Assembly: GCA_017608235.1 (NCBI GenBank)
Contig: JAFCGI010000001.1
Span: 65,423-129,422, forward strand
Direction: 5' to 3'
DNA: 64,000 bases
Source: Candidatus Pacearchaeota archaeon
GTDB taxonomy: Archaea > Nanobdellota > Nanobdellia > UBA10117 > JAFCGI01
Below are positions 1 to 64,000 of the stretch, piece by piece. Under the pieces are notes generated by a model, which made no database searches, had not been told where the DNA came from, and worked only from the letters and a program-made list of their open reading frames with translations. Made by a program: the position numbers and the translations under genes. The number at the start of each line of letters is the position of its first letter. Positions within the stretch are counted from its first letter, which is position 1.

Positions 1-2
1 CC

Positions 3-326
3 AAAATTGGAAATAATACTATTATTAATACATCTGCAATAGTTGAACACGAGTGTGTGGTGGGTGATCATGCCCATGTTGCACCAGGCACAAATATTGC
101 AGGCAGAGTAACTATTGATAGTGGAGCTTTTGTAGGTATAGGTTCTACAGTTATTCAAGGTATTAAAATAGGTAAATATTCTGTTGTAGGAGCGGGATCT
201 ATAGTTATTAATGATATTCCGTCTGAGGTTGTTGCCGTAGGTACGCCTTGCAAAATTATCAAAAAAATTAATGAAAATATTTGGTTTGGTGAGCAGCAAG
301 CACATGAAATTAAAGAGGATACATAA
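3..326 (+). CDS. NeuD/PglD-like sugar O-acyltransferase, 5' truncated
   Basis: The reading frame is open from the left edge, so the N-terminal part lies outside the window. What remains is a left-handed beta-helix of hexapeptide repeats (GTNIAG, GAFVGI, KIGKYS, VVGAGS) ending in the VGTPCKIIKK capping segment typical of NeuD/PglD acyltransferases. A VEHECVVGDHAHVAPG stretch supplies the His thought to act as catalytic base in that family. A GTG at 57 is an internal codon, not the start. The stop lies two bases before the next gene, so the two are probably co-transcribed. Expected role: acetyl-CoA-dependent acylation of an amino or nonulosonic sugar for surface glycan. The sugar cannot be named from this fragment. 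Confidence 0.8.
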   Translation, partial: KIGNNTIINTSAIVEHECVVGDHAHVAPGTNIAGRVTIDSGAFVGIGSTVIQGIKIGKYSVVGAGSIVINDIPSEVVAVGTPCKIIKKINENIWFGEQQAHEIKEDT

Positions 327-328
327 AA

Positions 329-1165
329 ATGATATATATTTCTACGTGTTGTTTGAGAGATAATCGAGATATACTTAGAGTTTTGCAAGTATATGAGGAA
401 GCGGGCATTAAAAATGTAGAATTAGGATCTGTGCATACTTATTTTCCAAATTTGGATATTCTTTTAGATTTTAATTTTAATTATTTAATTCATAATTATT
501 TTCCGCCTAGTAAGGAAAGTTTTAATTTTAATCTTGCATCAAAAAATCAAGATATAAAGATTAAAAGTATAAATTTAGCTAAAAGAGCAATTGACTTATG
601 TAAAAAAATAAGATCTCCTTTGTATTCCTTTCATGCAGGATTTAGATTAGATCCTTTGCGATTGGGAGAAAAATTTGTAGGAAATATTATACCTTATGAT
701 GAGGCTATTAGCATATTCGAAGAAAGTTTACGGATAATATGTAATTATGCAAAAGCTGTGAATATTAAATTAGCTATCGAGCCAAATGTTGTATCCGCCT
801 TTAATGTGATTGATGAAACTGATAGTATACTTTTATTAACAAGAGAAGAGGAAATATCTAGCTTTTTAAGTAAGTTAGCTTATGATAATTTAGGCCTTTT
901 ATTAGATATAGGACATACGCAGGTTTCTGCTAATTTTCTTAAGTTTGATAAGGATATTTTTTTTGATGGATTATTATCTAGAGCATTTGTTATACATATA
1001 CATGATAATAACAGCGTAGATGATCAGCACTTGGCTTTAAATAAGAGTTCATGGGGATTGTATAAGGTTAGATATTGTAAGAATATACCTATTATTTTAG
1101 AGAGTCAGAATTTATCCATCCAACAAATTTTTAAAAATATAGATTTAATAGAAAATAATATGTAG
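329..1165 (+). CDS. Sugar phosphate isomerase/epimerase-like TIM-barrel protein
   Basis: A 278-residue protein of the xylose-isomerase-like TIM-barrel superfamily (AP endonuclease 2 fold). Metal-site motifs are visible in order: SFHAGF near residue 100, the Glu of AIEPN near 153, LLDIGHTQVS near 190 (Asp and His), and VIHIHDNN with a following DQH near 225-235. The complete set suggests an active divalent-metal enzyme, although the C-terminal part is short for the family. The ATG start follows the upstream acyltransferase by two bases. The stop abuts the stop of the convergent gene at 1166 with no spacer. Substrate unknown; the position next to a NeuD-like gene suggests sugar-nucleotide or nonulosonate metabolism. 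Confidence 0.75.
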   Translation: MIYISTCCLRDNRDILRVLQVYEEAGIKNVELGSVHTYFPNLDILLDFNFNYLIHNYFPPSKESFNFNLASKNQDIKIKSINLAKRAIDLCKKIRSPLYSFHAGFRLDPLRLGEKFVGNIIPYDEAISIFEESLRIICNYAKAVNIKLAIEPNVVSAFNVIDETDSILLLTREEEISSFLSKLAYDNLGLLLDIGHTQVSANFLKFDKDIFFDGLLSRAFVIHIHDNNSVDDQHLALNKSSWGLYKVRYCKNIPIILESQNLSIQQIFKNIDLIENNM

Positions 1166-2740
1166 CTATTTCATGCTTTTTTTTATTAATTTAATGATTT
1201 TTTTTGTTGGACCAGCCAAGTTATTGCTATTTGGACTTAATTTATAAGATCTCTTTTTATTATTTATTATTTTTTTAAATTCATGTTCTAGTTTTTTTTT
1301 ATTATATACAGAAGGTATTCCTAATTTCTCATAATTTCTAATGATTTTTTTATTGATAGGAGATTTATTTTTTTGTTTGTTATATATTATGGCTGGCGTA
1401 CTAATCATTAGGGCTTCTAAACAAGTAGTTGACCATCCAGTGAACATTATTTCAGCATGTTTTAATAATGAATAAAAATCAATATTACTATCATCAATTA
1501 TTTTAATATTTTTAATGCTGCCATATTTTTTCTTTTCTTCCTTAGGATGTATTTTTAATATTATTTTTATTTTGAAAGACTTTGCGATATCTACAATATC
1601 TATTATATTTTTTATAGACCATATTGGCTGTGTACAAATAACTATATATTTTTCATTTGTATGCATATTTAAGTGTTTTTTAACTTCTTTTTTTGATTTG
1701 AGATGAGAAATATTATCCCATTGAGGGTTCCCATAAACACATATTTTTTTATTTTTATTAATAGAATTTATTAATTCTTTTTGTTTTTTATCCCAAACAA
1801 CAATATTATCTGGAATTAAGAAGTTTCCTAAATCATAATAAGAATTGAAATCTGAAGTTAATAGTACAGGGATAATACTTATTGTTTTAATGTTTTTATT
1901 TTTGGCTGCATAAAAAAAACTATTTTCGATAAATCTTCTAATTTTTCCACCAATGAGAACTTTTATTTTATATCTTGAATAAATTTTATTTGCTATTTTT
2001 ATGTAAGCAATGTTTTGTGGAAGATATCTAGTGAATACTTTTTTTATTGAGGGTGAACTATATTTTAAGATATTTTTGTTATCATAGTAAAATATTTTTT
2101 TAATTTTTCTAATATTTTTTTTATAGAAATTTTCGAATTTATCTATATCTTCTAAAAGTTCTTTTTTTAATTCTGAATTTAGTAAGTTTTCTATAAATAA
2201 TATATTACAAAATTTATATTTATGTAATTTATTTAGAAAACCCCATGATTTTGATTTTAATGGCAATATTACAATGAATTCTTTTTTTTGTTTATTTAAT
2301 TCGTCAAATATATTAAAGAAAGTCTTGAAATAAGAAGGATCTGTACAAATAAAACCCATGTCTATTTTTTTTGGTTTGCAGATTTTATTTTTGATGTTAC
2401 AATCTATTAAGTTAATTTCATAATTATCTCTTTTTTCTTTAAAATTAAGTATCACATAATAATATATTGTTCGCATTAGAAATAAATAAAGGAATATTTT
2501 TTTTTTAAACTCATTTTTTTCTAAACTTAATACCTTTATGATATTACTTATATTAATATCGTATCCTAGTAATCGATATTTAATTATATCAATTAGATCT
2601 ATATTATTATATTTTAGATTTAATTTATTTTTTAAATCCTGTATTATTTTTTCACAATTTGAGATTATTTCTTGTTTATTTTGTTTTAAGACTTTATCTT
2701 CATCTAAAAAATATGATTTTAAATTATTAATAATTGTCAT
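1166..2740 (-). CDS. GT-B-like surface carbohydrate transferase (CDP-glycerol/capsule type)
   Basis: About 524 residues from the ATG at 2740; a TTG four codons upstream is also in frame but less likely. The N-terminal half is Lys/Asn-rich and not recognisable. The C-terminal half looks like the second Rossmann domain of CDP-glycerol glycerophosphotransferase or capsule polysaccharide transferases: YGNPQWD, then ICTQPIW, ILKIHPKEE, and a GWSTTCLEA donor-site loop at about residues 435-443. No transmembrane segment is apparent, so it is probably a cytosolic or membrane-associated transferase building surface glycan. It is the last gene of the minus-strand glycan run. Donor and acceptor cannot be inferred. 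Confidence 0.55.
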   Translation of the reverse strand: MTIINNLKSYFLDEDKVLKQNKQEIISNCEKIIQDLKNKLNLKYNNIDLIDIIKYRLLGYDINISNIIKVLSLEKNEFKKKIFLYLFLMRTIYYYVILNFKEKRDNYEINLIDCNIKNKICKPKKIDMGFICTDPSYFKTFFNIFDELNKQKKEFIVILPLKSKSWGFLNKLHKYKFCNILFIENLLNSELKKELLEDIDKFENFYKKNIRKIKKIFYYDNKNILKYSSPSIKKVFTRYLPQNIAYIKIANKIYSRYKIKVLIGGKIRRFIENSFFYAAKNKNIKTISIIPVLLTSDFNSYYDLGNFLIPDNIVVWDKKQKELINSINKNKKICVYGNPQWDNISHLKSKKEVKKHLNMHTNEKYIVICTQPIWSIKNIIDIVDIAKSFKIKIILKIHPKEEKKKYGSIKNIKIIDDSNIDFYSLLKHAEIMFTGWSTTCLEALMISTPAIIYNKQKNKSPINKKIIRNYEKLGIPSVYNKKKLEHEFKKIINNKKRSYKLSPNSNNLAGPTKKIIKLIKKSMK

Positions 2741-2781
2741 TAGCTGAGTCAAGAGAGTAACTTATAAAAAATTACTTATTT

Positions 2782-3414
2782 TTATTTTCTTTCGACAGTT
2801 TCGATATTATGTCTAACTTTAATTATTTTATTGCTAGCATAAAATCCTCTTAAACTTGCATGGGGGTATATGAGATTATTTTTTCCAATAAGTGTGCCAG
2901 GATTTGTTTCAACTGCGCATCCAGTACTAGTTTTGTCTCCAAGGATTGCTCCAAATTTTTTTAATCCTGTGTCAAATATTTTTTCATTAATTTTTATTTT
3001 TACTGGCGACGGATCTATTTTTAGATTTGACAATATTGTACTTGCACCAAGATTAACTCCATCACCAATTATACTATCTCCTATATAGCTAAGATGTGCG
3101 GCATGACTATTATCCATCATAACAGCATTTTTCATTTCAGATCTGACTACACAATTATCACCGATAATCACATTGCCTCTTAAATAAGAACAACTTCTTA
3201 TCTCACAATTTTTGCCAATAAGGCATGGAGGTTTTATAACTGCTCCCTGCTCAATAACTGTTCCTTCTTCAATAACTATGTCATTTGTTCTTTTTTTAAT
3301 AAACTCTGCTATTTTTGGAATTGCTTCCCATATATAATTAATATCTTTGAATAACTCTTTAAATTTCTCATTTGAGAAAAAATATTGCGCTTTTAAAAAT
3401 TCTAAATTTTCCAT
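2782..3414 (-). CDS. GlmU-like left-handed beta-helix acyltransferase without nucleotidyltransferase domain
   Basis: 210 residues. After about 45 N-terminal residues come hexapeptide repeats (VIEEGTVIEQGAVI, LIGKNCEI, VIIGDNCVV). These lead to HAAHLSYIGDSIIGDGVNLG, which matches the acetyltransferase domain of GlmU-type enzymes, including the His of the active site. The large N-terminal uridylyltransferase domain of bifunctional GlmU is absent. The closest architecture is therefore the free-standing archaeal GlmU-like beta-helix protein. Likely role: acetyl-CoA-dependent N-acetylation of an amino-sugar phosphate, or a scaffold. It lies between the GT-B gene and the flippase. Start chosen at the only well-placed ATG. 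Confidence 0.65.
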   Translation of the reverse strand: MENLEFLKAQYFFSNEKFKELFKDINYIWEAIPKIAEFIKKRTNDIVIEEGTVIEQGAVIKPPCLIGKNCEIRSCSYLRGNVIIGDNCVVRSEMKNAVMMDNSHAAHLSYIGDSIIGDGVNLGASTILSNLKIDPSPVKIKINEKIFDTGLKKFGAILGDKTSTGCAVETNPGTLIGKNNLIYPHASLRGFYASNKIIKVRHNIETVERK

Positions 3415-3476
3415 TTTAACTTTTAATTATTTAAAATTATAGTTATTTAAGTTTTTTCTAAAGGTAAAGAATAATA

Positions 3477-4751
3477 TTATCTATTTGATATCTTTTTCGA
3501 AAAATATAAAGATAATCCAAATCCAAGATAATTAGATATTATTAGAGATATTATTGCGCCCATTATCCCAAATAAAGGAATTAATAATGCAAATAATCCT
3601 AATTTTGATAAATCTATATATAAATTTAATTTGAAGATACTTTTTGTCTTTTTTTGAGATATTAAAAATTGATTAAATATATGTGTAGGGATTGTAAATA
3701 AGTATGATAAAAATAATAGTTGCGCATAGATAATTGCAGAGTTATAGTTTAATGGAAATAAAAATCTTATTATATATGGACTTAATAAAATTCCAATCAA
3801 TATTATTGTGATTGAAAATAGTATTATATATATTAATTTACCTCTCAAAAATTTGTATGTAGCACTCTTATCTTTTACTAAGGATAATTTGGGCAATATC
3901 ATCTTTGTTATGGGTTTTATAATTAGTCTAATTTGGCTTGGAAATGCTAATGTAATGGTATATATGGCTAATGTTTTAAATCCAAGTAAATATGCAAGAA
4001 TTATTTTATCTGCATGTGATGTTATAAGAGGAATGAGTGTGATTAAATTAATTTTAAACCCAAATTTGAATAATTCAGGATCTTTTTGACTTTTGATAAT
4101 TTCATTAATAAATTTTTTCTTAATTTTTATATAGAAGAATAGTCCGCTAATTGATGTTGCTGAAATATATGTTAAAATAATAATTAGTATGTCTTTAGTT
4201 AAAATTATTGAACTTATTAAAAATAAATGAATTATAATAAAATGGGATGTGAGGTATTTTGAATATAAATTAAATTTTTGTTTTGCTTGCAAGTAAAAAA
4301 ATCCACTTTGTAAAGAATAAATAAATGGAAAAAATAAAGCTGCTAATAATAAATATATCCAAGAATTTGAAGTATTACCTATATTTAGAATTTTGAAATA
4401 AATACTAAGTATAATTAATGCTATAGATCCCATAATCGACCATTTTATTTTTATTAGTGTAGTGTCTATTAGAGATTTATCATATGATCTAGCTGCAGAT
4501 TGAACTAAAGCAGTATCCATTCCAGGTAATGCAAATATAGCAAGTGTCTCTAAGATTACAATAAAGAATTGGTATTCCCCAAATATACTTTGAGACATGG
4601 TTCTTGTAAATATAATTGTTACTAAGATTGCTAGAATTGATTTTGAAATAAGAGGTATACTAGTAAATATTCCTTGTTTTGTAAATTCTAAAATATTAAT
4701 TCCAAAATGATTATTTAATCTTAAAATGAGATTATTTATTTTTTCTTTCAT
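3477..4751 (-). CDS. Polysaccharide flippase, Wzx/MATE-like (MOP superfamily)
   Basis: 424 residues, almost wholly hydrophobic, with about twelve predicted membrane segments. A conserved-looking N-terminal signature (GIFTSIPLISKSILAIL, then FTRTMSQSIFGEYQF) is typical of Wzx/RfbX polysaccharide transporters. An acidic turn GMDTALVQSAAR follows near residue 80. Members of the family move undecaprenol- or dolichol-linked oligosaccharides across the membrane; archaeal AglR belongs here. Its ATG overlaps the stop of the preceding glycosyltransferase by four bases (ATGA), indicating translational coupling. Placement in the glycan operon supports translocation of the finished lipid-linked oligosaccharide. 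Confidence 0.8.
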   Translation of the reverse strand: MKEKINNLILRLNNHFGINILEFTKQGIFTSIPLISKSILAILVTIIFTRTMSQSIFGEYQFFIVILETLAIFALPGMDTALVQSAARSYDKSLIDTTLIKIKWSIMGSIALIILSIYFKILNIGNTSNSWIYLLLAALFFPFIYSLQSGFFYLQAKQKFNLYSKYLTSHFIIIHLFLISSIILTKDILIIILTYISATSISGLFFYIKIKKKFINEIIKSQKDPELFKFGFKINLITLIPLITSHADKIILAYLLGFKTLAIYTITLAFPSQIRLIIKPITKMILPKLSLVKDKSATYKFLRGKLIYIILFSITIILIGILLSPYIIRFLFPLNYNSAIIYAQLLFLSYLFTIPTHIFNQFLISQKKTKSIFKLNLYIDLSKLGLFALLIPLFGIMGAIISLIISNYLGFGLSLYFSKKISNR

Positions 4752-6649
4752 ATATTAGTTAATATTTTTTGAATTAGATTAATTACTCTATTGGTTGATT
4801 TGCCATCAATACCATACATATAGTCTTTTAGAAATTTAGTCCTGCCTATTTTTAATTTATCTTTTATTTTTTTATTATATAATGTCATTTCGAGGCCATC
4901 AATTATATTTTTAAATTCATATACCCCATATCCAGCACCATATTCGACAAAAGGTAATGTACATCTTTTAAATAAATCAATAATTAATACAGGTTTATTA
5001 AGATACATAGCTTCTATGGCTACTGTTGAAGATACAGTAATTAATAAATCACATACATATAATAATTCAAATAGATTTATATTATGAATTAATTTTACAT
5101 TTTCAGATTCTATAATCCTTTTTTTTAATTTAGGAATGTTTGCATTTGGATGTGCTTTAAAAATTAGCTGTATTTTATTTTTATTAACATACATACTTAA
5201 AATTTTAAAAATTCTATTTTCATTCTCCAAAAATTTACTAGCATATATTATAATTTTTCTTTTTGGATCTAAATTAAATTTTTTGCATATATCTTTTTTA
5301 TTAAATTTGTTATATTTTGTTAGCTCATCATATCTTGGTTGGCCAGTAATTATAATTTTTTCTTCTGGATAATTGCATTGTTTTAATAGTATTTTTTTTG
5401 CATAATTTCCACTTACACACTTATAATTTGGCAAGGGTCTCCACAAGAAATTATTTTTATCTAATGCACGTTTAGATTTTATATGTCTATGTATACATGT
5501 TATTGGATTGATTAATTCATGTTGCAGCGCAATTATTTTTATCTTTTTATCTTTTTTCGAATTTACTATTAATCCCTTACCATAATAATTATCTTCGTGA
5601 TCTATTAAGAATAGTTTATTTTTATTTTCTTTTAATATGTTTTTAGTAATACCTAATACATCTCCAATGAAATATGATAATGATTCGAAAATTAAATTAA
5701 ATCTATCTTCTATAAAATTATAAATATTTATTCCTTTGTAATTTAATGATTTTTTAAAATTTTTATTTCTTTTTAAGATTTTTAATTTTTCTTTTAAGAA
5801 TTTAGCAACTTTAATGCTATCTGATATAACTTCATAATTATAATATTGGCTAATATGTTCAATATCTTTATAATTTTTAAAATAAGTTTTATTTAAAGAT
5901 TCTACTTTCCATAATCTATCATATTCAATTATTTTATTACTTATTTTTTTATTATCTAAATTTTTACTTATTTCCCCCCAAAAAATATTATTTTTTTTAT
6001 TTCCATATGAAAAACGATCGCTTGATAGCATTATTATTTTTTTATTTATTTTTTTACTTTTAAAATATCTAAGAATAAATCGCAATATCTGTCTTAGAAT
6101 TATATATGTTCTTATTAAAAATAAATTATTTTTTAGTTTTTTACCAATATTTATTTTTTTATTGTATATATTTAGATTTTGAATTTCTATATTTTTATTT
6201 TGGCATATTTTTATTACTAAATTATAAAATAATTTATTATTATTTTTTATTATTACTTTTTTAGGCTTATATTTGCTAATAAAATAATTTATTGCATCTA
6301 TATAATACAGTATTTTACTCGTCGGCGTAAAATAATCTAGTGTCCAAGTTCCCGAATAAATTAAATACTCAATAAAATACCAAAGAGTTTGTTTTTTATA
6401 AACCAACATTTCTTTTATTGATTTTCCATTTATTATTTTTTTATTAGACCAGTTTTGTAACCAATTTAAACCATAGAGATATTTTGTTTCTTTAAGATTT
6501 TTATCAAATTCTTCTAAATAAGTTATGTTAGTTTTTTTTTTACTATTAAATTCTTGAATAATTATGCATAGATTTTTATTTTTCTTAAAAAACTTTTCTA
6601 GATCAGAATAGTCTTTTAAATTATCTATAAATAATATTGTTTTTTTCAT
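4748..6649 (-). CDS. Large GT-B-like surface polysaccharide transferase
   Basis: 633 residues, extremely Lys/Asn/Ile-rich. The first 330 residues are not recognisable. From about residue 370 the protein resembles the capsule-polysaccharide / CDP-glycerol transferase group: IIALQHELINP, YKCVSGNYAKKIL, IITGQPRYDEL, FKAHPNANIP, and a VSSTVAIEA donor loop at about 539-547. It is a distant relative of the gene at 1166-2740, which shares the HP and SSTxxxEA landmarks. It is coupled to the flippase by a 4-base overlap and lies one base after the methyltransferase upstream. Role: a glycosyl- or phosphoglycosyl-transferase in the surface glycan. Specificity unknown. Confidence 0.55.
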   Translation of the reverse strand: MKKTILFIDNLKDYSDLEKFFKKNKNLCIIIQEFNSKKKTNITYLEEFDKNLKETKYLYGLNWLQNWSNKKIINGKSIKEMLVYKKQTLWYFIEYLIYSGTWTLDYFTPTSKILYYIDAINYFISKYKPKKVIIKNNNKLFYNLVIKICQNKNIEIQNLNIYNKKINIGKKLKNNLFLIRTYIILRQILRFILRYFKSKKINKKIIMLSSDRFSYGNKKNNIFWGEISKNLDNKKISNKIIEYDRLWKVESLNKTYFKNYKDIEHISQYYNYEVISDSIKVAKFLKEKLKILKRNKNFKKSLNYKGINIYNFIEDRFNLIFESLSYFIGDVLGITKNILKENKNKLFLIDHEDNYYGKGLIVNSKKDKKIKIIALQHELINPITCIHRHIKSKRALDKNNFLWRPLPNYKCVSGNYAKKILLKQCNYPEEKIIITGQPRYDELTKYNKFNKKDICKKFNLDPKRKIIIYASKFLENENRIFKILSMYVNKNKIQLIFKAHPNANIPKLKKRIIESENVKLIHNINLFELLYVCDLLITVSSTVAIEAMYLNKPVLIIDLFKRCTLPFVEYGAGYGVYEFKNIIDGLEMTLYNKKIKDKLKIGRTKFLKDYMYGIDGKSTNRVINLIQKILTNI

Positions 6650-6650
6650 T

Positions 6651-7397
6651 TTATTTTTTATAAATCATCATTTTGTGATCGGAAAGTAATGTAAATATAC
6701 TAAATTTACTTAGTAATAGATCTATTTTTTTGCATACATTTAAAATTTTTTTTTGTATGTTTTTTTTATTTCTTTTTCCTAAAAAATATTCACTTATCCA
6801 AAATAAATAATAGCCAGAAAACATAGTTCCTCTAATTTTTAGTATTTTAAAACCGATTTTTAGCAAGTATTTTTTTTGTTTATGAAATGTTCTCTCAGCT
6901 TTATAATTTAATTTTTTATTTTTCTTAAATGTAGGTGCAGATTCTATCATAAATAATATTCCTCCTGGTTTAAGAAACTTGTAAATCTTTTTTATAGCGT
7001 TGATCCAATCATTATATCTTGTTAGATGTTGTAAACTAGTTATAGAGATTACTAGATCAAATTCGTTTTTTTTGAAATTAATTTTTTGTGCAGGTTTTCT
7101 TATAAATTTTATTTTAACTTTTCTTTTATTAGCTAATATTTTAGCATTTTTTATACATTCATCACTTATGTCAACTCCAGTAACATTATTTCTTTTTTTT
7201 GCTAATTTTATAGCCCATTTACCATATCCGCAACCCAAATCAAGAATTTTTAAATTTTTAAAGTTAATTTCATTTTTAAAAATATTCCATTTTAAATAAT
7301 CGCTATAGTCATATAAATTTGTATGTATGGTGCCACTCGCTTTTAATCCGTATTTTTTTATTCTATGATTCCAGTATGTTCTTTCATTAATTTCCAT
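6651..7397 (-). CDS. Class I SAM-dependent methyltransferase
   Basis: 248 residues from the ATG at 7397, which sits one base after the stop of the upstream methyltransferase. A TTG five codons upstream would overlap that gene and is less likely. Motif I is ILDLGCGYG near residues 52-59, followed by VTGVDIS (motif II acidic residue), FDLVISITSLQHL (motif IV) and LKPGGILFMIES. These define a Rossmann-fold methyltransferase of the UbiE/Coq5-like group. Together with the neighbouring methyltransferase it is a candidate for O- or N-methylation of a sugar or the glycan end. The acceptor cannot be read from the sequence. Confidence 0.75.
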   Translation of the reverse strand: MEINERTYWNHRIKKYGLKASGTIHTNLYDYSDYLKWNIFKNEINFKNLKILDLGCGYGKWAIKLAKKRNNVTGVDISDECIKNAKILANKRKVKIKFIRKPAQKINFKKNEFDLVISITSLQHLTRYNDWINAIKKIYKFLKPGGILFMIESAPTFKKNKKLNYKAERTFHKQKKYLLKIGFKILKIRGTMFSGYYLFWISEYFLGKRNKKNIQKKILNVCKKIDLLLSKFSIFTLLSDHKMMIYKK

Positions 7398-7398
7398 A

Positions 7399-8118
7399 TT
7401 ATTTTTTTGCAATTACTATTAAGTCTTTTGCTAAACCTCTAAAACTTTTTTTATTTGTTAACCACAGCTCAATAGATAGTAATATTTTTTTTGGAAGAAA
7501 TAATGTATTTAATCTTCCAGGAAAATATGCTAATGGATAGATTTCTATTAATTTGTATTTTGTTTGCTTTAATAGTTTTTTTATATCATAAATGCTCATA
7601 GTGTTAATTACTTTTTGTTTAAATATTTTTTTTCTAATAAAAAATTGAAAACCAATTATGCTAGAACGATTCATATGTATATTAAAAATAAGATACCCAT
7701 TTTCTTTTAATAGATCTCGCAATCTTAATAATATCTCTTTTTTTAACTTATATTCGGCATTTAAAAAAAATCTCCATGCTGTTATCAAATCAAATCTTTT
7801 ATTAATTTTTGTTTTGGATATATTTTTGTTAAGAAATTTTATATTTTTATATTTTTTTTTAGCTATTTTTAACATGTCTCTAGATATATCTACTCCAATA
7901 GTTAATTTAGAATACTTATCTATTATTTTTGTTATTCTTCCAGTACCGCAAGCAAAATCTAAAAAATTACTAATTTTACCATTATAATATTTTTTTATAA
8001 TTTTTTTTATAATTTTTTTTTCGATTTCAAATATAAAATTTTCAAATTTATTATTTAATTTTTTATCATAACTAGTACCAATGTTACATCCAATATGAGA
8101 TTTACTATATGATTTCAT
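7399..8118 (-). CDS. Class I SAM-dependent methyltransferase
   Basis: 239 residues from the ATG at 8118. This start gives a 4-base ATGA overlap with the upstream kinase-like gene and was preferred to an upstream in-frame TTG. Motif I FLDFACGTGRI is near residue 50, then TIGVDISRDML, FDLITAWRFF and LKENGYLIFNIHMNR. The last resembles the product-sheet region of sugar or small-molecule methyltransferases. It is paralogous only in fold to the adjacent methyltransferase; the two are not close in sequence. Likely a glycan-modifying methyltransferase by context. Confidence 0.72.
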   Translation of the reverse strand: MKSYSKSHIGCNIGTSYDKKLNNKFENFIFEIEKKIIKKIIKKYYNGKISNFLDFACGTGRITKIIDKYSKLTIGVDISRDMLKIAKKKYKNIKFLNKNISKTKINKRFDLITAWRFFLNAEYKLKKEILLRLRDLLKENGYLIFNIHMNRSSIIGFQFFIRKKIFKQKVINTMSIYDIKKLLKQTKYKLIEIYPLAYFPGRLNTLFLPKKILLSIELWLTNKKSFRGLAKDLIVIAKK

Positions 8119-8906
8119 AGTTCTTTTAATTCTTTTTCTATTATTTTTTTCCACCAAATTTTAATTAGCAAGTTCTCCTTTTTTAAGGAATATAAGTATT
8201 TTTTTAAATAATATTTTTTTGCATAAGTTAAATATTTATTATTGAGTTTTTGATTTGCATATTTAAAATAATAATTTATAATTGTTTTTTCAAAGTTTAG
8301 TTTAGTATTATAAATTAGTCTATATATTAATGGAGGGTATTTTATAGCATATATTAGATATACTAAATCAAAATAGCAACTGCCCATAATATTGCAAGTT
8401 TTGATAGGAAACATATATTGTGATGGACTGAAATCTATTAAATATATTTTATTTTTTTTAATTAATATGTTAGAATTACATAAATCTGTTAATAATGCTA
8501 CGTTTAATCCATTTATTTTACTATGATAAATTGTCTTAGTATCATTTAATTTTAGATTTTTATGTAAAAACACTAATTCACGTACTAATATTTTTAATAT
8601 TTTTAATATTTTTTTTTTATTTGAAAAAAAGATATTATTATTTATAAGTAAGAATTTTTTTATCTCTGTAGTATTTGGAATATATTCAAAGATAATTTTA
8701 TTTTTATTTATTTTTAATGGTTTTGGAGTATTTACAAATTTATTTTTTTTTAAAATATTATATATTTTTTTACTCTTTTTGAACTCGCTTGTTATTAGAC
8801 TCTTAGGATATTTTGAATAATATTTTTTTATAAAGTAAAATTTATTATTATTTTTAATTATATATGTTTTACTTATTCTTTGTTTTTGACTACTAATTAT
8901 TTTCAT
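8115..8906 (-). CDS. Protein-kinase-fold enzyme, LPS-kinase/APH-like
   Basis: 263 residues. The kinase fold is recognisable by an N-lobe Lys (YFIKKYYSKYP, about residue 27), a catalytic-loop equivalent LLTDLCNSNILI (Asp141, Asn146) and a metal-binding LIDFSPS (Asp158). The usual His before the catalytic loop is replaced (LLTDL rather than HGDL), but the Asp, Asn and second Asp are kept. Small kinases of this type in O-antigen clusters (WaaP/RfaP-, KdkA-like) phosphorylate sugars. It overlaps the methyltransferase by four bases and the upstream aminotransferase by 14, so it is part of the same operon. The phosphate acceptor is unknown; a lipid or sugar is more likely than a protein. Confidence 0.55.
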   Translation of the reverse strand: MKIISSQKQRISKTYIIKNNNKFYFIKKYYSKYPKSLITSEFKKSKKIYNILKKNKFVNTPKPLKINKNKIIFEYIPNTTEIKKFLLINNNIFFSNKKKILKILKILVRELVFLHKNLKLNDTKTIYHSKINGLNVALLTDLCNSNILIKKNKIYLIDFSPSQYMFPIKTCNIMGSCYFDLVYLIYAIKYPPLIYRLIYNTKLNFEKTIINYYFKYANQKLNNKYLTYAKKYYLKKYLYSLKKENLLIKIWWKKIIEKELKEL

Positions 8907-10089
8907 TTTTAAGAGTTTTATTAATTATTTTGCTTATTTTGCTTAAATCTTTTTTATTTAGATTTGTATAAAATGGAATATTAATTATTTTTTTTGAAAT
9001 TTTTTTTGAATTTGGAAATTTAGAATTACTATTAAAATATTTTTTAGTATTTGGAATATAGTAATTAAATGTAGTACCTATATTAATTCTTTGTTTTCTA
9101 AATAAATGAATAACTCTAGATCTATTTTTTACTAAAAGGTTATAATGTGAGTGGTTTATTTTTTTATGTATTTTTGATTTATTAGTATATTGTTTACTAA
9201 TAAATTTATTATAGTAATTTTCTATTTTTTTTCTTTTCTTAAGTATTTCTTCAATTTTTTTTAATTGTTCTAATCCCACTTTAGCTTGTAAATTTGTCAG
9301 GAAAGTAAAATTATCAGATGGTAAATTTATTTTATTTAAATTCCAATTTTCAAATTTGGTTTTTCTTTTAAAGAATGAAGATTTATTTCTAAATTTTTGA
9401 ATTAAACCATATAACGCGTTATTATATATTAATGGACTTGCTAATAGTAATGCTAAAATTTTTAATTTCTTTTTAAATGGAGCTTTTTTAAATTTTTTAT
9501 TCCTATATTTTTTTATTTTTTCAAAATACTCTTTATTGTTTGTAACCACTATCCCACCATCAAATGTAGTTATTTGTTTTGATATGTTAAAACTAAAAAA
9601 AGCTAAATCACCTAAAGTTCCTATTTTTTTATTATTTATTTCAGATAATAAGCCTAAACAAGCATCCTCAATTATTAATATATTATTCCCAACTATTTTT
9701 CTAATTGCTATAATATCCATGGGATATCCATACATATGAGTAGGAATTATAACTTTAGTATTTTTACTAATATTTTCCTTAATTTTTGTGAGTTCCATGT
9801 TGAAATTTTTTTTATTGATATCTATAAATACGGGCTTATTATTAGATAGAACTACAGCATTTGGCACTACAATGCAAGTATATGCAGGCATTAATATTTC
9901 TTTATTATTTATTTTAAGTGCTTTGAGAATTGAAAAAAGCCCAGATCTTCCATATGGAAAAGATATAGCATATTTTGCACCTATTTTATTAGCAAATTTT
10001 TGTTCAAATTCTCTGACAGCATTATTATTAAATTTAAATATAGCTAATATTTCTGAAAGTCCTATATCTGGTTTGATTATTGGATACAT
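8893..10089 (-). CDS. DegT/DnrJ/EryC1/StrS-family PLP aminotransferase
   Basis: 398 residues, normal for the family. The PLP-binding Lys is in SFNISKQITTFDGG (Lys171), the cofactor Asp in IIEDACLG (Asp142), and the substrate loop in MPAYTCIVVPNAV. These sugar aminotransferases act on nucleotide-linked keto-sugars. The sequence between the Lys region and the C-terminus (residues 190-290) is unusually Lys/Asn-rich and departs from the perosamine-synthase type. It belongs to a different subgroup from the second DegT enzyme at 11209. It overlaps the kinase-like gene by 14 bases and is transcribed with it. The keto-sugar substrate is unknown. Confidence 0.8.
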   Translation of the reverse strand: MYPIIKPDIGLSEILAIFKFNNNAVREFEQKFANKIGAKYAISFPYGRSGLFSILKALKINNKEILMPAYTCIVVPNAVVLSNNKPVFIDINKKNFNMELTKIKENISKNTKVIIPTHMYGYPMDIIAIRKIVGNNILIIEDACLGLLSEINNKKIGTLGDLAFFSFNISKQITTFDGGIVVTNNKEYFEKIKKYRNKKFKKAPFKKKLKILALLLASPLIYNNALYGLIQKFRNKSSFFKRKTKFENWNLNKINLPSDNFTFLTNLQAKVGLEQLKKIEEILKKRKKIENYYNKFISKQYTNKSKIHKKINHSHYNLLVKNRSRVIHLFRKQRINIGTTFNYYIPNTKKYFNSNSKFPNSKKISKKIINIPFYTNLNKKDLSKISKIINKTLKNENN

Positions 10090-10106
10090 TTTTTATTAAA
10101 TGGTTA

Positions 10107-11264
10107 CTAATTTTGTTTATTTTTGGTTAAAATATCATCAAATACCTTTTTATGCTTTTTTGTATAAATATTCCACGTATATTTTTTTTCTAGTATTTTT
10201 CTTGAGTTTAAACTCATATTCTTTAAAAGTTTGTGATTATTTAATATTTGGATGATTTTTTTTGCAAATTCTTTATAGTTATGGTTTGTTACGAAACCAT
10301 TTTTTCTATCTATTATAAAGTCTTTTGCAGCAGAAGTATTATATGTAACCACTGGAGTTCCTGAAGCTAATGCCTCACAATTTGCTATTCCAAATCCTTC
10401 AAATTTTGAAGTTAGAATAAATATATCTGCAGTTGCGTATAATTTTGGCAGTTCTTTTTCTTCTACAAATCCTAAAAAAATAATATTTTTTTCTAAATTG
10501 TATTTTTTAATAAGTAATTTTAGATTGGTTTCTTCTTTTCCTTTTCCTACTATTAATAGCCTTATATTAGGAAATTTTTTAGTGATTAGGGACATAGCTT
10601 TTATTTGGTCTGGTATGTTTTTTCTTTTATTTAATCTAGAAACAGTTAATAAAAGGAAATCTTTTATTTTATATTTTTCTTTTATTTTTTTATCATATTT
10701 TTTAGGAGAAAAATATTTTTCATCAGTTCCTTGGAAGGCTATAATAATGTCTTTTCTTTTAGATATTTTTTCGACAAATTTTTTTTGTTCATTGCTAATT
10801 GCTATAACTTTATCAGCTTTTTTATATGCTCGTTTGAGAAAGGGTTTAATATATAATGGATTTTGGTCTTCTTTAATAATATCCATTCCCGTGCCTAAAT
10901 GAAATTCTGTTATGATTAGGGGACATTTTGTTTTTTTCTTTAGCCAGCAAGAAATGAAATAGTTTGGAAAACCATAATTAATATGAATTAAATCATATTT
11001 TTTTGTTAGTAATAATTTTTTAATTTTTTTATATTCATACCACTGATATAATATAAATTTTGAAAATTTATTATTTACTTTTTTACCAACCCTATAAATA
11101 TTTAAGTTATTAATTTTTTCAAATTTATTTCCGCCTAAGTTAGGGGTAACTAAATCTATTTGATATTTATATTTATTTAGTCTTTTATAGAGCTCATCTA
11201 CTGTTCTTTCAGCGCCCCCCATCATTGGGAAGTATGTTGGAGTGATTGCTAGTATTTTTTTCAT
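10107..11264 (-). CDS. Glycosyltransferase family 4 (GT-B, retaining)
   Basis: 385 residues with the classic GT4 layout. The N-terminal acceptor domain starts LAITPTYFPMMGGAERTVDE, followed by LITEFHLGTGMD. The donor domain has LLTVSRLNKRKN, LLIVGKGKEE and the EGFGIANCEALASGTPVV E-x7-E motif. It should transfer a sugar from an NDP-donor to the growing lipid-linked glycan on the cytosolic face. Its start lies 56 bases inside the 3' end of the preceding aminotransferase gene, a much longer overlap than others here. The ATG is nevertheless clear because the protein begins at the canonical first strand. Confidence 0.85.
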   Translation of the reverse strand: MKKILAITPTYFPMMGGAERTVDELYKRLNKYKYQIDLVTPNLGGNKFEKINNLNIYRVGKKVNNKFSKFILYQWYEYKKIKKLLLTKKYDLIHINYGFPNYFISCWLKKKTKCPLIITEFHLGTGMDIIKEDQNPLYIKPFLKRAYKKADKVIAISNEQKKFVEKISKRKDIIIAFQGTDEKYFSPKKYDKKIKEKYKIKDFLLLTVSRLNKRKNIPDQIKAMSLITKKFPNIRLLIVGKGKEETNLKLLIKKYNLEKNIIFLGFVEEKELPKLYATADIFILTSKFEGFGIANCEALASGTPVVTYNTSAAKDFIIDRKNGFVTNHNYKEFAKKIIQILNNHKLLKNMSLNSRKILEKKYTWNIYTKKHKKVFDDILTKNKQN

Positions 11265-12333
11265 TTTTTATTATATCACAAATATATTTTATTTGTTCTT
11301 CTTTAAGGTCAATATGTGTTGGCAGTGTTACTCCTTTTTTTGCGATTATTTCTGAATTTGGAAATTCTGAAGAATCTAAGTATGGGCGCATTTTGTTTAA
11401 TGGATAGAATACTTTTCTTGTTTCTACTTCTGCATTTTCTAATTTTTTGATTAAGTTATCTCTAGGTATATTATTTGCTAGTATGGAGAATAGCCAATAG
11501 ACAGCTTTTGATTTTGAATTTATTTTTTGAAATTCTATACCAGGTATATTTTCTAATATTTCCTTATATATATGGACTATTTCATTTCTTTTTTTGATAA
11601 ATTCATTGATTCTTTCTAATTGTGCTAGTCCGATTGCAGATTGTATATTTGTTAATCTATAATTATATCCAAGGATATCGTGCCAATATCTTTTTTCTTT
11701 AGACATCCCATGGTTTTTTAATAAGTTGATATTATCAATTATTTCTTTATTATTTGAGGTGCACATTCCTCCTTCGCCAGTTGTTATTATTTTATTACCA
11801 AAAAAGCTAAAACATCCAATATGGCCTATATTACCTATTTTTTTGTTTTTATATTCTGCACCATGAGCCTCCGCACAGTCTTCAATAATGTATAAGTTAT
11901 GTTCGTTTGCAATTTCTATTATTTCATCCATTTCACAAGGATTTCCATAAAGATGTACTGGAATTATTGCTTTTGTTTTAGGAGTGATTTTCTTTTTAAT
12001 CTCATTTGGACTAATATTCCATGACTTACTATCAACATCAGTTAAGATTGGTTTTGCATTACAGTATTTTACTACATTTGCAGTAGTTGCGAAAGTTAGA
12101 TTTGGTACTATAACTTCATCACTATCTTTAATATCTAACGCGAGTAATGCAAGATGTAATGCACTAGTTCCGCTGCTACAGCTACTAGCAAATTTACAAT
12201 CACAAAATTCTGCAAATTTTTTTTCAAATTTGCCTACGAATTTTCCATTGGAAGAGATCCAACCAGTATTAATACACTTATTTACATATGCTAATTCATT
12301 TCCTCTTAGATTTGGTTTTGCTATTGGAATCAT
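11209..12333 (-). CDS. GDP-perosamine-synthase-like DegT/StrS aminotransferase
   Basis: 374 residues. PLP Lys181 in FSFFGNKIITTGEGGM, Asp152 in IIEDCAEAHGA, and an N-terminal PNLRGNELAYVNKCINTGWISSNG that fits perosamine synthases (Per/RfbE). It lies immediately downstream of GDP-mannose 4,6-dehydratase with a 4-base overlap. Together they would convert GDP-mannose to GDP-4-keto-6-deoxymannose and then to GDP-perosamine, a pairing known from bacterial O-antigen loci. The C-terminus runs about 15 residues past the expected end and overlaps the next gene by 56 bases, which may mean the original stop was lost. Assignment as perosamine synthase is by similarity and context. Confidence 0.78.
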   Translation of the reverse strand: MIPIAKPNLRGNELAYVNKCINTGWISSNGKFVGKFEKKFAEFCDCKFASSCSSGTSALHLALLALDIKDSDEVIVPNLTFATTANVVKYCNAKPILTDVDSKSWNISPNEIKKKITPKTKAIIPVHLYGNPCEMDEIIEIANEHNLYIIEDCAEAHGAEYKNKKIGNIGHIGCFSFFGNKIITTGEGGMCTSNNKEIIDNINLLKNHGMSKEKRYWHDILGYNYRLTNIQSAIGLAQLERINEFIKKRNEIVHIYKEILENIPGIEFQKINSKSKAVYWLFSILANNIPRDNLIKKLENAEVETRKVFYPLNKMRPYLDSSEFPNSEIIAKKGVTLPTHIDLKEEQIKYICDIIKNEKNTSNHSNILPNDGGR

Positions 12334-13385
12334 TTTATATTATTTTTAGAGTGTCTTTTCAAAATAGTTATGTTGTCTGGGAAACTTGGTGCATCCCAAG
12401 CAAAACTTTCACCTGCTAAGAAATTCTCCCATCTTTTTATATCTGCATTGACCATTACTTTTACTAATTCTGCGAAGGTAGTTTTACAATTCCAATTAAG
12501 ATTATTTTTTATTTTTGAGGGATCTCCACATAGAAGGTTGACATCGTGAGGGCGCACAAATATTTTATCAGTTTTAACAAAATCATCAGCGTTTAAATTG
12601 GCTTGTTTGAATGCTTCATTGACAAATTCTCTAACTGAATGAGTTTCACCAGTTGCAACTACAAAATCATCTGGTTTTTCTTGCTGTAACATTCTCCACA
12701 TAGCCTCAACGTATTCGGGTGCGAAGCCCCAATCTCTTTTTGCATCTAAATTTCCTAAAACGAGCTCTTTTTGTAAACCTAGTTTTATTTTGGCTACAGC
12801 ATTAGTTATTTTTCTTGTTACAAATTCTAATCCTCTTAGGGGTGATTCATGATTAAATAATATACCATTGCACGCAAATAATCCATATCCTTCCCTGTAG
12901 ATTCTTGTATTATGAAATGATAAGAGTTTAGCTGCTGCATAAGGAGAATTTGGACAGAAGACTGTATTTTCATTTTGTATGTTTTCGGCTACAGTACCAT
13001 ATAGTTCACTAGTTGATGCCTGGTAAAATTTAATGTCTTTATTAATATGTCTTATTATTTCTAATATTCTTGTTGCTCCGCTGCCATCTATTTCAGTAGT
13101 TAATAATGGTTGATCAAAAGATGCTCCCACATAACTTTGTGCAGCAAGATTATATATTTCATCTGGATCAGATACGCTGATTGCTTCGAATAATGAAGAC
13201 ATGTCTGCCATATCTGCAGGTATTAGTGTTATTTTATCAAGAACATTAAGATATTGTAATCTCCAAAAGTTAGGACTGGAGACTCTCCTATAAGTTCCAT
13301 AAACAGAATATCCTTTTTCTATTAATAGTTTAGCTAGATATGCGCCATCTTGTCCTGTAATACCTGTTATAAGTGCTTTTTTCAT
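12330..13385 (-). CDS. gmd: GDP-mannose 4,6-dehydratase
   Basis: 351 residues, an extended SDR enzyme. NAD(P)-binding ITGITGQDGAYLAKLL at the N-terminus, the GTYRRVSSPNFWRL loop characteristic of Gmd, the active-site STSELYG (Ser/Glu near 126-127) and the catalytic Tyr149-x3-Lys153 in SPYAAAKL are all present. A HDVNLLCGDPSK segment near the C-terminus fits the family. It dehydrates GDP-mannose to GDP-4-keto-6-deoxymannose. The first gene of its operon, it has a ribosome-binding site (AGGAG, about 6 bases before the ATG) and a TATA-like element about 60 bases upstream. Confidence 0.93.
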   Translation of the reverse strand: MKKALITGITGQDGAYLAKLLIEKGYSVYGTYRRVSSPNFWRLQYLNVLDKITLIPADMADMSSLFEAISVSDPDEIYNLAAQSYVGASFDQPLLTTEIDGSGATRILEIIRHINKDIKFYQASTSELYGTVAENIQNENTVFCPNSPYAAAKLLSFHNTRIYREGYGLFACNGILFNHESPLRGLEFVTRKITNAVAKIKLGLQKELVLGNLDAKRDWGFAPEYVEAMWRMLQQEKPDDFVVATGETHSVREFVNEAFKQANLNADDFVKTDKIFVRPHDVNLLCGDPSKIKNNLNWNCKTTFAELVKVMVNADIKRWENFLAGESFAWDAPSFPDNITILKRHSKNNIK

Positions 13386-13454
13386 TTTTATTCTCCTGAT
13401 TGGTTTAATAATTATTAGATGATTTAGAGAATATGGCTGATATTATAAATATTG
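13386..13454 (-). promoter_or_regulatory. Promoter and ribosome-binding site of the gmd operon
   Basis: On the minus strand a TATA-like ATATTTATAATA lies at about 13441-13454. The expected start of transcription, about 26 bases downstream, leaves a leader of some 35 bases. An AGGAG ribosome-binding site sits about 6 bases before the ATG at 13385. Because asnB ends some 400 bases upstream, gmd probably begins a separate transcript for the whole run down to 1166. Confidence 0.45.
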
Positions 13455-13606
13455 TGGTAATTAATTATTTATTATTTTTTAGGACTTATTTCTTTAGTTT
13501 ATTTATTTTAAGGGTAGTAAATAGGATGATTGTGAAAATAAATAAAAAATTCAATTTAAATAAAGATTTTGTATTGAGGATATTATAATATATTTGAAAT
13601 GTTATG

Positions 13607-13792
13607 TCAAAATATTTTATTTTTGAATGAAATTTTATTATTTTTAATATCATATTTATTATTGGCCGTTTTTTTACAATATATACAAATTAATCTACCT
13701 TCAATTATTTCTTTATTATGTGAATAGAATTCTTTTATTCTTAGATTTTTTTACATCGAATACAATTAATATTATAGATGTTCTTTTCTCAT
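13607..13792 (-). pseudogene. Broken Trm112-like (UPF0434) zinc-ribbon gene
   Basis: No intact long frame exists here. An ATG at 13792 overlaps the asnB stop as ATGA, exactly like the coupled genes around it. Reading on with two single-base frame changes gives MRKEHL, NINCIRCKK, then a third segment with IKEFYSHNKEIIEGRLICIYC followed by YDIKNNKI. This reproduces the two CxxC pairs and the EGxLxC spacing of Trm112/UPF0434 zinc ribbons, at the usual total length of about 60 residues. One of the shifts is in an A7 run. The two shifts compensate one another. It could be a decayed gene or sequencing error in an intact one. The rest of the gap down to 13386 shows only the gmd promoter. Confidence 0.55.
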
Positions 13793-15570
13793 TTTTTTTC
13801 AAAAACTTCTTTATACCACATTTCAAAAACTAATATACTCCAAAGTTTTTGAGCTAATATAAAATTTAATTTATAATTTTTATTAGATTTTTTTCTGATT
13901 TTTTTAATTAAAAAATATATGTATTCTTTATTATATAACTTATGATTACTTTGGTCTAGTAATTTCTTAAGTTTTAATCCTAGATTATCCTTAAACCAAT
14001 AGTCAATAGGTACATCGAAACCATGTTTTTTGCGATTTATAATCTTTTTTGGTAGTTTGTTTTTAAATGTTTGCTTAAGGATATATTTTTCATTTAGTAA
14101 TTTAAGTTTATATTTTAAAGGAATAGAAAAAGCAAATTCAACGAGTTCGTGATCTAAGAAGGGAACTCTTTGTTCTAAACCGAATGCAGAGCTCATTTTA
14201 TCACATTTCATGAAAAAATCATTTGGAAGAAGAGTATTAATGTCGAATTCTTGTGCATTTATTAAAGAATTTTTATATTTTTCTTTCCAAAATTTATTTC
14301 CATTAAATTTTTTTATTTTTAATTTTTCTAATTCTTCATCATCAAATAATCTGATTACTTCAAAGAAAGCTGCATAATTATTTTTCCCTTCCATTTTTTT
14401 AATTCTTTTAAGTATGTCATTTTTGGAGTTAAACAATGCTAGATTTCTTAATGATAATCCATATTTATATAATTTATATCTATCATATCCACAAAAAACT
14501 TCATCTCCGCCATCTCCGCTTAAAACTACTTTATTATATTTACTTGTTTCTCTAGATAGGATAAATATAGGTAAAAATCCTGGATCTCCAATAGGTTCAT
14601 CCATATAATAAATCATTTGTTCTAAGTAATCTAGCATATTTAGTTTATTTATTTTAAATTCATAATGTTGTGTATTTAAGTGATTAGAAATTATTTTTGC
14701 AAAAGGAAGCTCATTTGTAGTATCAAATCCTATAGAAAAAGTATTTAGCTTTTTATTGTGTTTTTTTGCTAAGTAAGTAATTATTGAACTATCTATCCCT
14801 CCAGATAAAAAACAGGCAACAGGGACATCAGCAACCATTCTTCGTTTAATTGATTTTTCAAATGTTTTTTCTAGTTTATTTTCATAATATTTTAGTGGTT
14901 TATTTTTAATTATCTGTTTTTTTAGCCAATAATATTTAGAATATTTTTTTATTTTTTTATTTTTAAGATCATATATCATATAATATGCTGGTTTAAATTT
15001 TAAAATATCTTTTATAAGTGTTTTTTCTCCCAGTGTAAATCTAAAGTTAAAGAATTGACTTAGTGCTTCTTTGTCTATTTCTTTTTTATCTAAGAAGTCT
15101 AATAATGCTTTTATTTCAGAACTAAAAATAATTTTTTTGTTTTTGTTAATAAAATACAAGGGTTTAATTCCGAATCTATCTCTTGCTAAAAATAGCTCTT
15201 TTTTATTTTTATTATATATGCAGAAAGCAAATTGTCCATTAAATTTGTTTAAACATGTACTTCCCCATTTATCATAAGCAGCTAGGATAACTTCGGTGTC
15301 TGATTTAGATTTGAATTTATATTCTTGCAGATCTTTTTTTAATTCTTTATAATTATATATTTCACCATTAAATGAAATAACATACCCAAATGCAGACATA
15401 GGTTGGTGACCTTTTTTAGACAGATCTATTATTGATAATCTTGTGTGGCCTAAGCTAATATTATTATCTGTAAAACTTCCAATATCATCTGGACCCCTAT
15501 GTATTAATATTTTTGTTTGTTTATTAATTAATTTAGAGTTTTTCCAATTAAAGCCAATTATACCACACAT
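13789..15570 (-). CDS. asnB: Asparagine synthase-type glutamine amidotransferase (sugar amidation likely)
   Basis: 593 residues with both AsnB domains. The class II glutaminase domain starts MCGIIGF with nucleophile Cys2 and carries HRGPDD and SFNGEIYNY. The ATP-pyrophosphatase domain has SGGIDSS at 256-262, then VLSGDGGDEVFCGYDRY and VPFLDHELVEFA. The enzyme family transfers ammonia from glutamine to an adenylylated carboxylate. In surface-polysaccharide loci, AsnB relatives such as WbpS are thought to amidate uronic acids. The position between a GT4 enzyme and gmd favours that role over asparagine supply, but the sequence itself does not decide it. It overlaps the GT4 stop by 13 bases. Confidence 0.85.
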   Translation of the reverse strand: MCGIIGFNWKNSKLINKQTKILIHRGPDDIGSFTDNNISLGHTRLSIIDLSKKGHQPMSAFGYVISFNGEIYNYKELKKDLQEYKFKSKSDTEVILAAYDKWGSTCLNKFNGQFAFCIYNKNKKELFLARDRFGIKPLYFINKNKKIIFSSEIKALLDFLDKKEIDKEALSQFFNFRFTLGEKTLIKDILKFKPAYYMIYDLKNKKIKKYSKYYWLKKQIIKNKPLKYYENKLEKTFEKSIKRRMVADVPVACFLSGGIDSSIITYLAKKHNKKLNTFSIGFDTTNELPFAKIISNHLNTQHYEFKINKLNMLDYLEQMIYYMDEPIGDPGFLPIFILSRETSKYNKVVLSGDGGDEVFCGYDRYKLYKYGLSLRNLALFNSKNDILKRIKKMEGKNNYAAFFEVIRLFDDEELEKLKIKKFNGNKFWKEKYKNSLINAQEFDINTLLPNDFFMKCDKMSSAFGLEQRVPFLDHELVEFAFSIPLKYKLKLLNEKYILKQTFKNKLPKKIINRKKHGFDVPIDYWFKDNLGLKLKKLLDQSNHKLYNKEYIYFLIKKIRKKSNKNYKLNFILAQKLWSILVFEMWYKEVFEKK

Positions 15571-16679
15571 TCTAAAATTACCTTATATTTTTTAATTGTA
15601 TTTTTCCAAGAAAATTTTTTGAGATTTATTTTATATTTTTTATTACTTTTTAATATGTTTTTTATATGATCTCCATATTTTTTAATTGATGATGTGTTTT
15701 TTATTATTTCATTTGCACCCTCATGTTCTGTTGCTATAGGAGTACATCCACAATATATTGCTTGAAGTAAGGAATTTGATAGACCTCCTCCAGGATAAGA
15801 GGAATGAAGATAATAATCACATGATTTCATTATACTTATGGTTTCTTTGAATTTTTTTTTGCCTAGAAAGAAAATTGTTTTATTTAATTCTTTATTTGCA
15901 AGTTTCTTTAGTCTTTTTTCATCTTCACCATATCCTATAATTAGAAATACTATCTTTTTGCTTATATTTTCAGGTAGATTTTTTATTGCAGATATAGAAT
16001 TTTCTACTCCTTTCCATTTATATAATCTTCCTGCGAATAATAATTTTATTTTATTTTTATATTTTTCATTGATTTCTTTATTTGGTGTAATCTTGTCTAT
16101 GTATTTGAAGTCTATACCTCTATAAATTAAATGTGTTTTTTTGTTTTTAACAAATTTTTTAACAAATTTTTTAACAGCTTTTGATATTACGATTATTTTG
16201 TCTGCTTTTTTAAATATTAATTTTCCAATTATTAAATCATAATATTTAGCAAGAAAATTTTTTATTTTTGAGTCTAATTGTATAAAACTACTTCCATGCT
16301 CAACATGGATTAATTTTGTTTTGTCTAGTTTCCATTTAGCAAGAATATATCCAAGGAAAGTATTTGAAAAAAATCTTGTTCTAGTCATTACAATATCAAA
16401 TTTTTCTTTTTTTATGTTTTTCCATGTTTTCCAAAATTTTACACTCCAGAATTTTGGAATTGGATAGTTTGAAATTAATTCAAATGCAGGATATCGTATT
16501 ATATTTACTTTATCCCATCTTATTTCTTTTTCTTTTGCATATTTTGGAATTTTAGGAGCAAATATTGTTATTTTATAATTTTTATATTTTGATAGGTATT
16601 TTGTAAATTCATCAACATGGGTTTCTAATCCACCAATATGGGGAATATAATATCCTGGAAAAATTATTAGTTTAATCAT
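15558..16679 (-). CDS. Glycosyltransferase family 4-like
   Basis: 373 residues. The acceptor-side start is IFPGYYIPHIGGLETHVDEF. The donor domain shows IYRGIDFKYID, LLFAGRLYKWKG, FLIIGYGEDEKR and SYPGGGLSNSLLQAIYCGCTPI. The last replaces the usual E-x7-E loop with a glycine-rich version, so the first Glu is not evident. A 12-base tandem repeat at 16149-16172 encodes a KKFVKKFVKN duplication. It precedes asnB with a 13-base overlap. Upstream is a short region with an A/T-rich promoter candidate, so this gene may start the asnB transcript. Confidence 0.78.
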   Translation of the reverse strand: MIKLIIFPGYYIPHIGGLETHVDEFTKYLSKYKNYKITIFAPKIPKYAKEKEIRWDKVNIIRYPAFELISNYPIPKFWSVKFWKTWKNIKKEKFDIVMTRTRFFSNTFLGYILAKWKLDKTKLIHVEHGSSFIQLDSKIKNFLAKYYDLIIGKLIFKKADKIIVISKAVKKFVKKFVKNKKTHLIYRGIDFKYIDKITPNKEINEKYKNKIKLLFAGRLYKWKGVENSISAIKNLPENISKKIVFLIIGYGEDEKRLKKLANKELNKTIFFLGKKKFKETISIMKSCDYYLHSSYPGGGLSNSLLQAIYCGCTPIATEHEGANEIIKNTSSIKKYGDHIKNILKSNKKYKINLKKFSWKNTIKKYKVILECVV

Positions 16680-16720
16680 TTTGTTCTGAAATAAGATAAA
16701 ATTTAAAAAACCTATGAAAT

Positions 16721-18580
16721 TTAATCTGTTTTGATTTTATATAATTTTGCTATTTTTTGATTATCTTCTTTATAATTCCATATTTCTTCTAAATATGCAT
16801 TTAGATTTGGGTTCCAAGGACTAGTAAAATTATGATAATTTTCTGGAGAAATATATAGTAATTTTTTCTTTTTCATATGTTCACTATTTCTATTTGCAGG
16901 ATCATAAGAACCATAATAATTAATATATTTTATATTGTATTTTTCTAAAAGCTTTTGGTTTTCTATAGTATCATCTATAACTAATGGATCAAATAAATTT
17001 ATAATATTTCCTTTTTCATCAAATTGATATTCACTATTTATCCAATAATTATCCCAGTAAAGAAATTTTATATTATTTTTTTTAATTAATTCTAGACTTT
17101 TTTGTGTATTATTCCCATAAAGGATAATTGCTACTTCTTCTTGAAGAGTTAGATGATCTAAAAAAGGACTTTGATGAGTAGGTCTAAATGCTATTGTTTT
17201 TCTTCCGGATAGTGCAAAAACGCTAAAACTTAATTCATTAGTTGATAATATAATATCTGTGGTATTTGTATTTTTTTGTAAATAATTTGTTAGTTCTTTA
17301 TAATGAGTAGGTAATTCGCTTTTTCCTACTCTAATCCATTGATTTTCTAATGCTCCATTTATTCCAGATATAATAATTCCTATTACTAGAATTATTAGTC
17401 CTATATTTGAAACTATTTTAAATATTTTAGATTTGTTTGATAATAGTATTAATAATTTATCGAATAAAAAGAACGCACAAAGAAGTATTAATGGACTTAA
17501 TAATACCATATTCATATAATGTGGTTGAAAAAGCATGTTAAAGAGAGCTAATGTTACAAAATAATGAAGGAAAATTAAGGTGTTAAGTATTAAGAATAAT
17601 TTTAAGAATTTTAGCTTTGAATAACTTGAAATTTGAGTATTAAAAATTTGAGTATCAATGCTATTAGATTTTTTAATTCTGATTATTATTAAACTGAAAA
17701 ATCCAATACAAATTATTAAAGATATGATACTGCTTTTGAAATTGTTAAAATTGAAAAATATGTTTTTTATTGTATCTGTAAGAAAAACAAATTTGTATGA
17801 TGCAATATTTAGATATTTATAACTCATATCATAAGTTTGAGCTTTATATATTGTTAGTGGTTTGAACCAATATAATAAGCTAATTGGAACTGTAATTAAT
17901 AAAAATATACTAGTTTTTTTAATAAGTTCTAAATATATTTGTAAGTCTCTAATTTTGAATTTTTGAGTTTTCTTAATTAGAATGTAGCTAAGGAGAAATA
18001 TAGTATTAAAAAAAGCCATAATAGCTAATGTCCCATGAGCAGTCATAATTATTCCAGTAATTATAGCAAGTTGTATTATATTTTTGTAATTAAATTTAGT
18101 GAATAATTTAAACATAGAATAAATAAATAGAGGTGTTAAGACAGCTATGGTAAAACTAGTATGTTTCATAATTGGAAAAAAAGAAATGCTTATACTAAGA
18201 GCTAATAATATTAATAATTTATTCTTTAAAAATTGATTATACAACAAGTAGTAAGAAAATAGACTTAATAAAGCCAGTATTAATGAAAAAAAAATTATAG
18301 ATTTAATGTGTGTTAATCCAAATATAATTCCGAATAAGGAAGTTATCCATGCATAAAATGGTAGATATAATGATGGGATATTTTCATTATTACATCCAGA
18401 AAAGATATTATGACTATATTGATAGTCTGCTACGCAACCAGCACTCATATAAATATCTCCACCATATATAGGAGAAGGTAGTTGCTTCATAACGAATATA
18501 TTAGATATGAAGAAAAAAACCAATATTATTATAAGTGGAAGTAATAATATAATTACATTTATTTTGTTATGTTCGTTCAA
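16721..18580 (-). CDS. GT-C-like polytopic membrane protein with C-terminal soluble domain (paralogue 1)
   Basis: 619 residues. About ten to twelve membrane segments occupy residues 10-420; a soluble domain follows. The first external loop has SPIYGGD, in the position where GT-C enzymes (STT3, PMT) carry an acidic metal-binding motif. The C-terminal domain has SELPTHY, ALSGRK, ILYGNNT, FLYWDNYWINSEY, FDPL and PWNPNLNAYL. Nearly all are shared with the protein at 25051-26892. Translation starts at a TTG that overlaps the upstream stop as TTGA; this start aligns in length with the paralogue's ATG. Likely a membrane glycosyltransferase using a dolichol-phosphate sugar, or an STT3-like oligosaccharide enzyme. 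Exact function is not established. Confidence 0.6.
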   Translation of the reverse strand: MNEHNKINVIILLLPLIIILVFFFISNIFVMKQLPSPIYGGDIYMSAGCVADYQYSHNIFSGCNNENIPSLYLPFYAWITSLFGIIFGLTHIKSIIFFSLILALLSLFSYYLLYNQFLKNKLLILLALSISISFFPIMKHTSFTIAVLTPLFIYSMFKLFTKFNYKNIIQLAIITGIIMTAHGTLAIMAFFNTIFLLSYILIKKTQKFKIRDLQIYLELIKKTSIFLLITVPISLLYWFKPLTIYKAQTYDMSYKYLNIASYKFVFLTDTIKNIFFNFNNFKSSIISLIICIGFFSLIIIRIKKSNSIDTQIFNTQISSYSKLKFLKLFLILNTLIFLHYFVTLALFNMLFQPHYMNMVLLSPLILLCAFFLFDKLLILLSNKSKIFKIVSNIGLIILVIGIIISGINGALENQWIRVGKSELPTHYKELTNYLQKNTNTTDIILSTNELSFSVFALSGRKTIAFRPTHQSPFLDHLTLQEEVAIILYGNNTQKSLELIKKNNIKFLYWDNYWINSEYQFDEKGNIINLFDPLVIDDTIENQKLLEKYNIKYINYYGSYDPANRNSEHMKKKKLLYISPENYHNFTSPWNPNLNAYLEEIWNYKEDNQKIAKLYKIKTD

Positions 18581-19878
18581 ATATTTTTTTTATTCTTAAT
18601 AAAAAATAAAAATCTATATCTAGATTTTAAAGCTAATAAAGTATATTTAATTAATTTAGTTAATCTAAAATAAAAATGTTTCTCCATCATAATTTTTATT
18701 TCATAAGGTGATTTTTTCTTAATATCTATCATACCTAAACTACTAGAACAATCTAAATTTTCTATTTCTTTTATTTTTTTCTCTTGTCTGAATATAGACC
18801 CTAGTCTTGGAACTAAAACATTTATTGATAAGTAGTCAGGATCTAATTTAAAAATTAATTTAATAGTTTTTTGAATATTATTATAAGTTTCTGAAGGAAA
18901 GCCAAGGATAAAACTATTAAGAGTTTCAATTTTCAATTTTTTTGTTAATCTCATTGTTTTAATAGCATTTTCTATTTTAAATCCCTTATGCATTAAATCT
19001 AGAGTTTTTTTATTTCCAGATTCAATTCCATAGAATACCAGATAGCATCCTGCTTTTTTCATTAATTTTAAAATTTTTTGATTAACAGTATCGACTCTTG
19101 GCTCACAACTAAATTTAATGTTTATTTTTTTGTTTATTAAGAAATTTAAAATTTTTTCTGTATTTGGTAATGAAAATGTAAAATCTCTAAAGTAAAATTC
19201 TTTTATATTTGTTTTTTTAATATATTCTATATCTTTAAATACTTCATCTAAATCTCTATATTTAAATCCTAATTTATTTGAATTACAGAATTTACATCCA
19301 AAAGCACATCCATAATTAGTTAATAAACAAGTTATAGGATATAATGAATAAGGCATATGATATTTATATTTAATAAATAGCTTATGTTGAGGTATTCCAA
19401 TTGAAAAAGTTTTATTTTTTCCAAAACCTATTATTTTCTTTTTATTTTCTTTTTCTATTATCTGTTTAATTTCTTTTTTTTGAGTAAAATCTTGAATGAT
19501 ATAATCTATTTCTTTTATATTAGCAAGTCTTTTTGGTATAAATGAAGCAATATCTCCAGATACACTGATTTTAGTGTTAATTTCTTTTTTAATTTCTTTT
19601 ATAATTGAAATATCTTCTTTTTCAGAAATTGATGAAATTAGCATGAAAATAAAATCTGGATTAATTTTTTTAATTTTTTTAATTGTAGCAGATATATTTA
19701 ATTTTTCTTTTATTGCATCAATATAATAAGTTTTATTTCCTCTTATTATTCCGCTTATAGCTAATAAATCAATTGGGGGCCAGGAATAGTCTCCTTTACA
19801 AGAATGAGGACATGAATAATCTCTTAATAAATTATTATTTTTTTGTGGAGGATTTAGTAATAATATTTTAGTTTGCAT
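18577..19878 (-). CDS. B12-binding-domain radical SAM protein
   Basis: 433 residues. An N-terminal Rossmann-like B12-binding domain (LLLNPPQKNN, WPPIDLLAISGI, IKKINPDFIFMLISSISE) is followed by a radical SAM barrel. The cluster motif is CAFGCKFC (C-x3-C-x2-C) near residue 195, followed by FYGIESGNKKTLDLM and FILGFPSET. Proteins of this architecture (BchE/HpnJ-like) carry out radical methylations, cyclisations or C-C chemistry on lipids and sugars. It is coupled by a 4-base overlap to the GT-C-like gene, suggesting a modification of the lipid carrier or glycan. The DGHGH cobalamin-ligand motif is not evident, so cobalamin use is uncertain. Confidence 0.75.
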   Translation of the reverse strand: MQTKILLLNPPQKNNNLLRDYSCPHSCKGDYSWPPIDLLAISGIIRGNKTYYIDAIKEKLNISATIKKIKKINPDFIFMLISSISEKEDISIIKEIKKEINTKISVSGDIASFIPKRLANIKEIDYIIQDFTQKKEIKQIIEKENKKKIIGFGKNKTFSIGIPQHKLFIKYKYHMPYSLYPITCLLTNYGCAFGCKFCNSNKLGFKYRDLDEVFKDIEYIKKTNIKEFYFRDFTFSLPNTEKILNFLINKKINIKFSCEPRVDTVNQKILKLMKKAGCYLVFYGIESGNKKTLDLMHKGFKIENAIKTMRLTKKLKIETLNSFILGFPSETYNNIQKTIKLIFKLDPDYLSINVLVPRLGSIFRQEKKIKEIENLDCSSSLGMIDIKKKSPYEIKIMMEKHFYFRLTKLIKYTLLALKSRYRFLFFIKNKKNI

Positions 19879-19949
19879 TCTTTATATTTTTCATATAGTT
19901 AAAGCTATTAAAAGTATTATTAAATTGTATTATATGTAATTAATAGTAG

Positions 19950-19985
19950 AAAATATTAAAAGATTAATCAATCAATCACATATAG
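19950..19985 (+). promoter_or_regulatory. TATA promoter of the GT2 gene at 19986
   Basis: GAAAATATTAAAAG lies about 29 bases before the ATG. An A-rich TFB-recognition stretch directly precedes the TATTAAAA box. With transcription starting about 26 bases downstream of the box, the mRNA would be almost leaderless. A similar TATTAAAG element precedes the broken GT2 gene at 24401. Confidence 0.4.
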
Positions 19986-20663
19986 ATGAAAATAAGTTTT
20001 ATTATACCTTCACTTAATGAAGAGAAAGCAATTGGAAAAGTAATTGATGAGATTAAATCTCTTAATTTTAAATCATCAAGTTATGAAATATTAATAATTG
20101 ATGGTAATAGTGTGGATAATACTAGACAAATTGCAAAATCTAAAGGAGCCAAGGTTATTATTGAAGCTAGAAAAGGTTATGGTAGAGCATATAAGACTGG
20201 TTTTAAAGAAGCTAAAGGAGATATAATAATTACAGGTGATGCAGATTGTACATATCCTTTTAAAGATTCTAAAAAATTTATAATGCTGTTAAATAAAAAT
20301 AATTTGGAATTTATTACCACAAATAGGTTTTTCTATATGGATAAAAAAGCTATGTCATTATCACATAAATTTGGTAATTTTATTTTAACTTTTGTTTTAA
20401 GAGCACTTTTTTTCTTGAATATTAAGGATTCTCAAAGTGGAATGTGGATTTTTAAAAAGGAAATATTAAATGATTTAAATTTAACATCAGATGGCATGCC
20501 TTTAAGTGAAGAAATTAAAATTGAAGCTTTTTCTAAAGTAGTATCTAAAGAAATACCAATAATATATAGAGCTAGGGAAGGAGATGTAAAGTTAAATACG
20601 CTGAGAGATGGTGCCTTAAATTTATTTTTTTTATTTAAGAAACGATTTTTATTAAGAAAATAA
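19986..20663 (+). CDS. GT2 glycosyltransferase, dolichol-phosphate mannosyltransferase-like
   Basis: 225 residues, the length of soluble DPM1-type catalytic domains without a membrane anchor. IIPSLNEEKAIGKVIDEI begins the GT-A fold, LIIDGNSVDNT follows, and the metal-binding D-x-D is ITGDADCTYP near residue 83. SQSGMWIFKKEIL and PLSEEIKIEAFSK match the acceptor region. It should load a sugar from GDP- or UDP-sugar onto dolichol phosphate for use by GT-C enzymes on the outer face. It is divergent from the radical SAM gene and convergent with the DUF2304 gene, three bases away. Confidence 0.85.
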   Translation: MKISFIIPSLNEEKAIGKVIDEIKSLNFKSSSYEILIIDGNSVDNTRQIAKSKGAKVIIEARKGYGRAYKTGFKEAKGDIIITGDADCTYPFKDSKKFIMLLNKNNLEFITTNRFFYMDKKAMSLSHKFGNFILTFVLRALFFLNIKDSQSGMWIFKKEILNDLNLTSDGMPLSEEIKIEAFSKVVSKEIPIIYRAREGDVKLNTLRDGALNLFFLFKKRFLLRK

Positions 20664-20666
20664 TTA

Positions 20667-20999
20667 TTATTTTTCCTTATTTTTTAATATTGCTATATTT
20701 CGTACTATTTTTGTTATATCTTGGTTAGTTTTTTCTACTTTGACATATGTTTGAAAGATTAAATAAAATAATATTACAATACTACAATATACTATTAGAT
20801 CTGTAGCTCTAGTAACGCCAGCAATATTTGCAGCAGCAGTTATTGGTCCAGTAAATATGGATATTGTGATTACAGATATCCAAAAAAGAGCCCATGTTAA
20901 AAATTCATTTTTTTTAATTTCTTTTTTTTTAAATTTTAAAAGTACTGAACTATATGCGAATGATGCAAATATTATTAAAAATAATTGTATGATTTCCAT
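20667..20999 (-). CDS. DUF2304 membrane protein
   Basis: 110 residues with three hydrophobic segments (residues 4-20, 33-52 and 68-90) and a charged C-terminal tail, typical of DUF2304. Family members lie next to GT2 glycosyltransferases, often as a partner or membrane anchor, and that is the arrangement here. Its ATG overlaps the GT2 stop by one base (TAATG). The family has no settled biochemical function. A role in tethering or assisting the DPM1-like enzyme during sugar-lipid synthesis is inferred from linkage only. Confidence 0.72.
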   Translation of the reverse strand: MEIIQLFLIIFASFAYSSVLLKFKKKEIKKNEFLTWALFWISVITISIFTGPITAAANIAGVTRATDLIVYCSIVILFYLIFQTYVKVEKTNQDITKIVRNIAILKNKEK

Positions 21000-21682
21000 T
21001 ATGAAATTATTCCTCTGATTATCATTTTAAATAAGATACGAAATGCATTTAAAGTGCTCTGTCCATGTTGTTTTGAATATTTAGTATATTCTATAGTTAC
21101 TGGAATTTCTTTATATTTTAATTTATGTTTTGTAATTTCAGATATTATTTCAGATGCATGTTCCATTCCATCAGATTTGATATTTATTTTTTCAGCAGCA
21201 TATTTTGAAATTGCTCTAAGACCATTATGGGAATCAGTTAGTTTTATCTTATTTGTTTTACTTAAAAGAAATGCTCCTGCTTTTAGAAATATTTTACGGA
21301 TTAAAGGGGTATTTGACTTTTTGTTTTTAAATCTTGTACCTAAACTAATTTCTACTTCTTTTTTAATTATTGGTGTTACTAATAATTTTATATCAGATGC
21401 TTTATGTTGACCATCAGCATCGAAAGTTACTATTATATCTGCACCTTTTTTTAATGCAAACTTTATACCTGTTTGTAATGCTGCACCTTGACCTCTGTTA
21501 ATTATATGTTTTAAAGTAAATACTTTTCTTTTTTTAGCTAAATCATATGTATTGTCTGATGAACCATCATCTACTACTATTATGTTTTTATAATTATGTT
21601 TTTGTAAGTCTGATATTACTTTTTTTATTTTTTTAGATTCATTATATGCAGCTATTACTATGAATATTTTATTTTTTTCCAT
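20999..21682 (-). CDS. GT2 glycosyltransferase, DPM1/DPG-synthase-like
   Basis: 227 residues. IVIAAYNESKKIKKVI, IIVVDDGSSDNT, NRGQGAALQTGIKFAL and the D-x-D in VTFDADGQH define a GT2 enzyme of the polyprenyl-phosphate sugar synthase group. DSHNGLRAISKYAAEKI and IPVTIEYTKYSKQHGQS match the C-terminal part of archaeal AglD/DPM-like enzymes. It lies 15 bases after aglB on the same strand and is followed by the DUF2304 gene, so aglB, this gene and DUF2304 probably form one transcript supplying and using lipid-linked sugar. Confidence 0.85.
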   Translation of the reverse strand: MEKNKIFIVIAAYNESKKIKKVISDLQKHNYKNIIVVDDGSSDNTYDLAKKRKVFTLKHIINRGQGAALQTGIKFALKKGADIIVTFDADGQHKASDIKLLVTPIIKKEVEISLGTRFKNKKSNTPLIRKIFLKAGAFLLSKTNKIKLTDSHNGLRAISKYAAEKINIKSDGMEHASEIISEITKHKLKYKEIPVTIEYTKYSKQHGQSTLNAFRILFKMIIRGIIS

Positions 21683-21696
21683 TTTTTAATAAAAAA

Positions 21697-24300
21697 TTAA
21701 ATTATATAATTTTCTTCAAATTCTTTTGATGTAGAAGCCAAAAAGATTGGATCTTCTCTTATATCTTCTGGATAATTTAATTTCCAAATCCTTATTGGAC
21801 CTATTAAATTACCATTATATATTGCAAGAGGTAGCTTATCATTATATACCTCTTCAAATTCTGAATAAGTATTATTTAATATGTAAAGTCGTGTGAATAA
21901 AGTATCTTTAGTTTTTTCAGATAGGTAAAATATTGTACCTTCATTATTTATTGTATTTTGATTTGATATTAAAGGTGCTAATTTGATACACCCTCCAATA
22001 TTACTTGTTATATTAAATTCTTGTTTTTTGTTTTTTTCATATATACAAGAAATTGGTTCTTCTATTTGTTTTTTATTATAATATATTACTGCAATAGGAG
22101 GTTCTGCTATTTTGTTATTTTTATCTCTAGTTAGTATAAATCCTGCAATTGCTGCCTGTTTTTCTGGAATTATAGCTTTATTGATGGTTATGTCTTTGTC
22201 AAGCATCCATCCACCAGTATAGATTTGCTTTGTTCCATTTCTTACTTCTTTTTCTTCATTTAATGTAAATATTCCTATGGTAGATTCTCTATCAGAGTTT
22301 TTGTCTGACCCTAGATAAGAGAATGCATGATATTTTCCTATTTCCTCTTTTGAAAATAGTAAATAAGATGTATTATGGCTTTTGAAGTAAGTAAGTGCAT
22401 TATTGTTATTTATAGCAGTCATTCCATATCTTGCTAATGTATAAATCATATAATCTCCACCAGGTTTTCCACCATCTTGTATAGATGCTCTTTCTCCTAC
22501 TGCTTGGGTCCAGTATCCATAATCCCACCAATGTGCAATTATTGAATCTTCTGGAGTGTTAGTTCTGATAAATGTCATTGAGTTATCCCATTGACCTGGT
22601 AATCCTGAACCACTATAGCTTGCCTGAACAGTACTAGCTTGTCCTATAGTAAAAATTAAGAAAAGAGCTATAATATAGGGAATAGTTGCAGTAATTTTTA
22701 TTTCGCTTTTATATAATGAATTAGCTATAAAATAAATAGTAAATCCAGTAGTTAAGCAAATAAATGGTGCTGCTACAAATGGAAACCTTGCTGCACTTCT
22801 TGCTAAATATGCAGATATGAGTATTGCTATTAAAGGTAGCAAGTATATTGCTTTTTCTTTATTTATTTGTTTTCTTATTCCAATATATGAAATTAATATT
22901 ATTGCTACTGAAATTAATTGTATTTCTTTTGATATATTTGTGAATATAGCTATTGTAGCTAATATAGAAATTATGGAGTTAGTAATTAGCATATATTTTT
23001 TATTTTCTATTAAGAGATAGTTTAGTATTATTATGCTTAATAAAGCTAAGATAAGAATCCAAGAGAATTCACCCCAAATATTTCTACTACCTCCAATAAT
23101 TTCGGCAGTTGTAAAAGATACTTTTGATGATCCTGCAGGATTTAAAAAAGAAGTTAATAAATTTTTATAATTTTTAAATATTAAGGGAAATCCAATAAAT
23201 ATAGCTATTGGTATAGCAAATAAAGGGTTCTGTATTTTATCAAATTTTGAAATATTAGTTTTGTTTGATAAATAGATAAGCAATGTATTAATTATGATTA
23301 AAAATATAGAAAATATAGGTAATATTACTGCAAGATTTGCTAAAGAGAATTTGTAAATAATTATTAATGGAAGATATCCTAACGTCCAGGCTAAGATACC
23401 AAAAAAATATTTTTTATTTGTATTTTCTAATAGAAAATCTATAATTATAAATATAGATATGATAATTATTAATATTAAGAATCCACTCCATAGTAAACCT
23501 GCAAATGCAGCAATTATTCCTGAAAGAAATCCAAATGTTATTTTGTTTTTAAGATTCAATTCTTTTCTAAATTTGACAAAAAACCAAAGTGAAGCAAATA
23601 TAAATAACATACAAATTGCTTCGTGATCAGCAAAGCCAGCCATGTTTCTGTAAAGATATGCTGGAACTACTGCTAGAAATGCTGTAGAAATTATGGCTGA
23701 TTTTTCATTGAATATTTCCTTTACTAATAAGAAGAAAAATATTAAGCCTATTGTGGATATAATTGGAGGATAAATAATATGTGCAAATATTCTTTCTGTA
23801 TTAGGTGAAATTAGGTGAACAAATTTATACCAATATGCTAAAAAATAAGGAAATAAATCATGATTTCCAAGATAGCTAACGCCTATAGGTGCATTTCTAA
23901 ATATATCTAGACTTGGAAGGTTGCCCTGTTCCAAAATAAATCCAGATAATCTATAAAAATGATATGGATCTAATCCTAAAAGATATTTTCCTTGTAAGTT
24001 TTCTAAGTTTCGCGTTCTTATGAATAGATTAAGTAATAAAATTGGAATTAATAATAAATAATATATAAAATTGTTTTTGAAGATTGTTTTGATATTTTCT
24101 ATCTTTTTAAAATCTATTTCAAAATCATCTAATTCTTTATTTTGAGAATCTATAGGTTTTTTAATTTCTTCAGTTTCTTTTTTTTCTATTTTTGGTTCTG
24201 TTTTTGGTTCTGTTTTTGATCCTAAGGAGGATGTTTTTTTCTTTATAGAAATAGGATTTATTTCATTTAGTGTGTTTTTTAGTTTATCCTTGAAACTCAT
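21697..24300 (-). CDS. aglB: Archaeal oligosaccharyltransferase AglB/STT3
   Basis: 867 residues. About 70 charged cytosolic residues (including KTEPKTEPKIEKKE) precede roughly 13 membrane segments (residues 78-560) and a soluble catalytic domain. Visible landmarks are the first-loop acidic motif GLDPYHFYR (Asp111), the second acidic motif GFADHEA near 225, a conserved Arg in ARFPFVAAP near 505, and the signature WWDYGYW at 591-597. The enzyme transfers lipid-linked oligosaccharide to Asn in N-X-S/T on the extracytoplasmic face. The N-terminal charged extension is unusual for AglB. Its promoter shares a near-identical 26-base element with the methyltransferase gene at 26939. Confidence 0.95.
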   Translation of the reverse strand: MSFKDKLKNTLNEINPISIKKKTSSLGSKTEPKTEPKIEKKETEEIKKPIDSQNKELDDFEIDFKKIENIKTIFKNNFIYYLLLIPILLLNLFIRTRNLENLQGKYLLGLDPYHFYRLSGFILEQGNLPSLDIFRNAPIGVSYLGNHDLFPYFLAYWYKFVHLISPNTERIFAHIIYPPIISTIGLIFFFLLVKEIFNEKSAIISTAFLAVVPAYLYRNMAGFADHEAICMLFIFASLWFFVKFRKELNLKNKITFGFLSGIIAAFAGLLWSGFLILIIIISIFIIIDFLLENTNKKYFFGILAWTLGYLPLIIIYKFSLANLAVILPIFSIFLIIINTLLIYLSNKTNISKFDKIQNPLFAIPIAIFIGFPLIFKNYKNLLTSFLNPAGSSKVSFTTAEIIGGSRNIWGEFSWILILALLSIIILNYLLIENKKYMLITNSIISILATIAIFTNISKEIQLISVAIILISYIGIRKQINKEKAIYLLPLIAILISAYLARSAARFPFVAAPFICLTTGFTIYFIANSLYKSEIKITATIPYIIALFLIFTIGQASTVQASYSGSGLPGQWDNSMTFIRTNTPEDSIIAHWWDYGYWTQAVGERASIQDGGKPGGDYMIYTLARYGMTAINNNNALTYFKSHNTSYLLFSKEEIGKYHAFSYLGSDKNSDRESTIGIFTLNEEKEVRNGTKQIYTGGWMLDKDITINKAIIPEKQAAIAGFILTRDKNNKIAEPPIAVIYYNKKQIEEPISCIYEKNKKQEFNITSNIGGCIKLAPLISNQNTINNEGTIFYLSEKTKDTLFTRLYILNNTYSEFEEVYNDKLPLAIYNGNLIGPIRIWKLNYPEDIREDPIFLASTSKEFEENYII

Positions 24301-24306
24301 ACTATT

Positions 24307-24332
24307 TTGGAATAAGAATAAGATATTAAAAG
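24307..24332 (-). promoter_or_regulatory. aglB promoter, conserved element copy A
   Basis: Read on the minus strand, a CTTTTAATATC TATA-type box and a CTTATTCTTATTCCAA spacer end six bases before the aglB ATG. The box lies about 26 bases from the ATG, so the message should be close to leaderless. The same 26 positions recur with one mismatch at 27544-27569 upstream of another gene. Confidence 0.55.
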
Positions 24333-24400
24333 CTTATTAAAGTCCAATAAATGATAAGATTATGAAAAAGTATTAAAGGTTTTCTAATTAGATTTATTAT

Positions 24401-25058
24401 ATGGGCGTTGTATTTATTATACCTACATTAAATGAGGAAAAAGGAATAGCAGAAGTAATAAATCAATGTAAGTCTTTAATGGTAAAAAATTCTTCAATTT
24501 TGGTAGTAGATGGTAATTCTAAAGATAGAACTGTTAATATAGCTAAAAATAATGGTGTCAGAATTTTGATTCAAAAGGGAAAAGGAAAAGGTAATGGTTT
24601 GCGACAAGCAGTTGATATTCTTAAAAATGAAGATATAGTTGTCATGGTTGATGTAGATAATACTTATTCATTGAATAGAGTTAAGGAAATGATATCTTTA
24701 GTTAGGGGATGATTGTCTTGTACAAGGCAATAGGATTTTTGATAAGTCATCAATGACGTTGTTGAATTAGTTTGGGAATATTTTTTTTGATATGTTAGTA
24801 GTATTATTATATAGAAAGCGCGTTTGTGATTTATTAACTGGATTAAGGGTATTTAAAGTAAAAACTTTCAAGTTTTTGAATCTTAAGTCTAAGGGATTTG
24901 ATATTGAGACAGAAATGACATTAAAAGCTATAAAAAAAGGGATAAAAATAATAGAAATTCCTTGTAAATATAAAGAAAGACTTGGAGAAACAAAATTAAA
25001 TCCTTTGAAAGATGGGTTTCTTATACTCATAAGAATATTTAGTATGTGTATTAGTTAA
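24401..25058 (+). pseudogene. Broken DPM1-like GT2 glycosyltransferase
   Basis: The N-terminal part, 24401-24709, is a normal GT2 start: FIIPTLNEEKGIAEVI, LVVDGNSKDRT, and the metal site MVDVDNTYS. The frame then shifts in a GGGG run at 24705-24708. The continuing frame reads DDCLVQGNRIFDKSSMTLLN, meets an in-frame TAG at 24768-24770, and resumes FGNIFFDMLVVLLY to the end at 25058. All parts align to one polyprenyl-phosphate glycosyltransferase of about 218 residues, so this is one gene with a frameshift and a nonsense codon. The 3' end overlaps the convergent GT-C gene by eight bases. The intact paralogue at 19986 may have made it redundant. Confidence 0.85.
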
Positions 25059-26892
25059 TATTGAATTTATATAATTTTGCGATTTCTTGATCTTCTGAAG
25101 TGTAATCCCAAACCTTATCTAAGTAAGGATTTAGATTAGGATTCCATGGATGTGTGGAATTATAATAATTTACTGGAGATATAAAAATCAATTTAAATAT
25201 TTTATAATTTTCTCCTTTCATTGCAGGATCTACCCATGTATTTTCAACAAAATAACTTATATTATTTTCTTGTAGTATTTTTTCTTTTTCTTCAGAATAA
25301 AACATTATTAATGGATCAAACCAGCCAGTTACTCTTCCATTTTTATTAGTATAATATTCTGATTCTATCCAATAATAATCCCAATATAAATAACTAATGT
25401 TATATTGTTTAATTAATTCTTTTTTATATTCTGTATTATTTCCATAGAGGATTATTGCTTGAGCTAGTTCTCTTGAGTCCATATCTAAGAAAGGATCGTT
25501 TTGTGCTCTTCTACATGTTAAAAGTTTTCTTCCGGTTAATGCATTAACTGCAAAACCAATTTCTTTTGTAGTAAGGATTACATCGTTAACATTACTTTCT
25601 TTAACTAAATATTTTTCTAAATTTACTAATTGTGCTGGTAATTCATTTTTTCCAGCATTGTACCATACATCATTTATTCTTTGTTGGTATGCTTGGCTCT
25701 GACCTAATAATAAGATTAGAATTATTAACAAGAAATATAGCTTTTTTGGAATTTTTGATTTTTTAATTATAGAATAACTAAATTTTAATCCGAATATTGT
25801 TAAAAGTACTAAAATAGGTGTTAATAATAATGTTGCAATATAATTTGGTATAAAATCAAAATCAAATAAATTTCTAGTTATTAAGTAATGAAATGTTATA
25901 ATGAATGCTGAAACTGTTAAAAAATATATATGACTTTGTTCACTAGTTTTTTCATGATCTTTTTTTATTAATAATAGACCAGTAATTCCAAATAATCCAA
26001 AAATAGATATTAGCGTAGATCTAATACTAGAGATATTAAAGAAAGAATTTTTTAATGTGCTAAATAAAAAGCTAATTTGCAATCTTATATCAGCCCAATT
26101 TTGGTTATTCCAATCATTATAGTAAAGAGAAGTATGGCCGTGATAGATAAAAAGAGGTTTATACCACCATAATAATGCTATAGGAATTCCGATTAAAAGG
26201 ACAAGACTATATGCAAAAAATTCTTTTTTGATTTTATTAAAATTTATTTTCTTTTCTTTAATATTTATGTTTTGAAATAAGGTATAGTAAATAAATGCTC
26301 CAGTAAATAGTAATGAAGCAGATATAAATGCTATACTATGTGTTAGTCCAAGTAAACCATAAATTATTCCTAGCTTTATAATATTTTTAATATTTTTTTT
26401 AATAATAAAATCATATATTGATAAGAGAAATAGAGGCATCATTAATATATATGCAAAATCAGTATATTTTAGAATAGGCATTTTAGCTGCGGAAATAAAA
26501 ATTAAACAAGCTATTAGGGCAAGTTCATTATCTTTAAATATTTTTTTTGTTAAAAAGAAAAATATAATAGCTGAAAATAAGATTATTATGTATGAAAAAA
26601 AAAATTCTGTTGTTATAGCATCTAATTCTAAGAATTTAGAAAGATTTCCAGTTATTGTAGAATATAATACAAAATAAATAGGTAACGATCCCTTTATATT
26701 TGGTGATTTTAAAGGACTTCCTCCATATTTTACGTGATTGGTTGTACCTAGTTGATGATAGTAATCTCCTCCATAAATTGGTGAGGGTAATGAGATTAAT
26801 GGATTTATGATTAAGTGGTGTATAATTAGGAAAAATAATATTATAGAAAATATTGTTATATAAGTTCTTTTTTTTTCGATTATTTGATTCAT
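25051..26892 (-). CDS. GT-C-like polytopic membrane protein with C-terminal soluble domain (paralogue 2)
   Basis: 613 residues and collinear with the 619-residue protein at 16721-18580. N-terminal membrane segment, then SPIYGGDYYHQ in the first loop, about eleven further segments, and a soluble domain from about residue 420. The soluble part has NELPAQL, ALTGRK, ILYGNNT, YLYWDYYWIESEY, WFDPL and PWNPNLNPYLDKVWDY. The shared motifs are concentrated in the first loop and the soluble domain, as expected if these hold the active site. Best guess is a GT-C transferase or STT3-like enzyme acting on a lipid-linked sugar on the outer face. No recognised family signature such as WWDYG is present. Confidence 0.6.
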   Translation of the reverse strand: MNQIIEKKRTYITIFSIILFFLIIHHLIINPLISLPSPIYGGDYYHQLGTTNHVKYGGSPLKSPNIKGSLPIYFVLYSTITGNLSKFLELDAITTEFFFSYIIILFSAIIFFFLTKKIFKDNELALIACLIFISAAKMPILKYTDFAYILMMPLFLLSIYDFIIKKNIKNIIKLGIIYGLLGLTHSIAFISASLLFTGAFIYYTLFQNINIKEKKINFNKIKKEFFAYSLVLLIGIPIALLWWYKPLFIYHGHTSLYYNDWNNQNWADIRLQISFLFSTLKNSFFNISSIRSTLISIFGLFGITGLLLIKKDHEKTSEQSHIYFLTVSAFIITFHYLITRNLFDFDFIPNYIATLLLTPILVLLTIFGLKFSYSIIKKSKIPKKLYFLLIILILLLGQSQAYQQRINDVWYNAGKNELPAQLVNLEKYLVKESNVNDVILTTKEIGFAVNALTGRKLLTCRRAQNDPFLDMDSRELAQAIILYGNNTEYKKELIKQYNISYLYWDYYWIESEYYTNKNGRVTGWFDPLIMFYSEEKEKILQENNISYFVENTWVDPAMKGENYKIFKLIFISPVNYYNSTHPWNPNLNPYLDKVWDYTSEDQEIAKLYKFNIN

Positions 26893-26938
26893 TTTTATAT
26901 ATTATCTATTTCTTTTAATATTTCTATTTTATCATAAT

Positions 26939-27535
26939 TTATTTTTTACAAATAGCAGCTTGGTTTAAACCAAATTGAAAGTATTCATATTTTATTATTT
27001 TAAAATTTGCTGCTTTTAGTACTTTAAATAATTTTTTTTTATTATAGTAGAGTTTATGATCAAAAATTTCTTTTTTATTGAAAATTCCAAATTTAGCTCC
27101 AAATTCTAAAATAGGTTTTGATTTTGGTGATGGTGTTGTTAGTAATAATGTTCCATTTTTCTTTAAAATCCTATGCATTTCAGAAAGAATATTTGTTGGA
27201 TTTACTATATGTTCGATTACAGCAAGCATTACTATAATATCTATAGAATTATTTTTCAGAGGAATTTTATTTTTTGTTATATCTATATTAAAAAAGACAA
27301 GGTTGTCTTGTCTATGATTATTGACTTCTAGATCAATTCCATAACCTTTTTTAATTTTTTTCTTTAGAGTTTTTAATAATTTAAAACGATAACTGCAACC
27401 TACATCTAATAAAATTGAGTTTTTTGGAATATATTTTTTAATTTTATTTAATCTTATATTTTCTAAAATTATATCTACAAAATTTACTTTTTTTATTACT
27501 TTGAATTTTTTTTTATTTGTTTTTTTCCAGAACAT
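26939..27535 (-). CDS. Class I SAM-dependent methyltransferase
   Basis: 198 residues. Motif I is ILLDVGCSYRFKLL near residue 42, followed by GYGIDLEVN, IDIIVMLAVIEHIVNP and LKKNGTLLLTTPSP. This is the layout of Methyltransf_11/23 proteins common in glycan loci. A basic, Lys-rich N-terminus precedes the fold. It shares a near-identical promoter with aglB, which suggests co-regulation with N-glycosylation and a role in methylating the glycan or its carrier. It precedes the second GT-C-like gene by 46 bases, so they may be co-transcribed. Confidence 0.72.
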   Translation of the reverse strand: MFWKKTNKKKFKVIKKVNFVDIILENIRLNKIKKYIPKNSILLDVGCSYRFKLLKTLKKKIKKGYGIDLEVNNHRQDNLVFFNIDITKNKIPLKNNSIDIIVMLAVIEHIVNPTNILSEMHRILKKNGTLLLTTPSPKSKPILEFGAKFGIFNKKEIFDHKLYYNKKKLFKVLKAANFKIIKYEYFQFGLNQAAICKK

Positions 27536-27543
27536 ATTTAGTA

Positions 27544-27569
27544 TTGGAATAATAATAAGATATTAAAAG
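27544..27569 (-). promoter_or_regulatory. Methyltransferase promoter, conserved element copy B
   Basis: 25 of 26 positions match the aglB promoter element at 24307-24332, covering a TTTTAATATC TATA-type box and a CTTATTATTATTCCAA spacer. The near end is eight bases from the ATG at 27535. Conservation of the spacer as well as the box is more than a general TATA signal requires. Confidence 0.55.
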
Positions 27570-27585
27570 ATTGTGCAAGTTTAAT

Positions 27586-28434
27586 TTATATTATTTTTAT
27601 TAATGGAGAGATGTTTGATTCTATTATAGCTGAGATTATTAGAACTAATATTGCTAGAAGGGTTAGTTTTGCTGCGTCTAAGAGAGTGATTTTGAATTTT
27701 TCTGAATTAAATTCATGAGCAATCACCCCTACAGATATCATTCCTCCAGCAAGCCCGCCAAGGAAGTAAGCAGTTATCTCTGGAATACCATGAATCATAT
27801 ATCTTAATAATCCTAGTGAGATTGCGCTGAAATATCCAGATACTGCAACTGCCCCAGTTATTGAAGCATAAGTTGCTATAGTAGATCTTATTGCGTTTCC
27901 TATTGCTGCAGCTATAACAGATGCGTTCCATGTAAGTATAAATATTGCACCTGCCCCATATATGAATGAAAACAATATACTGAATGCTAAAACTCGTAGA
28001 TTATTTAGCAGAATTCTTTGAGTATATGTTGATGAAGCTATTGCGCCAGATGTTACTGCTATGTTTATTTGTTTTATTGTTGATATTTGGCTGCTAAATA
28101 AGAGTCTTACTGTATCTTCAGGTAAGAGTACAAACCAAGCAACAAATGAAATTACTAACCCAAGAAATAAGAATATAAAGAATGGAATAGCGCGCTCATG
28201 AGCTTCTATGTCTCCTTTGTATACATCTTCTTTATATTTTTCAAATTTAATCATATTGATCATTATTGGAATGCAAGCAGATACAGTTAGAAATACCATT
28301 ACTATGCTAGCATGTGAGGGGAAAACCCATAAAGCTAGGAATACTCCTATTGTAGAATAAAGAATTGCTAGAAGTAGTATATTTAATGGTTTTCTTTCTG
28401 CTAATTTTATAGGTAGGAGCGACTCTAAGACCAT
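27586..28434 (-). CDS. SpoIIM-family (DUF95) membrane protein
   Basis: 282 residues with six or more membrane segments. Stage II sporulation protein M features are recognisable: MVLESLLPIKLAERKPLNILL at the start, then NNLRVLAFSILFSFIYGAGAIFIL, SITGAVAVSGYFSAI and MIHGIPEITAYFLGGLAGG. In archaea the family is widespread and non-sporulation; its role is unknown, with membrane-associated transport or envelope functions proposed. It stands alone, with the secD-secF genes some 230 bases upstream. The spacer contains TTCTATT-type repeats. Confidence 0.85.
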   Translation of the reverse strand: MVLESLLPIKLAERKPLNILLLAILYSTIGVFLALWVFPSHASIVMVFLTVSACIPIMINMIKFEKYKEDVYKGDIEAHERAIPFFIFLFLGLVISFVAWFVLLPEDTVRLLFSSQISTIKQINIAVTSGAIASSTYTQRILLNNLRVLAFSILFSFIYGAGAIFILTWNASVIAAAIGNAIRSTIATYASITGAVAVSGYFSAISLGLLRYMIHGIPEITAYFLGGLAGGMISVGVIAHEFNSEKFKITLLDAAKLTLLAILVLIISAIIESNISPLIKII

Positions 28435-28668
28435 TTTTTATTTAGTTTTTCCTATTTTTTCTTTAAACAATGTTTTAGTTTTTAGATTATAGCTATAAAT
28501 AAAACTTTGTTTCTATTTAAATATAAGGGTTCTATTGAGTTCTATTGAAAGTCGTTTATAATTAGTTCTATTTCTTAAAATTCTTAAGTTATTTTCTATA
28601 GAAATTTTGTATGTTGAGATTTTGCTTTTTTATATGGTTTAAAAATTTCTGAATCTTAATTGGATGAT
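28435..28668 (-). promoter_or_regulatory. Upstream region of the spoIIM-like gene with tandem repeats
   Basis: A TATA-type stretch (TTATATTTAAATAG on the minus strand) lies near 28513-28527. Just upstream are two head-to-tail copies of a 10-base unit, TCAATAGAAC on the minus strand, at 28530-28549. Looser TTCTATTT copies occur at 28511 and 28565. A 12-base palindrome TTTCTATAGAAA lies at 28593-28604. The arrangement fits activator sites behind a core promoter. No RNA gene or coding frame was seen here. Confidence 0.3.
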
Positions 28669-30204
28669 TTACTTTAGCAGAATTTCTATGATTTTTGCAT
28701 ATGCTGGACGTGTTAAGAATACACCAATGGTTACTCCTATTGTTGTTGTGATAGCAAATCCTTTTAGTAAACCTGCACCCATCATCCATAGCGGAGCAAG
28801 AGCAACAACTGTTGTGAAATATGCAGCCATTATGATGAAGAAAGCTTTCTTTATTTTTTCTTTCCAACTGCCAAATGCGGTTTCTCCTCGTAGTATTTCA
28901 TCTGTTATGACTATTTGAGAATCTACACCAGTTCCTACTGCTGCAAGTATTCCTGCTATTGCAGCTAAGTCTAGATTCCATTTTATTAAAGAAGCAACTC
29001 CAAAAATTATTATTATTTCACTTAAACCTGTTAGAATAACTGGCAGAGCGATTTTTAGTTTTCTGTATCTTATAAATATTACAGATGCTACAGCAAGTAT
29101 TGCTACTATTATAGCCATTATAGCAGATTTGAAAAATTCTTCTCCTAGTTTTGGAGAAATTATATCAAGTTTAGCTATGTTGAGCTTTACTGGTAAGGAT
29201 CCAGTGATTAGAACAGTTTGAAGTTTTTTCATATTAGTTAAGCCATTGTTTATTGCTTCTTCTCTTGTTCTACCAGTGCCAGATCCTTGTATTACAAAAG
29301 ATGTTAATTCTTGTCCTTTTAGGTTTTCAGAGATAAATAAACTATCTACTAGTGCATTATCTAAATAGAGATCTAATTTTTTATCTAGATATCGTTCATT
29401 GCCTTCTAAAATTGTGCCAAGTTTACCTGTTACTTCAGCATGGGTTTTTGCAGATTCTGGACTTACATCTACTTGGAATTGGAATCTACAAGCCCATCCA
29501 TCTTCGAATTGATCACAACTTCTTATTCCAGAACAATCTCCAGATCTACATACATATTTTATGTCTGTTCCACCATGAAATACAGTATCATTACCAATTT
29601 TTGCTTCGAATTTTCCTTGCTTTTCTAAAAGATTGATTACTTCTTCTTTGTTTGCACCTGCGATTTCAGTTAGTATGTAAATATTTCCCTCTAGATCTTT
29701 GACTTCTCTTACATTTATGTCAGATAATCCATATACATTAAGTCTCTTTTTTGTTATTGTGATTATATCTTGAGTTTGCTGTTCAGTTATGGTTTCTTCT
29801 GGTTGTAATAGTATTCTGACTCCTCCAGCAAGATCTAAACCTTTTCTTAGGTTGGAGGTTGGAACTTCCCCTACCTGAATTCCTGTATAAATAGTTCCAT
29901 TGTAATCTTCAATAAGAATAGAATATTCTGCTTTGTTTGTTTTTATTTTTGTGATTTCATTTGGAGCTAGAGAAGATATTTTTGAAGAATAATCTTGGGT
30001 GCTTAGAACTTTTTCATTGTTTATTTCCAATATTATTTCTCCAGTGGTTAAGCCGTTTGCTTCTGCACTGCTGTTTTTGTCAATGGTTTTTATTAGAGCG
30101 CCGCTTGTATCTAGCTTTGGATTTATAGCTACTATAGCCATTATTACAAATATAATTAGAATAATTATTCTCCAAGATGTGAATATTTCTTTTAATTTAT
30201 TCAT
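28669..30204 (-). CDS. secD: Protein-export membrane protein SecD
   Basis: 511 residues, archaeal SecD type. One membrane segment at the N-terminus, a PDZ-like insert around residues 35-85 (SSAEANGLTTGEIILEIN), then the large extracytoplasmic domain beginning GLDLAGGVRILLQPEE. Five C-terminal segments follow, including GVDSQIVITDEILRGE and FAITTTIGVTIGVFLTRPAYAKII. SecD works with SecF to drive late steps of Sec translocation using the membrane potential. It follows secF with an 8-base overlap. The PDZ-like stretch near the start is worth noting because it is not present in classic bacterial SecD. Confidence 0.93.
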   Translation of the reverse strand: MNKLKEIFTSWRIIILIIFVIMAIVAINPKLDTSGALIKTIDKNSSAEANGLTTGEIILEINNEKVLSTQDYSSKISSLAPNEITKIKTNKAEYSILIEDYNGTIYTGIQVGEVPTSNLRKGLDLAGGVRILLQPEETITEQQTQDIITITKKRLNVYGLSDINVREVKDLEGNIYILTEIAGANKEEVINLLEKQGKFEAKIGNDTVFHGGTDIKYVCRSGDCSGIRSCDQFEDGWACRFQFQVDVSPESAKTHAEVTGKLGTILEGNERYLDKKLDLYLDNALVDSLFISENLKGQELTSFVIQGSGTGRTREEAINNGLTNMKKLQTVLITGSLPVKLNIAKLDIISPKLGEEFFKSAIMAIIVAILAVASVIFIRYRKLKIALPVILTGLSEIIIIFGVASLIKWNLDLAAIAGILAAVGTGVDSQIVITDEILRGETAFGSWKEKIKKAFFIIMAAYFTTVVALAPLWMMGAGLLKGFAITTTIGVTIGVFLTRPAYAKIIEILLK

Positions 30205-31093
30205 GTTTCTTTTCTAAATATATTCTTAGTATTCCAGCATTCATTATCCAAGTATTCATAAAGTCTAATAGTAAACCCATGATTAGGATTAATGCTATTT
30301 GTTTTAGCATTAATGCTGGTGAAACTATAAAGATAACAGATAGACTTACTAAAGTAGTTATTTCCATTGTAAGTCCAGTTTTTATTGCTCCAAATAATCT
30401 TTCTAGTTCAGTTCCTTCTCTTCGTTTTATTAGTTTAGTGGTAAGTAGAATGTTGGAATCTACAGAATAACCAATTAACATTAATATGGCTGCTACTCCT
30501 GCAGTTGATAGTTTTATATCAAATAAATTTATTAGTGCTAGTACTCCTATGATATTTGACATTACTGCTAGAATTATTGATCCTGAGATTAGAGGTTTTC
30601 TGAAATAATAGAAGATTACTATTGCCATAAAAATAAATGCTAGAGCTATAGCCTTCATTGTGCTGTTCCAGAAAGCTTCTCCTAATCCAGTGGAGATTTC
30701 TTCAATAGCATAATTGTCTTCTGTTAATTTTATATTTGTAACTTTTTCTATAGCTGCTTTAATGGTTTCAATATCAGAAGGTTCCACCTCAAAAGAATAT
30801 CCTATGCGCCCGCCACTTATACTTCTAAGTTCTTTTACTGATAAGCTTAAGTCAAGTTCTTGTTTAAGATTTGTTTCTATTAGAGGAATATCTAGCTGTT
30901 CAGAGGTTTGTATTGTTACTAAGTAACCTCCTTTTAAACTTATATCTTTGCTTATGAATTCTCCTGTGTTTATTTTCCAGAATCCAAGCATACATAATGA
31001 AAATATTAAGAAGATTATGGGTAAGAGCATTAGTTTCTTATATTTTTCTTCATAAGTTTTTGTGAAGATGTTTTGTTTTTTAGGTTCTTCCAT
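30197..31093 (-). CDS. secF: Protein-export membrane protein SecF
   Basis: 298 residues. N-terminal segment then DISLKGGYLVTIQT (SecF/SecD P-domain motif), followed by SISGGRIGYSFEVE, five membrane segments, and the SecF signature AAILMLIGYSVDSNILLTTKL. It pairs with SecD, whose gene follows with an 8-base overlap; the order is secF then secD, the reverse of the usual bacterial order. Transcription is driven from a symmetrical promoter shared with the divergent TrmI gene and should give a nearly leaderless mRNA. Confidence 0.93.
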   Translation of the reverse strand: MEEPKKQNIFTKTYEEKYKKLMLLPIIFLIFSLCMLGFWKINTGEFISKDISLKGGYLVTIQTSEQLDIPLIETNLKQELDLSLSVKELRSISGGRIGYSFEVEPSDIETIKAAIEKVTNIKLTEDNYAIEEISTGLGEAFWNSTMKAIALAFIFMAIVIFYYFRKPLISGSIILAVMSNIIGVLALINLFDIKLSTAGVAAILMLIGYSVDSNILLTTKLIKRREGTELERLFGAIKTGLTMEITTLVSLSVIFIVSPALMLKQIALILIMGLLLDFMNTWIMNAGILRIYLEKKHE

Positions 31094-31112
31094 TTTTTGA
31101 ATGTTAGCACCG

Positions 31113-31127
31113 AAAGTTTTAAACTTT
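31113..31127. promoter_or_regulatory. Shared palindrome-like TATA box of secF and trmI
   Basis: AAAGTTTTAAACTTT is nearly self-complementary. Its centre is 27 bases from the secF ATG and 28 bases from the trmI ATG, which is the archaeal TATA-to-start distance for leaderless transcripts on both sides. One element therefore appears to serve two divergent genes. Confidence 0.5.
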
Positions 31128-31147
31128 GTGATTTTTTAGTTTTTTGT

Positions 31148-31900
31148 ATGAAGATACGAAAAAATGATAAAGTTTTGTTAATTGGGCCTGAGAATTCAAG
31201 ATTTATTGTAACTGTTGATAAAAAAGAGTTTTCTAGTAAATATGGTCAAATAAGTCTAGGTAAATTAATTGGTAGGGATTATGGATTTAAGATTAAAACT
31301 CATATTGGAAAAGGATTTATAGTATTGGAGCCTAGATTTTCTGATTTGCTAGGTAGAGCTAAGAGAGGGCCACAGGCAGTTCTGTTGAAAGATGCTATGG
31401 CTATATTAGCATATACTAGCATAGATAAGGATTCTAGTGTGGTAGATGCAGGATTAGGATCTGGATGGTTAGCTAGTTTTTTGGCAAGATACGTTAAGAA
31501 AGTGATTAGTTATGAACGAAGAAAAGAGTTTGTTAAAATCGCTAAGAAGAACATTGATTTTTTTAATATTAAAAATATTAAAGTAAAAGAAAAGGATGTA
31601 TATAATGGTATTTCTGAGAAGAATTTAGATTTGATTACTTTGGATTTGCCTGAGCCTTGGAAAGTACCAAATATTTCTAAGAATTTGAAATCTGGAGGAT
31701 ATATAGTAGCTTATCTGCCTACGATAAATCAAGTTATTGAGTTTAGAAAACATCTAGAGGAAGATAAAAACTTAATGATAGAGAAAGTTATTGATATTTC
31801 TGAAGAGTATTGGATAGTTAGCAAGAAAGTAGTTAGACCAGAGTCTCAAACATTAGGACATACTGCTTTTTTAGTGTTTGTTAGAAAAATTAGTAAATAG
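31148..31900 (+). CDS. trmI: tRNA (adenine-N1)-methyltransferase TrmI type
   Basis: 250 residues from the ATG at 31148. A longer frame from 31073 would cross the promoter and overlap secF, so it was rejected. A small N-terminal beta-barrel (DKVLLIGPENSRFIVTVDKK) leads to GPQAVLLKDAMAIL, motif I VVDAGLGSGWLASFLA, VISYERRKEF and LDLPEPWKVP, then GGYIVAYLPTINQVIEF. These match archaeal TrmI, which makes m1A at position 57/58 of tRNA. DLPEPW replaces the more common DVPDPW. The 3' end overlaps the convergent pilus-locus gene by 11 bases. Confidence 0.88.
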   Translation: MKIRKNDKVLLIGPENSRFIVTVDKKEFSSKYGQISLGKLIGRDYGFKIKTHIGKGFIVLEPRFSDLLGRAKRGPQAVLLKDAMAILAYTSIDKDSSVVDAGLGSGWLASFLARYVKKVISYERRKEFVKIAKKNIDFFNIKNIKVKEKDVYNGISEKNLDLITLDLPEPWKVPNISKNLKSGGYIVAYLPTINQVIEFRKHLEEDKNLMIEKVIDISEEYWIVSKKVVRPESQTLGHTAFLVFVRKISK

Positions 31901-32582
31901 ATCCATTGAATTCTATTTCTTGGGATTTAAGATATAAAGAATAATTCAAATATTGTTTTGAATCTTGCTCTATTATTGTGTTGTTACAGATGATTTTTAT
32001 GAATCTCTTGTTATAGAAATCTGTTAAATGGCTACATAAATTATTTGGAAAATCTTCTTCTGCTAAGTAAGAAGTAGTTATATTTTCTGAGTTTCCTAAT
32101 CCAGAGGTTCTGTATGCTGGGACTGTGGCAGATGCATAGCCATAATAAATATAATATTGTGATAGATTTCCAGTAAAACTAGCTTGGAAACTTATATTAC
32201 AGGTTGGAGGGTTATCATATGAGATGTTTGAGTTTATTTCTGTATTATTTAAATCTGTAATTCTTATTTCTTTAGTACAATTTGAAATATGTGCTGCTGG
32301 CAGAGTTACTTGGATTTCTATAGGATTTATGATTCCATTGGTTTTTGTTATGTTTGCTTGTGTTCTGTAATCCCATGAGAAGTTCCACCAATATTCATCT
32401 AACCATAGATTTCTTTCTTTTATAGAAGTTATAGCATTTTCTAGTTCTTGTGTTGAAGTATAGTGGTCTTCCACAGAAATAAAGCATATTGGTTTTATGT
32501 AACTATAGATTGTTATGAATGAGAGAGCTATCACTAAGATTGTGATTAGGAATATTTGACCTTTTTTTCCTTTTATTTTCAT
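31890..32582 (-). CDS. Secreted prepilin-like protein with DUF2341-like domain
   Basis: About 230 residues from the ATG at 32582, which overlaps the upstream stop as ATGA; an in-frame start four codons earlier is less likely. The N-terminus KGKKGQIFLITILVIALSF is a prepilin-type signal: basic residues, Gly before Gln, then a hydrophobic stretch. The mature part has SWDYRTQANITKTNG and IEIQVTLP, with many Asn-X-Ser/Thr sites and a LSQYYIYYGYASA segment. That pattern resembles DUF2341, a surface beta-domain. It ends the pilus operon. Possible role: minor pilin or surface adhesin. Confidence 0.55.
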   Translation of the reverse strand: MKIKGKKGQIFLITILVIALSFITIYSYIKPICFISVEDHYTSTQELENAITSIKERNLWLDEYWWNFSWDYRTQANITKTNGIINPIEIQVTLPAAHISNCTKEIRITDLNNTEINSNISYDNPPTCNISFQASFTGNLSQYYIYYGYASATVPAYRTSGLGNSENITTSYLAEEDFPNNLCSHLTDFYNKRFIKIICNNTIIEQDSKQYLNYSLYLKSQEIEFNGSIY

Positions 32583-33019
32583 AGTGCACTCCAAATATAT
32601 AATTTAATTGTTACAGGATCTGATGATTTTGAGTATGTGTAAAATATGCTATGTATATTTTTATTATCTAAGTCAGAAGATCCACAACTTCTTCCTATAG
32701 AATAACAAGTATCTTGATAATAATATTCTGTTTCAAACATTATTGTTTTAGGAAGTTCTTTTTGTATGTAAAGATCTATTGTTGTAAAGTTTGAGTTTGT
32801 GATATTGTTAGCAAAATTATTTTCTAATAAGTGTTCTTTATCAAGATTATATAGTGTATTGTAGCCTATTTTTTTAAGATTCTGAGATTCTGGAATTTTA
32901 TTTACATCACAAGTTATTGTAAATACAGATGCAAATAATGCTAATAACAAGAGAATTACTAATATTTCAATTGTGTAAACATATGCTTTTTTTGTTTTTA
33001 TTATATTTGTTTTTACCAT
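32579..33019 (-). CDS. Prepilin-like secreted protein
   Basis: 146 residues. The N-terminus IIKTKKAYVYTIEILVILLLLALFAS has the basic residues, an acidic Glu a few positions into the hydrophobic core, and the length expected of a type IV prepilin signal. The mature domain has three Cys (DTCYSIGRSCGSS and one near residue 37) and an ELPKTIMFETEYYY strand region. It overlaps both neighbours by a few bases, so it belongs to the operon. Probably a minor pilin. Its sequence has no close family that I recognise. Confidence 0.5.
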   Translation of the reverse strand: MVKTNIIKTKKAYVYTIEILVILLLLALFASVFTITCDVNKIPESQNLKKIGYNTLYNLDKEHLLENNFANNITNSNFTTIDLYIQKELPKTIMFETEYYYQDTCYSIGRSCGSSDLDNKNIHSIFYTYSKSSDPVTIKLYIWSAL

Positions 33020-34671
33020 GATACTATTTCTATGTAAGCAGGAAGTGTTTCATTTTCAGTTATTATTCTGCCTTTTGTTCTTAGATTGCAGTAGCTTTGT
33101 TTTCTTGGAATAACAGCACCGATTTTTTCTCTTAACAGAGTGTTTCCTAGGTATATTGGATATTCTCTTCCTGTATTTGGGTCTTCAAAAATCATGTTTC
33201 TAATATAGTTTATTTCTGTAGCGTTTTCAACGACAATTGTGATAGAGTCATTGTCTCCTGCAGGTATATCCCAATCTAAGATTATTGTAGTTCCATTGCT
33301 AGTGTATGTGGAGGTGTTAGTATCTTGTGCTTCTAAGCTGTAGGTATAATTTACAAAAGAAGCATTTGAAAATGGGAAGAAAAGTTCTAGTTTTAGTATG
33401 GAATCATAATCTGCATTTCTTCCTGCGATTACTGTAAGGTTTGAGTTTGATCCCTGTCTGTATAAATTTGTGGTTGGAAGTATTGGGGAGTATGGTCTGA
33501 TTACTAAATTGTTGCTTGCTGCTAGTGTTCCATCAGCACCATCATTAGGAGTTACATCATAGCTCCAAGTTTCCCAGTGATCTGTCATAGAGCTATGTAT
33601 TTCTGTATTATTTTTATTGTAGAGAGATTTTATTTGATCTGCAGTTAGTGCAGTATCCCAAATTCTTACTTCATCTACTGTACCATTAAAATAAAAATTT
33701 GGACTAACTGTACACCAGTCTGCAATCATTGTTTTTCCTGATGTAATAGATGTCCAACCAGAACCTCTAGTTGAGCTTGATTTATAATTTCCATCTATAT
33801 AGAAAGTATATTTGCTGTTTGCTTCTTTATCATACACAAGAGCTGCATGATGCCAGCCTCCACTTAGTACTCCACCACTTAAATAAAATTCAGTGGATGT
33901 GTTACCAACTCTTGCTTCAATGCTTCCTGTATTAGTTATATATATGAGATATGCGTCGTCAAAACCACTACATCCATTTATTCTGTTTTTACTAATTATT
34001 CCGCCCCATGTTCCTGCAGGTCCTAGTTTTTTGAATCTAAGTGAAACAGTAAATGAGCCTGGAATGTTTGTGCTAGAACCACTAAAGTCAATTCTATCAC
34101 CATTGCCATCGAATAGATATGCACCTCCAATATATCCATTAGAAGTCCAAGAAGTATCACCAATTAAAGTACCATTATTTTGGTTTCCAGAATAATCTTT
34201 AGCAAGACTTGTTGTATTTGTGTCAAAAGGTGTGTTTAGTGCTGTTAGAGAATTTCCATTTTTTTTCCAGTTTATTATATGAGTTATGTTATCTCCATCA
34301 GGATCTGTGCTTGTAATATATGCAGTTAGGTTATCTGTTGTTAAATTATATATGGTGGTTGCATTTAGTTTTGCGGAAGTTATTTGTGCTGCTGCAAATC
34401 CGGTTAAGAGGTTTTGTTTTGATAATTGGAAGAAGGAGCTGGGAATTAAACCATCCCAGCTCTTCTCTGCGCCCAATGAGTTTGAGTTTTGATTTAGGGT
34501 TAATAATCCTTGAAGTAAAGATATAGAATTGCTGTTTGTGTTTAGCTTGTTTTGAATGTTTATTTTTATTATGCTATCTGGAGTTAATTCAGATGCAAGA
34601 GATAAAGAATTGAGTAATATGATTAAAGTTAGGAATGCTATTACTTTTTTTGTTTCTTTTCTGATTTCCAT
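33013..34671 (-). CDS. Secreted LamG (concanavalin A-like) adhesin
   Basis: 552 residues. A Sec signal peptide (VIAFLTLIILLNSLSLAS) is followed by a Thr/Asn-rich region with Asp-Pro-Asp-Gly-Asp Ca-type repeats (STDPDGDNITH). A LamG/concanavalin-like jelly roll spans about residues 155-355: LAKDYSGNQNNGTLIG, GAYLFDGNGDRIDF, FTVSLRFKK, GGWHHAALVYD, YFNGTVDEVRIWDTALTADQIKSLY. A C-terminal beta-region follows. N-X-S/T sequons are abundant, making it a likely AglB substrate. The gene lies in the pilus operon directly upstream of two small prepilin-like genes, with a 7-base overlap to the first. Likely a sugar- or host-binding surface protein associated with the pilus. Confidence 0.8.
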   Translation of the reverse strand: MEIRKETKKVIAFLTLIILLNSLSLASELTPDSIIKINIQNKLNTNSNSISLLQGLLTLNQNSNSLGAEKSWDGLIPSSFFQLSKQNLLTGFAAAQITSAKLNATTIYNLTTDNLTAYITSTDPDGDNITHIINWKKNGNSLTALNTPFDTNTTSLAKDYSGNQNNGTLIGDTSWTSNGYIGGAYLFDGNGDRIDFSGSSTNIPGSFTVSLRFKKLGPAGTWGGIISKNRINGCSGFDDAYLIYITNTGSIEARVGNTSTEFYLSGGVLSGGWHHAALVYDKEANSKYTFYIDGNYKSSSTRGSGWTSITSGKTMIADWCTVSPNFYFNGTVDEVRIWDTALTADQIKSLYNKNNTEIHSSMTDHWETWSYDVTPNDGADGTLAASNNLVIRPYSPILPTTNLYRQGSNSNLTVIAGRNADYDSILKLELFFPFSNASFVNYTYSLEAQDTNTSTYTSNGTTIILDWDIPAGDNDSITIVVENATEINYIRNMIFEDPNTGREYPIYLGNTLLREKIGAVIPRKQSYCNLRTKGRIITENETLPAYIEIVSW

Positions 34672-34695
34672 TGGACGCGTTTTAGTTTAAATTAG

Positions 34696-35088
34696 TTATT
34701 GTATGGTATCATTTATTCCAAATTTGAAAGCATAAACCTGATATGAGATTTGGAAGTTTCCATCTATTGGAGTAGAGTTTCTTATTTTTGGATATTTATG
34801 TTCCTGGGCTTTTTTCCATTTTTCATAAGAAATATCATAAAATTTTGAATTATTCATTAATCCAAATCTAGATAATGAAGAGGAATTTTCCCAATTGAAT
34901 GGTTCTCCTTGTTCTTTAAGAATTATAGCTTCTAATGTTTCTGATTGTATACATGCTTCTTCTAGGTTTGTGCTTCTTAATTCTGAACTTAGATTTGAGA
35001 TGAAAGTTATAGAGATGTAGCTGAGTATTACTATGAAAAAGAACATTATTACTATGTATTCTATAGAGGTTTGGGCCTTTGATTTCAT
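34696..35088 (-). CDS. Class III signal-peptide pilin-like protein
   Basis: 130 residues. SKAQTSIEYIVIMFFFIVILSY matches the archaeal class III signal (DUF361, Q-x-S-x-E-Y), processed by EppA-type prepilin peptidases. After the signal and hydrophobic helix come about 90 residues with several Asn-X-Ser sites and only one Cys. It lies between TadC and the LamG gene, 6 bases after the TadC stop. Likely a major or minor pilin of the archaeal adhesive pilus. Confidence 0.75.
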   Translation of the reverse strand: MKSKAQTSIEYIVIMFFFIVILSYISITFISNLSSELRSTNLEEACIQSETLEAIILKEQGEPFNWENSSSLSRFGLMNNSKFYDISYEKWKKAQEHKYPKIRNSTPIDGNFQISYQVYAFKFGINDTIQ

Positions 35089-35093
35089 TTTAA

Positions 35094-36248
35094 TTATTCT
35101 GAGATTATTGATTGTACTATTGTTCGACTATAAGTTTCATAATTTACATCAACCTGCAGAGTGAAGTTTCCATATCTTAGTGGTGTTTCAAGTATTTTCT
35201 CAAATTTACCATCAGAATCTACCTTTAGTTTATAGATTTCTTCATCTTCTTCTCCCTTTGGAAAGATAATAGTTATGTCTGCTCCTTCTGAAGGAATTGT
35301 TTCAAGATATACATCACCTTTTACTACTATTCCTTGTTCTGGAGCTACAGTTGTTGGGGTAATATAAACATCTGCTACGAATTCTGCTGGATATATAAAT
35401 AGGAAAAATACAAATAATCCTGCTGAGAGCATTATTCCAATATGTTTAATTCCTGCTTTGACACTATCTTCGGTTATTTGGCCTGAGATTAGTCCTGCAC
35501 ATATTCCTTGAACTAGGATCATTAGCAAGAATAGATTTTTGAAATCCATTAGAGAAGGCATTTCTCCCCCAGCCATTCCAAAAAGCATTCCTACTCCAGC
35601 AATTTGTTGTGTGAATAAAATAGGAACTAATACTCTTTGTATTGCAATTAAAACGCCAAGGAACAGAATGAAGATAATATACATCATAAACATATGTTGT
35701 TTCATTAAAGATCTTCGGTCTGCTTCTATTTCTTTTAGAGTTCGAATTTGTTCTGCTAAAGCATTTAAAATATCTACTATGTTTCCGCCAGATATGAAAG
35801 CTTCATGAATTATATCGTTTACTCTTTTGATTAAGTTGCTTTTTCTTAATCTGTATGTAAATTTAGACCAGGCTTCTGGAAAAGGTATGCTCCAAGATAG
35901 CCAAATATTTAGTTGATGAATATATTTTGAGAGTTTTCCATAATTTGTTTTTTCTGCAGTTTTTATTGCTTGAGGCAAAGTCATACCTGCTGCTTTTGAT
36001 TGAGCAAGATCTCTTATGAATTCTGGAAAAGTTTGTTCTGCAGCTTCTAATTCTTGAATTTCAAGATATCCTAAAACAGCATAAGGAGCAGCAGAAATTA
36101 TTCCACCTAGTGTGATTATTAAGATTATGAGTGTATTAGGATAGCCTGCTAAGAAAATAAATATACTTATTAATGAAATTATTACTAGTCCTGAAACTAG
36201 TATTAATGTTCTTATGTCTATATCTTCAAGTGTTTTGTTTATTTCCAT
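35094..36248 (-). CDS. Type II/IV secretion F-family membrane protein (TadC-like) with exported C-terminal domain
   Basis: 384 residues. The T2SSF core covers about residues 70-200: FPEFIRDLAQSKAAGMTLPQAI, FISGGNIVDILNALAEQI. Membrane segments lie at about 13-55, 188-215, 240-260 and 270-290. After the last segment, residues 295-384 form a separate beta-rich domain: VKGDVYLETIPSEGADITIIFPKG, LRYGNFTLQVDVNYET. It resembles a carboxypeptidase-regulatory-like beta-sandwich and should face outside. The gene overlaps its partner F protein by 10 bases. The protein forms the membrane platform of the pilus with that partner. Confidence 0.82.
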   Translation of the reverse strand: MEINKTLEDIDIRTLILVSGLVIISLISIFIFLAGYPNTLIILIITLGGIISAAPYAVLGYLEIQELEAAEQTFPEFIRDLAQSKAAGMTLPQAIKTAEKTNYGKLSKYIHQLNIWLSWSIPFPEAWSKFTYRLRKSNLIKRVNDIIHEAFISGGNIVDILNALAEQIRTLKEIEADRRSLMKQHMFMMYIIFILFLGVLIAIQRVLVPILFTQQIAGVGMLFGMAGGEMPSLMDFKNLFLLMILVQGICAGLISGQITEDSVKAGIKHIGIMLSAGLFVFFLFIYPAEFVADVYITPTTVAPEQGIVVKGDVYLETIPSEGADITIIFPKGEEDEEIYKLKVDSDGKFEKILETPLRYGNFTLQVDVNYETYSRTIVQSIISE

Positions 36249-37120
36249 GGTGAGGTTTCTTTTATTATCATTATGAATATGAATGTTATTAATGGAATAC
36301 CAAGTACAACTCCTAAGTATTGCATAAATTGTAGTTGAGATAATGGAATTCCTCCCATAGAAGACATTAATGTGCTCATTACTATTAACAATGAGGATCC
36401 TACAACTACAAAACCAATATAGATTTGCATTATTGTTGAGAGTCTTTTACTATATTCATCAACAACTCTTCTCCTTGCAGCAATTAAACTATGTGCTTTT
36501 TCCTCAAGATATGCAGAAATATCTCCGCCAGTAGTAATTCCAGATTTTAAACCAGAAAGAATTTCTGTCCATTGTGGAGAAGGAGATCTTGCTATTGCTC
36601 TTGATAGTGCTTTTGGTAAATCTATTCCGAGAGCTTCAACATCTTTTGTTATTTTTCCTGATTCTCTTGCAATTTCTTTGTATTCTTTAAATTTTGATAA
36701 TAATTTGAATGCTTCTTGCGGTGGGAAGCCAGATCTTGTGATTGTAGATAAATATATTGCAGCAAATATAAGACTATTATCTATGTCACCTCTTCTTTTT
36801 TCTGCAAGAGTTTTTGGATAGTAATATGCTGTTAAAGATGCAATAAATGCTGCGAGTATTGGAATAGTGAATGTGATTATATTGCTTGATGGTCTGAGTT
36901 CTGGAAATAATATAAACAGGTAAAAATATACAAAAAAAGAAGCAGCTATTAATGTGATTGGAAATACAAAAATAATCATTGCAAGATATTTTTCTGGAGA
37001 AACATCTATGTTTGCTGCTTTTAGATTATATTTTACAGTAGGAAATATTGGTTCTAATTTTCTTACTATTGGCATAAAGATTTGCGATGCATAGTAATAG
37101 ATGTCTTTTTTGTTAGCCAT
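36239..37120 (-). CDS. Type II/IV secretion F-family membrane protein (TadB-like)
   Basis: 293 residues, mostly a T2SSF domain. ISPEKYLAMII-like segment near residue 40, then two membrane segments, the cytosolic F domain RSGFPPQEAFKLLSKF and GITTGGDISAYLEEKA, and two C-terminal segments ending IPLITFIFIMII. With the following TadC-like protein it supplies the two-part inner-membrane platform typical of archaeal pili and Tad systems. Its start lies four bases downstream of the assembly ATPase gene, so the three are co-translated in order ATPase, TadB, TadC. Confidence 0.85.
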   Translation of the reverse strand: MANKKDIYYYASQIFMPIVRKLEPIFPTVKYNLKAANIDVSPEKYLAMIIFVFPITLIAASFFVYFYLFILFPELRPSSNIITFTIPILAAFIASLTAYYYPKTLAEKRRGDIDNSLIFAAIYLSTITRSGFPPQEAFKLLSKFKEYKEIARESGKITKDVEALGIDLPKALSRAIARSPSPQWTEILSGLKSGITTGGDISAYLEEKAHSLIAARRRVVDEYSKRLSTIMQIYIGFVVVGSSLLIVMSTLMSSMGGIPLSQLQFMQYLGVVLGIPLITFIFIMIIKETSPWK

Positions 37121-37124
37121 TTTA

Positions 37125-40100
37125 TTATTGAATTGTTGTTTTAGTTTGGCGCTTATTTTTTTCTTTTGAAATTTTTATGAGTTTGAATAATTTGTTTTGG
37201 TCTATATAGTAGGTATTTATTGTTTTTGCAGCGTCTAAGAAACTATGTAATTTTTCTTCCTGCATCCATTCTATTATTTTTACTCTTTTGAGAATTTCAT
37301 TTTCTATTTGTTTTTTAGTCCAACCATGTTTTTCTGCAATTTTTGCTAGATGATAGCTGTTTTTGCTTATGAATTCATCTGTAGAAGGTTTCCATTTGAA
37401 TGTCTCATTAGTCTTTATTTCTTTCTTTATACGATCATAGCCTTCTAGTTCTATTATACTTCCTACTTTTCTTGTGAAGTGGCCCATTTTTTTTGCTCTT
37501 TCAAGAAAAACTATAATATCCAAATTTTGGAGTAATGATGCTGGAAGATCTATTGGTTTTGTAGTTAGTCTGTCTATAACTGCTTCTACTGTGTCTGCAT
37601 GTAATGTGGATAAGCCAGGATGGCCCGTATTATGCAAAAGTATACCACCAAAACCTCCAATGAAATTTTGTGTTCCTGGAACACAGAGATCATATACTGA
37701 TTCTTCTTTTGGCAGAGAAATATTGTTTATTTCTTTAACGGTATCAAGATATATGTCTTTAATTGTATTTTTATCTTTTTGTTCTTTTTTGTATTTAAAT
37801 GGATATTTTAATTTTGTATATTTTATGAATTCCTCTATGTATTTTGTTTTATAGATGCAAAGATTATAAACTGGAACATTTGTTCCTTTTGTTTTTTTAA
37901 TATTGCATACAATTCCAAGAGTTAATAATAGATATGCTAAATCATTTGCTAATTCTCTTGAAGATGTCCAATAACTAATATTTTTTTTATTTATGCTTCC
38001 GTTCCCAAGCCATAGTGCTTTTAGAAATTCTCCTATTCTTTGTTTTGAGAGTCCAAATATGAAAAAAGGAATTTTTCTATGTTTACTATTGTCTCCGCAA
38101 TATTTTTTCAGAAATTCAAATAATACTTTATTACTGAAACTTAATTCCGTTGATATACCAAAACCCTTTGTTAGTCTTTCTTTTATTTTGCAATCTAATG
38201 AATAGATACATTTTTTCATATCTTTTAGAATAATTGGATTTTTATTATATAGGGCTATTCTATTATTTTTCTTTGCTTTGTTAAGACTTCCTTCTGCGAT
38301 GAAATAACCTAAGAATCTTAGAAATTCGTTTGTTATTTTTAATTTTGCAGATAGTGTTTTGCTTTTTTTATCACCTTTTATTTTTAATTTATTTAAATCA
38401 TATTTGATTTTTGCTAGTTTCATTAGTTCTTCGAATTTATTAGCTTTGAGTGCTGAGAAGTGTTTTCTTGCGTAACAGTCTGATATTGTTTTTAAATTAG
38501 TGATTTTGCATGCTTTTTTATAGCCTATTTTTCTAACAGCATCTTTAATTAAACTAGGTGCTATTACTCTGAGATTTGGTAGAAGTTCTATTAAGTTTAG
38601 ATGTTTTATATTTTTGAAATTGCAAGGAAGTTTAGCAGGAATTGCTATTTTATCTCCTTTTTTAAGGTTGTCTACTACTACTCCTTTTAATTCGTTATTT
38701 TCTATTGTTAAAAGTGAATGATTTATTGTAGAAATAACTTCTCTACCTGTTTTTGTTTTGATCATAATTAAATTTGATCTTGGGCTGTGACTTTGACAAT
38801 CTTTTAGGTTAGCTATTGTTATTTCTCCAGGATTTTCTGAAAAAGTTGGTACTTTGTAATTTTTTGTGTCTTTAATTTGATTTATATTTTGTATTCTTGG
38901 AAAGCCTTTGTTATCAATTACGTATGTTTTTTCGTTGCCTTTAATTGATGCCATAGCCTGGAACATTACAGTTGCTTCTTTGCCTCTGACTTCTCCTACT
39001 ATTATATAGTCTGGACGTTGTCTCATAGATGCTTTTAGTAAATCAAACATGTCTACTTGCCCATAACCTTTTGCTCCAAATCCAGATCTTGCTACTTGTG
39101 GTAGCCAGTTGATTCTGGGAATTTGAAGTTCTGCTGTGTCTTCTATTGAGACTATTTTTAATCCTGGAGCTATAAACAAACATAGACTATTTAGTAAAGT
39201 TGTTTTTCCTGTTGCTGTTGATCCTGCTATTAAGATAGATTTTTGTTCTTCTATCATTAGCCAAAGATAAGCTAGTATTAAAGGATTAAGAGTTCCGAAG
39301 TTCAGAATATCTATAGGTGTTAGTGGAATTCTGAAGAACTTTCTGATGCTGAAGTTTGAACCCTTTCTTGCTATGTCTGTACCATATGTTAGTTGAAGTC
39401 TTGAGCCATCAGGAAGTGTTGAATCCAAAAGAGGGGTGGCAACAGAAATAGTTCTTCCAGATTTTTGGGCAAGTTTCATTACAAAAGAATCCATGTCATC
39501 CTTTTTTATGAATGATATATTTGTAGGCATTTCTGAATATAGTGGATTTCTATGAAATATAAATACAGGAGACTTTATTCCATTGCAACTTATATCTTCT
39601 ATATTTGGATCATGCATTAAAGCTTCAACTCTACCTAAGCCAATAGTGTCTCTGAAAATATAGTATTTTGTTTTAACTATATCTTGAGGCTTTAATTTTA
39701 TTCCAAGATATTCCCAGATTTCATCTATTTTATTATCTATGTAAGTATAGACTTGTTTTTTTATTGCTAAGCTGCTAAAATCTATTTCAAGTCTTTCTTT
39801 TAATAATTCGGAAGTTTTGTCTATGATTTTTCTTAATCTTATATCTATTTTAGGTTCGAGTACTTCATAGATGATATCATTTAATTGCTTATTATAATGT
39901 ATGTAAGCGAATGCTACAGGGATTACTTTTTTACCTATTTTTATTTTAATTAAGGGGTAGGTTTCTGAGATGGATTTTATTTTTTTAGAAATATCATCTT
40001 TTGCTTCTAGTTCTAGAGCTTTTTTTGTAGGTAAGCTTATTCTGAATTCTTGGTTTTTTTGTGAATTTGATTTAGCTGTAGCTATATTGGGCGCAGTCAT
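37125..40100 (-). CDS. Pilus assembly ATPase (TadA/GspE/ArlI-like) interrupted by an intein
   Basis: 991 residues, of which about 551 are the host protein. The ATPase N-domain spans residues 1-270. The core has Walker A GSTATGKTT at 293-301, an Asp box IVSIEDTAEL at 317-326 and Walker B YIIVGEVRGKE at 365-375. The family sequence FQAMATGHPGLSTLHAD is split after Ala384. An intein runs Ser385-Asn824 and the host resumes at Thr825. Splicing restores the exact motif, including the His box. The ATPase powers pilus extension in the cytosol with TadB/TadC. The intein sits in the catalytic core, so activity should require splicing. Confidence 0.93.
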   Translation of the reverse strand: MTAPNIATAKSNSQKNQEFRISLPTKKALELEAKDDISKKIKSISETYPLIKIKIGKKVIPVAFAYIHYNKQLNDIIYEVLEPKIDIRLRKIIDKTSELLKERLEIDFSSLAIKKQVYTYIDNKIDEIWEYLGIKLKPQDIVKTKYYIFRDTIGLGRVEALMHDPNIEDISCNGIKSPVFIFHRNPLYSEMPTNISFIKKDDMDSFVMKLAQKSGRTISVATPLLDSTLPDGSRLQLTYGTDIARKGSNFSIRKFFRIPLTPIDILNFGTLNPLILAYLWLMIEEQKSILIAGSTATGKTTLLNSLCLFIAPGLKIVSIEDTAELQIPRINWLPQVARSGFGAKGYGQVDMFDLLKASMRQRPDYIIVGEVRGKEATVMFQAMASIKGNEKTYVIDNKGFPRIQNINQIKDTKNYKVPTFSENPGEITIANLKDCQSHSPRSNLIMIKTKTGREVISTINHSLLTIENNELKGVVVDNLKKGDKIAIPAKLPCNFKNIKHLNLIELLPNLRVIAPSLIKDAVRKIGYKKACKITNLKTISDCYARKHFSALKANKFEELMKLAKIKYDLNKLKIKGDKKSKTLSAKLKITNEFLRFLGYFIAEGSLNKAKKNNRIALYNKNPIILKDMKKCIYSLDCKIKERLTKGFGISTELSFSNKVLFEFLKKYCGDNSKHRKIPFFIFGLSKQRIGEFLKALWLGNGSINKKNISYWTSSRELANDLAYLLLTLGIVCNIKKTKGTNVPVYNLCIYKTKYIEEFIKYTKLKYPFKYKKEQKDKNTIKDIYLDTVKEINNISLPKEESVYDLCVPGTQNFIGGFGGILLHNTGHPGLSTLHADTVEAVIDRLTTKPIDLPASLLQNLDIIVFLERAKKMGHFTRKVGSIIELEGYDRIKKEIKTNETFKWKPSTDEFISKNSYHLAKIAEKHGWTKKQIENEILKRVKIIEWMQEEKLHSFLDAAKTINTYYIDQNKLFKLIKISKEKNKRQTKTTIQ
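37629..38948 (-). mobile_element. Intein with LAGLIDADG homing-endonuclease domain in the pilus ATPase
   Basis: 440 residues. Splicing blocks are present. Block A starts at Ser385 (SIKGNEKTYVID), block B is GREVISTINHSLLT with its T-x-x-H, block F is SVYDLCVPGTQNFIGGFGG, and block G is ILLHN with terminal His-Asn followed by Thr. Ser is the first nucleophile and Thr the second. The endonuclease part has two LAGLIDADG motifs: FLGYFIAEGS (acidic Glu603) and FLKALWLGNGS. In the second the usual Asp is Asn700, which may weaken or abolish cleavage. The insertion point in the FQAMA|TGH motif is a conserved ATPase site. Confidence 0.92.
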
Positions 40101-40175
40101 ATCTTAGAAGTATGTATTTTGCATTAAAAAAGCTTACTTAATGTTTAGAAATCGTAGTTATTATAGAGTAACAAG

Positions 40176-40601
40176 CTAAGATAGAATGATTTTATCTTTT
40201 TCAGGAGAATATTCTAGTGAGATTTTTTGATTTTCTGAAAATGCTAATCCTTGAGTGCTTTTATTCCAGGTTTTTATGTTATGTATTTTGGAGATTGCTT
40301 GTGTTCCTCGAATGTCTATTTTAGTTTTGTTTCCTAATAAGGAAATTTCATAAGAGTCTTTTCCAATTTCTGCTGGAATTGGTTTTGAGATTTTTATATA
40401 ACCATATTCTGAGAATATTTTTAAATTTTCTATAGAGTTTTCTAGGTTTTGATTTTCTAGAGAAATTATTTGTTCTCCTGATTTTTCTATAACATTTTTT
40501 TCTATTCCTTCATAAGAGATTATTATTAGTGCAAGTACTGTAATACTTATTATGGAAGAGATTATTAGAAAAAAAGCACTAAAAGCAGTTTTAGATTTCA
40601 T
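40176..40601 (-). CDS. Prepilin-like small secreted protein
   Basis: 141 residues. SKTAFSAFFLIISSIISITVLALIIISY is a short basic N-terminus followed by a long hydrophobic helix, as in prepilins, although the cleavage motif is weak. The rest is hydrophilic with no Cys and few sequons. It overlaps the upstream prepilin-like gene by 11 bases and ends 75 bases before the ATPase. A minor pilin or pilus-assembly accessory is likely. No family recognised. Confidence 0.45.
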   Translation of the reverse strand: MKSKTAFSAFFLIISSIISITVLALIIISYEGIEKNVIEKSGEQIISLENQNLENSIENLKIFSEYGYIKISKPIPAEIGKDSYEISLLGNKTKIDIRGTQAISKIHNIKTWNKSTQGLAFSENQKISLEYSPEKDKIILS

Positions 40602-41121
40602 AGGATTTGACCTCTATTATTTGATAGATTGTTTCTGAACATGGAGAGGTGGTTATGTTTTCTTGTTTGTATGAGAGATATATATTATTATAGGTGTTTT
40701 TTGATAGAGATAAAGTGTTTTTTAATTGAATACCATAGCAATTATCTGCTGTAGGATCTTTATATTCTAGGACAACCCTATTAGAGTTTGAACCTATTTT
40801 AGATAGGCTATCTTGATAAAAATTAGCATAATTAGATTGGGAATTTCGCTTTATGAATTCTATTTTATTTGTGGTGATGATAAGATCTTCATCATCTTCT
40901 AGAAAGAATTCATAAGGACCTTTTTTACTTTGTTCGCGGGCAGAGTCTTGTATAAGCTGATTTATTTCGTGAAAGTTTAATTCGACTGTATTAAGTCTTT
41001 TTTTATCTTGGCTTTCTTTTAGTGTGGTTCTTGCAAACACTAAAGATATTGTAAGTATGGATATTATCATAATTAATACTAAAAGATATGAGATCATTGC
41101 TTGGGCTTTTTTTTTAGCCAT
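40591..41121 (-). CDS. Class III-like prepilin
   Basis: 176 residues. AKKKAQAMISYLLVLIMIISILTISLVF is close to the class III signal (Lys-Ala-Gln-x-x-x-x-Tyr) of the protein at 34696, but has Met-Ile in place of Ser-x-Glu. The mature part carries an acidic stretch FFLEDDEDLIITT and two Cys near the C-terminus. The 3' end overlaps the next gene by 11 bases. Probably a minor pilin. Confidence 0.55.
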   Translation of the reverse strand: MAKKKAQAMISYLLVLIMIISILTISLVFARTTLKESQDKKRLNTVELNFHEINQLIQDSAREQSKKGPYEFFLEDDEDLIITTNKIEFIKRNSQSNYANFYQDSLSKIGSNSNRVVLEYKDPTADNCYGIQLKNTLSLSKNTYNNIYLSYKQENITTSPCSETIYQIIEVKSYEI

Positions 41122-41171
41122 ATTAATTATATGTGTTTAGAAGTTTAAAAACTTGTAGATTTTGAATAAAA

Positions 41172-41711
41172 TTAGAGTTCTATTGAGGATATTATTTGAC
41201 CAAATCCGCAAGGAGTATCAAAATAAATATTATAATTTATACTTCCTGATTCTGCGGTTAGAGAACAAGCACTCCCACTTAAATTAAATTTTAATTCTAT
41301 AGCATTATTAAATGAGGTATTACAACCAGTTGTACAATCTATGTCACCAGAGACCCCGTTTACAGGCTCATTAAAACATATATCCCAATTATCTAAATAA
41401 CGTCCGTTTTCGGTTTGTATACTAAAATAAGTATCATTATCATTGCTTTCATAAATTGTTTCAGCTGTAGATCTTAGATTTGTTAGTTGGACTGTTAGCA
41501 CATCTGTGGTGCTATTATATGTATTTCCTGAAACTAGAAATTTTGAGCACATTCTTGATTGACCTTCTTCATTTATTGTGGATTCTAGTTCTGCTACACT
41601 TTCTTTTCCGTATTCTAGAACAACTCTTGTACCTAGTATAGTTATGAGTAAACTTATGGTTAAGACTGCTAGCATTTCTATTATTGTAAATGCTTTTTTG
41701 GAATTAATCAT
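41172..41711 (-). CDS. Prepilin with GFTxxE-type N-methylation motif
   Basis: 179 residues. SKKAFTIIEMLAVLTISLLITILGTRVV is very like the bacterial type II pseudopilin motif (G/A-F-T-x-x-E), with Ala in place of Gly at the cleavage site and Glu five residues later. The mature domain has six or more Cys, including CTTGCNTSFNN. Bacterial-type signals are less common in archaea than the KGISPI type. It is one of four consecutive genes with this motif. Probably a pilin or pseudopilin. Confidence 0.68.
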   Translation of the reverse strand: MINSKKAFTIIEMLAVLTISLLITILGTRVVLEYGKESVAELESTINEEGQSRMCSKFLVSGNTYNSTTDVLTVQLTNLRSTAETIYESNDNDTYFSIQTENGRYLDNWDICFNEPVNGVSGDIDCTTGCNTSFNNAIELKFNLSGSACSLTAESGSINYNIYFDTPCGFGQIISSIEL

Positions 41712-41784
41712 ATTATTATTTTAGAAATTGTTGATATATATTTGTTTTGATATTAGATAAAAGAAAAAGAAAAAATGCATGGGA

Positions 41785-42297
41785 TTATGCTGCATTTGTT
41801 ATTGCGTTACTTGTTGCATAATTACCAAGGTTATTTTTATCACATACAACGTCATTACTATCTTGAGCTGCAGTTAATACTACTTTTGTTACATTGTCGC
41901 TAAATGTTAAGTCCCATATACCATCATTATATGATACACCACCTTGTATCCATACAGATCCATTATATCCTCTTGCGGCACCGCTTCCATTTAATATTGT
42001 ATATTGTCTAAGTGGACATCCAGAGCTAGAATCTATTCTCCAACTAGTGTTTACTGTGGTAATACTTACGGTGTTTTGATATTGACCATTTTCACAATTC
42101 ATTACTGCTGTTGAAAAACCTGAGGACCAGCTATAACAGCTAGCTGCTTGCGTACCTTGATTTTCAGTTAGTATTAATTGGTCTGGTACAGACTCTAATG
42201 CTCCTCTTAAAAAAGTTATAGCTATACTACTTAATACTGCTATAATAGTCATAACTACTACTAATTCCATTAATGTAAATGCTTTTTTATTTACCAT
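41785..42297 (-). CDS. Prepilin with N-methylation motif, candidate major pilin
   Basis: 170 residues. NKKAFTLMELVVVMTIIAVLSSIAITFL is a clear prepilin signal with Ala-Phe-Thr-Leu-Met-Glu. The mature protein is rich in Ser, Gly, Thr and Asn, with four Cys and several aromatic residues, as in an assembled major pilin. Alone among these genes it has a strong AAGGAGGA ribosome-binding site immediately upstream and its own TATA-type sequence, so it is likely the most highly expressed. Confidence 0.7.
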   Translation of the reverse strand: MVNKKAFTLMELVVVMTIIAVLSSIAITFLRGALESVPDQLILTENQGTQAASCYSWSSGFSTAVMNCENGQYQNTVSITTVNTSWRIDSSSGCPLRQYTILNGSGAARGYNGSVWIQGGVSYNDGIWDLTFSDNVTKVVLTAAQDSNDVVCDKNNLGNYATSNAITNAA

Positions 42298-42366
42298 TTT
42301 TCCTCCTTATTTTTATATAATTCTTAGTTTAGTATTGAGTAGTTGCTTATTATTTATATATATTTC
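42298..42366 (-). promoter_or_regulatory. Internal promoter and strong ribosome-binding site for the pilin at 41785
   Basis: On the minus strand a long TATA stretch (ATATATATAAATAA) lies at about 42350-42364, roughly 60 bases before the ATG. That leaves a leader of about 34 bases. The leader carries AAGGAGGA at 42301-42308, a near-perfect anti-16S match with ideal spacing. The neighbouring pilin genes lack such a site. Confidence 0.5.
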
Positions 42367-42378
42367 TCTAGGATTAAA

Positions 42379-42873
42379 CTATACTACTCTTGCTGGAATT
42401 TGTCTATATGTATATGTTTCGCATCCAGATAGTGTTAGATATAACCATGATGCTTTTTCTTGTGCACATCCAGGTACTTCTGCACTAGTATTTCCTATAC
42501 AAGCTACTATAGACCCTGTGGCATTCTTACATGTTAGATTGGAAGTACATATACTATATTCTGTGCTGCTAGAATTTTTAAGATAATCTATTTCTACAGC
42601 ATAAGGTTCAGTTAATAATTCAAGACCGTCTTTAATGGATGGTATAGTGAATGTATAATTATTTGATGTTTCATTATAGGAAACATTAATATTTTCTATA
42701 TCTTTCATTATTTCTTCAGTATTTTCATAGCAATCTGTCTGGTTTGTGGATTTGTCAAGGGTTGTTCGTCCAAATGTTATTACTAATGTATATAGAGTAG
42801 CTATTATTATAGTAGTGATTACTAATTCAATTATTGTAAACGCTTTTTTATTATTCTTTTCTTTTAATTTCAT
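42379..42873 (-). CDS. Prepilin with N-methylation motif
   Basis: 164 residues from the ATG at 42873, which follows the upstream stop by four bases. Longer starts (ATG 42900, GTG 42915) would overlap the previous gene and put an odd 14 residues before the signal. KKAFTIIELVITTIIIATLYTLVITFG is a full Phe-Thr-x-x-Glu signal. The mature region has six Cys, among them CTSNLTC and a C-terminal GCETYTYRQ, suggesting disulfides. Probably a minor pilin. Confidence 0.66.
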   Translation of the reverse strand: MKLKEKNNKKAFTIIELVITTIIIATLYTLVITFGRTTLDKSTNQTDCYENTEEIMKDIENINVSYNETSNNYTFTIPSIKDGLELLTEPYAVEIDYLKNSSSTEYSICTSNLTCKNATGSIVACIGNTSAEVPGCAQEKASWLYLTLSGCETYTYRQIPARVV

Positions 42874-42877
42874 ATGG

Positions 42878-43396
42878 CTAAAATGTAAATTTGAATACAT
42901 CAATTTCTTCTCCACAACCTTCTATAAGTAATAATATTTGTGATGCTTGGTTTCCTCCACATATATTTGTACCATTTATAGTACCTATTTTTCCAGGAGT
43001 ACATTCAGTAGATCCACATCTAAGGGTTGCATATTCTTTAATATTATTTTGACATGTTACAATAACATCATTTATTTCATTAGATAGTCTGAAATCTCCT
43101 GCTTGAGAATCTGAATAAGGATGTAGTCCACAACTATTATAATTTGGGATATCGTTAGTGGTATAGATTTTTGTAGAACTGTTATAAGTTATGTTAAGTG
43201 CTGGACAGCCTGAGAAGTCTGGAGCTTCATTATAAATAATTAGTTGAGCATAATCAAATATACATCCTTGTTGGTTTTTATGTTCTCTAATAGCACCTAT
43301 TACTTGTGGTGCTGCAGTTGCTATTATTGTAAATGCAATTGTGATTGCTACCATTAATTCAACTATGAATGATGCTTTTTTGTTTAGGTGCGCCAT
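42878..43396 (-). CDS. Prepilin-like protein
   Basis: 172 residues. NKKASFIVELMVAITIAFTIIATAAPQV resembles the N-methylation signal (Ala-Ser-Phe-Ile-Val-Glu). Eight or more Cys follow, in CPALNITY, NSCGLHPY, CGSTECTPG and an ICGG segment. The high Cys count suggests a disulfide-stabilised extracellular domain. It is followed 4 bases later by the next prepilin. Minor pilin is the likely role. Confidence 0.6.
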   Translation of the reverse strand: MAHLNKKASFIVELMVAITIAFTIIATAAPQVIGAIREHKNQQGCIFDYAQLIIYNEAPDFSGCPALNITYNSSTKIYTTNDIPNYNSCGLHPYSDSQAGDFRLSNEINDVIVTCQNNIKEYATLRCGSTECTPGKIGTINGTNICGGNQASQILLLIEGCGEEIDVFKFTF

Positions 43397-43456
43397 TTTA
43401 TTATTAGTATTTAGTGTTTTAATTGTTTATTATTTTTTTGATTTTGATAGTTATGA

Positions 43457-43891
43457 TTATGAAGGCATTGGTGCTGATGCTGGAAAGCTTATTTTGGAAG
43501 GCATTATTAAAACATTAAAGTAAGTTCCAGTGCAACCACCAGGAATTGTTGTAGAAATAACACATGAAAATGCTGTGCAAATTTGTTCGCTGTTGACATT
43601 TGAAGTACATACAATATCTTCATTTTGATCAAGTATTTGTACTTCTGATTCTGTAGATATTTTTAGAGTAGGAGCAAATTTTATAAATTCAATACTGAGA
43701 GTGTTTCCAATTAAAACCGCACCTTCATATTGTATTCCAGCCATGCTTTGAGCATTATCGCCTATATTTTCATATATTCTTTGAGGATTTTCTCTGAACC
43801 AAGGAAGAGATATTGAGATACCAAGCAAGATTATAATTACTACTATTACGAATGATATATAGTTTGCTAGGGCTTTTGAGTTGTTTTTCAT
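43457..43891 (-). CDS. Prepilin-like protein
   Basis: 144 residues from the ATG at 43891. An upstream TTG would overlap the preceding gene and is less likely. NNSKALANYISFVIVVIIILLGISISL is a hydrophobic N-terminal helix with weak prepilin character. The C-terminal half has Cys pairs in VCTSNVNSEQICTAFSC. Ordering and spacing within the pilin run support a pilin role. The sequence is otherwise unrecognised. Confidence 0.5.
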   Translation of the reverse strand: MKNNSKALANYISFVIVVIIILLGISISLPWFRENPQRIYENIGDNAQSMAGIQYEGAVLIGNTLSIEFIKFAPTLKISTESEVQILDQNEDIVCTSNVNSEQICTAFSCVISTTIPGGCTGTYFNVLIMPSKISFPASAPMPS

Positions 43892-43896
43892 TTTAT

Positions 43897-44409
43897 TTAA
43901 CGACACCAAAATGGACAGTGAGATCCTCCATATGCATAAGGTAACCTATAAGTATAATTTGTATTTAGGGGACAATTGGTGAGATTAATTAATCCATTAT
44001 TTGCGCAATCTGTGCAACTTGCTGTACAATATTCTTTAGTTCCATCTGACTTATATACAGTAACTGTGCCACCGTCTTGGATTCTTAATGTAGAGGGTAA
44101 AGGATAAGAATCATTTGGCATGTTAAAATAACCATCAGAGCAAGTTTCTCCAGTATCTAATATCCAGTTTCTAAATTGTTTTTGTTCATTTGTACATGTT
44201 GCAAAATATTGTTGAGTAAGTGGAGGTGTTATTGTATTTAGTGCAGTGTTTCCTGCAGTAGGAGCTGTTGGATTATATATTCCATTAGTAGTAGCTTTAG
44301 TTTTTTCTATAATATCTTCTTTGTATGTACGCTCAACAATAGTAGTGCTAGCTAATACAATTAATATTAATACTAAAATAGAGATTATGTTTGATATAGC
44401 TTTTTTCAT
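43897..44409 (-). CDS. Pilin with KKAISNI signal and Cys-rich C-terminus (paralogue a)
   Basis: 170 residues. KKAISNIISILVLILIVLASTTIVERTYK is close to the archaeal KKGISPIIATLLLI signal of archaellins and adhesion pilins. The C-terminal half contains EYCTASCTDCANNGLINLTNCPL and a CPFWC end. The same motif order (C-x3-C-x2-C-x-NNGL-x-NL-x-NC) recurs in the adjacent gene, so these are tandem paralogues. An N-terminal linker of Pro/Thr/Asn (residues 45-65) differs between them. Minor pilin or tip protein is likely. Confidence 0.6.
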   Translation of the reverse strand: MKKAISNIISILVLILIVLASTTIVERTYKEDIIEKTKATTNGIYNPTAPTAGNTALNTITPPLTQQYFATCTNEQKQFRNWILDTGETCSDGYFNMPNDSYPLPSTLRIQDGGTVTVYKSDGTKEYCTASCTDCANNGLINLTNCPLNTNYTYRLPYAYGGSHCPFWCR

Positions 44410-44464
44410 TGTTTTATATTTTATAATTAGCTTTTGAATTATTTATTTCTTTTTATTATTATAT

Positions 44465-44947
44465 TTAACATGTGAATTTGCAGGTAGCTTCATTGCCTTC
44501 GTAAGTAACTTTATATTTTATAGTGTAAATTAGTGAGTTTGCAAGACTGCAGTTAGAGAGATTTAATAAACCATTGTTTCCGCAATCACTACAAGTTACT
44601 ATGCAGGTTTCAAAAGTCTTATCTGGATATTTAACTATAGTATCACTATTGTTTATAACTTCTCCAGATAAGTATGTGAAGGTTGCAGGAGGCATGTTGA
44701 AAGATCCATCATTACATTTTTCATTGTATTTTAATTGGTAATCATGAATTGCTGTTATGTCATGAATACAGAGTTCTTTTGCTTTGGTGCTGGGAAATAA
44801 TGTATCTAAAACTTCTTTGTGTTTTATAGATGTGTCTGATGCAAACATATCTATGTTTTCTTTATAGTTATTGTAGAGAATTGCTAAGCTTGAAAGTGCT
44901 ATTAATATTATTATGCTCATAGAAATTAGATGTGAGGCTTTTTTCAT
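44465..44947 (-). CDS. Pilin with Cys-rich C-terminus (paralogue b)
   Basis: 160 residues. MKKASHLISMSIIILIALSSLAILYNNYK is a prepilin-like start. The motif ETCIVTCSDCGNNGLLNLSNCSL near residues 112-134 matches the paralogue at 43897, as do CNDGSFNMP and the C-terminal CKFTC. Middle regions are dissimilar. Conserved cysteines point to an extracellular disulfide-bonded fold. Two diverging copies side by side suggest duplication followed by variation of the exposed face. Confidence 0.6.
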   Translation of the reverse strand: MKKASHLISMSIIILIALSSLAILYNNYKENIDMFASDTSIKHKEVLDTLFPSTKAKELCIHDITAIHDYQLKYNEKCNDGSFNMPPATFTYLSGEVINNSDTIVKYPDKTFETCIVTCSDCGNNGLLNLSNCSLANSLIYTIKYKVTYEGNEATCKFTC

Positions 44948-44965
44948 TATGAATCATATGTATTG

Positions 44966-45439
44966 TTAGGCTATAAAGCTTACTGGTACAGAATGTATGT
45001 TATTTGGTTGGAAGATTATTTGGGCAGATATTTCTCCAAGATTAGTTAGATTGCATACTGGGATTGTAAATTCGTTGAAAGAGTTTTCTTGAATAATTAT
45101 TTCACCAGTGGTATTACATATTTCTATTATACATTCTGTTCTTGTTGTGCTGATATCTTTTAGTATAAGAAGAGATTCTGGATCATAGTTTCTACAAGCA
45201 AATAATTTTGTAGTACCTTTATTTTCAGCTTTAATAGTAAGATTTAATACTGAGGAATCATAAGAAGGATTTGATAATATAATATTGGTTTCTACTTGGG
45301 CAAATACATTATCTGCTTGATCTTTGCTTATGGATGTGAGTTTGTCTCTTTCTATAGCATACCAAACAGAAACTATTGAAAGTAAGAAAACAGTTAATAA
45401 AATAATTAAAGAAAGAGAAAGAGTCTGGGTTGCTTTCAT
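44966..45439 (-). CDS. Prepilin-like protein
   Basis: 157 residues from the ATG at 45439, which overlaps the upstream TGA by one base (TGATG); a GTG one codon earlier is possible. MKATQTLSLSLIILLTVFLLSIVSVWYAI is the signal and helix. The mature domain has NLTIKAENKGTTKLFACRN, a pattern seen in archaeal pilins and archaellins. Three Cys and several N-X-S/T sites. Minor pilin by context. Confidence 0.55.
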   Translation of the reverse strand: MKATQTLSLSLIILLTVFLLSIVSVWYAIERDKLTSISKDQADNVFAQVETNIILSNPSYDSSVLNLTIKAENKGTTKLFACRNYDPESLLILKDISTTRTECIIEICNTTGEIIIQENSFNEFTIPVCNLTNLGEISAQIIFQPNNIHSVPVSFIA

Positions 45440-45942
45440 CACTCAGATGTTAGATAGAATAGATATCCATCTATATTTGTTGGTTTGAATGTTAATAGTA
45501 TTTTTGTGTTTACTCCAGATGACACTGCATTTATGCTACAGTTTAGATCTCCACTTGCATTAAGTCCACAGCAAGGAAGCGAAATTTCTAGTTTTTCTCC
45601 TGAAAGTGCACCATTATGACTAAAATGGCCATCACAATATACTTGGTCGCCTTCTATTGATACTACTTGGTATGTACTGGCGTTAGAGGAGTCAGCTTTT
45701 ATTGTTGTAGTGCCTACATTTTTGAAAGTGATATTTATTGGGTTTACTCCATCTTGAGCTATAACTCTTAATGAGCCAGCTAATGCTTGAGATACTTGTA
45801 TGTCTGTAGCCTGTGATTGGGCAGCACTTGTTTTTTCTTGAGATGATTTCCAACTTACTCCTGCTGCTGCTGCAATACCTAAAACTATTAATACTAACAT
45901 TAATCCGCCTACTAAGTTTGATTGTGCTTTTTTACTTATCAT
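45439..45942 (-). CDS. Archaeal pilin
   Basis: 167 residues. SKKAQSNLVGGLMLVLIVLGIAAAAGVSW has the basic residues, Ala-Gln-Ser and the glycine-containing helix of archaeal type IV pilins. The mature domain contains INITFKNVGTTTIKAD, then YCDGHFSHNG and two closing Cys. INITxxNxGxxxIK and CDGHF recur in the protein at 46000, so the pair are paralogues. A GAGGAT ribosome-binding site lies upstream. Probably a structural pilin. Confidence 0.65.
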   Translation of the reverse strand: MISKKAQSNLVGGLMLVLIVLGIAAAAGVSWKSSQEKTSAAQSQATDIQVSQALAGSLRVIAQDGVNPINITFKNVGTTTIKADSSNASTYQVVSIEGDQVYCDGHFSHNGALSGEKLEISLPCCGLNASGDLNCSINAVSSGVNTKILLTFKPTNIDGYLFYLTSE

Positions 45943-45999
45943 TTTTAATCCTCTTTTTGTTTAAATTAGGAATTGTTCCTTTTTTTATGTTATTTAGTA

Positions 46000-46500
46000 T
46001 TATCTGGTGAGGAATATTGATAGAGGATACTTTATTTCTTTTAGTGCTATATAGTCTCCTTGATGAAATCCAAGAATTATGATTACTGTATTATTTACTT
46101 GAGAATCTCTGTAAGATGTTAGATCACAGTCAGAGATTAGTATTGTACCTTTTTGCTGTTTTGGAATTTCTGGGGAATTAAAGTGTCCATCGCATATTTT
46201 TTTTTCAGATTCTTGTTTTATGAAGTATGTGCTGGATGAGTTTTTAATTTTGATATCTCCTTGATTAAGTATTGTTATATTAATAGGATTTCCTGCGGTT
46301 CCTATTCCTGTGATACTTAGTGTTTCAAGATTGTGAGAAAGATATCCAGCAACTTTTTGATCCACTAGCTGAGTGCCTGCTGCAGTCAAGTCATCTACAG
46401 AGTTTTTTTGAGTATCATTAAAAAATACAAATATGGAAATCATGATTAAAGTTATGGCTAGAAATCCTAGTGTGTTTGCTGCAGCTTTTTTTGATTTCAT
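46000..46500 (-). CDS. Archaeal pilin, paralogue of the protein at 45439
   Basis: 166 residues. KSKKAAANTLGFLAITLIMISIFVFFND is a prepilin-like helix. TAGNPINITILNQGDIKIKNSSS and KICDGHFNSPEIP mirror motifs in the next gene. Two Cys. C-terminal part unmatched. Lies in the operon with a 57-base spacer to the next gene. Confidence 0.6.
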   Translation of the reverse strand: MKSKKAAANTLGFLAITLIMISIFVFFNDTQKNSVDDLTAAGTQLVDQKVAGYLSHNLETLSITGIGTAGNPINITILNQGDIKIKNSSSTYFIKQESEKKICDGHFNSPEIPKQQKGTILISDCDLTSYRDSQVNNTVIIILGFHQGDYIALKEIKYPLSIFLTR

Positions 46501-46534
46501 GATATAATGATTAAATAAGAAAAAAGTAAAAAAT

Positions 46535-47107
46535 TTATGTTGCGTAAGCTATAAACATTGCTGTTGCTTCTACACCATCAGGTTCAAAAGTGGTTTCTAC
46601 TGTTATTCTCTTATTTATGTTGTTATTTAGTCCTTCATAACAAGTGGTGTTTGTTAGATTTAGTTTAATTCTTCTAGAATCATGTCCTGGAAGATCTTCA
46701 CTACAACCTTCATTACATTCTATATAGCTATTTGATCCATCTCCACACCATTTAACTGCTGAACAAATTGGATCTAAATCTTCATCTAGAATATTTGTAC
46801 GCGTTGTTGAAATTCCTTCTGCACATATGTCTCTAATTTCTCTTAGAGTTGTTCTACCATTATTAACAACTGTGAATTCCATTCCCCCAGAATCATTATC
46901 ATATACTACATTTTCTATAGTTATTGCTTTTCCATATTTAGCAGTTTGTGCATCTACTTGTTCAGTACCTGCTGCCTGAAGTCCAGAACTCATTTTTGAG
47001 AACCAGATGAATGCTGCTCCAGCAGAAGCTACAGCTAACATTAGTAATAATAAAACCGCTAAAATTGGAGAGATACCTTTCTTTGATAAAAATAAGTTGC
47101 CTTTCAT
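46535..47107 (-). CDS. Archaeal pilin/archaellin-type protein
   Basis: 190 residues. SKKGISPILAVLLLLMLAVASAGAAFIWF is the textbook archaeal signal (K-K-G-I-S-P-I) recognised by prepilin peptidase, with cleavage after Gly. The mature domain has GMEFTVVNNGRTTLREIRDICAEG and six Cys, including KWCGDGSNSYIECNEGCSEDLPG. It is the first gene of the operon, 69 bases downstream of a hypothetical gene on the same strand, with its own TATA region. Likely a major pilin or archaellin-like subunit. Confidence 0.78.
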   Translation of the reverse strand: MKGNLFLSKKGISPILAVLLLLMLAVASAGAAFIWFSKMSSGLQAAGTEQVDAQTAKYGKAITIENVVYDNDSGGMEFTVVNNGRTTLREIRDICAEGISTTRTNILDEDLDPICSAVKWCGDGSNSYIECNEGCSEDLPGHDSRRIKLNLTNTTCYEGLNNNINKRITVETTFEPDGVEATAMFIAYAT

Positions 47108-47148
47108 TTTCGGTTTGGTTTCCTTTATTGTATTATTGAGTGTATTTG

Positions 47149-47165
47149 AGCTTTTTATATTTTTC
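47149..47165 (-). promoter_or_regulatory. Promoter of the pilin/pilus operon
   Basis: AAAAATATAAAAAGC on the minus strand is a good TATA box about 50 bases before the ATG at 47107. That predicts a leader of some 24 bases with a weak AAAGGAAA ribosome-binding site. It would drive the pilin-to-LamG run, with internal promoters such as that at 42350 boosting some genes. Confidence 0.4.
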
Positions 47166-47176
47166 TTTTTAAATTC

Positions 47177-47683
47177 TTAACGATATTGATAGAGATTTAG
47201 GAATGATTTTAATTCATTATAGAAGTCCCAGCCTTCTTTCCAAAGTTCTCCTTTTAGTTGTTCTAGTGTAGATTTATAGAGATATTTATCATAAAAACCT
47301 TTTAAGAATTTAAAGAAAGGGCTTTTTTCCCAAGCATCTTCATAATCAGTTACTATATAAGCAGTTATGAATATATTTATTTCACCTTGATTCATTTTTA
47401 TGTCTTGGCCTGCCTGCTGTACTTTGACGTCATTAATTCCAAAGAGCTGCCATTTAACTTTAATTACAAATCTAGAATATTCATCTATGTCGCGTATAGC
47501 TTCCCATTTGATTTCAAATTCTTTGCCTTGAGGTTTTACTTTTTCTGTATATTTAGCTTCATATACATCATATTTGTACCATTCAAGCCAATTATGAGCA
47601 TGCTTATATACTTCATCAAAATCAAAGATTATATTTTTAACTTGGATTCTTTGATCGGTAAGTAATTCAATCTTTTCAGACAT
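47177..47683 (-). CDS. Hypothetical soluble protein, function unknown
   Basis: 168 residues with no signal peptide or membrane segment. It is rich in Trp, Tyr, Phe and Lys (NWLEWYKYDVYEAKY, KWQLFGIN, WEKSPFFKFLKGFYDKYLYKS, LWKEGWDFYNELKSFL). The middle alternates hydrophobic and polar residues like a beta-sheet; the C-terminus looks helical. I do not recognise the family. It is divergent from the thermosome gene with about 115 bases between, and upstream of the pilin operon on the same strand, so co-transcription with pilins is possible. Confidence 0.6.
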   Translation of the reverse strand: MSEKIELLTDQRIQVKNIIFDFDEVYKHAHNWLEWYKYDVYEAKYTEKVKPQGKEFEIKWEAIRDIDEYSRFVIKVKWQLFGINDVKVQQAGQDIKMNQGEINIFITAYIVTDYEDAWEKSPFFKFLKGFYDKYLYKSTLEQLKGELWKEGWDFYNELKSFLNLYQYR

Positions 47684-47746
47684 AGCTAGAACTAAGCTGT
47701 AAGGGAATATAAGTTTTTTGTTAGAGTAAAAAAGCTAGTCGTAAGT

Positions 47747-47798
47747 TTTTTAAATAATACTGATAACTTTTTGTTATGATTTTAGTGGAGGTGTTAAA
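47747..47798 (+). promoter_or_regulatory. Thermosome promoter, inverted repeat and ribosome-binding site
   Basis: A TTTTTTAAATAATA box lies about 47 bases before the ATG. Around the expected start of transcription is the inverted repeat ATAAC-N5-GTTAT (47764-47778), placed where an archaeal repressor such as a heat-shock regulator could block initiation. GGAGGTG at 47787-47793 is a strong ribosome-binding site five bases before the ATG. Confidence 0.5.
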
Positions 47799-49439
47799 AT
47801 GAATCAAAATCAGATGCAACCTATTTTTGTGTTACCAGAAGGTACACTAAGAAATTCTGGAAAGAATGCACAGAAGATTAATATAATGGCTGCAAAAGCA
47901 GTTGCAGATACTGTTAGAACTACCCTTGGACCAAAGGGAATGGATAAAATGCTTGTGGATTCTATCGGGGATGTGGTTATTACAAATGATGGTGTTACTA
48001 TCTTAGATGAGATGGAAATAGATCATCCTGCCGCTAAAATGATTGTCGAGATTGCTAAGGTGCAAGAAGATGAAGTTGGAGATGGAACTACTACAGCAGT
48101 TATTTTGGGAGGAGAGCTATTGAAGAATGCTGAAACTCTGATAGATAAGAATATCCATCCAACAGTTATTGCTAATGGATATAAGTTAGCTGCATCTAAG
48201 GCACAAGAAATATTACAAAATTTAGGAACTGATATTTCAGTAAATGATAAAGATATTCTAAAAAATGTGGCTTTGACTGCTATGACTGGAAAAAATGTAG
48301 AGTGGGCAAGAGACAAGCTTGCTCAGATTGCAGTAGATGCTATTTTATATGTGGTTGATAAAGAAGACAATAAAAGTGTGATTGATATAGATAATATAAA
48401 AATTGAGAAAAAAGAAGGTGGCGGAAGCAATGACACTGAGTTAGTACAAGGATTAGTAATAGATAAGGAAAGAGTTCATGCAGGAATGCCTAGATCTGTT
48501 GAGGATGCTAAGATTTTACTTCTTGATTCTGCTCTTGAAGTTAAGGAAACAGAAACAGATGCTAAAATAAGCATAACTAGTCCAGATCAGTTGCAAGCAT
48601 TTATTGATCAGGAAGATAAGATGCTTAGAAATATGGTTGATAAAGTAGCAGCCACAGGAGTGAATGTTTTATTTTGTCAGAAAGGAATAGATGATATTGC
48701 TCAGCATTATTTATCTAAGCAAGGTATTTTTGCAGCTAGAAGAGTTAAGAAAAGTGATATGGAGAAATTAGCAAGAGCTACTGGAGCAAAAGTTATTACT
48801 AATTTAGATGCTATTGAGGAGCAAGATATTGGATCTGCTGGCTTGGTTGAAGAGAAGAAGCTTGGTGGAGAAAACATGACTTTTATAAGAAAATGTGAGA
48901 ATCCTAAGGCAGTTTCTATAGTTATTAGAGGCGGAACAGAACATGTTGTGGATGAGGTTGAGAGAGCATTAAAGGATGCTGTTGGAGACTTAGCTGCAGC
49001 AATTCATGTAGGTAAGTGCGTTTCTGGTGGTGGAGCCATAGAAGTAGAGCTAGCTAAGAAGCTTAGAGAATTTGCAGAAGGCACTTCCGGAAGAGAACAG
49101 CTAGCTGTGCAGGCTTTTGCAGATACTTTGGAGATAATTCCAAGAACTTTAGCTGAGAATGCAGGTTTAGATCCGATAGATATGCTTACAGATCTAAAAT
49201 CAAAGCATGATGAAGGTAATGTTTCTGCAGGATTAGATGTTTTCACAGGGAAAGTTGAGGATATGTGGGCTAAAGGAGTTATTGAACCTTTAAAAATTAA
49301 GACTCAAGCCATACAGTCTGCATCAGAAGCAGCAATTATGCTGTTGAGAATAGATGACATTATTTCAGCAGGAAAACTTGATAAGGATCCTGGAATGGGT
49401 GGTGGAATGCCTCCTCAAGGAATGCCTGGAATGATGTAA
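47799..49439 (+). CDS. thsA: Thermosome subunit (group II chaperonin)
   Basis: 546 residues. Typical start with [19 protein letters not shown] site [27 protein letters not shown] equivalent ([10 protein letters not shown]), and [15 protein letters not shown] near residue 408. The C-terminus ends [13 protein letters not shown], the flexible Gly/Met tail. It forms a double-ring ATP-dependent folding chamber in the cytosol. The gene stands alone with its own promoter. The spacing to the hypothetical on the other side suggests no shared operon. A U-rich run follows the stop and may end transcription. Confidence 0.95.
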
Positions 49440-49440
49440 T

Positions 49441-49466
49441 TTTTTATTTTTTACTATTTTCCTCTT
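49441..49466 (+). terminator. U-rich terminator after the thermosome gene
   Basis: A T-rich run with TTTTTATTTTTT begins directly after the stop codon and continues to about 49470. Archaeal transcription commonly ends on such U tracts without a hairpin. The dnaG leader promoter lies just beyond. Confidence 0.35.
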
Positions 49467-49488
49467 GTTTTAACTTAAATTATCGAAA

Positions 49489-49502
49489 AGCTTTTAAAGC
49501 GA
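49489..49502 (+). promoter_or_regulatory. Promoter in front of the folded RNA and dnaG
   Basis: AAGCTTTTAAAGC is a symmetrical TATA-type box. Its centre is about 25 bases before position 49521, where a long self-complementary segment begins, so transcription should start at the base of that structure. Confidence 0.45.
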
Positions 49503-49520
49503 AATAGTTTGAGTTTTAGT

Positions 49521-49668
49521 GCGAAAACAAAAGAAAATCGCGTATTAATTTAACTTTCATCATTTCATTATTTGAAAAAAAAGGAAGGCTAAATAGCCAT
49601 AATAAAGCTAATAGAGCTTTATCAGAGTGGAAAGAGCTGTTTAGTAGAGTGTAGATTTCTTTTGTTTT
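49521..49668 (+). ncRNA. Candidate structured RNA or structured dnaG leader
   Basis: A 13-base-pair uninterrupted helix pairs 49524-49536 with 49656-49668; two more pairs follow after one bulged A. Inside lie a perfect 8-pair hairpin with a 5-base loop (49602-49609 with 49615-49622) and a 4-pair GGCT/AGCC hairpin (49587-49598). The outer helix closes two bases before the dnaG ribosome-binding site GAGGTGAT. The whole is preceded by a TATA box at the right distance. No tRNA, RNase P or SRP signatures were found in it. It is either a small RNA or a regulatory leader. Confidence 0.45.
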
Positions 49669-49682
49669 AAGAGGTGATAATA

Positions 49683-50903
49683 ATGGGAAAAATAAGCCCT
49701 GTATCAATTAAGTATATTATTCATGCAAGTATAAAATTGAATGGTTTGATAGATAAACCAGATGTAATTGGTGCTGTTTTTGGCCAAACAGAAGGTTTAC
49801 TAGGAACTGAATTAGAGTTAAGAGAACTACAGAAATCTGGTAGAATTGGAAGAATTGATGTTAAATTAGAAACAAAATCTGGCAATACTGAAGGAGAGAT
49901 ATTTTTACCTAGTTCTATGGGTAAATCTGAAACTGCTATAATTGCAGCATCTCTTGAAACTATTGAGAGAGTAGGTCCTTGTGATGCTAAGATTAAGGTA
50001 ACGAATATAGAAGATGTGCGTGTAGCTAAGAGAAATTTTATTCTTGACAGAGCTAAAGACTTATTAAAAGGATTAGTTGGAGATATGCCAGATTCTCAAG
50101 CATTTACCAATCAAGTTACTCAAACTGTTAGAACATTAGAAATTACAGAATATGGTAAAGATAGGTTACCTGCAGGTCCAAACATAGAAGATGTAGAAGA
50201 AATAGTTATAGTTGAAGGTAGAGCAGATGTTATTAATTTGCTTAAATATGGCATTAGAAATGTTGTTGGATTAAATGGAGCAACCACTTCTGATAGTATT
50301 ATTGATTTATTGAAAAAGAAGGTAGTTACTTTGTTTGTTGATGGAGATAGAGGTGGAGATTTAATAGTGAGAAAGCTAGCTTCATTAGCAGATATTGATT
50401 TTGTGGCAAAGGCTCCAGATGGTAAGGAAGTTGAAGAGCTTACTCTTAAGGAGATAAATAAGTCTCTTAGAGCTAAGATTGCTTGGGAGCAAGCACAGGA
50501 AGAATTTAAGAGTGTTAGCCAATTAAAAGAAAAGCAGCAAGTTTCAAGAAAGCCACAACAAAGAAAAACATCTAATACTGGTTTTGAAAGGAGAACTAGT
50601 GTGGAAGATATTCCAAAAAAGAGTTTGAAACTTATAAGGCAAATGGCTGAAGAGTTAATTGGTACTAGAGGAGCATTTGTTTTGGATGAGGCTTTGAATA
50701 TTCTTGGAAAGGTTCCAATAAAAGAATTGAATGATACTCTGAAAAACATGACAGATGATATATTTGCAATTGTTATGGATGGTACAGCAGATAACAGATT
50801 AGCTAAGCTAGCTAATTCAAAAAATGTAAAATATTTGGTAGCTACTAGTTCTCAAGTTACAGAGAGAGTATCTACAAAGATTTTAATTTCATCTAAGATT
50901 TAG
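49683..50903 (+). CDS. dnaG: Archaeal DnaG primase-like protein
   Basis: 406 residues from the ATG at 49683, five bases after GAGGTGAT; a GTG at 49674 lies within that ribosome-binding site and was rejected. The N-terminal region (GVFGQTEGLLG-like at about residue 35) precedes a TOPRIM domain with VIVEGRAD at about 175-182 and DGDRGGD at 220-226, the metal-binding Glu and Asp residues. Archaeal DnaG lacks the bacterial zinc and helicase-binding domains and associates with the RNA exosome. The C-terminal region contains a Gln/Lys-rich linker near residue 285 and a helical domain. Confidence 0.93.
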   Translation: MGKISPVSIKYIIHASIKLNGLIDKPDVIGAVFGQTEGLLGTELELRELQKSGRIGRIDVKLETKSGNTEGEIFLPSSMGKSETAIIAASLETIERVGPCDAKIKVTNIEDVRVAKRNFILDRAKDLLKGLVGDMPDSQAFTNQVTQTVRTLEITEYGKDRLPAGPNIEDVEEIVIVEGRADVINLLKYGIRNVVGLNGATTSDSIIDLLKKKVVTLFVDGDRGGDLIVRKLASLADIDFVAKAPDGKEVEELTLKEINKSLRAKIAWEQAQEEFKSVSQLKEKQQVSRKPQQRKTSNTGFERRTSVEDIPKKSLKLIRQMAEELIGTRGAFVLDEALNILGKVPIKELNDTLKNMTDDIFAIVMDGTADNRLAKLANSKNVKYLVATSSQVTERVSTKILISSKI

Positions 50904-50948
50904 ATTCTTAGTTTTTCTTTTTTTATTCTAATTTTGTTTTTTAATTTT
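50904..50948 (+). terminator. U-rich region between convergent dnaG and Trm9-like genes
   Basis: The 45 bases between the stops contain TTTTTCTTTTTTT and TTTTGTTTTTTAATTTTTT. On the plus strand these form U tracts suited to archaeal termination of dnaG. The minus-strand gene would need to terminate further left, inside dnaG. Confidence 0.35.
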
Positions 50949-51587
50949 TTATTTTTTAATTTCTGCAAAGATGTTATTTTCAAATATTTCAGATTTTGTT
51001 GTATTTAGGGTTGCATTTTTAATCAGATCTAGAAGTTCTTTTTTTGTGAATAAGTGATAGAATCGTTTGTATTTTTTACCCCAAGGCACATAGATATCTC
51101 CAAAATCTTTTTTGCCTTTGAGCTTGTCTTTAAAGAACTCTAAGAAAAATCTTTTTTGCCAGCGCTTCCATGCACTTATTAGTGCTTTTGATTTTGGCTT
51201 AAGTATCCTTTTTAGTTCTTTTAGACTTTTTATTCTTGATTTTTTAGAAGGTAGATGATGTATTGTAGCGATCATTATTCCGGCATCAAATTTATTTGAT
51301 TTGAAAGGAAGATGTTCAGCATCTCCTTGTACTAATAATATTTTAGGATAATTTTTTTGAGATTCACTTAATGATTCAAATGAAAAATCAAGTCCAATAA
51401 ATTTTTGATTTTTTATGTGTTTAATATCGTTGCAGTTTCCACATCCAATATTTATGATTAGTGAATATGGTTTTAGTGAGTTTAAAAAAGAATTAAGTGG
51501 CTTCCAAGTTTTTCGTTTATATCCTTTGAAGTCTTTAATTATACTGTCATAAGTGTGCATTAGTTCTTTCTTTTTGTTTTTATCCAT
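50949..51587 (-). CDS. Trm9/ALKBH8-like tRNA wobble-uridine methyltransferase
   Basis: 212 residues. Motif I INIGCGNCNDI near residue 45, then GLDFSFESL, VQGDAEHLPF, FDAGIMIATIHHLPS and LKELKRILKPKSKALIS. The C-terminal GDIYVPWGKKYKRFYHLFTK is the hallmark of the Trm9/ALKBH8 group, which makes (methoxy)carbonylmethyl uridine at tRNA position 34 and works with the zinc-ribbon partner Trm112. It overlaps the CCA-adding enzyme gene by eight bases, so a two-gene tRNA-maturation unit is likely. Substrate in this organism is inferred. Confidence 0.8.
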   Translation of the reverse strand: MDKNKKKELMHTYDSIIKDFKGYKRKTWKPLNSFLNSLKPYSLIINIGCGNCNDIKHIKNQKFIGLDFSFESLSESQKNYPKILLVQGDAEHLPFKSNKFDAGIMIATIHHLPSKKSRIKSLKELKRILKPKSKALISAWKRWQKRFFLEFFKDKLKGKKDFGDIYVPWGKKYKRFYHLFTKKELLDLIKNATLNTTKSEIFENNIFAEIKK

Positions 51588-52839
51588 TGTAAATTTTTAG
51601 TATTTTTACTTTTTTTAACTCTGGATCTTTTATTAATTTTTTTAGAAGGTTTTCGATTTTTGTATATTTTCTTTTTAGCATTACAAAATATCTTTTATTT
51701 TCTTTTTGTATTTTGTATTTTGAATATTTTTTTTTGAATGCAAGAATATTTTCTTTATTAGCTTTAACTGGTGGACCAAAATGTTTCTTTTGTTTATCTA
51801 GATCTTTTTTGTTTGTGATTATATAGAAAAGTGCTTTTCCTTTTCCGAACCATTGCCATTCAGCTTCTAGTATTTTAAAGTTAGAATCAGATATTTGTTT
51901 TTTTAGATATTTGAATTTTTTTAGGAGTTTTGAACCTATTATATCTTTTTTACCTTTTTCAGGGGTTGCTTCAAAGATTATTAATTTTTTGTTTTTACTT
52001 TTTTGCTTAAGATCTTTGATTGAGATTTCTTGTACTTTGAATTTATCAGGATAGCTAGGTTTGAAGTCTTTGAATTTTGAGATTACTTTTTCAAACTTAT
52101 CTAAGCTTAGAGCTGCTGCTGCATTTCTTTCTGGTTGTATTGGATCGATTACAATTAAAGGAGATATTTTTGATTTATTGATTTTTGATAGAGCTTCTTT
52201 TTCAGATCTATAATATTTCATAGGATCTATTACTTGATTTTTTTTCCATTTTTTTCCTTGAGTTATTAGTTTTTTAAATGATCCATAATATATTGTTAGT
52301 ATTTCAAGAACATGGCCAGAAAAACCACGAATATGACTTTCAGCTCCATATGCATTTATTGATTTGCATAAGGCTTTTGTATATCTGATTTCTTTTTTAA
52401 GCTTTGGATTATTTTTTACTTTGGACTTTACCCAGTTAATATGTAGAGGAGAGATGTCTGTTATGTTTTTTGCTTGTTTTGGAATTGAGATTTTTAGAAC
52501 TGGTATAATTTCTATATCAAATTTATTTTTTTTAGTTTGGAAATAATCTCTTGAACCATGAACTCTTTTTATGTTTTTAAGAGAATTTTTCAGAATTTTT
52601 TCTGCTATGTTTGAGAGTTTAGTGGATTTATTTTTATATTGGTTATAATTAAATCTTAGGAAAAAATCGATATCATTTGCTCCTGGTAGCCAAGTATCTT
52701 TTGCAATGGAGCCACCAACTATAATATCTGCAGGAGTTTTTTGTTTTTTAATTTCTTTAGTTATTTTATCTATGATATTTTTAGTTGTAATTTTTATTGA
52801 ATCATATTCTTTTTTATTAGGAATCACTTGTATTTCCAT
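51580..52839 (-). CDS. cca: CCA-adding enzyme (class I, archaeal)
   Basis: 419 residues. The nucleotidyltransferase motif is VGGSIAKDTWLPGANDIDFF with Gly43-Ser44 and the metal-binding Asp56 and Asp58. A third carboxylate lies in FDIEIIPVL. RGFSGHVLEILTIYYGSF and IQPERNAAAALS are typical of archaeal class I enzymes. It adds or repairs the CCA tail of tRNA without a nucleic-acid template. It is the first gene of a unit with the Trm9-like methyltransferase. The promoter must lie in the 90 bases shared with the divergent retropepsin-RimK operon. Confidence 0.93.
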   Translation of the reverse strand: MEIQVIPNKKEYDSIKITTKNIIDKITKEIKKQKTPADIIVGGSIAKDTWLPGANDIDFFLRFNYNQYKNKSTKLSNIAEKILKNSLKNIKRVHGSRDYFQTKKNKFDIEIIPVLKISIPKQAKNITDISPLHINWVKSKVKNNPKLKKEIRYTKALCKSINAYGAESHIRGFSGHVLEILTIYYGSFKKLITQGKKWKKNQVIDPMKYYRSEKEALSKINKSKISPLIVIDPIQPERNAAAALSLDKFEKVISKFKDFKPSYPDKFKVQEISIKDLKQKSKNKKLIIFEATPEKGKKDIIGSKLLKKFKYLKKQISDSNFKILEAEWQWFGKGKALFYIITNKKDLDKQKKHFGPPVKANKENILAFKKKYSKYKIQKENKRYFVMLKRKYTKIENLLKKLIKDPELKKVKILKIYNG

Positions 52840-52890
52840 GCTTTAGAATTATAATTAGTAAGTAATAAGCGTTTCTAAAGCTATTATGTA

Positions 52891-52908
52891 AAGATTTAAA
52901 TATCTTTC
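52891..52908 (+). promoter_or_regulatory. Promoter of the retropepsin-RimK-DUF1704 operon
   Basis: AAAGATTTAAATATCTTT has perfectly complementary six-base arms around a TTAAAT core. Its centre is about 31 bases before the ATG at 52930, so the operon message would be nearly leaderless. The symmetry could also allow weak firing towards cca, whose ATG is about 60 bases away. Confidence 0.45.
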
Positions 52909-52929
52909 AAATTTCTAGTTTAATTAGTT

Positions 52930-53301
52930 ATGGATAAGGTAGTAGTTGGTTTAATTGAAGAGATAGAAATTAGTGGTAGAAATAAGAAGAAGATTTTAGC
53001 TAAATTTGATACTGGTGCTACAAGGAGCGCTGTGGATTTTGAATTAGCATCTGAACTGGAATTAGGACCTGTTGTTGGAAAGACTATTGTTAGAACAAAT
53101 CATGGTGTGGGTAAGAGAGCAATAGTTAGGGCTATGCTTAATATATGCGGCAAAGAAATTGAGGCTAATGTTTCTTTATCAGATAGAGAGAAAAATAAAT
53201 ATAAACTGTTAATTGGTAGGGATGTTATCCATTCTAATTTTATTATAGATCCAAGCAAGAGTAATTCAAATTTAAAAGAAAGCAGCATATTAGAAAAATG
53301 A
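52930..53301 (+). CDS. Retropepsin-like aspartic protease of the RimK-associated (PF05618) type
   Basis: 123 residues. LAKFDTGATRSAVDFELASEL carries the single aspartic-protease motif Asp27-Thr-Gly-Ala; the active enzyme is therefore expected to be a dimer. VRTNHGVGKRAIVRAML, VSLSDREKNKYKLLIGRDVI and FIIDPSK complete the fold. The family was annotated as an ATP-dependent zinc protease but is a pepsin-like domain found next to RimK ligases in many genomes. Its stop overlaps the RimK start as ATGA. Proposed role: peptide or tail processing of what the ligase adds. The catalytic substrate is unknown. Confidence 0.8.
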   Translation: MDKVVVGLIEEIEISGRNKKKILAKFDTGATRSAVDFELASELELGPVVGKTIVRTNHGVGKRAIVRAMLNICGKEIEANVSLSDREKNKYKLLIGRDVIHSNFIIDPSKSNSNLKESSILEK

Positions 53302-54392
53302 AATTAGCAATTGTTAGTTTAAAAAGTGCAAGTACTAAACAAATACTTAATGAAGCAACCAGGTATTTTGATAAAGTAGATTTATGTCATATAAAGAAAG
53401 TAAGATTAGAAGCTAACTCTGATTTGGATGTTGTTTGTGAAGGAGCTAAGTTATCTGATTATGATGCAGTTCATTTGCGTGGGTCTTTTCGATATGATAT
53501 TTTTCTTTATTCTATTGCAAAGATATTAGAGAAAAAAGGAGTTTATATTGGTGCAGATCCTAGCTTTTTTAAGATCGCACATCATAAGTTTTTAACTAGC
53601 ATTGTTTTAGCTAGACATAATATACCTATTCCTAAAACATATTTGAGTAATACTGTAGGTGCTGCTAAGGAAATTTTAAATGAAACTATATATCCGATTG
53701 TTATTAAACTTCCTGGAGGCACTCATGGCAAGGGAGTTATGTTTGCAGATTCTAGGTCTAATGCAAGCGCGATATTAGATACTTTAGAAATTCTTAAACA
53801 ACCAATTTTGATTCAGGAGTATTTAGATTGTGATGGTGAGGATATTAGAGCAATTGTTGTAGGGGATAAGGTTGTTGCTGCAATGAAACGGATTGCAGAA
53901 TTAGGTGGTAAGAAAAGTAATATTCATGCTGGAGGTAGGGGAGAACCAGTATCAGTAACTAAAGAGCTTGAAGAAGTTGCGGTGGCTGCAGCAAAAGCTC
54001 TGGGTGCAGATGTTTGTGCTGTTGATTTGATAGAACATATCAAAGGCTATAAAGTTATTGAGGTTAATGTTTCTGCAGGCTTGCAAGGAATTACAGAGGC
54101 AACTAAAATAAATGTTGCAGGCAAGATTGCAGAATTTATTTATAATCAGACTAAGAAAAAGAAAAGTGTAGCAGACGAGAAAACTTATACTAAATTATCA
54201 AAAGAACTTGGTCTTAAAACAAAAGAAGACAGATTAGGTAGATCTTTATATTCTCTTGAAGCTAGCTTTGCAGGAAGCAAGCTAGTGATTCCAGATTCTA
54301 TTTCAAAATATTTAAAAGTTAAAAAAGGAGAAGAGCTTTATTTTAAAGTAGGAAAAAATCGGATAGAAGTTATTAATCCTAGAAAAGAATGA
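53298..54392 (+). CDS. RimK-like ATP-grasp ligase with C-terminal AbrB-like extension
   Basis: 364 residues. A preATP-grasp domain (residues 1-95) is followed by the ATP-grasp domain: glycine-rich IKLPGGTHGKGV at 136-147, QEYLDCDGEDIRAIV, and metal ligands Asp243, Glu255 and Asn257 in VIEVNVSAGLQG. Enzymes of this type form amide bonds between an amino acid, often glutamate, and the C-terminus of a protein or small molecule. After residue 285 a Lys-rich linker leads to GSKLVIPDSISKYLKVKKGE at about 326-345, a SpoVT/AbrB-like swapped-hairpin half-domain. The gene is overlapped by four bases on both sides. The target is unknown. Confidence 0.85.
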   Translation: MKLAIVSLKSASTKQILNEATRYFDKVDLCHIKKVRLEANSDLDVVCEGAKLSDYDAVHLRGSFRYDIFLYSIAKILEKKGVYIGADPSFFKIAHHKFLTSIVLARHNIPIPKTYLSNTVGAAKEILNETIYPIVIKLPGGTHGKGVMFADSRSNASAILDTLEILKQPILIQEYLDCDGEDIRAIVVGDKVVAAMKRIAELGGKKSNIHAGGRGEPVSVTKELEEVAVAAAKALGADVCAVDLIEHIKGYKVIEVNVSAGLQGITEATKINVAGKIAEFIYNQTKKKKSVADEKTYTKLSKELGLKTKEDRLGRSLYSLEASFAGSKLVIPDSISKYLKVKKGEELYFKVGKNRIEVINPRKE

Positions 54393-55480
54393 ATCTGGAA
54401 AAATTAAGATTAATTGATTTGAAGTTAGCTAGTATTTATTACTGTGGGTCTAGAGAGCAGGATAGATTTAATTTTTTTACTCATTTAACTCCAATAAATT
54501 TGGATGTTGAGAAAGCTAAATTCTTTAAGGTGTTTGAGAAAGGCAAAGATTATGATCCTAAGTTTAGATATATGCCTCTAAGTAGGGAGCTTGCATTTAC
54601 TAAGAAAAAATTAGAGAAGTTAGAAATAGATCATAGCTCTTTAGGAAGGATATTAGATAAGAAAAAGCATGAATTGCTTTCTAAAATTAAGATTGTGGAA
54701 AATATAGGAAAACCTGGCTTTACAAATGCTGCGCAAGAATTATTTCCCTTGCCTACTAAGTCTTTATTGAGTTTTGCAGACAAGCATATTAATCTAAGAG
54801 TAAGGGAGGAAATTCAGAATCTTAGTGCTGTAGATGCAGCTAAATTATTATCTAAAGTGCTTAAGAAATATTATTTGAATTGGAAAGTTTCTGTTGCAAC
54901 TATAAGTGCTAATATGAATGTTAATCAATATAACAAGACTTTGACTATCAATAAGGATGCTAGGTTTTCAGAAAAAGAACTTAGAAGTTTAATTGTTCAT
55001 GAAATAGGTACACATATTCTTAGAAGCGAGAATGCTAGAACTCAGCCATATAATATTTTTATTGCTTTTCCAAATTATCTAACTACAGAAGAAGGATTAG
55101 CGATTGTTAACGAAGAGAATGCAAGGTGTTTAAGTTTGCAAAGAGCAAAGGTTCTTTCAGGAAGAGTGTTTGCTTCAGATTTTGCACTAAAGCATTCTTT
55201 TTCAGAAACTGTAAATAGGCTTCTTAGATTTGGTTTCCATCCGCAAGATGTTTGGAATATTGTGTCTAGAACCAAGAGAGGATTAACAGATACATCTAAG
55301 CCAGGAGTTTTCGCTAAGGATATAGCATATTTGGATGGTGTAATGAAAGTTAAGAGGTTTATTAGGTCTGGTGGAAATCTTAGAGATTTATATTATGGAA
55401 AAATAGGAATACATGATATTCATATAATAAAAGAGATTAGTTTTTTGAATAAGAAGCTCTATATACCTTCTTTTATTTAG
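54389..55480 (+). CDS. DUF1704 (MATCAP/KIAA0895-like) zinc carboxypeptidase-like protein
   Basis: 363 residues. The zinc site HEIGTH lies at 204-209 (LIVHEIGTHILRSENA) and is followed by TTEEGLAIVNEE at 232-243, the family's EGLA motif with the probable third ligand. The family, annotated as flavohaemoglobin-modulating QEGLA proteins in bacteria, includes the mammalian tubulin tyrosine carboxypeptidase MATCAP. Here it is the third gene of a coupled set with an ATP-grasp amino-acid ligase and an aspartic protease, suggesting addition and removal of C-terminal residues. The 3' end overlaps the convergent rqcH by eight bases. Confidence 0.82.
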   Translation: MNLEKLRLIDLKLASIYYCGSREQDRFNFFTHLTPINLDVEKAKFFKVFEKGKDYDPKFRYMPLSRELAFTKKKLEKLEIDHSSLGRILDKKKHELLSKIKIVENIGKPGFTNAAQELFPLPTKSLLSFADKHINLRVREEIQNLSAVDAAKLLSKVLKKYYLNWKVSVATISANMNVNQYNKTLTINKDARFSEKELRSLIVHEIGTHILRSENARTQPYNIFIAFPNYLTTEEGLAIVNEENARCLSLQRAKVLSGRVFASDFALKHSFSETVNRLLRFGFHPQDVWNIVSRTKRGLTDTSKPGVFAKDIAYLDGVMKVKRFIRSGGNLRDLYYGKIGIHDIHIIKEISFLNKKLYIPSFI

Positions 55481-57284
55481 CTATTGATGATTTTCCAGCA
55501 GGTAAAACCTGCATTATTTTATCTAGGAGTTTTTTATTGATTTTTAATTTCTTTATTATTTTTTGAGCTATCTCAGATTTTTTTTGCCAGCCAGGAGATA
55601 TTACTATATAGTTTTTAGTTTGTTTTTTAATTGCAGATTCTGGGCCTGCAATTATTTTTCCTTTGAATCCTATTGCTAATTTTAGTATGGCGTTTCTTTG
55701 ATGATTTTTCTTGCCATATATCATGAATGCACCTTTTCCTATGTACTGTCCAGAAGGAGCTTTTTTGGATACTTGATCTGGATTTATATAATATGTATCT
55801 ACATTTCCTACTCCAGATTTCCAAGCTTTAGAATATGAAGCTGTTGCGATTGCTACTTCTTCTAAAGTGGCTTTTGGAATTTTTTTGTTTTCAGGATTTT
55901 TTATTATAAAAAAAGGAGATCCTGTTATTTCTGTATGGAATACAAGATCATTTTTTTCTGTGTATTTTTTGATTATAATCTCATTGGAAGTCGCATCTTT
56001 TCCTCCTACTGCTAAGAATCCATCGCTAGAATAAAACCAATGGAATTTTTCATACCATTTTTTCTTGGTTTTGATTATTTTTTCTGGTTCCTTGAATTTA
56101 ATTTGAGTTTTTTCTTTATCTAAATTTTTTATTTTCTCAAGAGTTTGATTTATGATTTTTTCTGCACCAGAAATTTTCTTCTTGATTTGCTTTGCAGTAT
56201 CATAGTATTTTGAAGCATTTTCTTCTAATGATTTTTTTGGATTTAATTTTATGTTTTTTATTTTATCTTTGCCTTCTTTTAGATATTTAGAAACTAATGA
56301 GTAATTTGTATAGAGAAAATCCCCAATTTCTTTATTTTTTTGATATAGTTTTTTATAGTTGTCTAGGGATTCTTTTTGAGTTTCATATATTTTTTTTAAT
56401 TTAGTTATTTTAGCAAGATAGTTTGCTTCCAGTTTTGTTTTTATTTCTTGAGATAGCAATTCTGTGAAATAGATATCTAAGGCAGTATTAAAATTATCTA
56501 CTTTTTTTTGATCATATTTTTTGTATATTTTTAGTTTTATTGGCGTTACGTCAATTATTTTTTTATCTTTATAGATTAGATAAGGTGTTGGTTTTTTTGT
56601 TTTGGTTAGAAAGGTTTCTATTTCAGAAATAATTGTATTAGTTTCTTTATCTGTTAGATTTTTTGAAATTTTGTTTTTACTTATTTTTGAATTATAGCAG
56701 ATTTCTTCTGCAAAGATTCCTCCAAGAGAAAATTCTGTTGCAAGGGTTTTTACTATTTCTTTGCCTGATTTTTTAATTATGTTTTGAATTTCTGATTTTC
56801 TTAATCTAAATATATTTAGGTTTTCAGGAGGGTATTTGTAAGTATGATTTACTTTTAGAGTACGAGTTTTCCATTGCTCTGGTTTTGCTAGTGCAATTAT
56901 TTTATAATTTTCATCAGTTAGAATAAAATTTCCTTTTGAAAATAATTCGCAGATTAATATGCGATCTAAGAAATTTATTTCTATGATTCTTTCTAGGTTT
57001 TTTTGAGATATGTTTTTTATGATTTTATTACCTAGATTTTTTCTTAGAGTTGTACAGAAAGTATTTGGTTTTTCTGGAAGATCTATTTTGTGCTCTGTTA
57101 GATATATTCCTATGCCTGAGTCTATTTTAAGAAGTATTTCACCTACCTGAGATTTATATATTTTGAGAAGTATTTGTTTTGAATTTGGTTGATATATTTG
57201 GTTTATTTTTGTGTCTATTATTTTTTCTTTTATTTCTTTTATTGCTGTAGCTAATTCTAGGGAGCTTAGTTTTTTGATTTTCAT
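55473..57284 (-). CDS. rqcH: RqcH/NFACT ribosome-quality-control protein
   Basis: 603 residues. The NFACT-N domain begins MKIKKLSSLELATAI; helical HhH and coiled-coil parts run from about 270 to 420 (long Lys/Glu helices). The NFACT-R domain starts KKWYEKFHWFYSSDGFLAVGGKDATSNE, then VFHTEITGSPFFIIKNP and PSGQYIGKGAFMIYGKKNHQRN. Homologues bind stalled 60S/50S ribosome-tRNA complexes and recruit tRNA for C-terminal tailing of nascent chains. It ends the smc-scpA-scpB transcript, 24 bases downstream of scpB. The NFACT-R signature is intact, so function is probably kept. Confidence 0.88.
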   Translation of the reverse strand: MKIKKLSSLELATAIKEIKEKIIDTKINQIYQPNSKQILLKIYKSQVGEILLKIDSGIGIYLTEHKIDLPEKPNTFCTTLRKNLGNKIIKNISQKNLERIIEINFLDRILICELFSKGNFILTDENYKIIALAKPEQWKTRTLKVNHTYKYPPENLNIFRLRKSEIQNIIKKSGKEIVKTLATEFSLGGIFAEEICYNSKISKNKISKNLTDKETNTIISEIETFLTKTKKPTPYLIYKDKKIIDVTPIKLKIYKKYDQKKVDNFNTALDIYFTELLSQEIKTKLEANYLAKITKLKKIYETQKESLDNYKKLYQKNKEIGDFLYTNYSLVSKYLKEGKDKIKNIKLNPKKSLEENASKYYDTAKQIKKKISGAEKIINQTLEKIKNLDKEKTQIKFKEPEKIIKTKKKWYEKFHWFYSSDGFLAVGGKDATSNEIIIKKYTEKNDLVFHTEITGSPFFIIKNPENKKIPKATLEEVAIATASYSKAWKSGVGNVDTYYINPDQVSKKAPSGQYIGKGAFMIYGKKNHQRNAILKLAIGFKGKIIAGPESAIKKQTKNYIVISPGWQKKSEIAQKIIKKLKINKKLLDKIMQVLPAGKSSIAK

Positions 57285-57308
57285 TGATCAAAAATAAGAA
57301 ATATTGGA

Positions 57309-57812
57309 TTAAATATCTGTTGTTTCTTCTGTTTCTTCATGCAGTTCTATTTTTTCTCCTTCTTTAAGTTTGAAGTATTCATAAAATTTCTTTGTAGGTT
57401 TTAGTCTTTTAGTTTGGCCATGTGGTTCTGCAGAAATAAATCCTAATTCAACTAGTTTTTTAACATGTGCATATGCTTTATTGCTTCTTGCTTTTATTAA
57501 ACTGGATTGTAATATTTTTTTTCTCCATGCAATATAGCCAAGAGTTTCTAGCACAGATTTTTCTATTTCTGGTTCTGCTGCCTCTTTGACATAGTTTAGA
57601 TATTCTTCTTTTACCTCGAATTTCCATTCACCATTTTTTTCTACTATTCTTATTCCTGCACCCCTGTTTTCATATTCCTGTTGCATTTCATTTAGTATTC
57701 TTTTCACGAATCCAGGCGAACCTATGTTTAATGTGGTAGCTATTTTTCTTGCACTAACTCCATGAGTTATACAATAAAGTATTGCTTCAATTTTTGCTTT
57801 TGATTCATCCAT
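57309..57812 (-). CDS. scpB: Segregation and condensation protein B
   Basis: 167 residues of paired winged-helix domains. KIEAILYCITHGVSARKIATTLNIG starts the first, GYIAWRKKILQSSLIKARSNKAYAHVKKLVELGFISAEPHG the second, with a Glu-rich tail (HEETEETT). This is the shape of ScpB kleisin-interacting subunits, which dimerise and bind ScpA. It overlaps scpA by eight bases. The first helix is unusual in containing CITHGVSARK, but the overall match is convincing. Confidence 0.82.
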   Translation of the reverse strand: MDESKAKIEAILYCITHGVSARKIATTLNIGSPGFVKRILNEMQQEYENRGAGIRIVEKNGEWKFEVKEEYLNYVKEAAEPEIEKSVLETLGYIAWRKKILQSSLIKARSNKAYAHVKKLVELGFISAEPHGQTKRLKPTKKFYEYFKLKEGEKIELHEETEETTDI

Positions 57813-58608
57813 TTTTTGCTTTTATTATATCCTGGCTTATATTTTTTTCTTTGATTCTAATTGATATTTCTCCAAAATGTTCTTTTTGAGATAGTTCTAT
57901 TTTGTCTTGATTTGCAAGATGCAATAATGGAACAAAAGTCCAAATTATGTCTTTTTTTTCGTTACTAGGAATTATTTGGTTGAATTCAACAACTGGTTGT
58001 CGCGTCTTTTTTAAATATTCTATAAGAGTATTATATACATTTTTTATTTTTTCAAAAATATCTACTTTTTTTCTTAGTTTTGGAGGCTCAGGACGTGGAG
58101 CATTTTTAATTAATTCATGCCGCTTTACTCTTTTTTCTTCAACATCCATTGCTTTTTTAAGAGCATCCATTAATTCAAATACAGTTACTTTTCTTTTTCT
58201 TATACCAGGAATTCTTGTTGTTAGTTCTTTGCCTTTTCTTTTTCTGGTTTTTCCAGATTCTAATGCTATATTTTCTAAGTCTCCATCTTCAAAACCCATA
58301 GAATTTAGTTCTAAGCTAAGATCATCTTCTAAATCATCTGTATTTGTTAATGCTAGAAACTTATCTAAGCCCATATATTTTGTTTTTAATTTTAGAAGTA
58401 TTGCTGCAGCAAGTATAACTTTTCCAGATAGCCTGAAGTTTAGATTTTTTAGTTGTTTTATTATAGTAAGATATTCTTTAGAAAGATGAGAAATATCTAA
58501 GTCCCAAGGATCTATTTTTTTTGATCTTACTAATTCATATATAACAGTTTGCCATTTAATATCATCTTCTTGAAATAAAATATCATATATTTGCTGATTT
58601 TTTTTCAT
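57805..58608 (-). CDS. scpA: Segregation and condensation protein A (kleisin)
   Basis: 267 residues. The N-terminal KKIDPWDLDISHLSKEYLTIIKQL is a clear ScpA signature, followed by LSGKVILAAAILLKLKTKYM. An acidic, charged linker (residues 90-190) leads to a C-terminal winged helix (IIWTFVPLLHLANQDKIELSQKEHFGEISI). It bridges the two SMC heads. The start is one base beyond the smc stop. Operon order smc-scpA-scpB is as in many archaea and bacteria. Confidence 0.88.
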   Translation of the reverse strand: MKKNQQIYDILFQEDDIKWQTVIYELVRSKKIDPWDLDISHLSKEYLTIIKQLKNLNFRLSGKVILAAAILLKLKTKYMGLDKFLALTNTDDLEDDLSLELNSMGFEDGDLENIALESGKTRKRKGKELTTRIPGIRKRKVTVFELMDALKKAMDVEEKRVKRHELIKNAPRPEPPKLRKKVDIFEKIKNVYNTLIEYLKKTRQPVVEFNQIIPSNEKKDIIWTFVPLLHLANQDKIELSQKEHFGEISIRIKEKNISQDIIKAKNG

Positions 58609-58609
58609 T

Positions 58610-61600
58610 TTATATTTTTAGACTGACAATATTTGATTCTCCAGTTTTTGGAGTCATAGATACACCATAGATTGTATCTGCTTCAGAGATTATTGCATCA
58701 TTATGACTTATGATTATTACTTGTGCTTTTTGAGAATATTCTTTTAGTAGTTGAGCTACCTTTTCAGAGTTTACTTTGTCTAGAGCAGCATCGATTTCAT
58801 CTAAGATATAAAATGGTGCTGGTGAAAATTCTTGTATAGAAAATATGAATGATAATGCCACCAATACTTTTTCTCCCCCGGATAAGGAAGCAAGAGATAT
58901 ATGTTTTCCTTCTTTATCAATTATTCTTACAGTTATTCCACCATCAAATGGATTTTCTTCATTTTCAAGGATTAGTTCTGCTTCTGCTTTTTCAGTCATC
59001 TTTGAGAATATTCTTGTAAAATTAGATTTAACCTTATTATAGGTTTCGAGAAAGCTATCTTTCTTTTTAGATTCAATTTCTTCAATTACTTCTAAAATAT
59101 CTTGTCTTTCAGTGCCTAGTTTACTAGTTTTCCAAGTTAGTTCTTCAAATTCTTTCTTTACAGAATCATAGATTTCTAAAGCTCTCATGTTAACGTTTCC
59201 CATTTGCTCTAGTTTGTTAGAAAGATATCTTGCTTTTTTCTTAGCTTCTTCTATTGAAGTTATTTCTAGGATTTTTATTTTTTCAAAATCTTTGAATTCT
59301 TCTTTTAGGCCTGCAAGTTCAGACTCAAATTTAGCTTTTTCAATGGCTAAGAAATTCTTTTCTCGTTCTTTAATATCTATATCTTCTTTGATAGTATAGT
59401 ATTTCTTTTCAATATCATCAAGTTTTTTGCTTTTGCTAGATTTTTCTTTGAATAATTCCCTTAATTTTCCTCTGAATTTTTCTTCTTCTAATTCTTTATT
59501 TTTAAGGTCTGATTTTAATTTTGTGATTCTAATCTCTTCTTGTTTTTCTTGTTTTTTGAACTTTATTTTTTCTTTTTCAAGTTCTTTTACAACATAAGAA
59601 ATATTTTTTCTTTCTGGTTCTAATGCATTATCTATTGTTGCATTTATACTGCTTATCTTAGCATCTATTTCAGAAAGACTGTTTTTTATTTCATCTATTT
59701 CTTGTTTCTTTTCTCCAAATCTTAATTCTTTGATTTTTAATTTTAGAGCATTCTTTTCTACTGTTTTTTTGTTTATTTTGTTTTCCAGATCTTTTAGTAG
59801 TTTGTTTGAGTTGGTTTTTTCTTTGTTTGTTATTTCTAGCTTCTTTAGAATTTCAGATTTTTCTTTTTCTATGTTGTCTAAGCTTATCTTACCCATAGCA
59901 TCTAAACTTCCTTCTAATTCTGCTTTCTTTCGTCTTAGATCTATGAGTTTTGTTTCAAGTTCGATTCTTTCAGTTTCGGTTCTTTTGATTTCGTTTTTTA
60001 GAGCAGTTATTTCAATAGTTTTTGTATCTATGGTAGATCTTAATTCTGCTTCTTTGAATTTTATACCTAAGTTTTTATGCCTGTATCCGCCAGTTATTGC
60101 TCCAGATCTGTCAAATATATCTCCAGAGAGAGTTACCATTCTGTATTTTGCTATGCCTAGTTTTTTAGCAGTTTCAACATTTTCTATAATTAGTGTATTT
60201 TGGAATATGTATTTGAATAATGGCTTGAGTTTTTTGTCACAAGAGATTAAATCAGATGCTAAACCGTAGACTCCTGCTTGGGATTTAGCTTTATTTATTT
60301 CAGGATTTTCTATAACAGTTCTTATTTTTGATAATGGTAGGAAAGTTGCTATTCCTATTTTAGATTCTTTTAGAATGTTAAGACATTTTATTGCGGTGTC
60401 TGGATTGTCTACAGCAATGTTTTTCATTCTTGCTCCAGCAGCAACCTGTAGTGCTGTTGAGAATTTTGGAGAAACTTTACCTAGTTCTGATATGGTTCCA
60501 AATATGCCTTTATTTGTTTTTTTAAGTTCAAGAATTTTCTTGATCCCACGATCTCTTAATAGCATTTCTTCAGAAGAACCATAAGTTATTTTTTCTTTAG
60601 CAAGTTCTTCTTGTTTTTGTATTAATTTTTTTCTTAGGTCTCCAATTTTTAGTGCTATTTTTGAATCCTTGTTTGCTAGAGAACTAATTTCTTGAATTAT
60701 TTTTTTATAATTGCTTTTTTGATCTTTAGTACTTTTACTTTTCTTTCCTAAATTAGAAAGTTTAGAATTTATTTCAGATATTTTGAATTCATTTATTTTA
60801 TAATCACTTTCTATTTTTTGTATTTTTTCAATAAGTTTTGATTTTTGTGTTTGAAGGTCATCTAAGGCTTTTTCTTCTAGTTCTAAGTCAGATTCTAGTT
60901 TTTTGAAATCACCAGAGACTCCTAGATCTTTTTTTATTTTTGCTTCTTTTTTTAGAATTATAGTTTTATTTTTTTCTAGCTCAGCTTTTTCTTTATTTTG
61001 TGAATTTATTTTGGATTCTATGTTTTTTAAATTATCTGCTAGCTGTTTTTTTCTATTCTCTATTCTCTGCATCTCGTTTTTAGAGCTAATTACTAAATTT
61101 TTTGAGGTTTCTATACTTACTTTTAAGTTTTCAATTTGTTTTTGTAGAACTAATTGTTCTTCTCCACCTTTCTTTTCTATATCTTTTTCTAGTTTGTTTA
61201 TTTTATTTTTTAGATTTTCTATATCTTTTTCCGAGTTGGAGAAGTCTTTTTGCAGTTTGATTTTTTCTTGATCTAAATTATTTATTTTTTTTTCTGCATT
61301 ATTTTTTCTTTGATTTGCAAGATTTATTTTTAAGTGTAATTCTGTAGCTTCTGCACTTTTGATTTCAGATTCTATGTTTTTGTATTTTTCTGCATCTGCT
61401 TTTTCTGATTCTAGGGATTTAAGATAAGTTTCTTTTTCAGTAAGGATGATTTCTATTTCTTTTAGCTTGGCTTCTACTTTGGCAAGTTCCTTAAGAGTTT
61501 GTTCTTTTCTGTTTTCGTAAATGCTAATACCTGCAACTTCTTCAATAAGAAGTCTTTTATCTACTGGTCTCATGTCTACAAAAGAGTTTATGTCACCTTG

Positions 61601-62026
61601 AAGTATGATGTTATGACCATCTGGGCTTACTTTTACTGTTGAAAGAAGTTCCAGAGCTTGTTGTCTTGATGCATTTCTTCCATTTATTTTATATTGAGCT
61701 TGCCCATTTTTTTTGATTTTTCTTAGTATTTCTATTTTATCAGTGTCATAAGGAAATACTTTAGAAGAATTGTCTAAAGAGAATTTAACTTCTGCTTCTC
61801 CTAATTTTTTTTTATCTTTTTTTCTGAAAACTAATTCAGAGTAATTATCTGCTCTTAGACTTTTTGTACCCATTCGTCCAAGAACAAAACATAGACTATC
61901 TAGAACATTAGATTTTCCAGATCCATTTGCGCCTACTATGCAAGAAAGTCCAGGACCAAATTTTAGTTCGGTTTTTTTATTAAATGACTTAAACCCGCGT
62001 AGATGTAGATCCTTAATATAGGTCAT
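58610..62026 (-). CDS. smc: Chromosome segregation ATPase SMC
   Basis: 1138 residues. The N-terminal head has Walker A GANGSGKSN at 32-40 and VILQGDINSFVDMRPVDKR-like region near 150. Two long coiled coils flank a hinge at about 490-640 (LELKKTNKGIFGTISELGKV, AAGARMKNIAVDNPDTA). The C-terminal head has LASLSGGEKVLVALSF at about 1045-1060 and FYILDEIDAALD at about 1072-1083. SMC with ScpA and ScpB forms condensin that organises the chromosome. An AGGAG ribosome-binding site lies at 62034-62039. Confidence 0.95.
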   Translation of the reverse strand: MTYIKDLHLRGFKSFNKKTELKFGPGLSCIVGANGSGKSNVLDSLCFVLGRMGTKSLRADNYSELVFRKKDKKKLGEAEVKFSLDNSSKVFPYDTDKIEILRKIKKNGQAQYKINGRNASRQQALELLSTVKVSPDGHNIILQGDINSFVDMRPVDKRLLIEEVAGISIYENRKEQTLKELAKVEAKLKEIEIILTEKETYLKSLESEKADAEKYKNIESEIKSAEATELHLKINLANQRKNNAEKKINNLDQEKIKLQKDFSNSEKDIENLKNKINKLEKDIEKKGGEEQLVLQKQIENLKVSIETSKNLVISSKNEMQRIENRKKQLADNLKNIESKINSQNKEKAELEKNKTIILKKEAKIKKDLGVSGDFKKLESDLELEEKALDDLQTQKSKLIEKIQKIESDYKINEFKISEINSKLSNLGKKSKSTKDQKSNYKKIIQEISSLANKDSKIALKIGDLRKKLIQKQEELAKEKITYGSSEEMLLRDRGIKKILELKKTNKGIFGTISELGKVSPKFSTALQVAAGARMKNIAVDNPDTAIKCLNILKESKIGIATFLPLSKIRTVIENPEINKAKSQAGVYGLASDLISCDKKLKPLFKYIFQNTLIIENVETAKKLGIAKYRMVTLSGDIFDRSGAITGGYRHKNLGIKFKEAELRSTIDTKTIEITALKNEIKRTETERIELETKLIDLRRKKAELEGSLDAMGKISLDNIEKEKSEILKKLEITNKEKTNSNKLLKDLENKINKKTVEKNALKLKIKELRFGEKKQEIDEIKNSLSEIDAKISSINATIDNALEPERKNISYVVKELEKEKIKFKKQEKQEEIRITKLKSDLKNKELEEEKFRGKLRELFKEKSSKSKKLDDIEKKYYTIKEDIDIKEREKNFLAIEKAKFESELAGLKEEFKDFEKIKILEITSIEEAKKKARYLSNKLEQMGNVNMRALEIYDSVKKEFEELTWKTSKLGTERQDILEVIEEIESKKKDSFLETYNKVKSNFTRIFSKMTEKAEAELILENEENPFDGGITVRIIDKEGKHISLASLSGGEKVLVALSFIFSIQEFSPAPFYILDEIDAALDKVNSEKVAQLLKEYSQKAQVIIISHNDAIISEADTIYGVSMTPKTGESNIVSLKI

Positions 62027-62033
62027 TGTCTTT

Positions 62034-62075
62034 ACTCCTGTCTTTCATATTTGTATTAAGAATATAAAAACTTTG
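62034..62075 (-). promoter_or_regulatory. Promoter of the smc-scpA-scpB-rqcH operon
   Basis: On the minus strand, AGTTTTTATATTCTT at 62058-62072 is a TATA-type box about 40 bases before the ATG. AGGAGT at 62034-62039 serves as ribosome-binding site. aspS ends 22 bases further upstream, so smc is probably transcribed both from here and by read-through. Confidence 0.4.
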
Positions 62076-62097
62076 TTGCTTTATAGAAATTATTAGT

Positions 62098-63390
62098 CTA
62101 AGGGCTTATTCTTTCTGGATCTCTTGGAAACATTACAGTTTCTCTTAGATTTTCTAGATTAAGGATTTGTTTTACTATTCGTCCAATTCCAGTTCCCATG
62201 CCTCCATGTGGAGCAACCCCATATTTGAATTGTTCAAAGTACCAAGGGTTGTCTTTTTCTGAGACACCTTTTTCTTTAGCTTGCTTTTTTAATATAGAAT
62301 ATCGGTGCTCTCTCTGAGCGCCAGTTGTGATTTCTAATCCTTTGTAAAGTAAATCAAATGAGAAAGTAGTGTTTTTATCTTTTAGCATGTGATAGAATGG
62401 ACGGACTGCAAATGGGAATTCTGTTAAAAATACAAATTCATGTTTGTATTTTTTTTTGATATAGTCTGCAAGTATTATTTCTTCTTTATCATTTAGATCT
62501 TCTGAATCTGGAGAAGATATTTTTATGGCTTTTTTTGCTTCTCTCATTGTAATTCTAGGGAAAGGTTTCTTTGGGATCTCAACTTTTGCATCAAATAGCT
62601 TAAGTTCGTCTTTACATTCTTCTTTTATAGTTTTTAGTATGAAGATCATAAGATCCTCCATAATATTCATTATATCTTCATAGTTTTTTATGAATGCTAT
62701 TTCGAAATCTAGAGAAGTATATTCACATAAGTGCCGAGTAGTATGGTGTTTTTCAGCTCTGAATACTTCTCCTATTTCAAACACTTTATCTAAACCAGAT
62801 ACAAGTGCTGCTTGCTTATAGAACTGTGGACTTTGTGCTAGGAATGCTTTTTTGTTAAAGTAAGCTAGCTCGAACACATTTGCTCCAGATTCTGAAGCAG
62901 ATCCTAATATTTTTGGAGTATGTATTTGCATGAATCCAGAATTGGTAAAAAAATCTTCTGAAGCTTTAGTTACTACAGATCTAATTTTGAATATTGCTTG
63001 TGTTTTTGGATTTCTTAAATCTAAATATCTATAATCAAGTCTTTTATCTAAACCAGTTTCAATATCTTTATCTAAAAATTCTATAGGTAATTTTTCTGCG
63101 GTTGTTAAAACTTCAAGATCTTTAAGTATTAATTCAAGAGCGCCAGACTTTTGCTTGCCTTTTTGCATCTTTCCTTTAGCAAGAATTACAGATTCTTTTG
63201 TAAGACTATCTAGCTTTTTGATTAGAGCTTTGTCTAGAATGGTGATTTGTAAAGTGCCTGAGTTATCTCTTAAGATTATGAAGGCTATTTTTCCTAGAGT
63301 TCGGATTTCTTGAGCCCAGCCCCCAATTATAATTTCTTTTCCTTCTTTTCCTAGAGCTTCTTTGATTAAGATTCTTTTTGAGATATCCAT
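62098..63390 (-). CDS. aspS: Aspartyl-tRNA synthetase, archaeal type
   Basis: 430 residues. Anticodon-binding OB-fold at the N-terminus (IIGGWAQEIRTLGKIAFIILRD), then class II motifs: motif 1 in the SVVTKASEDFFTNSGF region, the QSPQFYKQAALVSGLDKVFEIGEVFRAEK motif 2 loop region, and motif 3 GGMGTGIGRIVKQIL. Archaeal and eukaryotic AspRS lack the bacterial GAD insertion, as here. The residue after Gly-Gly-Trp-Ala is Gln, where Trp is usual in enzymes that discriminate tRNA-Asp from tRNA-Asn; I cannot say which applies. Probably followed by smc by partial read-through. Confidence 0.9.
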   Translation of the reverse strand: MDISKRILIKEALGKEGKEIIIGGWAQEIRTLGKIAFIILRDNSGTLQITILDKALIKKLDSLTKESVILAKGKMQKGKQKSGALELILKDLEVLTTAEKLPIEFLDKDIETGLDKRLDYRYLDLRNPKTQAIFKIRSVVTKASEDFFTNSGFMQIHTPKILGSASESGANVFELAYFNKKAFLAQSPQFYKQAALVSGLDKVFEIGEVFRAEKHHTTRHLCEYTSLDFEIAFIKNYEDIMNIMEDLMIFILKTIKEECKDELKLFDAKVEIPKKPFPRITMREAKKAIKISSPDSEDLNDKEEIILADYIKKKYKHEFVFLTEFPFAVRPFYHMLKDKNTTFSFDLLYKGLEITTGAQREHRYSILKKQAKEKGVSEKDNPWYFEQFKYGVAPHGGMGTGIGRIVKQILNLENLRETVMFPRDPERISP

Positions 63391-63401
63391 ATCTGTTTTA
63401 A

Positions 63402-63427
63402 CAAGCTTATGCTTGAATTTAAAGTTT
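63402..63427 (-). promoter_or_regulatory. aspS promoter with inverted repeat
   Basis: AAACTTTAAATTC on the minus strand (63415-63427) is a TATA-type box about 30 bases before the ATG at 63390. The inverted repeat CAAGC-TTAT-GCTTG (63402-63415) sits between the box and the predicted start, a position suited to repression. The evidence is only positional. Confidence 0.35.
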
Positions 63428-63459
63428 GCTAATTATTTACTAATTGTTTATTTTTTGAT

Positions 63460-63999
63460 TTAGAATTTAGATAAATCAGTTTGAGCTTTTTTTGCTTTCA
63501 TGTTTTTGAAAGTAGCCCAAGTTCTTCGTATGTATTTGCAGAAGATTTTGTATTGTTCATTTTCTTCGCAGCTACCTAGAAATTTCTTGGTTTCAGGGTC
63601 TGCTGGGTATCCAGAACCGATAGTAGTTCCGATTTCTTTTTCAATTTCTTTCATGGCTCTATCTCTAGTTACTTTTGCTATGATAGATGCAGCTGCAACT
63701 TCTGGATGTTTTGTATCTGCTTTGTGTTCTGAAATTATTTCTGTATTTACTGGGTTTTCAATGAATCCCTGAATCATTAATGTAAATTTTGCTCCATCTG
63801 GGGATACAGGGCTATCAACATAAATTGTATTTGGTTTTAATGCTGTAATAATCTCAGATATTTTTAGAGCTTCTAGCTGATTAAGATTAAGTCCTATAGA
63901 TGATCTTGAATCTATTTCTTCAGCAGAAATATTTATTATATGAGAATCATGAGCTAAGTCTAGAATTTTGTCAAAAAGATTTTCTCTTTGCTTTTCTGT
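63460..63999 (-). CDS. rnhB: Ribonuclease HII, N-terminus beyond the window
   Basis: The frame is open through the right edge. From the edge it reads TEKQRENLFDKILDLAHDS, AEEIDSR, LNLNQLEALKISEII, TIYVDSPVSPDG, then HKADTKHPEVAAASIIAKVTRDRAM, matching archaeal RNase HII. IGSGYPADPETKKFL is the family C-terminal motif. The catalytic DEAGRG start lies outside. It hydrolyses RNA in RNA/DNA hybrids and removes misincorporated ribonucleotides. An internal ATG at 63777 is not the start. It is 69 bases upstream of aspS on the same strand. Confidence 0.92.
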   Translation of the reverse strand, partial: TEKQRENLFDKILDLAHDSHIINISAEEIDSRSSIGLNLNQLEALKISEIITALKPNTIYVDSPVSPDGAKFTLMIQGFIENPVNTEIISEHKADTKHPEVAAASIIAKVTRDRAMKEIEKEIGTTIGSGYPADPETKKFLGSCEENEQYKIFCKYIRRTWATFKNMKAKKAQTDLSKF

Positions 64000-64000
64000 T

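Follow-up and report, generated by a model that had tools for sequence, protein, structure and literature searches.

The window (the whole stretch of 64,000 nucleotides analyzed here) contains, between a thermosome gene and dnaG, a segment at positions 49521 to 49668 that can fold into a long-range RNA structure, and the question raised by this locus is whether the segment is a small RNA gene, a leader of the dnaG mRNA, or a chance pairing in AT-rich DNA. Both flanking genes were identified as in the first-pass annotation; the product of the downstream gene matches NCBIfam DnaG (6e-135), and its start, an ATG at 49683, agrees with that of relatives (MGKISPVSIK). The features of the locus are as follows.

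49490..49500, + strand, TATA-like element GCTTTTAAAGC, seen in the sequence; putative promoter
49524..49536, + strand, 5' arm of the closing helix P1, AAAACAAAAGAAA; 13 Watson-Crick pairs with 49656-49668; covariation in homologues
49557..49568, + strand, UCAY cluster (UCAUCAUUUCAU), the conserved core motif; three UCAY in 30 nt
49588..49597, + strand, inner helix P2, 5' strand; pairs with 49636-49645, probability 0.61-0.83
49602..49622, + strand, 8-bp hairpin P3 (AUAAAGCU-AAUAG-AGCUUUAU); probability 0.79-0.97
49636..49645, + strand, inner helix P2, 3' strand; pairs with 49588-49597
49642..49647, + strand, UAGUAG motif 5' of the 3' arm; UAGUR recurs among leaders
49656..49668, + strand, 3' arm of P1, TTTCTTTTGTTTT; pairs with 49524-49536, from pair probabilities and covariation
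49671..49678, + strand, dnaG ribosome-binding site GAGGTGAT, seen in the sequence; mean unpaired 0.61 in the predicted fold
49683..50903, + strand, dnaG (archaeal DnaG, exosome RNA-binding subunit; 406 amino acids); NCBIfam DnaG

Fold of the element in the window

The perfect 13-bp helix described in the first-pass annotation is present, with 49524-49536 pairing to 49656-49668 and the arm starts 132 nt apart, and it closes, as had been stated, two bases before the dnaG ribosome-binding site, the 3' arm ending at 49668 and the site beginning at 49671. Pair probabilities within P1 were 0.83 to 0.99, except for the innermost two pairs (0.65 and 0.44). The segment 49521-49668 has a predicted minimum free energy of -33.5 kcal/mol (z -3.5), a value equaled by 2 of 200 shuffles. 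Inside the helix, the 8-pair hairpin lies at 49602-49609/49615-49622, while the 4-pair hairpin GGCU/AGCC that had also been proposed is retained only as an alternative, its bases being taken up in the favored fold by P2 (approximately 10 bp, 49588-49597/49636-49645), which encloses P3 and competes with the smaller hairpin.

The earlier statement that such a helix is unlikely by chance was too strong for the window alone, as a helix of equal stacking energy arose in 28 of 150 dinucleotide shuffles of its 300-nt dnaG upstream region. With a simpler helix score, 2 of 40 shuffles were as good, and none of 40 combined such a helix with a UCAY cluster. Given the AT-rich region, the helix by itself is only modestly unusual.

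Conservation and covariation of the closing helix

Going by how the genomes with the nearest DnaG sequences are named, the window's genome belongs to a Woesearchaeota-type DPANN archaeon. Of 56 relatives, 53 have DnaG, which was also found in 80 named genomes and in 262 of the 279 genomes of a phylum-level sample, which consists of genomes of the same class only. Upstream regions were scored for a helix of at least 8 pairs (weight 11) with at least two UCAY in the 32 nt following the 5' arm. This combination was present upstream of dnaG in 56 of 122 genomes, compared with 3 of 104 control windows inside dnaG, 1 of 95 windows located 1.1 to 1.34 kb upstream, and 1.15 per set of shuffles. When the same score was applied to 25 loci fetched later, approximately six of which have arms identical to those of named genomes already included and are taken as repeats, 17 passed, compared with none of 25 and none of 22 in the controls; several of the failures have a visible element that is shorter than the score allows (e.g., L173 and L184).

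The arms differ in sequence by lineage, with complementarity kept, in most nonoperonic dnaG upstream regions. Arm pairs found upstream of dnaG in relatives are listed below.

AGAACAAG/CTTGTTCT, relatives
GAAGGAG/CTCCTTCT, relatives
GGCGAGAA/TTCTCGCC, relatives
GAGAAATC/GATTTCTC, L020, an order-level relative of the window
CAGAAATCA/TGATTTCTG, L113 and L114, order-level relatives of the window

In an alignment of 25 model-aligned copies, 94.9% of cells were paired, a percentage inflated by the selection of most rows for pairing, and this fell to 44 to 50% when the partner was slid. Double-sided changes were found in 35 cells, compared with 12.5 +/- 3.4 in shuffles, and 6 of the 11 pairs had changed on both sides. 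The comparison with relatives, proposed at the outset as a means of refuting the pairing, thus failed to refute it, and the comparative evidence shows the helix to be real where the window alone does not suffice. One helix was longer than usual: in L129 (G043), an 18-bp perfect helix (AAGAATAAATATTAGAAC/GTTCTAATATTTATTCTT) has its 5' arm at -157 of dnaG, the usual length being 8 to 14 bp.

The least biased test was a blind scan of 234 genomes of the class with the arm pattern AGAACAAG-N(66-96)-CTTGTTCT, an exact arm sequence that is absent from the window itself. Matches were identified in 11 genomes, four of them with a UCAY core, and these four are exactly the ones located at dnaG, 24 to 126 nt upstream; the other seven are not at dnaG. 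The element of the window was found only once in its genome. A genome-wide search with covariance model R1 returned a training sequence as the sole match, although this model is low in information and was run with strict filters, so that absence elsewhere is not proved. It is because of conservation, rather than the window alone, that the helix was judged real, and on this comparative basis the closing helix with its UCAY core is a genuine structure conserved in many DPANN archaea.

Conserved core motifs

The interior of the element varies strongly in length and sequence (approximately 70 to 180 nt overall), and only the UCAY cluster and UAGUR recur. In the leaders of relatives, the UCAY run sits just 3' of the 5' arm. 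At least three UCAY within 30 nt were found in 50 of 124 leaders, compared with approximately 5 in shuffles, and a spacing of exactly 6 nt occurred 45 times across leaders where 2.5 were expected; the spacings in the window's own core are 3 and 5. UAGUR, a weaker motif, recurs in the 32 nt that precede the 3' arm; 19 of 58 leaders have it there, compared with a mean of 6.4 and a maximum of 13 in shuffles.

Variant arrangements upstream of dnaG

Two tandem leader-like elements precede dnaG at a number of loci (L033, L035, L038, L040, L042, L045, L049, L058, L059, and L075), where the AGAACAAG type usually comes first and a GAAGGAG-like type lies closer to dnaG. At other loci, a small Toprim gene (PRK04017-like) is located directly 5' of dnaG in place of the leader (L003, L006, L007, L010, L012, L017, L022, L023, L027, L030, L116, L120, L121, L123, L124, and L127). 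No clear evidence of a leader element was found at the small-Toprim loci; several have UCAY-like sequence around the Toprim start codon. In L012 and L023, 12-bp pairings run from the 5' UTR into the small Toprim coding region and were rare in controls (7 of 500 and 50 of 500 for L012; 6 of 500 and 3 of 500 for L023), and those at the other six toprim-dnaG operon loci were not rare. For these operons, such pairings do no more than suggest that the leader overlaps the beginning of the small Toprim gene. Repeated imperfect GGAGAAAAATAAAATGGGAAA-like copies of the dnaG ribosome-binding site and start were seen upstream of the real start in L010 (G009; -400 to 0 of dnaG) and L003 (approximately -180 to -155), and the upstream region of L010 also contains short tandem repeats.

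Outside the class, similar UCAY-rich, helix-flanked sequence was seen before dnaG in Aenigmatarchaeota (L089 and L095) and an unclassified archaeon (L096). Two Hydrothermarchaeota/Pyrohabitans genomes (L085 and L086) have UCAY-rich sequence and a 22-bp helix at this position, and ANME-2/Methanosarcinales (L103 and L111) have UCAY-rich sequence with a weaker, bulged helix. Apart from some computed helices, these cases were judged by eye and are treated as leads only.

A predicted H/ACA-like RNA upstream of the leader in relatives

In many members of the class, a predicted H/ACA guide RNA of approximately 75 nt precedes the dnaG leader. It has a stem AGCCCG..CGGGCU and an internal loop GAGARU/UAGU, the two guide strands of which fit helix 69 of 23S rRNA (ACUA-UA-AYUCUC). 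The target U is, according to our own alignment, the equivalent of E. coli position 1917. In genomes where both guide and target were found, GAGAAU occurred with AUUCUC (14 of 14) and GAGAGU with ACUCUC (7 of 7), a match in 21 of 21 genomes, across which guide and target covary. A count by hand in L016, L021, and L028 puts 14 nt between the upper stem and the ANA box that follows it, and archaeal H/ACA RNAs require a spacing of 14 to 16 nt (PMC4652768).

Matches to the H/ACA-like pattern were identified in 33 of 234 genomes of the class, directly 5' of the dnaG leader where this was checked; predicted loci include L016 (G026:C39:6762-6816), L014 (G053), L008, L021, and L028. The RNA has no match in Rfam, and it is absent from the dnaG locus of the window. 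For lineages with GAAGGU (L017, L028, and L127), a fit to ACCUUC is predicted by the guide sequence alone, and the f17 family (L030 and L116) has no obvious fit to helix 69.

Comparison with known RNAs

Against Rfam, the element matched no family at gathering score, and a permissive scan returned only subthreshold, chance-like matches (best E value, 0.2). A C/D box sRNA on either strand was rejected: inspection of the minus strand showed C-box-like RTGATGA with no conserved CTGA partner and no D boxes, and Rfam C/D matches were far below gathering score. RNase P RNA has no match in this region of the window, its gene being located on another contig of the same genome. A role of the UCAY core as a 23S rRNA guide was set aside, as the available 23S stretches contain no conserved complementary site. 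An anti-Shine-Dalgarno role partly fits the window (AUCAU against GUGAU) but is not general, since in most relatives the site is GGAGG and lacks GUGA. A literature search found no description of a dnaG leader, and a word search of the main text of the Sulfolobus exosome iCLIP paper (PMC7667871) found no mention of one.

Probable assignment to the dnaG mRNA

The first-pass annotation had left a choice between a new small RNA and a leader, and the position of the arms favors the leader. In nine genomes, all lacking the upstream H/ACA-like RNA and the window among them, the 5' arm follows a TATA-like box at a distance of 20 to 26 nt (counted by eye); in the window the spacer from GCTTTTAAAGC to the arm is 23 nt. 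This near-constant spacing places the 5' arm at the expected 5' end of the transcript. At the other end, the distance from the 3' arm to the dnaG start codon has a median of 24 nt among the 44 nearest copies (10th to 90th percentile, 13 to 53 nt), and the window has 14 nt between the end of the 3' arm and the dnaG ATG. There is thus no space after the 3' arm for a terminator and a dnaG promoter, which argues that the element lies within the dnaG 5' UTR, and the G-U pairs present in the plus-strand reading favor transcription of the plus strand. The element stays linked to dnaG across the class. As expected of an autogenous leader, a conserved structured element is found in the 5' UTR of the gene that would be regulated; the combination of own promoter and terminator belonging to an independent small RNA gene was not found. 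The tandem copies in some genomes and the small Toprim loci in others count against the leader explanation.

On balance, the stretch is probably a structured 5' leader of the dnaG mRNA, with a UCAY-reading protein setting translation or decay. It is likely that the leader functions as a regulator, and control of dnaG translation by it is plausible.

An unlikely alternative is that the leader protects or serves in processing of the mRNA with no dedicated regulator, P1 either hiding the 5' end from 5'-3' decay or acting as a cleavage substrate. The 5' arm does coincide with the predicted 5' end in the nine genomes, and excision of the upstream predicted H/ACA RNA would make a new 5' end beside the leader, but the conserved UCAY core, the 6-nt spacing, and the linkage to one gene would be left unexplained. 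An independent trans-acting small RNA, encoded beside dnaG by chance, is improbable; the discrete, conserved fold and the tandem pairs in some genomes are in keeping with it, and the lack of room after the 3' arm, the constant linkage to dnaG, and the single copy in the window's genome speak against it. Less probable again is a small-molecule riboswitch whose ligand pocket would be formed by the core and inner hairpin. A structured leader with a single gene downstream would suit a riboswitch, as would the tandem copies, which also occur in known riboswitches, but the variable interior, with a short linear repeat as its conserved part, is unlike typical aptamers, and DnaG is not a metabolic enzyme. 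That the pairing arose by chance in AT-rich DNA is very improbable; the window's single-helix energy lies within the shuffle range, but covariation, the helix and core counts, and the loci fetched later all run contrary to it, and judged from these comparisons the chance reading is already refuted for the leader family.

Proposed mechanism of the dnaG leader

Under the favored reading of a regulated dnaG leader, transcription would start at approximately 49521, and the first bases of the transcript would form P1 with the stretch that stops two bases short of the ribosome-binding site. P1 would close a domain displaying the UCAY cluster and the inner hairpin, and a putative UCAY-reading protein may stabilize or melt P1, this shift setting the efficiency of dnaG translation or the rate of mRNA decay, presumably in cis. 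The parts of this scheme that comparative sequence supports are the helix, its conservation and covariation, the UCAY core, and the linkage to dnaG. Direct blocking of the ribosome-binding site is not the common mechanism, since the site lies outside P1 and the distance to the start codon is variable.

UCAY is a typical target of KH domains, and the exosome cap protein Rrp4 contains a KH domain, which makes the exosome cap a second candidate reader beside DnaG. Autoregulation via DnaG or the exosome is the most economical candidate, although it is possible rather than probable. Feedback is the simplest idea because DnaG is the RNA-binding subunit of the exosome and the genome also encodes the exosome core: every one of the 24 genomes searched, like the window's genome itself, has two matches to RNase PH domains (Rrp41/Rrp42 type; one of the two is partial in G014), so that the decay machine expected for an autogenous leader exists in the organism. 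In archaeal DnaG, both the N-terminal domain and the Toprim domain bind RNA, and the protein allows the exosome to tail rRNA (PMC4227792). However, the reported preference of both DnaG and Rrp4 is for poly(A) rather than UCAY (PMC4227792), which speaks against a simple version of autoregulation.

The nearest known counterparts are bacterial. The E. coli pnp leader, through which PNPase is autoregulated (Jarrige et al. 2001, reference 242 of PMC3997798), likewise has a double-stranded 5'-leader structure, and its gene, like dnaG, encodes part of a machine that degrades RNA phosphorolytically in the 3'-5' direction. Unlike it, the dnaG leader has a conserved interior UCAY core, and there is no sequence relation; moreover, dnaG codes for an accessory RNA-binding subunit whose autoregulation is a proposal only. 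The autoregulatory leader of E. coli RNase III (rncO; reference 243 of PMC3997798) shares with the dnaG leader a structured leader on an RNA-decay gene. It differs, as does the rne leader, in its fold and in the domain of life, and the mechanism of the dnaG leader is proposed. The gene for RNase E (rne) in E. coli is another RNA-decay gene with an autoregulatory structured leader.

Implications for archaeal RNA control

To our knowledge, archaea have few known mRNA leaders that are both structured and conserved. This leader family offers a concrete, testable motif, the P1 helix with a UCAY array, and the relatives add a predicted guide RNA whose target is clean. A broader scenario, which we consider doubtful, would make the leader an old archaeal form of RNA control, in which the 5' end of the transcript pairs just before the Shine-Dalgarno sequence, an exosome-linked (perhaps KH-domain) protein reads the UCAY array, and DnaG feeds back on RNA decay in DPANN and possibly in methanogens and Hydrothermarchaeota; in the many lineages where the leader follows the helix 69 guide RNA, one transcript would couple ribosome modification and RNA turnover. 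If the leader is autoregulatory, archaea would control their RNA-degrading machine as bacteria control PNPase, by means of an unrelated RNA.
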